Assembly (NCBI GenBank): GCA_014859315.1
Contig: JACUUK010000004.1
Span: 1 to 44,811, forward strand
DNA: 44,811 nt
Direction: 5' to 3'
Source of the DNA: Candidatus Aminicenantota bacterium
GTDB taxonomy: Bacteria; Acidobacteriota; Aminicenantia; Aminicenantales; Aminicenantaceae
Shown here: one piece after another, positions 1 through 44,811 of the stretch
Layout: each line of letters begins with the position of its first letter
Numbering within the stretch: position 1 is the first letter of the stretch
Notes under the pieces: generated by a model
Database searches by the model: none
What the model saw: the letters and a program-made list of their open reading frames with translations, nothing else
Told to the model about the DNA's origin: nothing
Program-made: the position numbers and the translations under genes

Positions 1-69
1 GAGGGGAACCGGCGCTGTGACCAGATTACACGTTCATAATTAACTGTCACGGAAATAGAGATACTTCCT

Positions 70-84
70 TGGGGACTGTCCCCA
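70..84. repeat. GGGGAC-type palindrome, copy 1
   Basis: Seven-base arms, TGGGGAC and GTCCCCA, separated by a single T, lie just past the stop codon of the nitroreductase gene. A close relative occurs at 6530-6552, so this is a repeated extragenic palindrome rather than a one-off hairpin. No T-run follows on either strand, so a terminator role is weak. The remaining bases of 1-88 show no gene. Confidence 0.6.
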
Positions 85-88
85 CTTG

Positions 89-604
89 TTAATATTTGTC
101 AAAGGATATAATCTCTTCAATGGGCTTGCGGCCGCGGGTGGCTGGTTCCTCATCAGGATATCCCAATGGGGTAAGGGCAAGCACTCTGATATTCTCAGGA
201 ACACCAAGAATTTCCTTCACCTCGGCTTCATCGAAAGCACCGATCCAACAAGTCCCCATCCCTTCCTCCTGTGCCTGAAGTATCATATGCTCTACGGCAA
301 TTGCGACATCCACAGGCCAGGATTTCATGTATCGCCCCATGTGCGCATAACAATTATCAGGAAGACCGCATGCTACAATAGTAATCGGTGCTTTAGCCAT
401 GAAATACTGGCGCACAGAGGCCTCTGCCAGTTTCTCTCTCAACTTTGCATCTTTAACAACAATAAACTTCCAGGGCTGAAGATTCTTCCCTGAAGGTGCC
501 AAACGCCCAGACTCCAGAATGCGGTAAAGGACTTCATCAGGAATAGGGTCTTCTTTATATCTCCGGACACTTCTTCGATTCTTTATGGCTTCTAAAATAC
601 TCAT
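89..604 (-). CDS. Nitroreductase family FMN oxidoreductase
   Basis: A 171-residue protein of the small nitroreductase family, which binds FMN and uses NAD(P)H to reduce nitro compounds, quinones or similar acceptors in the cytoplasm. The N-terminal NRRSVRRY stretch (residues 9-16) is the typical FMN-phosphate binding segment. It is followed by the family pattern LAPSGKNLQPWKFIVV (about 35-50), and the C-terminal part has the usual LGYPDEEP turn. The length is normal for the short subfamily. Its ATG overlaps the glycosyltransferase stop as ATGA, so the two are translationally coupled. The physiological substrate cannot be read from the sequence. Confidence 0.88.
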   Translation of the reverse strand: MSILEAIKNRRSVRRYKEDPIPDEVLYRILESGRLAPSGKNLQPWKFIVVKDAKLREKLAEASVRQYFMAKAPITIVACGLPDNCYAHMGRYMKSWPVDVAIAVEHMILQAQEEGMGTCWIGAFDEAEVKEILGVPENIRVLALTPLGYPDEEPATRGRKPIEEIISFDKY

Positions 605-1452
605 GTTCCCTCCTCTTTTTTTTTATACTTATCTATAAGTTGCAAATATTTTTGTGCATCTTTCATTTTATTCCTTTTTTTATAACCAGCAACCAGTACC
701 TGGCACTTTTTTATTAATTCCTGCTCAACAAGCCGCCTCTGTTCCAGAGTCAAATCCAAAGTTAAAGCCTTTTCCAAGGCCCTGATTCTGAATCTATCCA
801 TTCCCCAATATTTCCTGGAAAGTTGGTCAGCATGCCCTCCTCTTTTCACAATTAGGGGCTTTCTGATAAGATACACAGGATATTTCTGTGCTACGCGAAT
901 TCCAAAGTCATAATCTTCGCATGCTGGAAATTCCTCATCAAAGCATCCTACCTCATCAAAGACTTCCCTCCTGAACATAGCCGAAGAAAGGCTTAACAGA
1001 CATATCGTAAGGACCTTATCGAATATGTATCCGGAATATTTCTTATGCTTTTTCTTGGGGTTTACAAAAACTCCACGCCTTATCCAGATTTCCTCTGTAT
1101 AACAAACCATTACTTTGGGAAACGCATTCATGAAATTCATCTGAATCCTCAGTTTATCCCTGTTCCATAGGTCATCTGAATCCAGGAAAGCAATAAGATT
1201 GCCTTTTGCAAGCCTCAGGCCTTTATTCCGAGCAGAACTCACACCTTTATGTGTTTGATAATAATACTTCACCCTTGGCCTAAATGCCTCTACGATGTCT
1301 CTTGTTCCATCTGATGAACCATCATCCACAATTAAGATCTCTATTTCCCCTGAGGAATAAAGAGTTTCAAACTGGTCCTGGGCCAAAACAGATTGAATAG
1401 CTTCTCTCAAGAACGAAGCACGATTAAAAGTCGGGATGATAATACTCAGCAT
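601..1452 (-). CDS. Family 2 glycosyltransferase
   Basis: A 283-residue GT-A fold glycosyltransferase that would transfer a sugar from a nucleotide-sugar donor. The N-terminal LSIIIPTFNR strand, the DDGSSDGT motif (43-50) and the metal-binding DSDD (91-94) are all present, and no membrane segment is obvious, so it is probably cytosolic or peripheral. The C-terminal quarter is rich in Lys and Arg. The start codon lies one base from the left terminal repeat of the mobile-element candidate at 1454-1711. The only Shine-Dalgarno-like bases (AGG) fall inside that repeat, so the original 5' region may have been displaced. The acceptor is unknown. Confidence 0.88.
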   Translation of the reverse strand: MLSIIIPTFNRASFLREAIQSVLAQDQFETLYSSGEIEILIVDDGSSDGTRDIVEAFRPRVKYYYQTHKGVSSARNKGLRLAKGNLIAFLDSDDLWNRDKLRIQMNFMNAFPKVMVCYTEEIWIRRGVFVNPKKKHKKYSGYIFDKVLTICLLSLSSAMFRREVFDEVGCFDEEFPACEDYDFGIRVAQKYPVYLIRKPLIVKRGGHADQLSRKYWGMDRFRIRALEKALTLDLTLEQRRLVEQELIKKCQVLVAGYKKRNKMKDAQKYLQLIDKYKKKEEGT

Positions 1453-1453
1453 C

Positions 1454-1711
1454 TAACCTGGACTATTCATAAATTATGCCGACACCAATAATTATTTTCC
1501 ATTATATCTGCCAGTTACGTTGATTTTTCCTTCAGCATAACATTCAACTCTTTTCCCATGCACTTATTTTCTATGTCGGCATTCTTTACCCTTCGGGCGA
1601 GCCGATCTAACTGCATCTGCTTCGTTACAGGGCATTTGCGGTGGACGACCACAGCTGCATACCCTGTGCCTTGCATCTGCAGCAACCTCGACTCGTGAAT
1701 AATCCAGGTTA
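1454..1711. mobile_element. Candidate non-autonomous element (MITE-like) with terminal inverted repeats
   Basis: The ends are imperfect inverted repeats of 17 bases: TAACCTGGACTATTCAT at 1454-1470 and, on the other strand, TAACCTGGATTATTCAC at 1695-1711 (two differences). The interior is richer in G and C than its surroundings and holds an inner inverted pair, TGCCGACA at 1477-1484 with TGTCGGCA at 1574-1581, and two CTGCATCTGC-like copies near 1611 and 1671. No convincing reading frame spans it and no transposase is present, so it resembles a MITE or a deleted insertion sequence. No clear target-site duplication is visible. The family is unknown to me. Confidence 0.5.
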
Positions 1712-1726
1712 AAACCATCTTTTATT

Positions 1727-2572
1727 TCAGCTGGTTTTAATAATTGCAACTTTTTCCTGTTCTTTATAATGGACTGTTATCATTCCCCAAACGGTTTGTA
1801 TACTTACCTCTCCAGAAAATTCGCACAAGGCCGAAGTCTGTTGCAGAAATGCATAAATCTCTTTGCCGACTTCAAAAAAATTCAGGAGCATCGGAAGCGA
1901 AAAATTCTTTTCTCCATAGGCCTCAATGCTTTTATCTCCACCAATCCAGCCTTTGCCTATTTCATGTCCACCAATCTTGATTTCATAGTCTATGCGGTCC
2001 ACCAGAAGCTCAAACCCGTTTTGATTAGAGAATTTCACATGGAGATTTATATCCGCTCCACCAATAGTCAAATCATTTACTTTTAAGGCTACGATTTTAA
2101 CATCAGGTTTTTTAAAAATAGGGAATTCTCCAGAGAAAGCAAAAGAAAGGCGTCCTTTTTCTCTCCCCTTCTCTGAAAATGCAAGTTCTCCCATTAAATA
2201 ACACACGGCTTTATCTTTGTTTTCAACTTCACTCACCGTGCGAAACAGATGTTCATATGTAATCTTCACAGGGATTGCAATCAATGTGTGTTGCCTCGCA
2301 TCAATCTGAATCGACTCACCTAAAGAGGTGTTTAACCGGATATATTCCTTTTGATTAACCACAAAACGATAAGAATAGCCGGAAAGCTCATAGGTTTTTT
2401 TGGAGGTGTTGCTTATTTTTACGTAAAAAACCAACGAAAGACCTGTGGGCCTGAGATCTTTTATGACTTTATCTTCCAATGATATCTGAAGGTCGTCTTT
2501 TAAACCTCCATTTAAGGCCAGGACCAATAATACCCAGAAAGCCGCACTATAAAAACAGATTTTTTTCACCAT
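1727..2572 (-). CDS. Exported LEA type 2 / WHy-domain protein
   Basis: A 281-residue protein with an N-terminal hydrophobic segment (about residues 5-22) acting as signal peptide or anchor. Two repeats of a beta-sandwich pattern resemble the LEA14/WHy family. The second (about 150-265) is the clearer: NDLTIGGADINLHVKFSNQN, then a valine-rich IDYEIKIGGHEIGKG, then a basal LPMLLN strand. The first (about 35-145) is more diverged. WHy proteins are often periplasmic or lipid-associated, but no precise role is known. An AAGGA lies five bases before the ATG. An inverted AAAACCA/TGGTTTT pair spans its end (about 1709-1737). Confidence 0.65.
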   Translation of the reverse strand: MVKKICFYSAAFWVLLVLALNGGLKDDLQISLEDKVIKDLRPTGLSLVFYVKISNTSKKTYELSGYSYRFVVNQKEYIRLNTSLGESIQIDARQHTLIAIPVKITYEHLFRTVSEVENKDKAVCYLMGELAFSEKGREKGRLSFAFSGEFPIFKKPDVKIVALKVNDLTIGGADINLHVKFSNQNGFELLVDRIDYEIKIGGHEIGKGWIGGDKSIEAYGEKNFSLPMLLNFFEVGKEIYAFLQQTSALCEFSGEVSIQTVWGMITVHYKEQEKVAIIKTS

Positions 2573-2656
2573 GGCATTCCTTCTTTTCTATTTTTGAGAA
2601 TTAAGCATACATTATTGGCCTTGTAAGGACAAGTCCTCGAGTATCAAAAAAAATGT

Positions 2657-2686
2657 TTGAATTGCTTTCTAAAGTATACATATAAT
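2657..2686 (+). promoter_or_regulatory. Promoter for the C1 peptidase
   Basis: TTGAAT at 2657-2662 and TATAAT at 2681-2686 are separated by 18 bases and lie 60 bases before the ATG at 2747. The 2573-2746 gap separates two divergent genes. It also has a CTTGT/ACAAG inverted pair near 2620, but I see no equally good promoter for the leftward gene. Confidence 0.6.
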
Positions 2687-2746
2687 AATAGAAATAGTTA
2701 TGGATTATGCAAAATCATATCTTAAATCATTAAAGGAGGTTTATTC

Positions 2747-3988
2747 ATGAAAAGAGCCAGTGTTGTTCTTTTTTGCTTTCTTCTTTTGCTCTCATCTTTT
2801 TCTTTATTCAATGCATGCTCCCCTAAAGAAAAAGTCATTGAAAAGCAGATGATTCAAATCGGAGATGCAGAGCTTCAGGAGAAAAATGAAGCTATTTATA
2901 AAAAAAGAGAAATCAGAGGAAAAGAACGAGAATATCTATCTTTAGACTTTTCCAGAATTGAACGTCCTGCCTCGCTTGATGAATTCACACAACTTTCCCA
3001 TCTTCCCCCAATACGTCAATACAAAACAGGAACCTGCTGGAGCTTTGCAACAACATCCTTTCTGGAATCAGAGCTTAATCGACTCGGAAAAGGAGAGGTT
3101 GAACTTTCAGAAATGTATACGGTCTACTGGGAATATGTGGAAAAAGCAAGGCGCTTCATCCAGGAGAAAGGCGATTCCTTCCTTGGACAAGGTTCAGAAC
3201 ACAATGCTGTTATTGAACGCATGAAACAATACGGTGCTGTGCGTGCCTCGGATTACACAGGCCTTCTTCAAGGACAAACAGAGCATGATCATTCAAAACT
3301 TTTTCAAGAAATAAGAAACTACCTTAATTTTTGCAAGGAAAATGAATACTGGGACGAAGATAAAGCCATTAGTTATGTCAAGAGTATATTAAGCAAACAT
3401 CTTGGACCACCCCCTGAAACAATCGAAGTAAACGGAGAAACCACGACGCCCAAAGAATATTTGGACAAAGTGCTCGAGCTCCCTCTTGATGATTACGTGT
3501 GTTTCATGAGTTTTAAATACCTTCCTTTTTACACAAAAGGCGAATATAAAGCACCTGACAACTGGTGGCACAGTAAAGAATATTACAATGTTCCTCTCGA
3601 AGATTTTTATAGTGCAATCGAGAATGCACTAAAAAATGGATACACTGTTGCTCTTGGAGGCGATGTTTCAGAACCCGGAATAAACGGGGAAGAAGATATT
3701 GCTATAGTGCCAACTTTTGACATCCCTCAAAAACTCATTGACCAAGAAAGCCGGGAATTCCGGTTCACGAACAGAACTTCCACTGATGACCATGCGTTTC
3801 ATGCTGTTGGATATACGAGTACACAGCCACACACTTGGTTATTAATCAAGGATTCTGGAGGAGGAGCTCATCGTGGAAAATTCAAAGGATATTATTTCTA
3901 TAGAGACGATTTCGTAAGACTCAAAGTTTTGAGCTTTATGGTACATAAGGATGCTGTTAAAGATCTTCTGGCAAAATTTTCAGAATAA
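2747..3988 (+). CDS. Lipoprotein-type papain-like peptidase, bleomycin hydrolase (C1B)-like
   Basis: A 413-residue cysteine peptidase. Residues 1-24 form a lipoprotein signal ending in a lipobox-like FNAC, so Cys24 would be lipidated. The catalytic region RQYKTGTCWSFA gives the oxyanion Gln91 and nucleophile Cys97. The following LSEMYTVYWEYVEKARRFIQ is the hallmark of the PepC/bleomycin hydrolase branch (C1B), which acts as an aminopeptidase. DDHAFHAVGY supplies His349. The third triad position, normally Asn in an NSWG context, reads KDSGGG, with Asp369. C1B enzymes are usually cytosolic hexamers, so membrane anchoring is unusual. AAAGGAGG seven bases before the ATG is a full ribosome binding site. 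Confidence 0.8.
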   Translation: MKRASVVLFCFLLLLSSFSLFNACSPKEKVIEKQMIQIGDAELQEKNEAIYKKREIRGKEREYLSLDFSRIERPASLDEFTQLSHLPPIRQYKTGTCWSFATTSFLESELNRLGKGEVELSEMYTVYWEYVEKARRFIQEKGDSFLGQGSEHNAVIERMKQYGAVRASDYTGLLQGQTEHDHSKLFQEIRNYLNFCKENEYWDEDKAISYVKSILSKHLGPPPETIEVNGETTTPKEYLDKVLELPLDDYVCFMSFKYLPFYTKGEYKAPDNWWHSKEYYNVPLEDFYSAIENALKNGYTVALGGDVSEPGINGEEDIAIVPTFDIPQKLIDQESREFRFTNRTSTDDHAFHAVGYTSTQPHTWLLIKDSGGGAHRGKFKGYYFYRDDFVRLKVLSFMVHKDAVKDLLAKFSE

Positions 3989-4068
3989 AATATATCCTGA
4001 AAAAGATTTTTCAAAGGCATACGCCATTAGTTATAAAAGATAGAGCATTAACTTGAACAGAGCTTTCG

Positions 4069-4098
4069 TTGTTAAGAGTGGCAAGAATTTCATATAGA
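4069..4098 (+). promoter_or_regulatory. Possible promoter for the CCA enzyme and galE
   Basis: TTGTTA and TATAGA with an 18-base spacer end 13 bases before the ATG at 4112. The match is moderate. It is the best candidate in the 123-base gap after the peptidase gene. Confidence 0.3.
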
Positions 4099-4111
4099 GA
4101 AAAGGGCGTAA

Positions 4112-5563
4112 ATGAATATTTTGAACGCAACATTTAGAGAAAAGGATTTTTTCATAAAGCATTTCGGAGATGATATCTATGCTGTTGGTGGATATGTCCG
4201 CGATCTATTGCGTGAAAACCCATCTGAAGATGTCGATATCCTTATAATTCATCATACGGTTGATGAGGTCGTAAATAAATTAAAACCTCTCGGAAAAGTT
4301 GACCTCGTTGGCAAAAGTTTTGGTGTCATCAAATTCACAATCAAAGGGAAAACTTATGATATAGCCCTTCCCAGAAAAGATCGTGCTGCAGAAAAAGAAA
4401 TCCGTGGGCACAAAGACTTTCACATAATCACAGATCCAGATATTCCTCTGGAAAAGGATTTAGAAAGGAGGGATTTCAGGTGTAATTCAATAGCATTACG
4501 CCTGAGCGATGGCCTTCTTATAGACCCTTTTAATGGGAAAAAAGACATTGCTGACAAACGGCTGAGGATGACTAATCCTTCATCTTTTTCTGAAGACCCT
4601 TTACGGATTATCCGTGCAGCGCGTTTTGCTTCGATTCTCAATTTCTCTATGGACCCTGCAATCTATGAAATCGCTCAACATATTGATTTAAAAGGATTAA
4701 GTGCTGAGAGAATAAATGAAGAGCTGTTTAAAATCCTGCTTCTTTCCCCTCAGCCATCTGTAGGCTTAGAGGAACTATTCAAGCTCGATGCTCTGCGGCA
4801 ACTTTTCCCTGAGCTCTACAAGTTAACATTCTCTATCCAGGACACCATTTTCCACCCAGAAAAGGATATGTATGGCCACCATACTGTTTGGCCTCACACA
4901 AAAATCACGGTTGACCAGGGAAAAAGGATATCCGATCGTTTCAATCTTCCCAAGGCAAAAAAACTTGCTCTCCTATTGGCATCTCTTTTCCATGACATCG
5001 GCAAACCTTTAACAGCCCAATGGGAATATAAAAAAGGCCGGATGGTTCTTACGAATAAAGGGCACGACGTTGTGGGCGAAAAAATCACCAAGAAAATCTT
5101 TACACGCATGAAAATTTTTTCCTGGAATGGATATGACTTACAGCAGATCGTCTTGCCTCTTATTCGTTGTCATCACCGCGCTTCTGAACTATGGCAAAAC
5201 AGGGATGTCATCACAAAGAAGGCCCTGAACCGCCTTGCTGCAGATGTGCATGGGGAAATTGACCTTCTCATCTATCTTGATGCAGCAGATAGAGCTGGAA
5301 GGCATGAAAAGCCTGTCCATAGTTTAGACCGTGAAGGACGCTGGCTTCTCGACAAATTCAATGAATTAAATGTCTCCAAAGAAACAATCAAGCCTCTAAT
5401 TTTAGGACGAGACCTTATCAAATTGGGAGTATCCCCTGGGCCTTCCATGGGGAAGATCTTAAAAAAATTGTATCAACTGCAAATAGACAATGAATTCGAA
5501 ACAAGAAACCAAGGATTAAAAATAGCAAAGAAAATCATAGAAAAAGAAAAGGAGTCCCAATGA
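4112..5563 (+). CDS. CCA tRNA nucleotidyltransferase / poly(A) polymerase family with HD domain
   Basis: A 483-residue class II nucleotidyltransferase, which adds or repairs the 3' CCA of tRNAs using CTP and ATP. The head domain shows GGYVRD (26-31), the metal-binding pair D40-V-D42, the RRDFRCN motif (119-125) and EDPLRIIRAARFA (161-173). The C-terminal half carries an HD-type phosphohydrolase domain with FHDIGKP (His294-Asp295), as in bacterial CCA enzymes with 2',3'-cyclic phosphodiesterase or phosphatase activity. Four of the five tRNA genes in this window lack an encoded CCA and would need this activity. A poly(A) polymerase role cannot be excluded from motifs alone. The stop overlaps galE as ATGA. 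Confidence 0.85.
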   Translation: MNILNATFREKDFFIKHFGDDIYAVGGYVRDLLRENPSEDVDILIIHHTVDEVVNKLKPLGKVDLVGKSFGVIKFTIKGKTYDIALPRKDRAAEKEIRGHKDFHIITDPDIPLEKDLERRDFRCNSIALRLSDGLLIDPFNGKKDIADKRLRMTNPSSFSEDPLRIIRAARFASILNFSMDPAIYEIAQHIDLKGLSAERINEELFKILLLSPQPSVGLEELFKLDALRQLFPELYKLTFSIQDTIFHPEKDMYGHHTVWPHTKITVDQGKRISDRFNLPKAKKLALLLASLFHDIGKPLTAQWEYKKGRMVLTNKGHDVVGEKITKKIFTRMKIFSWNGYDLQQIVLPLIRCHHRASELWQNRDVITKKALNRLAADVHGEIDLLIYLDAADRAGRHEKPVHSLDREGRWLLDKFNELNVSKETIKPLILGRDLIKLGVSPGPSMGKILKKLYQLQIDNEFETRNQGLKIAKKIIEKEKESQ

Positions 5564-6528
5564 CAATCCTTGTACCCGGTGGAGCTGGATATATAGGCTC
5601 CCATACTGTTAAACACCTTTTGCAGGAAGGATTTGATGTTATCACTCTGGATAACTTTTCTTCTGGAAAAAGAGAGCTTATAACAGGAGGCAAAATTATT
5701 AAGGCAGACTTGATGGACAAAGAAGCCATCACTGAAGTTTTTAAGATGCATGATATCCAGGCTGTCCTCCACTTTGCTTCTCTCATACAGGTCGGAGAAT
5801 CTTACATTAATCCCCAAAAATATTTCCAGCACAACCTTGTTACAAGCTTGAATCTTCTTGAAGTTATGCTGGCATTTAACGTAAAAAATTTCATTTTTTC
5901 CTCCAGCGCAGCTGTCTACGGCATTCCTGAAAGCACTCCAATTACAGAATTCCATCCGCTTCGGCCTTGCAATCCTTATGGCAAGACAAAATTTTTTATT
6001 GAGACTATCTTAAAGGACTATGCCAGAGCATATGATTTGAGGTTCATTTCCCTGCGATATTTTAATGCCGCAGGGGCAGACCCTGAAGGACAAATTGGCG
6101 AAATGCATGAGCCAGAGACACATTTAATTCCTAATATTCTTCTTTTCTTGCTTGGGCGGAAAGACAGCTTCAATCTTTTTGGCACAGATTTTCCGACTCC
6201 TGACGGGACTGCTATTAGGGATTATATCCATGTATCAGATTTAGCTGTCGCACATGTGTTAGCCCTTAAGAAACTTCTCCAATCCCCCCAAAGTGAGTTT
6301 ATAAATTTAGGAGCTAACAAGGGATATTCTGTTTTAGAAATCATTCGTAAAACAGAAGAAATTACAGGACTTGCGGTCCAGTTCATTCCAAAGCCACGAA
6401 GGGAAGGCGATGTCCCGATTCTTTTAGCTTCCAAAGAAAAGGCCGAACAGATACTTGGCTGGACTCTTCAATTCTCGGATATCGAAACAATCATCGAAAC
6501 AGCATGGAACTGGCATAGAAAGAAATGA
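5560..6528 (+). CDS. galE: UDP-glucose 4-epimerase
   Basis: A 322-residue extended short-chain dehydrogenase that interconverts UDP-glucose and UDP-galactose (or the N-acetyl forms) using bound NAD. The Rossmann motif GGAGYIGSH is at 7-15, the catalytic serine lies in FIFSSSAAVYG (about Ser115) and the YxxxK pair is Tyr140/Lys144 in NPYGKTK. The sequence matches GalE-type epimerases throughout. It is a little shorter than the usual 330-340 residues. It overlaps the upstream gene by four bases and has AAAAGGAG as ribosome binding site. It would supply sugar nucleotides for envelope glycans, possibly for the glycosyltransferase at 601-1452. Confidence 0.87.
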   Translation: MTILVPGGAGYIGSHTVKHLLQEGFDVITLDNFSSGKRELITGGKIIKADLMDKEAITEVFKMHDIQAVLHFASLIQVGESYINPQKYFQHNLVTSLNLLEVMLAFNVKNFIFSSSAAVYGIPESTPITEFHPLRPCNPYGKTKFFIETILKDYARAYDLRFISLRYFNAAGADPEGQIGEMHEPETHLIPNILLFLLGRKDSFNLFGTDFPTPDGTAIRDYIHVSDLAVAHVLALKKLLQSPQSEFINLGANKGYSVLEIIRKTEEITGLAVQFIPKPRREGDVPILLASKEKAEQILGWTLQFSDIETIIETAWNWHRKK

Positions 6529-6529
6529 A

Positions 6530-6552
6530 GAATTGGGGACAGTCCCCGATTC
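6530..6552. repeat. GGGGAC-type palindrome, copy 2
   Basis: GGGGAC-A-GTCCCC at 6535-6547 is extended by GAAT and ATTC to an 11-pair stem with one T-G wobble, two bases past galE. It is the second copy of the palindrome at 70-84, with the single central base changed from T to A. No T-run follows, so it resembles a REP-like extragenic palindrome more than a terminator. Confidence 0.6.
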
Positions 6553-6589
6553 TCCAATTAACGTGGCATTGACAGTCAATTACATTTTC

Positions 6590-6618
6590 TTGACTATATG
6601 TATATCTCGTGTTATAAA
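6590..6618 (+). promoter_or_regulatory. Promoter for the mltD-like gene
   Basis: TTGACT at 6590-6595 and TATAAA at 6613-6618 are separated by exactly 17 bases. A second TTGACA lies 21 bases upstream of this -35. The expected start of transcription, near 6625, is only about eight bases before the ATG at 6633. Confidence 0.65.
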
Positions 6619-6632
6619 TTTAATCTTTTATA

Positions 6633-8432
6633 ATGAAATTTAAGAAAAATAATAAAATAATTTTATTCTTAGCGCTATTCGCCGTTTTTTTTATCTGGAG
6701 TTGTACATCACACCAAAGTCAAATCCAAAAAACCCCACAACCTCCCTCTGCCTCCCCACCTTCATCAGAAGAGCAAACGATGTCACAAGGAGCAGTTGAA
6801 GAAGAAGCAAGTATTGAGACTAAAGAAGAAATAAAACTTAAGGAAAACATCGTTTCTTCCGAAGAAACTTCCATCACTCAAGCAAAAACACAAGATCCTT
6901 CTGAACTGCTTGAAGAAGCATTGGATGCTTATCAAGATGCTCGGATTTCCTGGGACAAAGGGGATTTAGAAACAGCACTAGCAGCCCTGGATGAAGCTTA
7001 CAAGATTATTCTTCAGATCGACTTGCCCCAGGATTCTCCTTTAATTCAGGATAAAAACGACCTCCGGCTGCTAATTGCAAAAAGAATACAAGAAATCTAC
7101 GCATCGCGATTGACAGTTGTCAACGGAAACAACAAGACAATTCCTCTTACTGAAAACAAATTCGTCAAAGAAGAAATCAAGCGGTTTCAAACAAATGAAA
7201 GAAAATACTTTGAGCAATCTTACATGCGCTCCGGCCTTTACAGGGAAATGATATTGAAAGAGATGGAAAAAGCAGGACTCCCAGAACAGCTTTCATGGAT
7301 TCCTCTTATTGAAAGTGGATTCAAAGTAAGGGCCCTTTCCAGAGCACGGGCACTTGGCCTATGGCAGTTTATTTCATCTACAGGGTACCGTTTCGGACTT
7401 AAAAAGGATCAGTGGGTCGATGAGCGCATGGATCCGGTTAAATCAACCAAAGCTGCAATACAATATCTCACAGAACTTCATTCGTTATTTGGAGATTGGA
7501 CAACAGCACTTGCAGCTTATAACTGTGGGGAGTTTAAAGTACAAAAGGTCATACGCACGCAAAGAATCAATTATCTGGATAATTTCTGGGACCTTTATAC
7601 AATGCTTCCACGAGAAACAGCAAGGTTCGTTCCCCGTTTCATCGCAGCTCTTCTTATCATCAATGACCCGGAAAAATACGGAATGAATCTCCCTCAACCT
7701 GAATCTTCACTCAGACACGAAACAGTCATAGTCAACCGCCCTGTGAAACTTTCAACTCTTTCGGAATCCTTAGGCCTAAATAAAGACCTTTTGGAGATTC
7801 TTAACCCTGAGCTTCGCCATAAATCCACACCCGACCGTGAATATCCCCTGAAGGTCCCAGTTGGGCATGAAGAAAAAACATTGGCAGCTATCAATTCACT
7901 CTCACGATGGATTCCTCCTGAAACCACCTATGTTATCCATTATGTAAGAAGAGGAGAAACTCTTTCTACAATCGCCAAACGTTATAGAAGTTCGGTTTCC
8001 AGTATTGCCCGCTTAAATCAATTGCGCAGCCTTCATCTGATAAGACCGGGGCAACGCCTTAAAATTCCTGCACAAGGAATGAGTTATGCTTCATCAAGCA
8101 GCACCTTGAAGCTTGTCAAAGACGGTGAAAAACTTGTTTATATTGTTAAAAGAGGAGATTCCCTTTACTGGATCGCCAGTGCTTTTAACACTTCAGTTAA
8201 GCAAATCAAACAAATGAATAACCTCAAAACTGACATCCTTAGCATTGGACAAAAGCTCATTATTCAATCAGGAAAACCAGAAGGTGCTTCCCTTTATACT
8301 GTAAAATCCGGAGACACTCCTTATGATATTGCAAAAAAATTCGGGATTAGCCTCGACACCTTACTCAAACTTAACGGACTTAGCATAAGATCAAAAATTT
8401 ATCCTGGACAGAAACTTTGGATAAAAAATTAA
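6633..8432 (+). CDS. mltD: Lipoprotein-type lytic transglycosylase with three LysM modules (MltD-like)
   Basis: A 599-residue exported enzyme that would cleave peptidoglycan to 1,6-anhydro-muropeptides in the periplasm. Order of parts: lipoprotein signal ending at Cys24 (FIWSC), a Glu/Ser-rich linker, a helical segment (about 88-160), an SLT catalytic domain (about 205-330) with catalytic Glu227 in LIESGF and ALGLWQF after it, then LysM modules at 433-479, 502-545 and 553-598 for glycan binding. This is the MltD architecture. The start is fixed by the signal peptide (MKFKKNNK before the hydrophobic core), yet no Shine-Dalgarno precedes it and the promoter is very close. It runs convergently into rplQ. 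Confidence 0.88.
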   Translation: MKFKKNNKIILFLALFAVFFIWSCTSHQSQIQKTPQPPSASPPSSEEQTMSQGAVEEEASIETKEEIKLKENIVSSEETSITQAKTQDPSELLEEALDAYQDARISWDKGDLETALAALDEAYKIILQIDLPQDSPLIQDKNDLRLLIAKRIQEIYASRLTVVNGNNKTIPLTENKFVKEEIKRFQTNERKYFEQSYMRSGLYREMILKEMEKAGLPEQLSWIPLIESGFKVRALSRARALGLWQFISSTGYRFGLKKDQWVDERMDPVKSTKAAIQYLTELHSLFGDWTTALAAYNCGEFKVQKVIRTQRINYLDNFWDLYTMLPRETARFVPRFIAALLIINDPEKYGMNLPQPESSLRHETVIVNRPVKLSTLSESLGLNKDLLEILNPELRHKSTPDREYPLKVPVGHEEKTLAAINSLSRWIPPETTYVIHYVRRGETLSTIAKRYRSSVSSIARLNQLRSLHLIRPGQRLKIPAQGMSYASSSSTLKLVKDGEKLVYIVKRGDSLYWIASAFNTSVKQIKQMNNLKTDILSIGQKLIIQSGKPEGASLYTVKSGDTPYDIAKKFGISLDTLLKLNGLSIRSKIYPGQKLWIKN

Positions 8433-8448
8433 CCTGAATCCAGGTTAA
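8423..8448 (-). terminator. Intrinsic terminator of the ribosomal gene run
   Basis: On the minus strand TTAACCTG and CAGGTTAA form an eight-pair stem with a four-base loop, followed by AATTTTTT, 65 bases past the rplQ stop. The stem has only three G-C pairs, so strength is moderate. It overlaps the stop codon of the convergent mltD-like gene and shares twelve bases with the terminal repeat of the element at 1454-1711. Confidence 0.55.
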
Positions 8449-8512
8449 ATAAGATTTGCTCTATAAGAAATAGCTTAAAATAGACTCGAAGCAAAAGGTT
8501 TTATTTATTTTA

Positions 8513-8926
8513 TTACTTTGATTTGGCCTTTTCCTTTTTGCTTTTATCCTTTTTCTCTTTCTTTTTGAACTCAGAACCGACCATTTCCAGCATTGCCATT
8601 TCCGCCCCATCTCCAGCTCGGGGTCCAATCTTCACGATACGTGTGTATCCACCTGGCCTCTCGCTAAAACGTGGGGCAATCTCGTCAAACAGCTTTTTGA
8701 CTGTACTTTTTTTATAAATAAATCTCAAAGCTAACCGTCTGGCATGGATAGTATTTTTTTTAGCTAATGTAATTATCTTTTCTGCAAGGGGCCTTGCTGC
8801 CTTTGCTTTGGCTAATGAAGTTCTCATCCGCTCTTTTTCCAGAAAAGAAGTCACAAGATTACGCAGCAATGCTCTTCTTTGTGCAGTATTTCGCCTCAGC
8901 TTTTTTCCTTTTACCCGATGTCTCAT
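8513..8926 (-). CDS. rplQ: 50S ribosomal protein L17
   Basis: A 137-residue L17, a protein of the large subunit near the exit-tunnel side. The N-terminal MRHRVKGKKLRRNTAQRRALLRNL is diagnostic only in its conserved core (KLxRNxxQRRALLRNL), and GGYTRIVKIGPRAGDGAEMA is the conserved C-terminal block. A Lys-rich tail of about 18 residues (KKKEKKDKSKKEK) extends past the usual end. Its ATG overlaps the rpoA stop as ATGA. It is the last gene of the run. Confidence 0.95.
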   Translation of the reverse strand: MRHRVKGKKLRRNTAQRRALLRNLVTSFLEKERMRTSLAKAKAARPLAEKIITLAKKNTIHARRLALRFIYKKSTVKKLFDEIAPRFSERPGGYTRIVKIGPRAGDGAEMAMLEMVGSEFKKKEKKDKSKKEKAKSK

Positions 8927-9954
8927 TCAATTGCTCCTTCATCTGGCTTTGCTTCTATCTTTGCTTTTTCAATCTTCTCTATCAATCTTGCATGCAGTTC
9001 CAAATTAAGGCCCAATCCCAATTTTTGAAGCGTCTCATTAATTTCCGTCAGGGATTTTCGACCGAAGTTCTTTGTCTTTAGAAGCTCATCTTCTGTTTTT
9101 TGAACCAGCTCGTATATTTTTTCGATTCCAGCAGCTTTGAGGCAGTTATTCGATCTAACCGAAAGCTCTAAATGTTCGATGGATTTCAACAAGACATCTA
9201 CCTTAGAAAGATAAGGAATTTCCTTTTTCTCAGGAATCTGCTCTCTTTCTCTAGGCTCATCTACAACATTCAGGAAAATCACCAAATGGTCTTTCAATAT
9301 TTTTGCTGCTTGGGCTATAGCTTGCGTAGGAAAAATAACCCCATTGGTCCAAATCTCTAAGTTTAATTTTTCATAATCTATTCTTTTTCCAACTCGTGCA
9401 GGTTCGACCTTGTAATTCACCTTTAATACTGGAGAGTGTGAAGAATCCAGAGGAATGTAATCTATGCTCAACTGGTCATCAAAATTTTGCTCGGCTGAAA
9501 TATATCCTCTATTGTTTTTCACAATCATCTCGATATCCAGCTTTCCATCATGTTCAAGGGAAGCAATATGAACATCCTGGTTGAGAATTTCTATGCTTGA
9601 GTCATGAGCAATATCCGATGCTTTTGCTTCTGTTGGCCCTGTCAACTTCAATGTCATGGTTTTCGGTTCAGACCCTTCCAGCTTCAAAGGAATGCTTTTT
9701 AGGTTAAGAATAATATCTGTAACATCTTCTACTACCCCAGGAATAGTTGAAAACTCATGGAGAACTCCCTGAATACGCACATTGGTAATAGCTGCACCCG
9801 TAATAGATGAGAGGAGAATTCTCCTCAAGGAATTTCCTATTGTAACTCCATATCCTCTTTCAAACGGCTGAGCAGAAAACTTGCCGTATTTTTCTGTTAA
9901 TGTTTCGTAATCGCACTCGAGATACTTTGGCCTCTGAAATCCTGTTTCTATCAT
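8923..9954 (-). CDS. rpoA: RNA polymerase alpha subunit
   Basis: A 343-residue alpha subunit, which dimerises to scaffold RNA polymerase assembly and contacts activators and UP elements. The N-terminal domain has FERGYGVTIGNSLRRILLSS (about 32-51) and the dimerisation core. The C-terminal domain (about 255-325) has LELSVRSNNCLKAAGI and the helix-hairpin-helix FGRKSLTEI. AGGAGG precedes the ATG. The 96-base gap to rpsD contains a CCCTTT/AAAGGG hairpin and a weak promoter candidate. Confidence 0.97.
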   Translation of the reverse strand: MIETGFQRPKYLECDYETLTEKYGKFSAQPFERGYGVTIGNSLRRILLSSITGAAITNVRIQGVLHEFSTIPGVVEDVTDIILNLKSIPLKLEGSEPKTMTLKLTGPTEAKASDIAHDSSIEILNQDVHIASLEHDGKLDIEMIVKNNRGYISAEQNFDDQLSIDYIPLDSSHSPVLKVNYKVEPARVGKRIDYEKLNLEIWTNGVIFPTQAIAQAAKILKDHLVIFLNVVDEPREREQIPEKKEIPYLSKVDVLLKSIEHLELSVRSNNCLKAAGIEKIYELVQKTEDELLKTKNFGRKSLTEINETLQKLGLGLNLELHARLIEKIEKAKIEAKPDEGAIE

Positions 9955-9986
9955 GTGTCCTCCTTTTCCGATCCTATAATTATTTC

Positions 9987-10016
9987 GTTATATTTGCTTA
10001 ATCTATAGATAAACAA
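9987..10016 (-). promoter_or_regulatory. Weak promoter candidate before rpoA
   Basis: On the minus strand TTGTTT and TATAAC lie 18 bases apart in the rpsD-rpoA gap. A ten-base direct repeat, CGAAATAATT on the minus strand (9978-9987 and 10049-10058), brackets it. Evidence is weak. Confidence 0.25.
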
Positions 10017-10050
10017 ATCCTTTTTACTCCCTTTCGTATTAAAGGGCCAA

Positions 10051-10677
10051 TTATTTCGAATAAAGCTCAACTATCAAATGCTCTTCGACTGGAAAAGAAA
10101 TATCTTCCCGTGTTGGCAAAGAGACTACTTTGGCCTGCATTTTTTCGAAATCCGCACTGATCCAGCCAGGAATGGATTTTGTCTTATTAGATTCCACAAT
10201 CCCTTTGATTTCTTCGCTCTGTCCAGATTTTTCACAGAAAAATATAATATCACCTTTTTTCACAAGCATTGATGGCACTGCAGCTTTGTGGCCATTTATA
10301 AGAAAATGGCCGTGGGTTATCAATTGCCGGGCATGAGCTCGAGAATGAGAGAAACCTAATAAAAAGACAACATTATCCAGCCGTCTCTCTAACATCGATA
10401 AAAGAATTTCTCCTGTGATGCCTCGTTTTTTCTCGCCTCTTTTAAAAAACAACCGAAACTGTTTTTCTGTCATACTGTAATATCTTTTCAGCTTCTGTTT
10501 TTCTCTTAACTGAATTCCATATCCAAGAATCCGTCTCCTCCTGCGTCCATGTTCACCAGGAGGATAGGCTCTTCTTTCCAAAGGACATTTTTCACTCAAA
10601 CATTTGCTTCCTTTCAGAAAAAGCTTTGTCCTCTCTACTCGGCAAAGTCGGCAGATAGGCTCTCTATACCTTGACAT
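10051..10677 (-). CDS. rpsD: 30S ribosomal protein S4, zinc-binding form
   Basis: A 208-residue S4, which binds 16S rRNA early in small-subunit assembly. Cys9, Cys12, Cys26 and Cys31 form the N-terminal zinc site of the C+ form. The conserved YPPGEHG follows (about 38-44) and the S4 RNA-binding domain covers about 96-160 (RLDNVVFLLGFSHSRAHARQ). In many bacteria S4 represses the alpha operon. It ends in an acidic/hydrophobic VEELIVELYSK-like tail, typical of the family. Confidence 0.96.
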   Translation of the reverse strand: MSRYREPICRLCRVERTKLFLKGSKCLSEKCPLERRAYPPGEHGRRRRRILGYGIQLREKQKLKRYYSMTEKQFRLFFKRGEKKRGITGEILLSMLERRLDNVVFLLGFSHSRAHARQLITHGHFLINGHKAAVPSMLVKKGDIIFFCEKSGQSEEIKGIVESNKTKSIPGWISADFEKMQAKVVSLPTREDISFPVEEHLIVELYSK

Positions 10678-10700
10678 TCATTTACTCCTTTATTCTATGA

Positions 10701-11093
10701 CTAAACTCGTCGTCTCTTCCTTACACGACAACCATTGTGTGGAATTGGTGTAACATCTTTTATTGATTTTATTTCTAAACCGTTGGATTGAAGGGCTCGA
10801 ATGGCTGATTCCCTGCCTGCACCAGGCCCATTTACTTTGACATCCACATACCTAACACCAAATTCTCTGGCCTTTCCAGAAGCTTCTTTTCCTGCTAATT
10901 GTGCAGCAAATGGAGTCCCTTTTCGTGCTCCTTTAAAGCCAGCAGTTCCTGAGCTAGCCCAGCAAACTGTATTTCCTTGATGATCAGTAATCGTTATGAT
11001 TGTATTGTTAAACGTTGATTGAACATAGGCAACTCCAAAGCCAATTTCTTTCTTTATCTTCTTTTTCTTGGTTTTCTTTCTAGGTTTAGCCAT
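10701..11093 (-). CDS. rpsK: 30S ribosomal protein S11
   Basis: A 130-residue S11 of the small-subunit platform. [20 protein letters not shown] and the C-terminal [18 protein letters not shown] blocks are diagnostic. The ATG at 11093 (MAKPRKK) is preferred over a TTG one codon upstream, because GGGAGA sits five bases before it. The N-terminus is a Lys-rich extension. Confidence 0.96.
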
Positions 11094-11111
11094 CAAATTC
11101 TCCCTGTTTTT

Positions 11112-11477
11112 CTATTTTTTCTTTATTACATGGCCACGTGGACCTTTTCTTGTCCTTGCATTTGTTTTTGTCCTCTGCCCCCTTACAGGCAGACGCCTTT
11201 TATGACGTAGTCCCCTGTAACAGCCAATATCCATTAGCCTTTTAATATTCATATTGATCTCTTTCCTGAGATCTCCTTCTATTTTTTCTCTTTTTTCAAT
11301 GATCTGACGGATTTTATTTACCTCATCCTCGCTTAAATCCTTAACTTTTTTATCTTTATCTATGTTTGTCTCTTGAAGGATTTTATTGGCTTTTGTGCGG
11401 CCAATACCAAAGATATAAGTAAGTCCAATCTCAATCCTTTTTTCTGATGGAAGTGTGATTCCTGCAATTCTTGCCAT
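11112..11477 (-). CDS. rpsM: 30S ribosomal protein S13
   Basis: A 121-residue S13 of the small-subunit head, contacting the P-site tRNA through its basic tail. [25 protein letters not shown] at the N-terminus and [20 protein letters not shown] near the C-terminus are typical. GAGG stands before the ATG. Gene order rpmJ-rpsM-rpsK-rpsD-rpoA-rplQ is the standard alpha cluster. Confidence 0.96.
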
Positions 11478-11488
11478 TTTTACCTCAT

Positions 11489-11602
11489 TTAACCTTGTTT
11501 TTGTTTATGCTTCGGATTCGGACAAATCACACGAAGCGTGCCTTTTCTTTTAATAATACGGCAGTTCCGACAAATCTTTTTTATTGACGCTCTAACTTTC
11601 AT
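11489..11602 (-). CDS. rpmJ: 50S ribosomal protein L36, zinc-binding form
   Basis: A 37-residue L36 found between rpsM and infA. It starts [14 protein letters not shown] and has the zinc ligands Cys11, Cys14, Cys27 and His32, the C+ form. The length is exactly that of the family. AAGGACAAGAGTT precedes the ATG, and the infA stop is 12 bases upstream. Confidence 0.95.
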
Positions 11603-11614
11603 AACTCTTGTCCT

Positions 11615-11833
11615 TTATTTAAATCTATATGTAATCCTTCCTTTAGTAAGGTCATATGGAGAAAGCTCAACCAAAACTCTGTCTCCAGGAAGAATACGGA
11701 TGAAATGCTTTCGCATTTTTCCTGATATATGGGCCAATATTTTGTGTTTATTGGCCAACTCCACACGGAACATAGCATTTGGAAGGGTTTCCAGAACAAT
11801 TCCTTCGGTCTCAACCACATCTTGCTTAGGCAT
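11615..11833 (-). CDS. infA: Translation initiation factor IF-1
   Basis: A 72-residue IF-1, a single OB-fold protein that occupies the ribosomal A site during initiation. The sequence [20 protein letters not shown], followed by [17 protein letters not shown] and [16 protein letters not shown], is the family signature. Its start overlaps the map stop by eight bases, so translation is probably coupled. Confidence 0.96.
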
Positions 11834-12617
11834 GCTGCGACCCCTTCAGAGATTCTAATACTTCTTCATCCTCTAAATGGCTTAAAATTTCCAAGCCATT
11901 TCGAGTAAGAGCCACTGTGTGTTCGAAATGAGCTGATAAGCTTCTATCTTTTGTAACTGCAGTCCAGTTATCCTTAAGAATTTCAACTCTCCAGTCCTTC
12001 AGAGCTATCATGGGTTCAATCGCCAGGACTAACCCGGGTTTTATTTTTGGGCCATGGCCTGGAAAACCAAAATTTGGCACCTGTGGTTCTTCATGAAGCG
12101 AAAATCCAATGCCATGCCCAACAAAACTTCGTATCACAGAGAAACCTTGAGATTCAACATACATCTGAATCGCATAGGAAATATCCGATATCCTATTCCC
12201 TTCCTTGAACTGCTTTATGCCATGAAAAAAAGCTTTTTCAGCTGTAAGGATAAGTTTCTCAGCATGAGCGTCAACTTCTCCTACTGGATAAGTAACTGCA
12301 GCATCACCATAAAATCCATTATATACAATACCAAAATCCAAGCTGATTATATCCCTTTCTCTCAACTTTCGAGAAGAAGGAATCCCGTGGACAATCTCCT
12401 CATTAATGGATGTACACAGGGAAGCAGGATAACCACGATAACCTTTAAACGCTGGTACAGCACCCATCTCTCTTGCCCTTTTCTCGGCATACTGTTCTAG
12501 TTCTTTCGTCTGTATTCCTGGACGAATCATCTTTTTCAATTCGGATAGAATTTTAGCGACAATCTGGTTGCTCTTCTTCATCACCAGAATTTCTTCCTCG
12601 CTTTTATAAACAATCAT
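11826..12617 (-). CDS. map: Methionine aminopeptidase, type I
   Basis: A 263-residue enzyme that removes the initiator methionine from nascent proteins. The five metal ligands can be placed at Asp94, Asp105, His168, Glu201 and Glu232, within [28 protein letters not shown] and FEHTVA. A C-terminal tail of about 15 residues ([16 protein letters not shown]) is longer than in E. coli. Placement between adk and infA is common in many phyla. Confidence 0.96.
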
Positions 12618-12640
12618 TATCTTTACTCTATCTTTATAGA

Positions 12641-13285
12641 CTATGCAATCGCTTTATCCATTATTTCACAAATATCACTGAAAACACCTTCTATATTTTT
12701 CTCTCCGTCAATTTTGTTATAAACACCTTTTTGCTTGTAATAATCTATTAGAGTTTTTTCCTGGTTTCTGTATACTCGCAAACGCTCTTTTATTACATGG
12801 AGTTCATCATCTTGGCGACGAACAAGTCTTACTCCACACACATCACATGTCTCTTCTTTCTCTGGGCATTGAAGCTTCATGTTGTAAATTGCACCACATT
12901 GAGGACAAATACGCCTTGCTCCAAGTCTTTCAATCAAAGTTTTTTCACTCAAATATATATCCAGAACGATTTCCTTTCTCTTTCCATTTATCTCCTCAAA
13001 CATCTTTGCTTGATTCAAGTTGCGCGGGAATCCATCCATAACATAACCCTTTCGGCAATCTTCCTGGCAAATTCTATCTTTAATCATTAGCATAATAATA
13101 TCATCACTGACCAATCTGCCACAATTTAAGGCTCCTTCTACTTCCTCATCTAAAAGTGCCTCATTTTTTACAGCTTGGCGCAACAGGTCACCTGAAGACA
13201 CTTTCGGGAATCCGTATTTTTTTTCGATAAAGTCACCTTGTGTCCCTTTTCCACTTCCCGGAGGTCCTAATAGAATAATTCTCAT
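12641..13285 (-). CDS. adk: Adenylate kinase with zinc-type LID
   Basis: A 214-residue enzyme that balances ATP, ADP and AMP. The P-loop GPPGSGKGT spans 7-15 and DGFPRN is at 84-89. The LID carries Cys127, Cys130, Cys147 and Cys150, the metal-binding arrangement seen in Gram-positive and many other adenylate kinases but not in E. coli. The start overlaps the secY stop as ATGA. Confidence 0.96.
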   Translation of the reverse strand: MRIILLGPPGSGKGTQGDFIEKKYGFPKVSSGDLLRQAVKNEALLDEEVEGALNCGRLVSDDIIMLMIKDRICQEDCRKGYVMDGFPRNLNQAKMFEEINGKRKEIVLDIYLSEKTLIERLGARRICPQCGAIYNMKLQCPEKEETCDVCGVRLVRRQDDELHVIKERLRVYRNQEKTLIDYYKQKGVYNKIDGEKNIEGVFSDICEIMDKAIA

Positions 13286-14664
13286 CCTCTCCTTCCCCTA
13301 AGTCGCCCACGACGCATGAAGCCATCATAGTGTCTCATCACAAGTTGGGCCTCAATTTGCTGGAGGGTATCCATCGCTACGCCAACTACAATAAGGATAG
13401 ATGTTCCCCCAAAATAAAAATTTATATTCATCCCTTGTGTAAACCAATTTGGCAAGTTGGCTTCTAAAAAACTTCCTATAAAAGGAAGTGTGTGGAGTTT
13501 AAATCCTGTCATAAAAAACTCAGGAAGGATAGCTATGATGGCCAAATAAAGGGCTCCCACTAAAGTAATGCGGGAAAGAATATTATCGATAAAATCAGCA
13601 GTGTTTCTCCCTGGTCTGATACCTGGAACAAATCCGCCATATTTCTTTAAATTATCTGCAACATCGGTAGGATTAAAAATAATTGACACATAAAAATATG
13701 TAAAGAAAATAATCGCACTTACATAAACTAAATTATACAAAGGCATGCCCAAGCCGAACTGCTGGGCTACCGACTGAAATGCCGGAATTTTCACAAGCTG
13801 AGCTATGGTGGAGGGAATAGTGATTATAGATGCTGCAAAAATAATAGGAATCACTCCTCCGGTATTTACCCTCAAGGGAAGATGAGTGCTCTGTCCTCCG
13901 TAAATCTTTCTCCCCACGACCCGTTTCGCATAAGAGACTGGAATGCGTCTCTGTCCTCTTTCCACAAAAACGATTATTCCTACAACCGCAAGCATTATAA
14001 TCATGAGAAAGATGATCTTTAAAGGAGACATATCACCTGTCCGCAGCCCAACCAAAAGTCCCTGCAACCCTCTTGGAAAATCGACTACGATCCCTGCAAA
14101 AATGATAAGCGATATTCCATTTCCAATGCCTCTTTCTGAAATCTGCTCCCCTAACCACATGATAAAAACAGTCCCTGTTGTGAGGGTTAGAACAGTCAGA
14201 AATTTAAATCCTATACCTGGATGAGAAACAATCGGCGCTCCTCCTGGACTCCTTAATGCTTCAAGGAACATAGCAATCCCAAAGGACTGGATAACACAAA
14301 TAAAAATTGTTCCGTATCGAGTATATTGAGTAATTTTTTTCCGTCCAAGTTCCCCTTCTTTGGATAATCTCTCCAAGTAGGGCCAAACAACCTGTAGAAG
14401 CTGAAGAATAATCGAGGCACTGATATATGGCATTATGCCCAATGCGAAAATGGTCATTCGTGACATGTTTCTACCTGAAAATAAATCAACAAACCCTAAA
14501 ATAGTCCCTTTTTGAGCCTGCCAGAATTCCGCTAATGCAGCAGCACTTATACCAGGGTTAGGAATTTGAGCACCAATTCTGTAAACAGCCAGGATCATTA
14601 ATGTAAAAATAACCCTTTTTCTCAAGTCTGGAATACTGAAAATGTTTTTTATACTTTCAAGCAT
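13282..14664 (-). CDS. secY: Protein translocase subunit SecY
   Basis: A 460-residue, ten-helix membrane channel for Sec-dependent export and insertion. The N-terminal IPDLRKRVIFTLMILAVYRIG, the plug-region GRNMSRMTIFALGIMPYISASI, and the conserved cytoplasmic loops ERGQRRIPVSYAKR and GFVPGIRPGR are all present. Its partner SecE is encoded at 39378-39590. It sits between rplO and adk, as in the classical spc cluster. Confidence 0.97.
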   Translation of the reverse strand: MLESIKNIFSIPDLRKRVIFTLMILAVYRIGAQIPNPGISAAALAEFWQAQKGTILGFVDLFSGRNMSRMTIFALGIMPYISASIILQLLQVVWPYLERLSKEGELGRKKITQYTRYGTIFICVIQSFGIAMFLEALRSPGGAPIVSHPGIGFKFLTVLTLTTGTVFIMWLGEQISERGIGNGISLIIFAGIVVDFPRGLQGLLVGLRTGDMSPLKIIFLMIIMLAVVGIIVFVERGQRRIPVSYAKRVVGRKIYGGQSTHLPLRVNTGGVIPIIFAASIITIPSTIAQLVKIPAFQSVAQQFGLGMPLYNLVYVSAIIFFTYFYVSIIFNPTDVADNLKKYGGFVPGIRPGRNTADFIDNILSRITLVGALYLAIIAILPEFFMTGFKLHTLPFIGSFLEANLPNWFTQGMNINFYFGGTSILIVVGVAMDTLQQIEAQLVMRHYDGFMRRGRLRGRRG

Positions 14665-14666
14665 CT

Positions 14667-15110
14667 TTAACTTCCAATAAGAATTGCTTTCCCACCCGCG
14701 TCTTCGATTTTCTTTTTGGCGGACTGCGAAAACTTATGCGCATAAACGATTTTTTGCGAAGAAATCTTTCCTTTCCCTAATATTTTTAGACTTTCGGATT
14801 CTTTTTTTATGATTCTTGCCTCGACAAGATCCTTTGGGTGAATTTCCTCCTTCTTAATCTTATCTAACCGGTCGATATTCACTTCTACATATTCTTTCCG
14901 GAAGATATTCGTAAAACCTCTCTTTGGGACCCTTCTGTTTAAAGGCATTTGCCCACCTTCAAATCCTCTTTTGCGAGAGTATCCAGAAATTGACTTCTGA
15001 CCTTTTGTGCCGCGTCCCGCTGTTTTCCCATGCCCAGAACCAGGCCCTCGGCCAACTCTTTTTCTATTCTTATTTGAATTCTTTGCTGGGTGAAGATTGC
15101 TCAGATTCAT
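14667..15110 (-). CDS. rplO: 50S ribosomal protein L15
   Basis: A 147-residue L15. [22 protein letters not shown] and GHGKTAGRGTKGQKS form the basic glycine-rich extension that threads into 23S rRNA, followed by the conserved globular part ending at KAILIG. It overlaps the rpmD stop by four bases and lies two bases before secY. Confidence 0.95.
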   Translation of the reverse strand: MNLSNLHPAKNSNKNRKRVGRGPGSGHGKTAGRGTKGQKSISGYSRKRGFEGGQMPLNRRVPKRGFTNIFRKEYVEVNIDRLDKIKKEEIHPKDLVEARIIKKESESLKILGKGKISSQKIVYAHKFSQSAKKKIEDAGGKAILIGS

Positions 15111-15376
15111 TTTTTCTCCAATGCCTCCACTCTCACCAAGTGAGGAATTTTTCTAATCATGCCCCAAATTTCCGGACAATCTTTGCGGATGACCTCAGAA
15201 TTCAGCTTCCTTAAACCTAATCCTTTCACAACCTCCCTCTGTTTTTGAGGGCGGCCTATGGGGCTCCGCACGAGTTTTATCCTTAATTGTTTTTCTGCTG
15301 GTTTTTGCTTTATCTTTTGGTCTGTCATTTTTGTTTCTTCTTTCGTTTTTTTTAATAACGGCTTCTTTACTGCCAT
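15107..15376 (-). CDS. rpmD: 50S ribosomal protein L30, N-terminally extended
   Basis: An 89-residue L30. The core (about 30-89: [28 protein letters not shown]) is typical, but about 29 Lys-rich residues precede it, whereas most bacterial L30 proteins have about 60 in all. The upstream ATG has AAGGA seven bases before it, inside the end of rpsE, and is the best start. An internal ATG at codon 17 has a poorer site. It overlaps rpsE by ten bases. Confidence 0.92.
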
Positions 15377-15885
15377 ATGACGTCCTTTGATTTTCCTCTA
15401 TTTTCAGAGACTTTTTCAGAGCTCTTTAGTTTTTTTAACGCATCAATAGTCGCATGAGCAACACTTATTGGATTATTACTTCTCAATGATTTGGTCAAAA
15501 TATCCTTTATTCCAGCAAGCTCCATGATGACCCTCACGGCCCCGCCCGCAATAACACCGGTTCCTTTAGAAGCAGGCCTTAAGATGACAGCACCACCTCC
15601 ATGAACTCCTTTTATATAGTATGGAATCGTCGTCTCTTTGAGTGGAACTCTTATTAGATTTTTTTTAGCATCCTCTGCAGCTTTTGCGATTGCCTGAGGC
15701 ACTTCCCTGGCTTTCCCTTTTCCAATCCCAACAACTCCATTTTCATTTCCAACTGCTACCAATGCAGAAAAACTTAAGTTCTTACCACCCTTAACAACCT
15801 TTGTCACCCTTCGTATAGAAATGACCTGGTCCTTTAGTTCGAGTTCCCGCTCTTCCATCTTTTCGATTATTTCATCTTCTACCAC
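15367..15885 (-). CDS. rpsE: 30S ribosomal protein S5
   Basis: A 172-residue S5, involved in decoding accuracy. The double-stranded-RNA-binding-like N-terminal half has [19 protein letters not shown], and the C-terminal half has [19 protein letters not shown]. It begins with GTG, not ATG, placed six bases after AAGGAGGA, which makes the start unambiguous. Confidence 0.96.
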
Positions 15886-15919
15886 GCTTATTCCTCCTTA
15901 TGATTCCATTTCACTTGGA

Positions 15920-16297
15920 CTAAAAAATGAGCCCTGCTTTTCTCATGGCTTCCGCTAACGCCTTTATTCGACCATGATAGGGAGAAATCCCCCTGTCAAA
16001 TATAACGCTTTCAATCTTTTTTTGTTTCAATCTCTTGGCTAAAATCTCTCCTAAAGTTTTAGAAGCTTCGATGCTTTTTGTACTTTTATTTTTCTCTCTA
16101 AATTCCTTCTCCAAAGTTGAGGCCGCTGTTAACACCACCCCTTCTTCATCATTGATTACTTGGCTATAAATATACTTATTGCTCTTGAAAATAAAAACTC
16201 TTGGGCGCTCACTAGTTCCTTTAAGTTTCTTCCTGATTCTTTTTCGAATTCGGCTTTTCGCTTTTTTCTTTAAAGTCACTCTGTCTTTAACCAACAC
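15920..16297 (-). CDS. rplR: 50S ribosomal protein L18
   Basis: A 125-residue L18, which binds 5S rRNA with L5. RPRVFIFKSNKYIYSQVINDE and the C-terminal DRGISPYHGRIKALAEAMRKAGL are typical. The first codon is GTG, followed directly by a possible TTG start, and it overlaps the end of rplF by 11 bases with no strong ribosome binding site, which suggests translational coupling. Confidence 0.95.
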   Translation of the reverse strand: MLVKDRVTLKKKAKSRIRKRIRKKLKGTSERPRVFIFKSNKYIYSQVINDEEGVVLTAASTLEKEFREKNKSTKSIEASKTLGEILAKRLKQKKIESVIFDRGISPYHGRIKALAEAMRKAGLIF

Positions 16298-16832
16298 TCA
16301 CCCCCGCCTTTCGTTCTTTTTTAATCAACCGCTCGCCAACATAACGAATCCCTTTATTCTTATAGGGGTCTGGCTTGCGAAAGCTTCGTATCCTGTAAGC
16401 TTCCTGTCCTACTCTCTGTTTATCTATACCTTTAATTGTTATCAATGTAGGTTTTTCCAATACAATTTCAATATCACTGGGAATATTGTAGATGACAGGC
16501 TTTGAATATCCCAAGTTTAGTTCTAATTTGTTTTTATCCAACTTAGCACGATATCCCACGCCAACAATTTCAAGCTGTTTGGTAAATCCAGAAGATACTC
16601 CTGTTACTGCATTAGCCGCTAAGCTCCGGCAAAGGCCATGGAAAGACAGAAGTTGTATAGTATCATTCTCTCTTGTCAAAATCAGCATATTGTCTTTAAA
16701 CTCGGCTTTTATACCAGGGATCAAAGGCGAAGAAAGTTGTCCTTTTGGTCCCTCAAATTCGATTATATTAGATAAAATTTGAACCTTCACACTATCAGGT
16801 ATTGGAATTGGTTGCTTTCCTATTCTTGACAT
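16287..16832 (-). CDS. rplF: 50S ribosomal protein L6
   Basis: A 181-residue L6 near the factor-binding site of the large subunit. MSRIGKQPIPIPDSV opens the first of two repeated folds, and LITIKGIDKQRVGQEAYRIR with KPDPYKNKGIRY closes the second. The length is normal for the family. Confidence 0.96.
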   Translation of the reverse strand: MSRIGKQPIPIPDSVKVQILSNIIEFEGPKGQLSSPLIPGIKAEFKDNMLILTRENDTIQLLSFHGLCRSLAANAVTGVSSGFTKQLEIVGVGYRAKLDKNKLELNLGYSKPVIYNIPSDIEIVLEKPTLITIKGIDKQRVGQEAYRIRSFRKPDPYKNKGIRYVGERLIKKERKAGVSVG

Positions 16833-16859
16833 TTTCTAGCCCTCTCTTTTAAGCTTTAC

Positions 16860-17258
16860 TTACCATATGTAGCATATAACTTCTCCTCCTACACCGAGCT
16901 CCTCACAATGTTTTCCTGTAATAATTCCTTTTGGCGTCGATACGATTACGATGCCTAACCCTCCAAGCACTTTAGGAATGGAGTCTTTCTTGCAATATAC
17001 ACGACATCCTGGTTTAGTAATCTTTTTTATGCCGGTAATAGCATTTTGTTTCTCTTTATTATATTTCAGAGTGATATTCAATATTCCCTGTTTGTTATCA
17101 TCGATCACTTTAAAATTTTGAATATACCCCTCTTCCTTAAAAACTTTAGCAATCTCAACTTTCATCCGGGAAGAAGGCATGCTCACTTCTTTTTTTTTCG
17201 CCATAATAGCATTTCTTATTCTTGTAAGCATATCGGCAATAGGATCTGTCATACTCAT
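16860..17258 (-). CDS. rpsH: 30S ribosomal protein S8
   Basis: A 132-residue S8, an early 16S rRNA binder and in many bacteria the translational repressor of the spc cluster. [14 protein letters not shown] at the start and [27 protein letters not shown] at the end (conserved core G-G-E-V-x-C-x-I-W) are diagnostic. Confidence 0.95.
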
Positions 17259-17279
17259 TGTTTCATCCTCTCACTAAAT

Positions 17280-17465
17280 TTACCAAGAAGCCTTAGTAAT
17301 GCCAGGGATTTCGCCACGCAAAGCAAGCTCACGAAAACACAACCTGCACATATCAAATTTTCTATAATAACCTTTTGAACGGCCACATATCCGACAACGA
17401 TTCTTCTTCCGAGTCAGATATTTAGGCTCTCTTAAATTTTTGGCTATAGATGATTTTTTTGCCAC
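17280..17465 (-). CDS. rpsN: 30S ribosomal protein S14, zinc-binding type Z
   Basis: A 61-residue S14 of the short zinc form. Ligands are Cys24, Cys27, Cys40 and Cys43, in [10 protein letters not shown] and [10 protein letters not shown] place the start at GTG 17465 rather than an upstream TTG, because AAGGAAGGA lies just before it and the resulting MAKKSSIAK start and 61-residue length are exactly those of the family. The gap to rplE is 14 bases. Confidence 0.93.
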
Positions 17466-17479
17466 TTTTTCCTTCCTTA

Positions 17480-18022
17480 TCAATGCTCATGAAAAGGCAT
17501 CCCTAATTTTTTTAACAAAGCATAAGCCATTTCGTCATTATTGGCTGAGGTGACGATTGTAATATTCATTCCTCTTTGTTTTCCCACTGTTGTGTAATCG
17601 ATCTCCGGGAAAACAAGCTGGTCCTTAAGGCCAAGAGTATAATTGCCTAAGCCATCAAACGACTTTGAAGGAACCCCTCTGAAATCTCTCACACGTGGGA
17701 GAATAATATTAACTAAACGATCGAAAAATTCATACATTCTTCTTCCACGCAAAGTCACATAACAGGCAATTGCCTGCCCTTTACGAAGCTTGAAAGATGA
17801 GATTGATTTCTTTGCTCTTCCTATTACAGGGCACTGCCCTGTAATAAGACTCAGCTCGTTTTTAGCAGCATCTAACTCTTTGATATTCTGAATAGCTTCT
17901 CCAACACCTACGTTTATCACAATTTTTTCAAGTCGTGGAACAGCCATTTTATTTTTTATAGATAACTCCTCCCGGAGTTCCTGAATAATCTCTTTTCTAT
18001 ATTTTTCTAACAGACGACTCAT
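17480..18022 (-). CDS. rplE: 50S ribosomal protein L5
   Basis: A 180-residue L5, which binds 5S rRNA and contacts the small subunit head. [16 protein letters not shown] and the C-terminal [33 protein letters not shown] are typical. It ends 14 bases before the corrected rpsN start. Confidence 0.96.
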
Positions 18023-18038
18023 TCCTTGTTCCTCATTA

Positions 18039-18365
18039 TTACTTTTCTAAACTTATCTCGCATTTAGAACAAACTCTAATCTTGCTTCCATCCTCTAATA
18101 TTTTTTTCTTCACTCTTACTCCTTGTCCACATTCAGAGCAATAAAGCGACAAATTAGAGACATTGATAGAAGCTTCCTTTTCCATGATTCCTCCCTGAAT
18201 GTTTCTTCCTTGGTCACGCTTGATAAATTCTTTAACGAAATTAATTTTTTCCACAATAACTCTACTTTTTTCTGGGAGGACCTTTAAAACTTTTCCTGTT
18301 TTCCCTTTATCTTTCCCGCTAATAACAATGACTATATCGTTTTTCTTTAACTGTATTTTATTCAT
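18039..18365 (-). CDS. rplX: 50S ribosomal protein L24, with zinc motif
   Basis: A 108-residue L24, an assembly initiator of the large subunit with a KOW motif near [17 protein letters not shown] (14-30). Cys76, Cys79, Cys99 and Cys102 form two CxxC pairs, the putative zinc site of many bacterial L24 proteins. The ATG is preferred over an adjacent upstream GTG because GGAGG is seven bases before it. It overlaps rplN by one base (TGATG). Confidence 0.94.
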
Positions 18366-18733
18366 CACAAAACCTCCGGTGCAAGGGAAACAATTTTCAT
18401 GAATTTTTTCTCTCTTAGCTCGCGGCCAACTGGTCCAAACACTCGAGTCCCTACAGGTTCTCCTTGCTTATCGATAATCACTGCAGCATTGTCATCAAAG
18501 CGAATATAAGAACCATCTTTTCGCCGGACTTCTTTTTTCGTTCGCACAATAACAGCACGGACAACATTTCCTTTTGGAATCTTACTCTCTGGCTCCGCCT
18601 CCTTCACCGTTGCTGAAATGATATCCCCAATTGTGGCTGTTTTGCCCACTCCGCCACCTAAAGGAGTAATACAAAGAAGCCTCCTGGCTCCTGAATTGTC
18701 TGCTACTTTTAGCCTTGTCTCTGCTTGTATCAT
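18365..18733 (-). CDS. rplN: 50S ribosomal protein L14
   Basis: A 122-residue L14 at the subunit interface. [19 protein letters not shown] and the C-terminal [26 protein letters not shown] are the family ends, so the protein is complete. It overlaps rpsQ as ATGA. Confidence 0.97.
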
Positions 18734-19026
18734 TTTTTATTTTCCTTAACTTCTTTTTCTGCTTCATTTGGAGAAAGCCCAACAATCTCTTGGATTCTCC
18801 ATCTTTTCCTTTTACTTATTGGCCTCATCTCGACAATTTTTACTACATCACCAATTTTGCATTTTTCATACTCATCATGGGCTAAAAATTTCTTTTTTCG
18901 CCGTATAATTTTCTTATACAAAGGATGCCGCACTTGTCTCTCAACTAAAACAGTGACAGTTTTCTTCATCTTGTTTCCGATAACAACGCCTATTTTTGTT
19001 GTCTTTCTTACCTTACTTATATTCAT
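18730..19026 (-). CDS. rpsQ: 30S ribosomal protein S17
   Basis: A 98-residue S17, a primary 16S rRNA binder with an OB fold. [19 protein letters not shown] and [19 protein letters not shown] are the conserved parts. A Glu/Lys-rich tail of about 12 residues follows the usual end. Confidence 0.95.
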
Positions 19027-19033
19027 TCTTCAT

Positions 19034-19225
19034 TCATCCTTTGTGCTTTTCTCTTAATATTGTTTTTATCCGTGCAATATCTTTTTTTATAGACTTTAGT
19101 TTCATTGCGTTTTCCAATTGTCCTAACGCATGCTGAAATTTCAGCTTAAAATGTTGATCTTTTAGTTCGGCTTCTTTGTTTATCAATTCATCTTCAGTTA
19201 GTTCTCTCAGTTCTTTTGCTTTCAT
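19034..19225 (-). CDS. rpmC: 50S ribosomal protein L29
   Basis: A 63-residue helical hairpin L29, near the polypeptide exit and the SRP and trigger-factor docking site. [21 protein letters not shown] and [10 protein letters not shown] are typical. Its ATG overlaps the rplP stop as ATGA. Confidence 0.94.
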
Positions 19226-19644
19226 CTTAATTCCTTGCTTTCCCTTGAAACAAATCTCGTCTTTATTGGAAGCTTGTGTGCAGCTAATCTCATTGCTTCT
19301 CTTGCGATAGACTCAGAGATACCTTCTAATTCATAGATAATTTTTCCTGGCTTCACAACATCTACCCAAAATTCTGGATCTCCTTTTCCTTTTCCCATTC
19401 TTACTTCCGTAGGTTTCTTTGTAATCGGCTTCCAGGGAAAAACACGGATCCAGAGTTTTCCTTTCCTTTTGATGTGCCTGCTTATGGTGATTCGTCCAGC
19501 TTCAATTTGTCGAGCAGTGAGCCAGCAAGGCTCCAATGCTTGAAGGCCATATTCTCCAAAAGATAGAGAAGACCCACGCCAAGCATATCCTCTCATTCGT
19601 CCTCTTTGTTGCTTCCGGTATTTTACCTTTTTCGGCATCAACAT
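19222..19644 (-). CDS. rplP: 50S ribosomal protein L16
   Basis: A 140-residue L16, which organises the A-site tRNA corner of the large subunit. The [19 protein letters not shown] start and [22 protein letters not shown] are conserved throughout bacteria. It lies two bases after rpsC. Confidence 0.97.
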
Positions 19645-19646
19645 GG

Positions 19647-20315
19647 CTAAATCTCCTCTACTTCAGTTGTTTGAGAGGTCATCTTGGGTTTTTCAACATC
19701 TGACTTATAAATCCAAACCTTTATGCCAATCTGCCCATAAGTGGTAAAGGCCTCAGTGAAGCCATAATCGATGTCAGCCTTTAAGGTTTGAAGTGGCAAT
19801 TGGCCTCTTAAATACCACTCTGACCTCGCAATCTCAACTCCGCCCAACCGGCCTGAGCACATCACTTTTATTCCTTTGGCTCCCATTCTCATCGCCATTT
19901 CAACAGCCCGCCTCATGGCTCTCCGGTAAGCAATCCGCTTTTCAAGTTGGATAGCAATCCCCTCTGCTACTAAGAGTGCATCGAGCTCAGGCTTATCCAC
20001 TTCGCGAATATCTATATAAACTTCTTTTTGGGCTATTTCTTGAAGATAACTTTTAAGATTTTCAATCTCTTTACCTCCACGTCCAATTACAATTCCTGGC
20101 CTGGCTGTATGTATAATGACCCTGATTTTGGGCCCTACACGTTCCACATCCACTTCAGAAATTCCAGCGTGAGAATACCTTTTCTTGATTGCTTTTTTCA
20201 TTTTTAAATCTTCGTGGATTAAGCGGCTGTAGTTTGCACCTTTTGAAAACCACCTGGAACTCCATTGTTTGTTAAAACCTAATCTAAAACCATACGGATG
20301 AGTTTTCTGGCCCAC
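19647..20315 (-). CDS. rpsC: 30S ribosomal protein S3
   Basis: A 222-residue S3 at the mRNA entry channel. The start [14 protein letters not shown], the KH-domain [15 protein letters not shown] and the C-terminal [20 protein letters not shown] are all family features. The C-terminal tail is short. Confidence 0.97.
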
Positions 20316-20318
20316 TTT

Positions 20319-20681
20319 CTATCTCCTTTTCTTTTCCTCTAACAAAATTGAAACATGGCTTGTTTTTTTCAGAATACGCGCAGCCCTTCCCATAGGAGCA
20401 GCCCTTAATCTTTTCCATTGCGGCCCCTGGTCAACAAATATTTCTAATATAAATAAATTATCAACATCGACGTTAGGGGATTTCTGCTGTGCATTGGCTA
20501 TAGCTGAACGAAGAACCTTCTCAACAATGGAACTTGCCTTTTTTTTCTTTGAAAAATGAAGAATCGTAAGAGCTTCTCCTACATAACGATCCCTAACTAA
20601 ATCTGTAATCAACCGACACTTCTGCGGAGATATTCTCACATATTTGCCAACAGCCTTGGAAACAAAATCTTTTTCTTTCAT
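20319..20681 (-). CDS. rplV: 50S ribosomal protein L22
   Basis: A 120-residue L22, whose beta hairpin lines the exit tunnel. YVRISPQKCRLITDLVR and RAAPMGRAARILKKTSHVSILL (hairpin tip region) are typical and complete. It lies between rpsS and rpsC, as expected. Confidence 0.96.
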   Translation of the reverse strand: MKEKDFVSKAVGKYVRISPQKCRLITDLVRDRYVGEALTILHFSKKKKASSIVEKVLRSAIANAQQKSPNVDVDNLFILEIFVDQGPQWKRLRAAPMGRAARILKKTSHVSILLEEKKRR

Positions 20682-20682
20682 T

Positions 20683-20973
20683 TTACTTTCTAATCCTGAT
20701 TGTTCGAGCAGTTTTTGAGGTATGGCCCTTGAAAGTTCGTGTTGGAGAAAATTCTCCTAATCTATGACCAACCATGTTTTCTGTAATAAATACAGGAATA
20801 AATTTCTTCCCATTATAGACAGCTATGGTCAATCCTACCATCTCTGGCGATATCAAGGAGCGCCGAGACCAGGTCTTAATAACTCCTTTCTTTTCCTTTC
20901 GCTCTGCTATGGCATTAACCTTTTGCAGAAGTTTTTCATCAATAAAAGGACCTTTTTTTAAAGACCTACCCAT
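20683..20973 (-). CDS. rpsS: 30S ribosomal protein S19
   Basis: A 96-residue S19 of the small-subunit head, forming a complex with S13. [16 protein letters not shown] at the start and [17 protein letters not shown] near the end are near-universal. It lies two bases after rplB. Confidence 0.97.
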
Positions 20974-20975
20974 GA

Positions 20976-21803
20976 TTATTTACTCCTTCTTCTCACAATA
21001 AACTGTTGTGTTCTCTTATTTCTCCTGGTTTTATACCCTTTTGTCGGTTGCCCGGTTGGAGAGACCGGATTCCGGCCTCCTTTGGCCTTCCCTTCACCAC
21101 CGCCGTGAGGATGGTCAATGGGATTCATGGCTGTTCCACGAACATGCGGCCTTATCCCTATCCAACGGTTTCTCCCTGCTTTTCCTATTGAAATATTCTG
21201 GTGGTCCAGATTGCTAACTTGCCCAATTGTTGCACGGCAATCCTGATGAATCCTTCTTATCTCTGAAGAGGGCATACGGATTTGTGTATAGTCACCTTCT
21301 TTCGCCAAGATTTGAGCTCCTGTTCCTGCAGCTTTGGCTATCTGGCCTCCTTTATTCTTCCTTAATTCAATATTGTGAATAATCGTACCTAATGGAATAT
21401 ATCGCAATGGCATGGAATTGCCAGGAAGAATATCAACCTGTTTATTAGAAGAGAGGATTGTTTGGCCAACCTTCAAATTTGAAGGAGTAAGAATATATCT
21501 TTTTTCTCCGTCTTTATACTTAATGAGAGATATAAAAGCAGAGCGATTTGGATCATATTCGATTGTTTCAACAATGCCAGGGGCATCTATCTTGTCCCTT
21601 TTAAAATCAATAACACGGTACATCCTTTTGTGCCCGCCTCCTCTATGACGCATAGAAAGGTGGCCGCGGCAATTTCGCCCTCCGCTCTTCTTCAATGGTT
21701 GAACCAGGGGTTTATATGGACGGCTTTCTGTTAATTCTTCAAAAGTCAGACCTGTCCTCTGGCGTAGACTCGATGTTGTTGGTCTATAATTTTTTATTGC
21801 CAT
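20976..21803 (-). CDS. rplB: 50S ribosomal protein L2
   Basis: A 275-residue L2, needed for subunit association and peptidyl transfer. [20 protein letters not shown] near the N-terminus and [21 protein letters not shown] near the C-terminus include the functionally important histidine. The protein is complete. Confidence 0.97.
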
Positions 21804-21805
21804 TT

Positions 21806-22102
21806 TTAAACAGCCTCAAAATATTCTATCATCTTCTCGCCTTCTTTGAGTTTTACATAGGCTTTTTTCCAGTCTTTTGTTCTTCCAACGTTCCGGCCAA
21901 CTCTTCTTGTTTTCCCTTTCTTGCTTATCACATGGACTTTTTCGACTTTAACCTTGAAGATAAGTTCAACAGATTTTTTTATTTCTGCCTTGTTAGCTTT
22001 TGGATGGACTTCCAGACAGATTTCCCTGTTTTTGTCTTTTAAAAACGTACTTTTTTCAGTAATTACTGGTCTCAAAATAATTTTATACGGATCTTTTATC
22101 AC
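21806..22102 (-). CDS. rplW: 50S ribosomal protein L23
   Basis: A 98-residue L23 at the tunnel exit, docking trigger factor and [17 protein letters not shown] at the start and the [19 protein letters not shown] loop are typical. Its ATG overlaps the end of rplD as ATGA. Confidence 0.95.
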
Positions 22103-22719
22103 CTTAACTTCTCCATCAAAGCCTCAAAGGCCCTTTTTGTAAAAACTAGCCATTTATGGTCAAGAACATCATATACATTCACATGTTTATAATCAATTGG
22201 CTTAACTTTCGGGATGTTTCTCAGGGATAAAAATAAATTTTTATTGTTATGCTGGTCAATAATGAGAGCAGAATCCAAATTGAAATTTTTTAAAAATAAC
22301 ACACCTTCTTTTGTCTTTGGTTTCTCAAAATCCAATGCATCGATAACAAGTAATTGTTTCTCTGCAAGTTTCATAGAAAGCGCAGATTTTAAAGCGTTCT
22401 TCTTAGCATTTTTTGGTAAGTTATATGAATAACTTCTTGGCTTAGGCCCAAATGTAGTCCCTCCTTTTCGCCATAATGGGGACCGGATGCTTCCAGCCCT
22501 CGCACGCCCGGTTCCTTTCTGTCTCCAAGGTTTACGGCCCCCTCCTCTTACTTCACTCCTTGTTTTTGTTGATGCTGCACCATATCTTTGATTAGCCCGT
22601 AAATTAACTACAGCCTCAAAGATTAAATGTTCCTTTTCCGGATAAGAAAAAACTTTTTTTGGAGCACTTATCTCTTTGATTTTTTTTCCGTTTTTGTCTA
22701 AAACTTGAACTTTTAGCAT
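22099..22719 (-). CDS. rplD: 50S ribosomal protein L4
   Basis: A 206-residue L4, which lines the exit tunnel and in some bacteria represses the S10 cluster. Its tunnel loop is seen in RGGGRKPWRQKGTGRARAGS, and PKPRSYSYNLPKNAKKNALK follows. The C-terminal helix VLVFTKRAFEALMEKL-like region is normal. Confidence 0.96.
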   Translation of the reverse strand: MLKVQVLDKNGKKIKEISAPKKVFSYPEKEHLIFEAVVNLRANQRYGAASTKTRSEVRGGGRKPWRQKGTGRARAGSIRSPLWRKGGTTFGPKPRSYSYNLPKNAKKNALKSALSMKLAEKQLLVIDALDFEKPKTKEGVLFLKNFNLDSALIIDQHNNKNLFLSLRNIPKVKPIDYKHVNVYDVLDHKWLVFTKRAFEALMEKLR

Positions 22720-22722
22720 TTT

Positions 22723-23385
22723 TTACTCTTTACTTGTTCTATCTAAAAATTTCACATTAAAATCCACTTTTTTTATCAGCAGATAACCTCCATTTGCTCC
22801 AGGGACCGCTCCCTTTACAACGAGAAGGTTGTTCTCTTTGTCAGCCTGTACTACTATTAATTTTTTAACCATAGCTCTTTCATTTCCCATATGGCCTGGA
22901 AGCTTTTTCCCTTTGACCACACGAGAGGGATAAGCAGATGCGCCTACCGAACCGGGTCTCCGATGAAACATAGACCCATGACTCGCTTTGCCTCCATGAA
23001 ATCCCCACCTTTTTACAACTCCAGCAAATCCTTTTCCTTTGCTCGTTCCAACCACATTCACTTTTTCACCTGGCTTAAAAATATCAACAAAAAATTGATC
23101 ACCTTCTTTAACATCGCTTGTCTCATCAAACTTGAATTCCCGAAGAATCTTCACAGGAGGGATATTGGCTCTCTTAAAATGTCCGACATATGGTTTTTTT
23201 ATTTTCTTTACACCCTTGTCTTCAATAAATCCTAATTGCAAGGCAAAATATCCATCATTGTCTTTGCTCTTTTTTTGAATAACTGTGCAAGGGCCTGCCT
23301 TTATAACAGTTACAGGAATAGCATTCCCATTTTCATCGAATATTTGTGTCATCCCTATTTTTTTGCCAATTAATCCCTCAACCAT
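22723..23385 (-). CDS. rplC: 50S ribosomal protein L3
   Basis: A 220-residue L3, an early assembly protein near the peptidyl transferase centre. [20 protein letters not shown] and the loop [20 protein letters not shown], including the residue modified in some species, are clear. It is two bases downstream of rpsJ. Confidence 0.96.
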
Positions 23386-23387
23386 AG

Positions 23388-23708
23388 CTATTCTCCTCCG
23401 CTTCCAAAGGCTTGTATTTCAACATCTATTCCAGCTGGCAAGTCCAATTTTTGCAACTCCTCAATCGTCTCATTATTGTAATCACTTATATCAATCAGTC
23501 TCTTATGTATCCTCATCTCAAAGTGTTCTCTTGATCTTTTATCTACATGAGGAGAACGAAGGACACAGAATCTATGAATGCGTGTAGGAAGAGGAACAGG
23601 GCCAGATATATGTGCCCCTGTTCTCTTTGCCTTAACTACAATATCTTTGACGGACTGATCCAATAGCCTATGGTCAAACGATTGAAGCCTGATCCTTATT
23701 TTCTCCAT
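23388..23708 (-). CDS. rpsJ: 30S ribosomal protein S10 (NusE)
   Basis: A 106-residue S10, which also acts as NusE in transcription antitermination with NusB and NusG. The core runs [20 protein letters not shown] to [20 protein letters not shown], and the protein ends a little beyond the usual end with GSGGE. The 80-base gap after tuf has no clear promoter or S10 leader. Confidence 0.96.
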
Positions 23709-23788
23709 TTTCCTGTTCTCCTGCTCTCCTCAAAACATCTTTTTTCTTTTATTATTTATCTCGTTAAATGATTCTATCCAGTTTTATT

Positions 23789-24988
23789 TTATTCCAATAC
23801 ATCTGTGACTGATCCAGCTCCGACTGTCCGTCCTCCTTCTCGAATCGCAAAACGCAGCCCCTTCTCCATAGCAACATCTGATATTAAATTTATCTCTAAA
23901 TTCACATTGTCACCAGGCATCACCATCTCTACCCCGCTCGGTAACTTCACCGTCCCAGTCACATCTGTTGTCCTAAAATAAAACTGAGGCCTGTACCCAG
24001 TGAAAAACGGCTTGTGCCTGCCGCCTTCTTCCTTCTTCAATGCATATATCTCCGCCTTAAACTTGTGATGTGGCGTTATTGACCCAGGCTTCGCTAATAC
24101 CATTCCACGCTCTACCTCATCCTTGTCCGTCCCTCTTAACAACACTCCTATGTTGTCTCCTGCCATCCCTTCATCCAATATCTTGCGAAACATCTCTACC
24201 CCTGTCACTACCCGCTTGCGCGTCTCTCCAAACCCTACTATCTCTATCTCCTCTCCTGTCTTAACCCGTCCTCTCTCTACTCGCCCTGTCACCACTGTCC
24301 CTCGACCACTTATAGAAAATATGTCCTCTATCGGCAACAAAAATGGCTGGTCTACTAACCTCTCCGGCTCTGGTATGTCCTTGTCAACCGCATCCATTAA
24401 CTCCGTTATCGGCTTGTTAATATCTGCCTCAGGATCCCCATCCGTCTCCAACGACTTTAATGCGCTCCCTCGTATCACTGGTATCTTGTCCCCAGGAAAT
24501 TCATACTTCGTCAATAACTCCCTTACCTCTAACTCCACTAAATCCAATATCTCAGGATCATCCACTAAATCTACCTTGTTTATAAATACTACTATCGCAG
24601 GTACATTAACCTGCCGCGCTAACAATATGTGCTCCCTCGTCTGTGGCATTGGCCCATCATCAGCCGCTACTACCAATATCGCCCCGTCCATCTGTGCTGC
24701 CCCAGTTATCATGTTCTTTATATAATCAGCATGCCCAGGACAATCTATGTGTGCATAATGCCTGTTGGCTGTCTCATACTCTATGTGCGCTATCTGTATC
24801 GTTAATCCTCTCTCCTTCTCCTCAGGTGCGTTGTCTATCTTGTCAAACTCAATATATTCTACTGTCCCCATCTTCTTGTTCAATACCTTCGTAATGGCTG
24901 ATGTCAACGTCGTCTTACCATGGTCCACATGCCCTATCGTCCCTATGTTTAAATGCGGCTTCGTACGCTCAAACTTTTTCTTCGCCAT
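23789..24988 (-). CDS. tuf: Elongation factor Tu, copy in the str cluster
   Basis: A 399-residue EF-Tu, the GTPase that delivers aminoacyl-tRNA to the ribosome. The P-loop GHVDHGKT spans 19-26, switch I Thr63 follows Arg60-Gly61, DCPGH is at 82-86 and NKVD at 137-140. I start it at ATG 24988 because GGAGG lies seven bases upstream; an in-frame extension of eight codons has no such site. The DNA from 23788 to 25001 appears identical to 40078-41291, the second tuf. Codon use differs from neighbours: mostly ATA for Ile and AAG for Lys. It is followed by rpsJ. Confidence 0.97.
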
Positions 24989-25075
24989 TCCTTTACCTCC
25001 TATTCCGTTCACCTTAAATATTTAATTTTCTTATATTTATTATTAATTACCTTTCGTTTTTTTCTCATCTAGATA

Positions 25076-27172
25076 TCATCTATAAACTGATGTTCTTCCC
25101 TCAATTCTTGCAATAACTTTTTCCATAACCGCAGGGGGCATAGTTTCATATCTGTAAAACTCCATGGAAAAAATCCCTCGTCCTTGTGTAATTGTTCTTA
25201 ATGTAGTTGCATAACCGAACATCTCTGCTAATGGGACAAAAATCTTAATGATCCTTGAACCTCCCTTGATATCCATTTTAACAACCCTTCCATGACGTGC
25301 ATTGATATCTCCAACAATATCTCCAACATATTCATCAGGAGTCACTACTACAAGATTCATGATGGGCTCGAGAAGGATTGGCTCAGCTTTAGCAGCTGCT
25401 TCTTTAAATGCCAAGGAGCCTGCTATCTTAAAAGCAATGTGGGAAGAATCAACCTCATGATATGACCCATCTATCAGAGTGGCTTTTATGTCTGTCATTT
25501 GAAAATTGGCTAAGATTCCTATCTCCATCGCTTCCTTTATTCCTGCTTTTATCGAAGGAATAAATTCTTTGGGGATAACGCCCTTTTTAGTACTGTCAAT
25601 AAATTCAAATCCATTATCTCTTTCTAATGGCTCGATGATTATCTTGCAATGTCCATAATGTCCTCGTCCTCCAGTCTGACGGATATACCTGCCTTCCCCT
25701 TCAGCAACACGCATGATGGTCTCTTTATAAGCTACTTTAGGTTTTCCTAAGTTTGCTTTTACTCCGAACTCCCTTTCCATACGGTCCATGAGAACTTCCA
25801 AATGAAGTTCTCCCATCCCACACACGAGAGTTTGGCCCGTTAAAGGATCTTTGCTCACTTTGAAGGTGGGATCTTCGTTTATTAGCTTTGCGAGAGCATC
25901 TGCTAATTTTTCATGCTCCTTCCTCGATTTTGGCTCAATAACGGCTGATACTACTGGTTTTGGAAACTTTATTGGCTCTAATACAATAGGCCGATTTTTT
26001 GCACACAGCGTATCTCCTGTAGAAAGAGTCTTCATTGGACCTATAGCTGCAATATCTCCCGCATAAACTTCTTCTATATCTTTTCTTTTATTTGAGTGCA
26101 TTTCTAAAAGGCGAGAAATGCGTTCTTCTTTTTCTTTAGTTGAATTATACACATAAGAGCCGATTTTTGCTTTTCCTGAATAGACCCGGAAAAATGCCAA
26201 AAAGCCGACATAAGGATCATTCATTATCTTAAACACCAATGCTGAGAATGAATCCTCATCCGCAGCTTTTCTTTCTTCTATATTAGATGTCTTGGGATGA
26301 ATCCCTTTCACAGGAGGAATATCTACTGGAGACGGCAGATAATCAACTACTGCATCCAACAAAGGATGAATCCCTTTATTTTTGAAAGAAGCTCCATAAA
26401 GAACCGGGAAGAACCGGAGAGATATTGTTCCCTTTCTTATAGCCATTTTAATCTCAGCAGAGGGAACCTCCTCCTCTTCCAAATATCTCTCCATGATAGA
26501 ATCATCTACTTCGCTCAACATTTCTAACATTTCCTGTCTTTTTTGTTTGGCCTCATCAATATATTCATCAGATATATTACTAACCTTAAACTCGGCGCCT
26601 AATAAATCATCTTGCCAGCATATTTCCTTCATCTCGACTAAATCAATAACACCTTTAAAACCATCTTCTTTTCCTACAGGCATCTGAATAATCAGCGGAC
26701 TTGCTTTGAGCCTTTCTTTCATTTCATTGATTGCTTTTTCCGGATTTACTCCAATCCGGTCCATTTTGTTAATATAAACAATTCTTGGGACCTGGTACCG
26801 GTCTGCTTGCCGCCAAACAGTTTCTGACTGAGCCTCTACTCCTCCCACTCCACACAAGATAACAATTCCTCCATCTAAAACTCTGAGCGAGCGTTCGACT
26901 TCTACAGTGAAATCAACATGTCCGGGAGTATCGATGATATTTACTTTGTGGCCTTTCCAATAACACGTGGTAGCTGCCGATGTGATGGTTATTCCTCGTT
27001 CCTGCTCCTGCTCCATCCAATCCATAACAGCCGTGCCTTCATCTACTTCTCCAATCTTATAAGTGATACCCGTGAAGAATAAAATGCGTTCGGTTGTAGT
27101 AGTCTTCCCCGCATCTATATGAGCCATAATTCCGATGTTTCTCACTTTTTCTACAGGATATCTTCGCACCAA
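25076..27172 (-). CDS. fusA: Elongation factor G
   Basis: A 698-residue EF-G, the GTPase that drives translocation. The P-loop AHIDAGKT spans 17-24, DTPGHVDFT follows about residue 83 and NKMD about 137. Domains II to V are complete, ending in the [11 protein letters not shown]-like tail. It sits between rpsG and tuf, the standard str order. Length matches EF-G1 of most bacteria. Confidence 0.97.
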
Positions 27173-27217
27173 ATTTTCGCTCCATTTTGATTTTAATAAA
27201 ATTCCTTATATAGAAAA

Positions 27218-27688
27218 CTACCATTTATAATGAGCAAATGCCCTGTTTGCTTCAGCCATTTTATGGGTATCTTCTCTTTTTTTTATCGATCCACCTCTAT
27301 TGTTAGCAGCATCCATGATTTCTGCTGAAAGCTTCTCAACCATGCTTTTCCCTGATTTCTCCCTGGAATACCTCAATATCCATCTTATAGCAAGAGAATT
27401 TGAACGATGTAAGGCAACTTCTATGGGCACTTGGTAAGTTGCTCCTCCGACCCTTCTCGATTTTGTTTCTATTAAGGGGCGCACATTATCAATGGCTTTT
27501 TCAAATATCTTAAGAGGATCTTCCTTAGATTTCTGCTTCACCAATTCCATTGAATCATAAACAATTCTCTCTGCTGTGCTCCGTTTCCCCTTCTTCATTA
27601 TTGCATTTATAAATTTAGAGATTAGGGTACTATTATAAAAGTGATCCGGCTTTAATTTTCTCTTCTTGATAATTCCTCTTCTGGGCAT
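27218..27688 (-). CDS. rpsG: 30S ribosomal protein S7
   Basis: A 156-residue S7, which nucleates folding of the 16S rRNA 3' domain. The start MPRRGIIKKRKLKPD is chosen at ATG 27688 because GAGGAG lies six bases before it; a TTG two codons upstream is not needed. The beta hairpin and C-terminal DTHKMAEANRAFAHYKW are typical. Confidence 0.96.
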   Translation of the reverse strand: MPRRGIIKKRKLKPDHFYNSTLISKFINAIMKKGKRSTAERIVYDSMELVKQKSKEDPLKIFEKAIDNVRPLIETKSRRVGGATYQVPIEVALHRSNSLAIRWILRYSREKSGKSMVEKLSAEIMDAANNRGGSIKKREDTHKMAEANRAFAHYKW

Positions 27689-27699
27689 ATGCAACTCCT

Positions 27700-28089
27700 C
27701 TAACTTGCGATCTTTTTCCCTTTCGGCCTTTTACTTCCGTATTTAGATCTTCCTTTCAAACGCTCTTTAACCCCTTCACAGTCTAAGGTTCCACGAACGA
27801 CATGGTAACGGACTCCAGGCAAATCCTTTACTCTTCCCCCACGAATCAGCACAATCGAATGCTCCTGTAAATTGTGCCCAATCCCAGGGATATATCCTGT
27901 TACTTCTATATTATTGGTTAATCGCACTCGAGCTACTTTTCTCATGGCTGAATTAGGTTTTTTGGGCGTAGTTGTGAAAACACGAGTACAGACGCCTCTT
28001 TTTTGTGGGCATCTTCCTAACGCAGGAGATTTACTTTTGTACCTCTTCGGCGCCCTTCCTTTTCTAATTAATTGGTTTACAGTTGGCAA
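27700..28089 (-). CDS. rpsL: 30S ribosomal protein S12
   Basis: A 129-residue S12 at the decoding centre. [12 protein letters not shown], the [13 protein letters not shown] loop and [14 protein letters not shown] carry the usual streptomycin-sensitive lysines. The only possible start is TTG: the in-frame codons upstream reach a TGA five codons before it without an ATG or GTG. GAGGAG stands eight bases before the TTG. It is the first gene after the promoter at 28166-28194. Confidence 0.96.
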
Positions 28090-28126
28090 TAAACTAACTC
28101 CTCAACAAAATTTTTAATTTTGCACT

Positions 28127-28156
28127 CATTCCGATTTGACAAAAAGTGTCAGAATG
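28127..28156 (-). promoter_or_regulatory. Hairpin in the 5' leader of the str genes
   Basis: In the leader transcript, CATTC pairs with GAATG and an inner TGACA pairs with TGTCA, with a five-base loop and a five-base one-sided bulge. The expected transcript start near 28159 puts this stem at the very 5' end, about 40 bases before the rpsL start. It may stabilise the mRNA or bind a protein; neither is shown. Confidence 0.4.
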
Positions 28157-28165
28157 AATGTGTGG

Positions 28166-28194
28166 ATAATAGCAAAATTGTTTTGCTATGTCAA
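28166..28194 (-). promoter_or_regulatory. Promoter of the str cluster with palindromic spacer
   Basis: On the minus strand the -35 TTGACA (28189-28194) and -10 TATTAT (28166-28171) are 17 bases apart, in the 119-base gap between rpoC and rpsL. The spacer is a palindrome, 28169-28189, with nine-base perfect arms (ATAGCAAAA / TTTTGCTAT) and a three-base centre, which overlaps both hexamers. No terminator is visible between the rpoC stop and this promoter. Confidence 0.75.
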
Positions 28195-28208
28195 GGATTT
28201 TGAGTCAG

Positions 28209-31200
28209 TTAGAGCTTATTCTCACGATTAATTTGAAGATCGGTTTTCTCTTCAGCTCCTCCCTCTTTATCCTCTTTTAATTCAACATTATGGTAATATC
28301 TGTAGCCCGTTCCTGCAGGGATAAGACGTCCCATAATGATGTTTTCTTTAAGCCTTCTAAGGTGGTCGACTTTTCCATACAAACTTGCTTCTGTCAAGAC
28401 CCTTGTCGTCTCCTGGAATGATGCTGCAGCAATAAAGCTTTCTGTACTCAATGCGGTCTTTGTGATCCCCAGAAGAATCGGCCTTGCCTTGGCAGGTTTT
28501 CCACCCTCTCTGATTATTTCCCCATTTTTTTCCTGGAAAATGAATTTATCTACCTGCTCATCTATAAGGAAATCCGTGTCGCCTACTTCTTCTACTCTTA
28601 CCCACCGCAACAGTTGACGAACGATTATTTCAATATGCTTATCATTTATGGAAACCCCTTGAAGTCTGTAAACTTCTTGAATTTCTCGCAACAGGTATTC
28701 GGCTAATTCTTTTTCCCCTTGAACCCGAAGAATATCATGTGGATTAACTGGCCCATCCATTAAAGGCATCCCTGCTTTGACCCGTTCTACTTCTCCAACA
28801 CTTAAGTGAGCTCCTTTAGGAATATAATATTCTTTTTCTCCGCCACGTTCATTATAAATAGTCAATTTCCTGTGGCCACGCACCAATCCTCCATACTTTA
28901 CAACACCGTCTATTTCTGAAATAACTGCCGGGTTTTTGGGACGTCTTGCTTCAAAAAGTTCCTCGGCTCTGGGTAAACCACCAGTTATGTCTTTAGTTCT
29001 GGCAGCTTCTCTTGGTATTTTTGCAAGAATATCCCCAGCATAAACCTTGTCTTCATTTTTTACTTCAAGATTCGCTCCAGAAGGAAGGAAATATTTTCTC
29101 AGTACTACAGGCTTTCCATTCTCATCTTTTTTGGACTTATCCAATATTTCAACACGGGGCTGCATCTTTTCATCTTTAGGATCAATGATAACATTGGTAA
29201 TAAGACCAGTGAATTCATCCTGAATCTCTTCCATTGTAAGGCCAATAACAACATCATGAAACCGTACAATTCCTTCCACTTCAGTTAAAATGAAAGTGCT
29301 GAAAGGATCCCATTCAGCAAATTTTTGCCGGGCTTTTATTTCCTCACCCTCCCTGGCAAAGATTTGGGCTCCATAGGGAACCTGGTAATGTTCTACTTCC
29401 CTTCCCCTATGGTCAAGAATTGAAATATTTGCATTGCGATTTGCAACAACCAATATCTTTTCTTTGTTGACAACGGATTTCAAGTTGTTAAACCTGATAA
29501 TGCCATCATTCTTCGCCTCAAGTTTGGACCTCTCTGCACCCCTCATTGCAATTCCACCAATATGGAAAGTTCTCATCGTTAACTGTGTTCCAGGTTCACC
29601 AATCGACTGTGCTGCAATTATTCCAACAGCTTCTCCCAATTCAACAAGCTTTCCAATGGCCATATCACAACCATAGCATAGCTGGCATACTCCTTTTTTG
29701 GACTCGCAGGTCAATACAGAACGGATTTTTATTTTTTCAATCCCCAAATTTTCTATTTCTTGGGCAATGCCTTCTGTTATCTCTTGGTTAACATCCACAA
29801 TAACTTCATTTGTATCTGGGTGCAATATTCTTTCTAAAGATATTCGCCCAACAATACGGTCTACAAATGGCTCAATAAGCTCTCCATTCTCAACAATAGC
29901 TGAAACATTGACACCTTTAAGTGTTCCGCAATCATGTTCATCAACAATCATCTCTTGTGCTGCATCCACCAATTTACGTGTTAAATACCCTGAATTGGCT
30001 GTTTTTAAAGCTGTATCCGCTAAACCCTTCCGGGCACCGTGAGTCGAAATAAAATATTGCAGAACATTGAGCCCCTCCCGTAAATTCGAAATAATTGGTG
30101 TCTCTATAATTTCCCCAGAAGGTTTACTCATTAACCCACGCATCCCAGCCAACTGGCGAATTTGCTGTTTGTTTCCTCTTGATCCAGAGTCAGCCATAAT
30201 AAACAAAGGATTCAACCTTTCCCCTTCAAAGCTGTCCCTTCTCATGGTCTCTATCATCGCACTTGAAACTTTATCCGTCACTGTTCCCCATATTTCAACA
30301 ACTCTATTGAACCGCTCACCTGCAGATATTGTCCCTTCTCGATATAGCTTCTCAATATGCTGAACTTCTTTTTCTGCCTTTTTCACTAATTCCGCCTTTT
30401 CTTCTGGGATGATAAAGTCGTTGATGCCCAAAGAAAAACCAGCTGATGTGGCATAAGTAAATCCTAATTCTTTCATCAAGTCCAGCATTTGAATCGTTGC
30501 ATCTAACCCAAGCTTTAAATATATATAATATACAAGGTTTTCTAACCCTTTCTTCTTCATGATTCCATTTACAAACGGAATGCCTTCTGGAACATTGGAA
30601 TTGAATATTATTCGCCCTGGAGTTGTGTCAATAAGTTCATTCTTTAATTCCTTGATAGGACATGCTAAAACATTTTGATCGTCATAAAAAGTGGAAAGGT
30701 TCATAAGTCGGCCAGTATATCTTAGCTTTATCTTAGCATGCAAAGAAACTTCCTTGCTCTCTAAGGCCAGTAAAGCTTCTTCAGATGAAGCGAATATACG
30801 CCCTTCTCCTTTTTGCTTGTCCCTATCCAAAGTTAAATAATAGCAACCCAACACCATATCCTGACTAGGAATAGCAAGAGGCCTTCCGTTAGCAGGTGAT
30901 AATATGTTTTGGCTCGAAAGCATTAAAGATTGCGCTTCCACTTGTGCTTCTATAGAGATAGGGATATGAACAGCCATTTGGTCCCCGTCAAAATCTGCAT
31001 TAAATGCCGCACAGACTAAAGGATGGATTTGAATCGCTTTCCCTTCCACTAAAACTGGGTCAAAAGCTTGTATTCCCAATCGATGAAGAGTAGGAGCCCG
31101 GTTCAGCATAATAGGATGTTCTCTCACAACTTCTTCTAAATAATCCCAAACCTCTGGCTTTTCTTGTTCGTGCCATTCTCTTGCAACCTTTACACTTGGC

Positions 31201-32366
31201 ACAAGTCCTTCTTTTTCTAATTTATGAAAAACAAAGGGTTTAAACAACTCTAAAGCCATCTTTTTGGGAAGTCCACATTGATTCAATTTCAACTCTGGAC
31301 CCACAACAATGACTGATCTCCCCGAATAATCAACACGTTTTCCAAGAAGGTTCTGGCGAAAACGCCCTTGTTTTCCTCTAAGCGCTTCACTTAATGATTT
31401 CAAAGGACGCCGGTTTGCCCCAAGATGAACCCGCCCTCTTTTTCCATTATCAAAAAGGGCATCTACAGCTTCTTGGAGCATCCGTTTTTCATTACGGATA
31501 ATAAGTTCAGGAGCTTTGAGTTCGATTAATTTTCTTAACCTGTTATTGCGATTGATTACTCTTCGGTAAAGGTCATTCAAATCAGATGTAGCGAACCTCC
31601 CTCCGTCCAACCGGACCAAGGGTCTCAGGTCAGGAGGAATAACAGGTATGACATCCAGAACCATCCACTCAGGCCGGTTGCCAGATTTTTTGAGTGCATT
31701 GAAGACTCTTAATCTTTTTGCATGACGAAGCCTTCTCTGCTGAGAAGTTTCTTTCTTCATTAACTTACGCAAACGTTCAGCTTCCTTGTTGATATCAATG
31801 GCCTCCAGAAGCTTTTTTATGGCCTCTGCCCCAATAGAGGCTTCAAAACTGTCTCTGTATTTCTCTTGAACATCTTTATACTCTTCTTCAGTAAGAATTT
31901 GTTTTTCTCGAAGAGGTGTTTCTCCAGGGTCAATAACGATATAAGATTCAAAATACAAGATTTTTTCCAAATCTTTAATAGACATATCCAGAATAAGGCC
32001 TATGCGGCTAGGAGTTCCTTTGAAAAACCAGATATGAGCTACTGGAGAAGCTAGTTGGATATGTCCCATACGTTCACGTCGAACTTTTGCTCGGGTTACT
32101 TCAACTCCACATCTTTCACAAATAATCCCTCTGTATTTCATCCTTTTGTATTTTCCACAGAGGCATTCATAGTCATTAATAGGGCCGAATATTTTAGCAC
32201 AGAAAAGGCCATCCTTTTCCGGTTTAAAAGTTCTATAATTAATTGTCTCTGGTTTAGTGACCTCACCCCATGACCAGCTCTTTATTTTTTCCGGAGAGGC
32301 GATACTAATCCGAACCTGATCAAAATCAATTTTTGGTTTTCCTCCCATAGAATGCCTTGTATTCAT
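28209..32366 (-). CDS. rpoC: RNA polymerase beta' subunit
   Basis: A 1385-residue beta' subunit. Cys68, Cys70, Cys83 and Cys86 form the N-terminal zinc-binding domain, NADFDGDQ at 456-463 holds the catalytic magnesium, and the second zinc site is in the [14 protein letters not shown] region. A large insertion with barrel-sandwich-like repeats after about residue 940 resembles the trigger-loop insertion of proteobacteria. The start is ATG 32366, overlapping the rpoB stop as TAATG, with AAAGGAGAGGA before it; further upstream in-frame starts lie inside rpoB. It is the last gene before the str promoter. Confidence 0.97.
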
Positions 32367-35300
32367 TATTCCTCTCCTTTTATTAATTGAGGAACGTCTA
32401 TTCCCCAAGGCAAAATTTCCTCTTTTTCAGCTTTTTCCAGTTCTACGTTTAAGCACAGGCTTTGGAGTTCTCTGATTAAAACATTCACTGATTCGGGAAG
32501 GCCAGGAGTAAATTCTAAATCTCCTTTTACAATCGCCTCATAGATTTTTGCTCTGCCTTCTACATCATCTGACTTAGCAGTCAAAAGTTCTTGAAGCGCG
32601 TATGCTGCACCATACGCTTCCAAAGCCCAAACTTCCATTTCTCCAAAACGTTGGCCGCCAAATTGGGCTTTTCCTCCGAGTGGTTGTTGTGTAATGAGAG
32701 AATATGGGCCAGTCGATCGTGCATGAATCTTATCATCCACAAGATGATAAAGCTTCATGATGTAAATATAACCCACAGTGACCTCGTTGTCCAATAGCTC
32801 TCCAGTGATACCATCATAAAGAGGAGTTTTTCCTGTTTCAGGCAACCCTGCCTTTCTCAACAATTCCTTGATTTCTCCTTCAGAAATACCATCAAACACT
32901 GGAGTCCCTACCCAGATGCCAAGATGCTTTGCAGCCCATCCTAAATGTGTTTCCAGAATCTGACCAACATTCATTCTGGAAGGAACTCCAAGGGGGTTTA
33001 AAACGATTTCAACACTGGTTCCGTCCGGCAGTCTGGGCATGTTTTCTTCAGGTACAATTTTTGCTATGATGCCTTTGTTCCCATGTCTTCCAGAGACTTT
33101 ATCTCCCTCCGACAGCTTCCTCCTCATTGCAATATGCACCTTAATCACTTTAATAACTCCGGGAGACAATTCGTCCCCTCTCCTCAATGCATCCGTTTTT
33201 TCCTTAAAAACCGCTTTCAAGGCATCTATCTGTCTCTTTACTTTCTTTTCAATATCCTTAATTTCCATTTGAAGCTCTGGATTTTCACTGAGTTTTAATT
33301 TAGTACTATCTTTAAGCCTTATCTTATCCAGGATTTTTTCGTTTAACACTGTACCTTTTTTAAGGTCTACTCCAGAAATATTTTGATCTTTTACAATTGT
33401 CTCTCCCTTAAGGAGTGTTTTTATCTTTTGCCATTTCTCTGTCTCTAAGATGAAAATTTCATCATCTAAATTTCTTTTCATCTTTTCGATTTCATCTTTT
33501 TCAATCTCTTTTTCCCTTACTCCTTTTTCGCTACCACGCCGCGAAAAGATCCTGACATCTATAACTGTTCCTTCAATTCCCGGGGAACAATATAATGAAG
33601 CATCCTTTACATCAAGGGCTTTCTCTCCAAAAATAGCCTTGAGGAGTTTTTCTTCAGGAGATAACTGTGTTTCGCCCTTAGGGGCAACTTTTCCTACCAG
33701 GATATCTCCTGGCTTAACATTAGCACCGATACGCACGATTCCGTTCTTATCTAAGTTTCTAAGAAGATTCTCGGGAACGTTGGGAATATCTCTTGTGATT
33801 TCTTCTGGACCTAACTTTGTATCGCGCGCTTCGATGGATTCTTCGACAATATGAAGAGATGTAAACACATCTTCCTTAATCAATTTTTCACTTACGATCA
33901 CAGCATCTTCGAAATTGTACCCTCTCCAAGGCATGAATGCACACAGAACATTCCGGCCAAGAGCCAATTCTCCCAAATCTGTACAAGAGCTATCTGCAAG
34001 GATCTGCCCTTCTTCGACTCTATCTCCTTTTCTTACAATGGGCCTATGGGTAAAGCAAGTATTTTGGTTTGTTCGCAAAAACTTTGTAAGAAGGTAAAGG
34101 TCTGTGCCAATATTATCATACTTTTTATTACTTACATCTTCATCCACACGAACTATTATTCTCTCTGCATCTACAAATTCCACTACTCCAGGCCTTTTGC
34201 AAATAACCACATCTCTTGACCCTTTTGCAACAAGGGCTTCTATCCCTGTGCCTACCAAAGGAGCTTCAGGCCTGAGAAGAGGAACAGCTTGTCTCTGCAT
34301 ATTTGATCCCATTAAAGCACGGTTTGCATCATCATGTTCCAAGAAAGGAATCAACGATGTAGAAAGTGAAACAAGTTGTCTTGGAGAAACATCGATATAA
34401 TCGATCTGATCACGATGAATAAGTTTGAAATTTCCTCCCTGCCTTGCACTAATGATCTCATTGACAAAATCCCCTTTCTCATCAACTCTCGTATTTGCTT
34501 GGGCAATGTTGTATTGCTCTTCTTCCCAGGCGGTCAGATAAAAACAATACGGTTCCACAATCGGCAAATTATCGGATTCCTGTCCCTTTAATTTTTTTAC
34601 TTCATTCTCAAGTTTTCCCTTTTCAACAATATCTCCAGTTTTATAAGGGCTTTTTCCAGGATGAAGGATTTTCACGTAGTCAATGATTCGTCCATTTTTA
34701 ACTTTCCGATACGGAGTCTCTATAAACCCAAATTCATTTACCCGTGCGTAGCTGCTTAAGGAAGAAATCAACCCAATGTTCGGCCCTTCGGGTGTTTCAA
34801 TCGGGCAAATTCGTCCATAATGGGATGCTTGAATATCTCTAACTTCGAATCCAGCTCTCTCGCGGCTTAATCCTCCTGGGCCAAGAGCGCTAAGCCTTCG
34901 TTTATGGGTAACTTCAGCCAGACTGTTGATTTGGTCCATGAACTGAGAAAGCTGCGAACTGCCAAAAAATTCTTTTATAGCAGCAATTACAGGCTTTGAG
35001 TTTATCAAATCTTGTGGCATGGCTGATGCAAGGTCAGTTGAAACAGTCATCTTTTCTTTAACCGTCCGTTCCATCCGCGATAACCCAATCCGGAATGCAT
35101 TTTCTACAAGCTCTCCAACAGACCGAACGCGGCGATTTCCTAAATGATCAATATTATCAATAGCGCCTTCTCCAACCCTCAAATGTAGCAAATACTTGAT
35201 GATCTCGACATAATCCTTGGGAGCCAGTGTCTTCTCATCCAATGGGTTATCAAGTCCCAGCTTAATGTTCATCTTCAGGCGGCCAATCCGAGAAAAATTA

Positions 35301-36652
35301 TATTTCTGAGGATTAAAAAACAAATTGCGGAAGAGATTATGTACACTCTCCATCGTATGAGGTTCACCAGGTCTTAATTTCTTATATATCTCTGCTAACG
35401 CCTCGTTTGTATCTTTTGTATGGTCCTTTTTTAAAGTGTTCGATACGATATCTCCGATTTTATCTTCCTGCGGAAAAAATATATCAAAAGGCTCACTGCG
35501 TTGAGCCAACTGCTCAAGTTGTACATCGCCCAATTCTTCATTTGCTTTCACTATTCCTTTTATAGATAAAAGCGAATAAGCCCCACTAAATTCCTTTCCT
35601 GCCAGAGCAATCTTTTCCACACTGCTTTTTTTTAGTTTTTGGAAAAGCTCCTTGGTTATTTTCTTCTTGGGCTGAATGATAACTTCTTTTGATTCTGGAT
35701 CAATGATACTTTCCTCCACAGATTTCCCAATTAGATTTTCTTTCACTTCCCACAAAAGCTTTCCATTTTCAGGGAATATTCTATAGGTCTCATAAAACAG
35801 CCTGATGATTTCTTCATCAGACCCGAATCCTAAAGCCCTTAAAAAGACGCTGGCAATAAATTTCTTTTTTCTGTCTAAGCGGACATACAAAATGTTCTTA
35901 CTATCATATTCGAATTCAACCCAAGCTCCTCTGTAAGGGATGATCTTTCCGATATAATAGCCTTTGGCTTCCCCAGGTCTAAAGAACACACCTGGAGACC
36001 TTTGCAACTGGCTTACAATAACTCTTTCAATCCCATTGAAAATAAATGTTCCCTTATCAGTCATTAAGGGGATATCACCAAAATATACCTCCTGTTCTTT
36101 TATGTGTTTCAACCTTTTGGCCTTCGTTTCCGCATCCTTTTCCCATGAAATCAACCTGATCTTAATTCTTAGAGGCACAGAATATGTATAACCCTTCTGT
36201 AGACACTCATTAGGACTATACTTCATCTTTAATTCTACCTTGTCACCGCAGTGTTCACAGAAATTGACTTCTATTGTTTCTTTTTCTCCACAATAAGGAC
36301 AAATCTTCTTTTCTGCAAGCTTGATGCCTGGAAGAAGCAAAACGTCACAAATCTTGCACCTGTAGCGGGAATTTTCGACTCCTCTGAGACGGCCGCATTT
36401 ACACTCCCAATTCCCTATCGAATAACTGATGAAATCTAGCTGTGTAGTCTCTTTAAAATCGGAAATAGGAAAAATATCCTTAAAAGCCTCCTGCAAACCC
36501 CAATCTTTTCTTTCTTCTGGCAACAATTCCATCTGGAGAAAGTCAGCGTATGATTCCTTCTGAATAGCAAGCATATCAGGCATAGGAAAAACGCTTTTAA
36601 TTTTAGAAAAATTGATTCTTTTTCGGTAAATATTTGTTAGTTCATTTAACAT
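32366..36652 (-). CDS. rpoB: RNA polymerase beta subunit with extra N-terminal zinc-ribbon-like insert
   Basis: A 1428-residue beta subunit, which with beta' forms the catalytic core. Overall plan and the large beta insertions follow the E. coli type. Between YSIG (77-80) and the normally adjacent EC segment (149-150), about 60 extra residues hold cysteines at 84, 86, 99, 102, 118, 121, 132 and 135, two zinc-ribbon-like units. The rifampicin region is [24 protein letters not shown] (starting at 563), where the usual NPL reads NSL. The gene has a 64-base gap after rplL and a one-base overlap with rpoC. Confidence 0.97.
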
Positions 36653-36716
36653 TTTTTCTCTCTCAGAAGAGTTTTTAAATATATTCTAATGCTTGGAATT
36701 TATTTCACTGGTTTTC

Positions 36717-37160
36717 CTATTGAAGCTCGACAGTGGCACCTACCTCTTCGAATTTATTTTTGATCTCTTCAGCTTCTTCTTTGGAAATGCCTTCTTTAAT
36801 CGGCTTTGGAGCATTATCCACTAAATCCTTGGCCTCTTTTAACCCAAGACTTGTCACTTCTCTAACGGTCTTGATAACGTTGATTTTTTTGTCTCCAACC
36901 TCTTTCAAAACGACAGTAAACTCGGTTTTTTCTTCCTCTGCCGGAGCTTCTCCTTGAGAAGCGACCGCTCCAGGAACAGCCATTGGGACAGCTGCTGCGC
37001 TAACTCCGTATCTTTCCTCGAATTCTTTGATATAATCAGCCAGTTCTAATACTGTCAGATTATCCAAGTGTTCAAAGAATTGCTCTTTTGTTAATTTTGT
37101 TGTTTTCATCTTTTTCTCCTTTGGGGTGCTTTTAGCCTCTTTTGACTGTACATCGGACAT
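36717..37160 (-). CDS. rplL: 50S ribosomal protein L7/L12
   Basis: Up to 147 residues, the stalk protein that recruits translation factors. The N-terminal dimerisation part is [22 protein letters not shown], then an Ala/Pro/Glu-rich hinge, and the C-terminal domain [24 protein letters not shown]. Two starts have ribosome binding sites: ATG 37160 with GGAGG, and ATG 37109 with AAAGGAG six bases before it, giving the family's usual length of about 130 residues. The upstream extension is Lys-rich. It follows rplJ closely. Confidence 0.95.
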
Positions 37161-37175
37161 TTTTAACCTCCAACC

Positions 37176-37694
37176 CTATTTTTTTGATTTTAATTGACTC
37201 AACAACCTGCCCAAACTATTAATAGGGGCCTGCCAAGTCTGAGATAATTTTATCAATGGTAATGCCATTAAATGACAAAATTTTGCTATTAAATCTTCCC
37301 GTGATGTCAATGACGCAAGTTCACTAAAGCTTTCAGGGGAAAGAAATTGGCCTTCTACAAGACCTCCCTTGACTTTTAATACTTTGAATTCATCTGAAAA
37401 GTCCTTTAGAATTCGCGCTAAATTTATAGGATTTTCTTTTGCAAAAGCTATCCCTGTCGGCCCCTGGAAAACATTTTTCAAGTCATCAGGAAAGTCCTCT
37501 TTTAAGGCTCTCAGGGCAAGGCGATTTTTCACTACTTTAAATGAATATGCTTGTTCCCGTAAACGTCTCCTCAATTCTACAGCTTGTTCAACAGGCATTT
37601 TCATAAAATCCAACAAATAAAAAGTATTATATTTATCAAATGCTTGATTTAACTCTTCAATTCGGCTTGTTTTTTTCTCCCGATTCACGTTCAC
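37176..37694 (-). CDS. rplJ: 50S ribosomal protein L10
   Basis: A 172-residue L10, the base of the stalk that anchors L7/L12 dimers. NTFYLLDFMKMPVEQAVELRRRLRE and VVKNRLALRAL are typical, followed by a C-terminal helix for L12 binding. Only 11 bases separate it from rplA, so the L10 leader structure found in many bacteria is absent here. Confidence 0.95.
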   Translation of the reverse strand: MNVNREKKTSRIEELNQAFDKYNTFYLLDFMKMPVEQAVELRRRLREQAYSFKVVKNRLALRALKEDFPDDLKNVFQGPTGIAFAKENPINLARILKDFSDEFKVLKVKGGLVEGQFLSPESFSELASLTSREDLIAKFCHLMALPLIKLSQTWQAPINSLGRLLSQLKSKK

Positions 37695-37705
37695 TTTTCC
37701 CTCTC

Positions 37706-38401
37706 CTATTTTTCTAATATACCTTCAGAAAGCTTTATGGATGGCCCCATAGTGGACGATATGTGAATACTACGGATATACTTCCCTTTTGCTGCAGGAG
37801 GCTTAGCTTGAACAATTGCCTGAATAAAAGCCCTAATATTTTCAATAAGTTTTTCCTCAAGAAAGGAAACTTTGCCAACAGAGGAATGAATGATTGCAGT
37901 CTTGTCTATCCTAAACTCGACTCTGCCTGATTTTATTTCTTCAACTGTTTTTTTCACATCAAAAGTAACAGTCCCGGACTTTGGACTGGGCATAAGGCCT
38001 CTTGGGCCAAGAATACGACCGAGTTTTCCCACTCCCCTCATCATATCAGGAGTAGTCACGAGTGCATCAAAATCTGTCCAACCTTTGGAAATTTTCTCTA
38101 TCATATCTTCGCTGCCAACAAAATCAGCACCAGCTTCCTCGGCTTCTGTTATTTTTTCCCCCGAAGCAATGACACAAACCTTCTTTGTCTTGCCAGTTCC
38201 ATAAGGAAGGACTATTGTTCCCCTTACCACCTGGTCAGAATGTTTTGGATCAACACCTAAACAAATAGACACGTCTACAGACTCATCAAATTTTGCGAAT
38301 TGGATTTTTTTAATAAGGCTTACAGCCTCTTCCAAGGAAAATTCTTCCTTTTCTTTCAATAATTCCTTTGATTTCATATATTTTTTCCCTCTTTTAGCCA
38401 C
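37706..38401 (-). CDS. rplA: 50S ribosomal protein L1
   Basis: A 231-residue L1 of the mobile stalk at the E site, and a translational repressor in some bacteria. [30 protein letters not shown] and [19 protein letters not shown] are diagnostic. It overlaps the rplK stop by eight bases. Confidence 0.97.
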
Positions 38402-38825
38402 TGATAATCTCCAATCCCATGTTTTTTGCAGTTCCTTTAATTATTTCTTTTGCTGCTTCTAAATCATACGCGTTTAAGTCGGGCATTTTTATCTTGGCAA
38501 TCTCTTCGACTTGTTTTTCTGTGACTTTTCCAACTTTTTCCATGTTGGGAACCCCCGAACCCTTTGCAATCCCTGCTGCCTTTTTTAAAAGATAAGATGC
38601 TGGTGGGGATTTGATGATAAATGTAAAACTCTTATCTTTGAATACAGTAATCACAACAGGAAGAATCATCCCTGCTTCCATTTTGCTTGTTTTTTCATTA
38701 AATTGACGGACAAAATCCATGATGTTGACATTGTGTTGTCCAAGCGCTGGGCCAACTGGCGGGGCAGGGCTAGCCTGGCCAGCTTCAATTTGCAGTTTGA
38801 TTTTAGCAACAACTTCTTTGGCCAT
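38394..38825 (-). CDS. rplK: 50S ribosomal protein L11
   Basis: A 143-residue L11 of the GTPase-associated centre, needed for RelA-type stringent signalling. [30 protein letters not shown] and the C-terminal [25 protein letters not shown] are present in conserved form. It lies eight bases after nusG. Confidence 0.97.
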
Positions 38826-38833
38826 TTTCCCTC

Positions 38834-39364
38834 CTAAATTTTCTCCACTTGTAAGAATTCTAACTCTACAGGAGTCGAACGTCCAAAAATGGTAACCAAG
38901 ACCTTCAGGGTGTTTCTTTCATTGTTTACTTCTTCTACAATCCCATTAAAATTAAGGAAAGGACCATCAATAATTCGCACAGCTTCTCCCTTTGCAAAAG
39001 AATGCTTTGGCTTTGGCTTTTCAGAAGTACTCTCCATATGTTCTACAATCTGCTTCACTTCTTCTTTATTTAATGACGAAGGCTTTTTCCCTGACCCTAC
39101 AAATCCCGTGACTTTCGGAGTTTCGCGAATAATATGCCAATTTTCATCTGTCATTTCCATCTCTACCAAAATATATCCTGGATAAGACCTCTTTGTTGAA
39201 ACGACTTTTCTTCCTCCCTTAATTTCAACAACTCCTTCTGTTGGGATAATGATTTTACCTATCTGGTCTTCAATATTCAGTTCGGAAGCCCTCTGTTGGA
39301 TAGACTCCGCCACAAACTTTTCAAACCCTGAATAGGTATGAACAACGTACCAATTTTTTGACAT
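38834..39364 (-). CDS. nusG: Transcription antitermination protein NusG
   Basis: A 176-residue elongation factor linking RNA polymerase to Rho or to ribosomal S10. The NGN domain starts [15 protein letters not shown] and includes the hydrophobic pocket in [10 protein letters not shown], and the C-terminal KOW domain is [22 protein letters not shown] (residues about 125-146). The order secE-nusG-rplK is standard. Confidence 0.96.
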
Positions 39365-39377
39365 TTTCTAACTCTAT

Positions 39378-39590
39378 TTATCCAAAAAAAGATTTTATTT
39401 GAGAAATAACCCAAGAAAAAATTAAATCCATAAAAAAGAGATAAAAACCAAAAAAAATAGTTGCAATTATCACAACTATCGTTGTGCTATAAACCTCACT
39501 CCTTGAAGGCCATGTAACCTTCTTGATTTCGGCCTTAACTTCAGATAAAAAAGGAATAATCCGTTTATACCATTTCTTCTTTTGATTCAT
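39378..39590 (-). CDS. secE: Protein translocase subunit SecE
   Basis: A 70-residue SecE with one membrane helix (about 37-60), preceded by the amphipathic EVKAEIKKVTWPSRSEVYSTT that is the family hallmark. It would clamp the two halves of SecY, encoded at 13282-14664. It follows tRNA-Trp and precedes nusG. Confidence 0.94.
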   Translation of the reverse strand: MNQKKKWYKRIIPFLSEVKAEIKKVTWPSRSEVYSTTIVVIIATIFFGFYLFFMDLIFSWVISQIKSFFG

Positions 39591-39683
39591 TCTTTATCCT
39601 TTATTCTTAAATATGAACATTTCTTTAAATTCTCTTGGGAACTTCTATCTTTGTCTCTGGCTATATTACTTTATATTATATTC

Positions 39684-39760
39684 TGGCAGGTGAGGCAGGA
39701 CTCGAACCCGCAACCTTCGGTTTTGGAGACCGATGCTCTAACCAATTGAGCTACTCACCT
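39684..39760 (-). tRNA. trnW: tRNA-Trp (CCA anticodon)
   Basis: Complete cloverleaf with acceptor AGGTGAG pairing CTCACCT, anticodon loop TCTCCAAA reading CCA, and a T loop TTCGAGT. The 3' CCA is encoded (39684-39686), unlike the other tRNAs here. It lies between rpmG and secE, a common location. Confidence 0.95.
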
Positions 39761-39829
39761 TTTTTCTATTCTTCCTCCAATCTTTCCTTTCAAGGAACAA
39801 TTTTGCCGATTCGACACTCCTTTGTTTTT

Positions 39830-39979
39830 TTATTTCGTCTCTTTGTGGAGAGTGTGTTTCTGGCAAAACCGGCAATATTTTTTATTCTCAATTTTATCTG
39901 TCTGTTTCTTTTTATTACGAGTAGTCGTGTAATTTCTCCGTTTACATTCTTGACATTGCAAAGTTACTATTTCTCTCAT
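39830..39979 (-). CDS. rpmG: 50S ribosomal protein L33, zinc-binding form
   Basis: A 49-residue L33 in the gap between tuf and tRNA-Trp. [20 protein letters not shown] and [15 protein letters not shown] give the ligands Cys9, Cys12, Cys36 and Cys39, the C+ form. The length is that of the family. Confidence 0.94.
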
Positions 39980-40078
39980 TCTATTGTTACTTAATTCCTT
40001 TGTCTAATTTTTTCCTTGGAACAAATATGAATTAAAATATAAACTAAAAATTTGTTTTATTTTATTCTTTTCTGCCAT

Positions 40079-41278
40079 TTATTCCAATACATCTGTGACT
40101 GATCCAGCTCCGACTGTCCGTCCTCCTTCTCGAATCGCAAAACGCAGCCCCTTCTCCATAGCAACATCTGATATTAAATTTATCTCTAAATTCACATTGT
40201 CACCAGGCATCACCATCTCTACCCCGCTCGGTAACTTCACCGTCCCAGTCACATCTGTTGTCCTAAAATAAAACTGAGGCCTGTACCCAGTGAAAAACGG
40301 CTTGTGCCTGCCGCCTTCTTCCTTCTTCAATGCATATATCTCCGCCTTAAACTTGTGATGTGGCGTTATTGACCCAGGCTTCGCTAATACCATTCCACGC
40401 TCTACCTCATCCTTGTCCGTCCCTCTTAACAACACTCCTATGTTGTCTCCTGCCATCCCTTCATCCAATATCTTGCGAAACATCTCTACCCCTGTCACTA
40501 CCCGCTTGCGCGTCTCTCCAAACCCTACTATCTCTATCTCCTCTCCTGTCTTAACCCGTCCTCTCTCTACTCGCCCTGTCACCACTGTCCCTCGACCACT
40601 TATAGAAAATATGTCCTCTATCGGCAACAAAAATGGCTGGTCTACTAACCTCTCCGGCTCTGGTATGTCCTTGTCAACCGCATCCATTAACTCCGTTATC
40701 GGCTTGTTAATATCTGCCTCAGGATCCCCATCCGTCTCCAACGACTTTAATGCGCTCCCTCGTATCACTGGTATCTTGTCCCCAGGAAATTCATACTTCG
40801 TCAATAACTCCCTTACCTCTAACTCCACTAAATCCAATATCTCAGGATCATCCACTAAATCTACCTTGTTTATAAATACTACTATCGCAGGTACATTAAC
40901 CTGCCGCGCTAACAATATGTGCTCCCTCGTCTGTGGCATTGGCCCATCATCAGCCGCTACTACCAATATCGCCCCGTCCATCTGTGCTGCCCCAGTTATC
41001 ATGTTCTTTATATAATCAGCATGCCCAGGACAATCTATGTGTGCATAATGCCTGTTGGCTGTCTCATACTCTATGTGCGCTATCTGTATCGTTAATCCTC
41101 TCTCCTTCTCCTCAGGTGCGTTGTCTATCTTGTCAAACTCAATATATTCTACTGTCCCCATCTTCTTGTTCAATACCTTCGTAATGGCTGATGTCAACGT
41201 CGTCTTACCATGGTCCACATGCCCTATCGTCCCTATGTTTAAATGCGGCTTCGTACGCTCAAACTTTTTCTTCGCCAT
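40079..41278 (-). CDS. tuf: Elongation factor Tu, copy downstream of the tRNA cluster
   Basis: A 399-residue EF-Tu with the same protein sequence as the copy at 23789-24988. The identical DNA block extends from one base past the stop codon to the ribosome binding site (40078-41291) and ends abruptly on both sides, the pattern expected from gene conversion between duplicates. The gene follows four tRNA genes, matching the E. coli thrU-tyrU-glyT-thrT-tufB arrangement, so it is probably processed from a tRNA-mRNA precursor. Codon use (mostly ATA for Ile and AAG for Lys) again differs from neighbouring genes. Confidence 0.97.
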
Positions 41279-41314
41279 TCCTTTACCTCCTCCTTTCTTT
41301 TCCTTTCATAATTA

Positions 41315-41387
41315 AGCCCACGACCAGATTTGAACTGGTGACCCCGTCCTTACCAAGGACGTGCTCTACCAACTGAGCTACGTGGGC
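41315..41387 (-). tRNA. trnT: tRNA-Thr (GGT anticodon)
   Basis: Acceptor GCCCACG pairs with CGTGGGC, anticodon loop TTGGTAA reads GGT, and the T loop is TTCAAAT. The discriminator is U and no CCA is encoded. It is the last tRNA before tuf. Confidence 0.94.
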
Positions 41388-41407
41388 AAACGTACCTCAA
41401 AATATAA

Positions 41408-41480
41408 AGCGGGAAACGGGACTCGAACCCGCGACCAACGGCTTGGAAGGCCGTAGCTCTACCAACTGAGCTATTCCCGC
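41408..41480 (-). tRNA. trnG: tRNA-Gly (TCC anticodon)
   Basis: Acceptor GCGGGAA pairs with TTCCCGC, anticodon loop CTTCCAA reads TCC, and the T loop is TTCGAGT. The discriminator is U and no CCA is encoded. Confidence 0.94.
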
Positions 41481-41485
41481 TTAAA

Positions 41486-41568
41486 TGGGCAGGGAAGGAT
41501 TCGAACCTCCGAAGCGTTCCCGCAGCGGGTTTACAGCCCGCCCCATTTAACCACTTTGGTACCTGCCC
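41486..41568 (-). tRNA. trnY: tRNA-Tyr (GTA anticodon), long variable arm
   Basis: Acceptor GGGCAGG pairs with CCTGCCC, anticodon loop CTGTAAA reads GTA, and a long variable arm marks it as class II. The discriminator is A. No CCA is encoded. It is separated from tRNA-Gly by five bases. Confidence 0.93.
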
Positions 41569-41642
41569 ATATATCAAGAAACATTGCTCGTCAAATATAA
41601 TCACTAAGCTTCCTTGCCTTTGGCACTAATCTTCCTTTTAAA

Positions 41643-41715
41643 AGCCAGCGAGAGGATTCGAACCCCCGACCCGCTGATTACAAATCAGCTGCTCTACCAA
41701 CTGAGCTACGCTGGC
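41643..41715 (-). tRNA. trnT: tRNA-Thr (TGT anticodon)
   Basis: Acceptor GCCAGCG pairs with CGCTGGC, anticodon loop TTTGTAA reads TGT, and the T loop is TTCGAAT. No CCA is encoded. It is the first tRNA in transcription order, 153 bases after the promoter at 41869-41897. Confidence 0.94.
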
Positions 41716-41868
41716 ATAAACTCATGATTAAAAACTCTCGTACCTTAGTTATTTTAAATATTTTTGGGAATAAAGAAGAAGAGAGTAGTTCTATATGCCC
41801 TACTTATTTTTTTTATCTACTTCAACAACTCTCTTTTTTTAAAAAAAAATTTTGTTTATACATCAGAA

Positions 41869-41897
41869 ATACTATATCAATTTATTTTGCTTGTCAA
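41869..41897 (-). promoter_or_regulatory. Promoter of the tRNA-tuf-rif run
   Basis: On the minus strand TTGACA (41892-41897) and TAGTAT (41869-41874) are 17 bases apart, 153 bases before tRNA-Thr(TGT). The leader between them is A/T-rich, with a GAGAG/CTCTC and GTAG/CTAC hairpin. The promoter lies inside the last codons of the sigma-factor fragment. Confidence 0.65.
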
Positions 41898-42120
41898 TAG
41901 TATCGAAAAAATATTTTTTTAAATCATCCACATCAAGATGATTCCTTGTTAATCTGAAATTCAGTTGACATGTTCTTTCCTTGCAACAAAGGGCTAATTC
42001 CGCGAAGGCTTTAATATCTCCTTTATCTCCTTTCTTAGCTTGGATAACCAACTGGTCATCAGAAAAACCTTCCATGTTTATATCGCTCTTCATTAGACAT
42101 TTATTATAATACAAATACAA
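41872..42120 (-). pseudogene. Truncated ECF sigma-factor fragment (region 2)
   Basis: An open stretch of 82 codons. Its middle part, SDDQLVIQAKKGD, then IKAFAELA, then CQLNFRLTRNHLDVDDL, follows the start of ECF sigma-70 family factors (region 2.1-2.2). After DDL, where QETF would be expected, it reads KKYFFDTIDKQ and stops, so the promoter-binding region 4 is missing. An in-frame repeat of GGAGATAAA gives an extra GDK. The remaining 41716-41871 and 42121-42209 hold promoters and A/T-rich DNA. No strong ribosome binding site precedes any of its ATGs. A short peptide of other function cannot be excluded. Confidence 0.5.
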
Positions 42121-42151
42121 AATCTTTAGAATCTTTTGTGAAATGATTGAA

Positions 42152-42180
42152 TTGACACAATAAATCGCACTTGATATTAT
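42152..42180 (+). promoter_or_regulatory. Promoter of the purine operon
   Basis: TTGACA at 42152-42157 and TATTAT at 42175-42180 with a 17-base spacer, about 30 bases before the purB ATG. The leader is too short for a purine riboswitch, and I see no clear PurR operator. Confidence 0.75.
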
Positions 42181-42209
42181 TTAAATTTAAAACAAAAAGG
42201 TATTATCTC

Positions 42210-43511
42210 ATGATTAATAGATACACACGGCCACAAATGGGAGCCATCTGGACAGACCAAAACCGGTACCAGAAATGGCTCGATGTAGAAATAGCTGTTT
42301 GTGAAGCTTGGAATAAGTTAGGAAAAATCCCTTCTCCAGCTTTACACCAGATAAAAGAAAATGCAACTTTTTCAGTTGAACGAATTGAAGAGATTGAAAA
42401 AGTTGTTAAACATGATGTCATTGCCTTTCTCACTTCTATCGCAGAAAATGTCGGAGACGCCTCTCGCTATATCCATCTTGGATTGACTTCATATGATGTC
42501 GTTGACACAGCTTTTTCACTTCTCATAAAGGAATCCCTCATAGCTATTCAAAAAGATTTAGCATCTTTAAAGCAAACTATAAAGAAGGAAGCCATTCGTC
42601 ATAAGAATACCGTAATGATAGGCCGGACGCATGGGATTCACGCTGAACCTATCACCTTTGGAGTAAAACTCCTTGTTTGGTACGAGGAAATCAAAAGGAG
42701 TCTCCAACGTATCTCCAATGCAATCACCACTATTAGTTATGGTCGCATTTCAGGTGCAGTCGGTACTTATATTCACCTTGACCCTGAAATAGAGCTTTGT
42801 GCTTTGGAAAAATTGGGTTTAAAGCCCGCTCCTGTCTCCACACAAGTTCTTCAACGCGACAGGCATGCTGAAGTCCTTGCAGTATTAGCTATTCTTAATT
42901 CCTCTCTTGACAAATTTGCTGTTGAAATCCGGCACCTTCAAAGAACAGAAGTCCTCGAACTGGAAGAGCCATTTACTCCTGGACAAAAAGGGTCTTCTGC
43001 CATGCCTCACAAAAAAAATCCTGTCCGCACAGAAAGGATTTCAGGCCTTGCCCGTATAGTCAGGTCAAATCTTCAAGTGGCTTTAGAAAATATTCCACTT
43101 TGGCATGAAAGAGACATCTCTCATTCTTCCACAGAGCGAATCATTTTCCCAGATTCTTTTATAATAACAGATTTCCTCCTTGCAGAAATAACGGATATCC
43201 TGAAAAACTGGAATGTTTACCCGGAAAGGATGAAAAAAAACATAGAGCTCACAAAAGGTCTCGTGTTTTCACAGAGAATTCTCCTTGCGCTTACAGAAAA
43301 AAACCTAACCCGTGAACAAGCTTATAACCTCGTCCAAAAAAATAGTCTCAAAGCCTGGAAAGAACAATGCGATTTCCAATTTCTGGTTCTTTCTGACCCA
43401 GAGATTGGAAAGATATTATCTCCAGAAGAAATAAAGGCGTGCTTTTCTCTTGAGCCATATTTAGAGAAAATCGATTATATTTTTGAGAAGGTTTTGTCAG
43501 ATGAAAGTTAG
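42210..43511 (+). CDS. purB: Adenylosuccinate lyase
   Basis: A 433-residue lyase that removes fumarate from SAICAR and from adenylosuccinate in purine synthesis. The fumarase/lyase signature GQKGSSAMPHKKNP carries the catalytic serine. GRTHGIHAEP holds a catalytic histidine, and LTSYDVVDT is the substrate loop. The start at 42210 (MINRYTRPQMG) is the family start and has AAAAAGG about nine bases upstream; an upstream in-frame ATG would overlap the -10 element. The C-terminus overlaps purS by 11 bases. Confidence 0.95.
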   Translation: MINRYTRPQMGAIWTDQNRYQKWLDVEIAVCEAWNKLGKIPSPALHQIKENATFSVERIEEIEKVVKHDVIAFLTSIAENVGDASRYIHLGLTSYDVVDTAFSLLIKESLIAIQKDLASLKQTIKKEAIRHKNTVMIGRTHGIHAEPITFGVKLLVWYEEIKRSLQRISNAITTISYGRISGAVGTYIHLDPEIELCALEKLGLKPAPVSTQVLQRDRHAEVLAVLAILNSSLDKFAVEIRHLQRTEVLELEEPFTPGQKGSSAMPHKKNPVRTERISGLARIVRSNLQVALENIPLWHERDISHSSTERIIFPDSFIITDFLLAEITDILKNWNVYPERMKKNIELTKGLVFSQRILLALTEKNLTREQAYNLVQKNSLKAWKEQCDFQFLVLSDPEIGKILSPEEIKACFSLEPYLEKIDYIFEKVLSDES

Positions 43512-43743
43512 AGTTTTAATTTCATTTAAAGACAGTGTGTTAGATCCTCAGGGGCAAACAGTTAAGAATGCTCTTCATTCTTTAGGTTATAACTTTGTTA
43601 AAGATGTCCGGCAGGGAAAGGTCTTTGAGCTTGAATTAGAGGGGATTTCTGAGGAGGAGGCAAAAAAAATCATTCCTGAAATTTCCGATAAGGTCCTGGC
43701 TAACCCGATCATCGAAAAATTTACATGGGAAATTCTCCAATAG
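43501..43743 (+). CDS. purS: Phosphoribosylformylglycinamidine synthase subunit PurS
   Basis: An 80-residue PurS, the small subunit that holds PurQ and PurL together in the three-part FGAM synthase. MKVRVLISFKDSVLDPQGQTVKNALHSLG and VRQGKVFELEL are typical of the family. The start at 43501 overlaps purB and fits the usual length; an upstream in-frame ATG would only add six residues. Confidence 0.94.
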   Translation: MKVRVLISFKDSVLDPQGQTVKNALHSLGYNFVKDVRQGKVFELELEGISEEEAKKIIPEISDKVLANPIIEKFTWEILQ

Positions 43744-43834
43744 AACATATTTAAGCATTCATCTTCCAGAATGAAGAAAAGGATGAAACTATTAAGAGTA
43801 AGAATAAAAAGAGATTGAGAAAGAAGGCAGTCAA

Positions 43835-44524
43835 ATGAAATTTGGAGTCATTGTATTTCCTGGATCAAATTGCGACTATGATACCTTCTATGTTTTAAAA
43901 AATATATTCATGCAAGACACTGTTTTCATATGGCATAAAGAGCATGATTTAAAAAATGTTGACTGCGTGATTCTCCCCGGAGGATTTTCATACGGAGATT
44001 ATCTTCGCTCAGGTGCAATCGCTAAATTTTCCCCTATTATGCAGGAAGTGAAAGAATTTGCCTTAAAAGGAGGCCTCGTTCTTGGAATCTGCAATGGATT
44101 TCAGGTACTTTTAGAATTAGGACTTCTTCCAGGAGCTATGCTGAGGAACAAGAATCTGAAGTTTCTCTGTCAATTCGTTCATATTAATATCGTCAATAAT
44201 AAAACCTGTTTCACACATAAAGGAAAAAAAAGGCAAGTTCTGAAGATTCCTATTGCTCACTTTGATGGAAATTATTATGCTCCGCCAGAAACAATCGCTG
44301 AATTGAAAAAAAATAACCAGATTATCTTTCAATATTCAGATGCAAATGGCATGGTGACTGAGCAAGCTAATGTGAATGGTTCTCTGGAAAATATTGCAGG
44401 CCTTATTAATAAGGAAGGAAATGTATTAGGAATGATGCCCCATCCGGAACGCGCTTCGGAATCGATTCTTGGAAGCACGGATGGTCGCATCATCTTTGAA
44501 TCGATAATAAATTATTTAGGATAA
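43835..44524 (+). CDS. purQ: Phosphoribosylformylglycinamidine synthase subunit PurQ (glutaminase)
   Basis: A 229-residue class I glutaminase that supplies ammonia to PurL. The nucleophile is Cys86 in LGICNGFQ, with His203 and Glu205 in PHPE. The N-terminal [14 protein letters not shown] and [16 protein letters not shown] are the PurQ signature. The 91-base gap after purS is free of genes and has a weak TTCATC/GATGAA inverted pair. Confidence 0.95.
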
Positions 44525-44535
44525 GATAGTAAATA

Positions 44536-44584
44536 GTGAGGAGTGAGGAGTGAGGAGTAAGGAGTGAGGAGTGAGGAGTAAGGA
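44536..44584 (+). repeat. Heptamer tandem repeat
   Basis: Seven units of a 7-base repeat, GTGAGGA or GTAAGGA, run 44536-44584 in the order three GTGAGGA, one GTAAGGA, two GTGAGGA, one GTAAGGA. It lies 11 bases past purQ. Each unit resembles a Shine-Dalgarno sequence, but no start codon follows nearby. It is not a CRISPR array. Confidence 0.75.
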
Positions 44585-44591
44585 GGAAAGA

Positions 44592-44618
44592 GCTAGACGG
44601 GCTAGACCTGCTAGAGGA
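44592..44618 (+). repeat. Nine-base tandem repeat
   Basis: Three imperfect nine-base units starting with GCTAGA: GCTAGACGG, GCTAGACCT and GCTAGAGGA. It directly follows the heptamer repeat in the purQ-purL gap. Confidence 0.6.
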
Positions 44619-44628
44619 GAAAGAAGAG

Positions 44629-44658
44629 ATTGCCGCGCTCCTTTCAGTCGCCCGCAAT
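44629..44658. repeat. ATTGC/GCAAT inverted repeat
   Basis: ATTGC at 44629-44633 pairs with GCAAT at 44654-44658 around a GC-rich centre of 20 bases. Similar short interspersed elements are seen in many environmental genomes, to my recollection; I cannot search for copies. Confidence 0.4.
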
Positions 44659-44705
44659 GACAAGAAACAGTGAAGAGTGAATAGAGCGCTTATTTCGGAG
44701 CAGCC

Positions 44706-44811
44706 ATGATTGATAGAAAATTACTAGAAGACCACAATCTGACATTAAAAGAATACGAAAAAATTGTTGAACTCATCGGAAAGGAACCCAATCTTACTGA
44801 GCTTGGCATTT
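44706..44811 (+). CDS. purL: Phosphoribosylformylglycinamidine synthase subunit PurL (start only)
   Basis: The first 35 codons of a gene that runs off the window. The protein starts MIDRKLLEDHNLTLKEYEKI and continues into KEPNLTELGI. This is the N-terminus of small-type PurL, the ATP-dependent subunit that works with PurS and PurQ to make FGAM. GGAG lies five bases before the ATG. Gene order purB-purS-purQ-purL is common. Confidence 0.9.
   Translation, partial: MIDRKLLEDHNLTLKEYEKIVELIGKEPNLTELGI

Follow-up and report, generated by a model that had tools for sequence, protein, structure and literature searches.

A probable 5' remnant of an ECF sigma factor gene beside the conserved tRNA-tuf promoter of a Candidatus Aminicenantota bacterium

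Introduction

Does an open reading frame (ORF) that ends inside a promoter tell where that promoter came from? The question is raised by an 82-codon ORF lying between purB and a cluster of four tRNA genes followed by tuf, in a stretch of 44,811 nucleotides (hereafter, the window) of contig JACUUK010000004.1 from a Candidatus Aminicenantota bacterium (GCA_014859315.1). The initial annotation saw in this ORF either a diverged sigma-70 region 2 fragment, left by a decayed ECF sigma factor gene that had supplied promoter DNA to the tRNA-tuf operon, or an unrelated peptide. We consider, with a probability of about 0.93, that this ORF is a pseudogene, namely what survives of the 5' end of a gene for an ECF sigma factor, a stress-response regulator, and that the tRNA-tuf promoter did not arise from it.

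The comparison covers 60 genomes, designated by G-numbers: that of the window itself (G000) and 59 relatives. DNA upstream of purB was taken from 52 of them (G000 and 51 relatives), leaving out six genomes with no purB match and two (G033 and G048) with a partial purB only. The features of the locus are collected in Table 1.

Table 1. Features of the purB/tRNA-tuf region; positions are those of the window.
Feature	Positions	Strand	Description
tuf (EF-Tu)	40079..41278	-	downstream of the tRNAs
tRNA-Thr(ggt)	41315..41387	-	tRNA prediction, Rfam
tRNA-Gly(tcc)	41407..41481	-	tRNA prediction, Rfam
tRNA-Tyr(gta)	41485..41569	-	tRNA prediction, Rfam
tRNA-Thr(tgt)	41643..41715	-	first gene of the operon; tRNA prediction, Rfam
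Conserved tRNA-tuf promoter	41869..41897	-	TTGACA-17-TAGTAT; -35 TTGACA 41897-41892, -10 TAGTAT 41874-41869
ORF	41872..42120	-	82 codons, TTG start; probable sigma stub fused to promoter DNA
Putative zone of the deletion junction	41898..41921	-	between the last sigma homology and the conserved promoter
Sigma-derived part	41921..42093	-	N-terminus to DxDDL motif (MKSDINMEGFSDDQLV...DVDDL); profile and DNA alignment to G003
Tandem duplication	42016..42033	-	9 bp, in-frame, AAAGGAGAT twice; extra unit absent from G003
Remains of upstream element	42093..42127	-	AAAGA ... GTCTAA, 24 nt between (by eye); 15 in most intact loci
purB	42210..43511	+	divergent neighbour, synteny anchor

Sigma Ancestry of the ORF

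General protein family libraries barely recognize the ORF. No Pfam family matched it at E<=10, it was not among the 13 matches of a Sigma70_r2 search of the whole genome, and the NCBIfam hit, SigW NF007223, reached 15.4 bits (E=0.012; cut-off 209). Such low scores are what a peptide resembling ECF sigma factors by chance would give, and they are the evidence in favour of the ORF being unrelated to them. A profile built from 23 syntenic ECF proteins of relatives, with G000 left out, nonetheless gave the ORF 39.6 bits, or E=4.5e-11 among 2001 sequences, far beyond the highest of 2000 residue shuffles (8.8), over model positions 4-60 of 199. The ORF itself matched at E<=1 in 46 of the 60 genomes, its own included, with G003 as the top relative (E=1.2e-12), and the top matches in relatives sit at the same place beside purB. 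Conversely, the intact G003 sigma factor is 53% identical to this locus of G000, versus 23-32% for nine other loci. Profile score and synteny thus speak together against the unrelated peptide offered initially as an option, whose probability we regard as practically negligible. The position of the ORF and its sigma resemblance both stood; the outcome named beforehand as fatal to a sigma origin, no significant sigma match, did not occur with the lineage profile, weak as the general libraries were.

The ORF carries the N-terminal third of an ECF sigma factor, reaching into region 2. Two ATG codons inside it, at 42093 and 42075, are likely the old start codons of the sigma gene. The homology ends near 41921, after the DxDDL motif, which we take to be the start of region 2.2, and promoter-side DNA, not sigma sequence, encodes the tail (IDKQNKLI among its residues) and the stop. 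As to what a functional ECF sigma factor would contain, PF04542 (Sigma-70 region 2) scores 60.8 bits on the intact G003 orthologue and does not find the ORF, and region 4 is lacking, the frame ending at 41872 and the profile match stopping at model position 60 of 199. What is expected of a remnant was found: homology beyond chance, and the same place and orientation as the intact copies (divergent from purB and upstream of tRNA-Thr(tgt)). ECF sigma factors need regions 2.3-2.4 and 4 for their activity, and the predicted product of the stub would be inactive in this role.

An intact copy elsewhere in the genome, which the initial annotation proposed to look for, was not found in G000, a draft genome 91.56% complete; none of the 13 region-2 matches resembles this orthologue, and given that completeness an intact copy may sit on a missing contig. 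With an N-terminal profile the stub scored 50.8 bits, above all 12 paralogues scored (of the 13 in G000), the best of which reached 43.9; with the full-length profile, nine of these 12 outscore the stub, as expected for so short a sequence. The top G000 sigma factor by the latter profile (C96) was considered as a moved copy and rejected: it has its own orthologue elsewhere in G003 (67%), and also in five other genomes searched (57-87%).

The Intact Operon in Related Genomes

At the same spot beside purB, a syntenic ECF sigma gene is present in 24 of the 52 genomes, as a decayed sigma gene in G000 would lead one to expect; 17 genomes have none, three (G000, G012 and G027) have a stub, and in eight the contig ends. 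Among the 24, the sigma gene is complete in 21, cut by the contig end in two (G002, G050) and interrupted by an in-frame stop in one (G035). Genes for an ECF sigma factor, a zf-HC2 anti-sigma factor and a Metal_resist-like protein occur together in 21 of these 24 loci, the remaining three (G002, G038, G050) being cut by a contig end. The gene order in these relatives, all of the same order (Candidatus Aminicenantes), is purB, ECF sigma, anti-sigma, Metal_resist-like gene, tRNAs and tuf. No description of this purB-linked operon was found in the titles and abstract openings listed by searches of an open-licence library.

The proteins of the intact G003 operon (C26) give Sigma70_r2/r4 and zf-HC2 matches. 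The third protein is small and looks secreted. Against Metal_resist (PF13801), the family to which CnrX of Cupriavidus belongs, it scores 15.3-28.9 bits, below the cut-off of 29.2 in all five proteins tried. The class of genomes without a sigma gene is mixed: in five of them (G014, G044, G049, G055, G058) other sequence occupies a spacer longer than 1.6 kb, and in G039 the third gene is kept and the sigma gene is missing, any sigma trace there being weak at best (8.5 bits, E=0.0068). The in-frame stop of G035 (L109) lies in region 2 and divides the sigma gene into frames of 91 and 116 codons, in this order; it reflects either incipient loss or an error in the assembly.

A common element also precedes the sigma gene in most loci. 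The pattern AAG[GA][AT]-N15-GTCTAA was found before 19 of 25 loci (the 24 with a sigma gene plus the G012 stub), against a mean of 0.014 and a maximum of 1 in mononucleotide shuffles, the pattern having been drawn from these same 25 loci. The GTCTAA part is present in 25 of 25 loci and in G000, where the full spaced pattern is unmatched (Table 1). The conserved arrangement before intact genes reads AAGGATT-N-GTCTAA, e.g., at L102 (G003) and L091 (G023). We suggest that this element is likely an autoregulatory ECF promoter candidate of Aminicenantes. A whole-genome search for AAAGRAWT-N13-GTCTAA in nine genomes gave eight sites, four of them at the purB locus, and eight in the backward control, so that it is uninformative on a wider regulon.

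The tRNA-tuf Promoter Predates the Stub

The ORF does end over a promoter-like -35/-10 site, as initially annotated: its stop codon, TAG (41874-41872), is part of the -10 element TAGTAT. This TTGACA-17-TAGTAT site is the top-scoring minus-strand promoter-like site of positions 41000-43000. A consensus promoter scan gave six sites versus 5.0 expected in shuffles and thus proves nothing by itself; it is conservation in relatives that supports the promoter. An exact TTGACA was seen, at 112-197 bp on the upstream side of tRNA-Thr(tgt), in every one of the 35 genomes whose fetched stretch included this tRNA; in four of them (G026, G051, G054, G057) the automatic scorer preferred another site, with the conserved TTGACA still present. 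Most relatives have a 17-nt spacer and a -10 of the TA-n-n-n-T type.

That the -35 and -10 fall inside the open frame is the observation in favour of the proposal that coding DNA of a decayed sigma gene was recruited to serve as the tRNA-tuf promoter. Nonetheless, the promoter occurs alike in genomes with a whole, a reduced or a missing sigma operon, and where intact the operon ends before it. In G003, whose sigma operon is whole, TTGACA stands 183 bp from tRNA-Thr(tgt), versus 182 bp in G000, and AATTNATATAGNATT is common to both promoter regions. The claim that the decayed gene supplied promoter DNA does not survive this comparison, and we deem such co-option extremely unlikely.

Several observations concern the tRNA-tuf operon itself. 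An Rfam search over 41200-42300 returned the four tRNAs and nothing else, and a plasmid search with 41300-42300 returned 427 records, all of the 20 matches listed lying within the tRNA stretch. In several relatives, the leader between promoter and tRNA-Thr(tgt) (41716-41868, minus strand, in G000) contains a recurring CCTTTCTCTT..TTACTCCC stretch. The search for a conserved RNA structure in the leader was negative overall: RNAalifold predicted 0 pairs for 14 aligned leaders out of the 35, the G000 leader folds no better than its shuffles (z=+1.15), and the mean z over the 35 leaders was -0.49, with values below -2 in four single genomes (G013, G026, G027, G055). The window has two tuf genes, 23792-24988 and 40082-41278, identical at 1197 of 1197 bases, with flanks that diverge past a short common stretch; this identity suggests recent gene conversion.

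How the Operon Was Probably Lost

Between purB and tRNA-Thr(tgt) there are 494 bp in G000 and about 2.0-2.8 kb in whole-operon loci with a located tRNA, and the DxDDL motif of relatives is separated from the tRNA promoter by roughly 1.5-1.9 kb. The ancestral gap between purB and the tRNAs would have held the ECF sigma gene, the zf-HC2 anti-sigma gene and the small Metal_resist-like gene, the operon being taken as ancestral because it is spread through the order. A deletion of about 1.5-1.9 kb then probably took away both other genes and the sigma gene from region 2.2 on, ending just upstream of the tRNA-tuf promoter and bringing the sigma stub up to a pre-existing promoter, which was presumably kept because the tRNA-tuf operon needs it. 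The sigma frame now reads by chance through the -35 to the TAG within the -10.

The other two genes are gone from this locus. In G000, the interval from purB to tuf gave no anti-sigma match with E<=0.01, and a third-gene query had no match in G000 or in G001, a second genome of the genus. Among a control set of 26 genomes, this query matched nine and gave none in 17: matches were at E<=2.3e-36 in G003, G005, G006, G023, G025 and G029, a C-terminal piece was found in G012, and those in G027 and G018 were weak (E=0.003). The mean identity of the stub to nine relatives is 0.51, versus 0.60 among these relatives, the corresponding values for purB being 0.74 and 0.78. The loss of the sigma operon reads as fairly recent, and the whole is ordinary gene loss and pseudogene decay.

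Parallel reductions are found in two other genomes. In G012 (L106), the frame of a sigma stub continues without a break into the anti-sigma gene, and of the third gene just a C-terminal piece is left. The sigma stub of G027 (L123) is shorter, and a C-terminal piece of the third gene comes after it. In a tree built on the first 190 purB residues, the G000, G012 and G027 stubs fall on three branches; many forks of this tree are weak (22 of its 49 inner branches are starred), and we take from it only that the three stubs are separate.

Is the Stub Retained as a Peptide?

The stub could instead be kept as a small functional protein, e.g., a sigma2-only decoy binding RNA polymerase or an anti-sigma factor. 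The frame is open, 10 of the 10 best-conserved residues of the stretch are kept, the third codon positions differ most from G003 (35, 38 and 23 of 48 match at positions 1, 2 and 3, respectively), and an N-terminal stub is also kept in two other genomes. The same pattern, however, equally fits recent loss. The open frame is weak evidence for function, since the simulated chance of finding no stop was 0.35-0.85 at 0.15-0.02 neutral substitutions per site. Furthermore, the cognate anti-sigma factor and the third gene are missing from the locus, the spacing of the upstream element is altered, no stub was detected in the sister genome G008, and the end points differ among the three stubs. Selection on the stub is not directly measurable, as there is no second genome of the genus with the locus: G001 has neither a purB match nor a match to the stub. 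Retention as a functional protein appears very unlikely to us. Equally speculative, and to be given as little credit, is a broader proposal in which the purB-tRNA-tuf gap would be a hotspot of repeated ECF operon loss, the stub being kept in some lineages as a sigma2-derived peptide touching RNA polymerase or an anti-sigma factor. A pseudogene stub left by deletion stays our preferred reading.

Comparison With Known Systems and Significance

Three systems can be set beside this locus. One is the ECF sigma/zf-HC2 operon of the relatives (e.g., G003), with which the stub has in common its N-terminal sequence, place, orientation and the remains of the upstream element; it differs in lacking region 2.3-2.4, region 4, the anti-sigma factor and the third gene, and in the spacing of that element. 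The thrU-tyrU-glyT-thrT-tufB operon of enterobacteria consists of tRNA-Thr-Tyr-Gly-Thr followed by tufB (PMC6134099); the same tRNA types stand in the same order before tuf here, likewise with a promoter region in front. The difference lies in the neighbour, here a decayed sigma operon, which is a trait of the neighbourhood and not of the tRNA operon. CnrH/CnrY/CnrX of Cupriavidus are described as an ECF sigma factor, an anti-sigma factor and a periplasmic metal sensor (PMC4598750). The operon of the relatives is alike in pairing an ECF sigma and anti-sigma factor with a small, apparently secreted protein, and differs from it in that its anti-sigma factor has zf-HC2 and its Metal_resist scores fall just below the Pfam cut-off.

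The locus opens no new mechanism. It offers a small, clean case of an ECF sigma operon eroding while the neighbours on both sides are conserved: among related genomes the operon is seen whole, partly deleted, reduced to a stub, or gone and the site empty. It also carries a caution: a promoter overlapped by an ORF did not necessarily originate from that gene.
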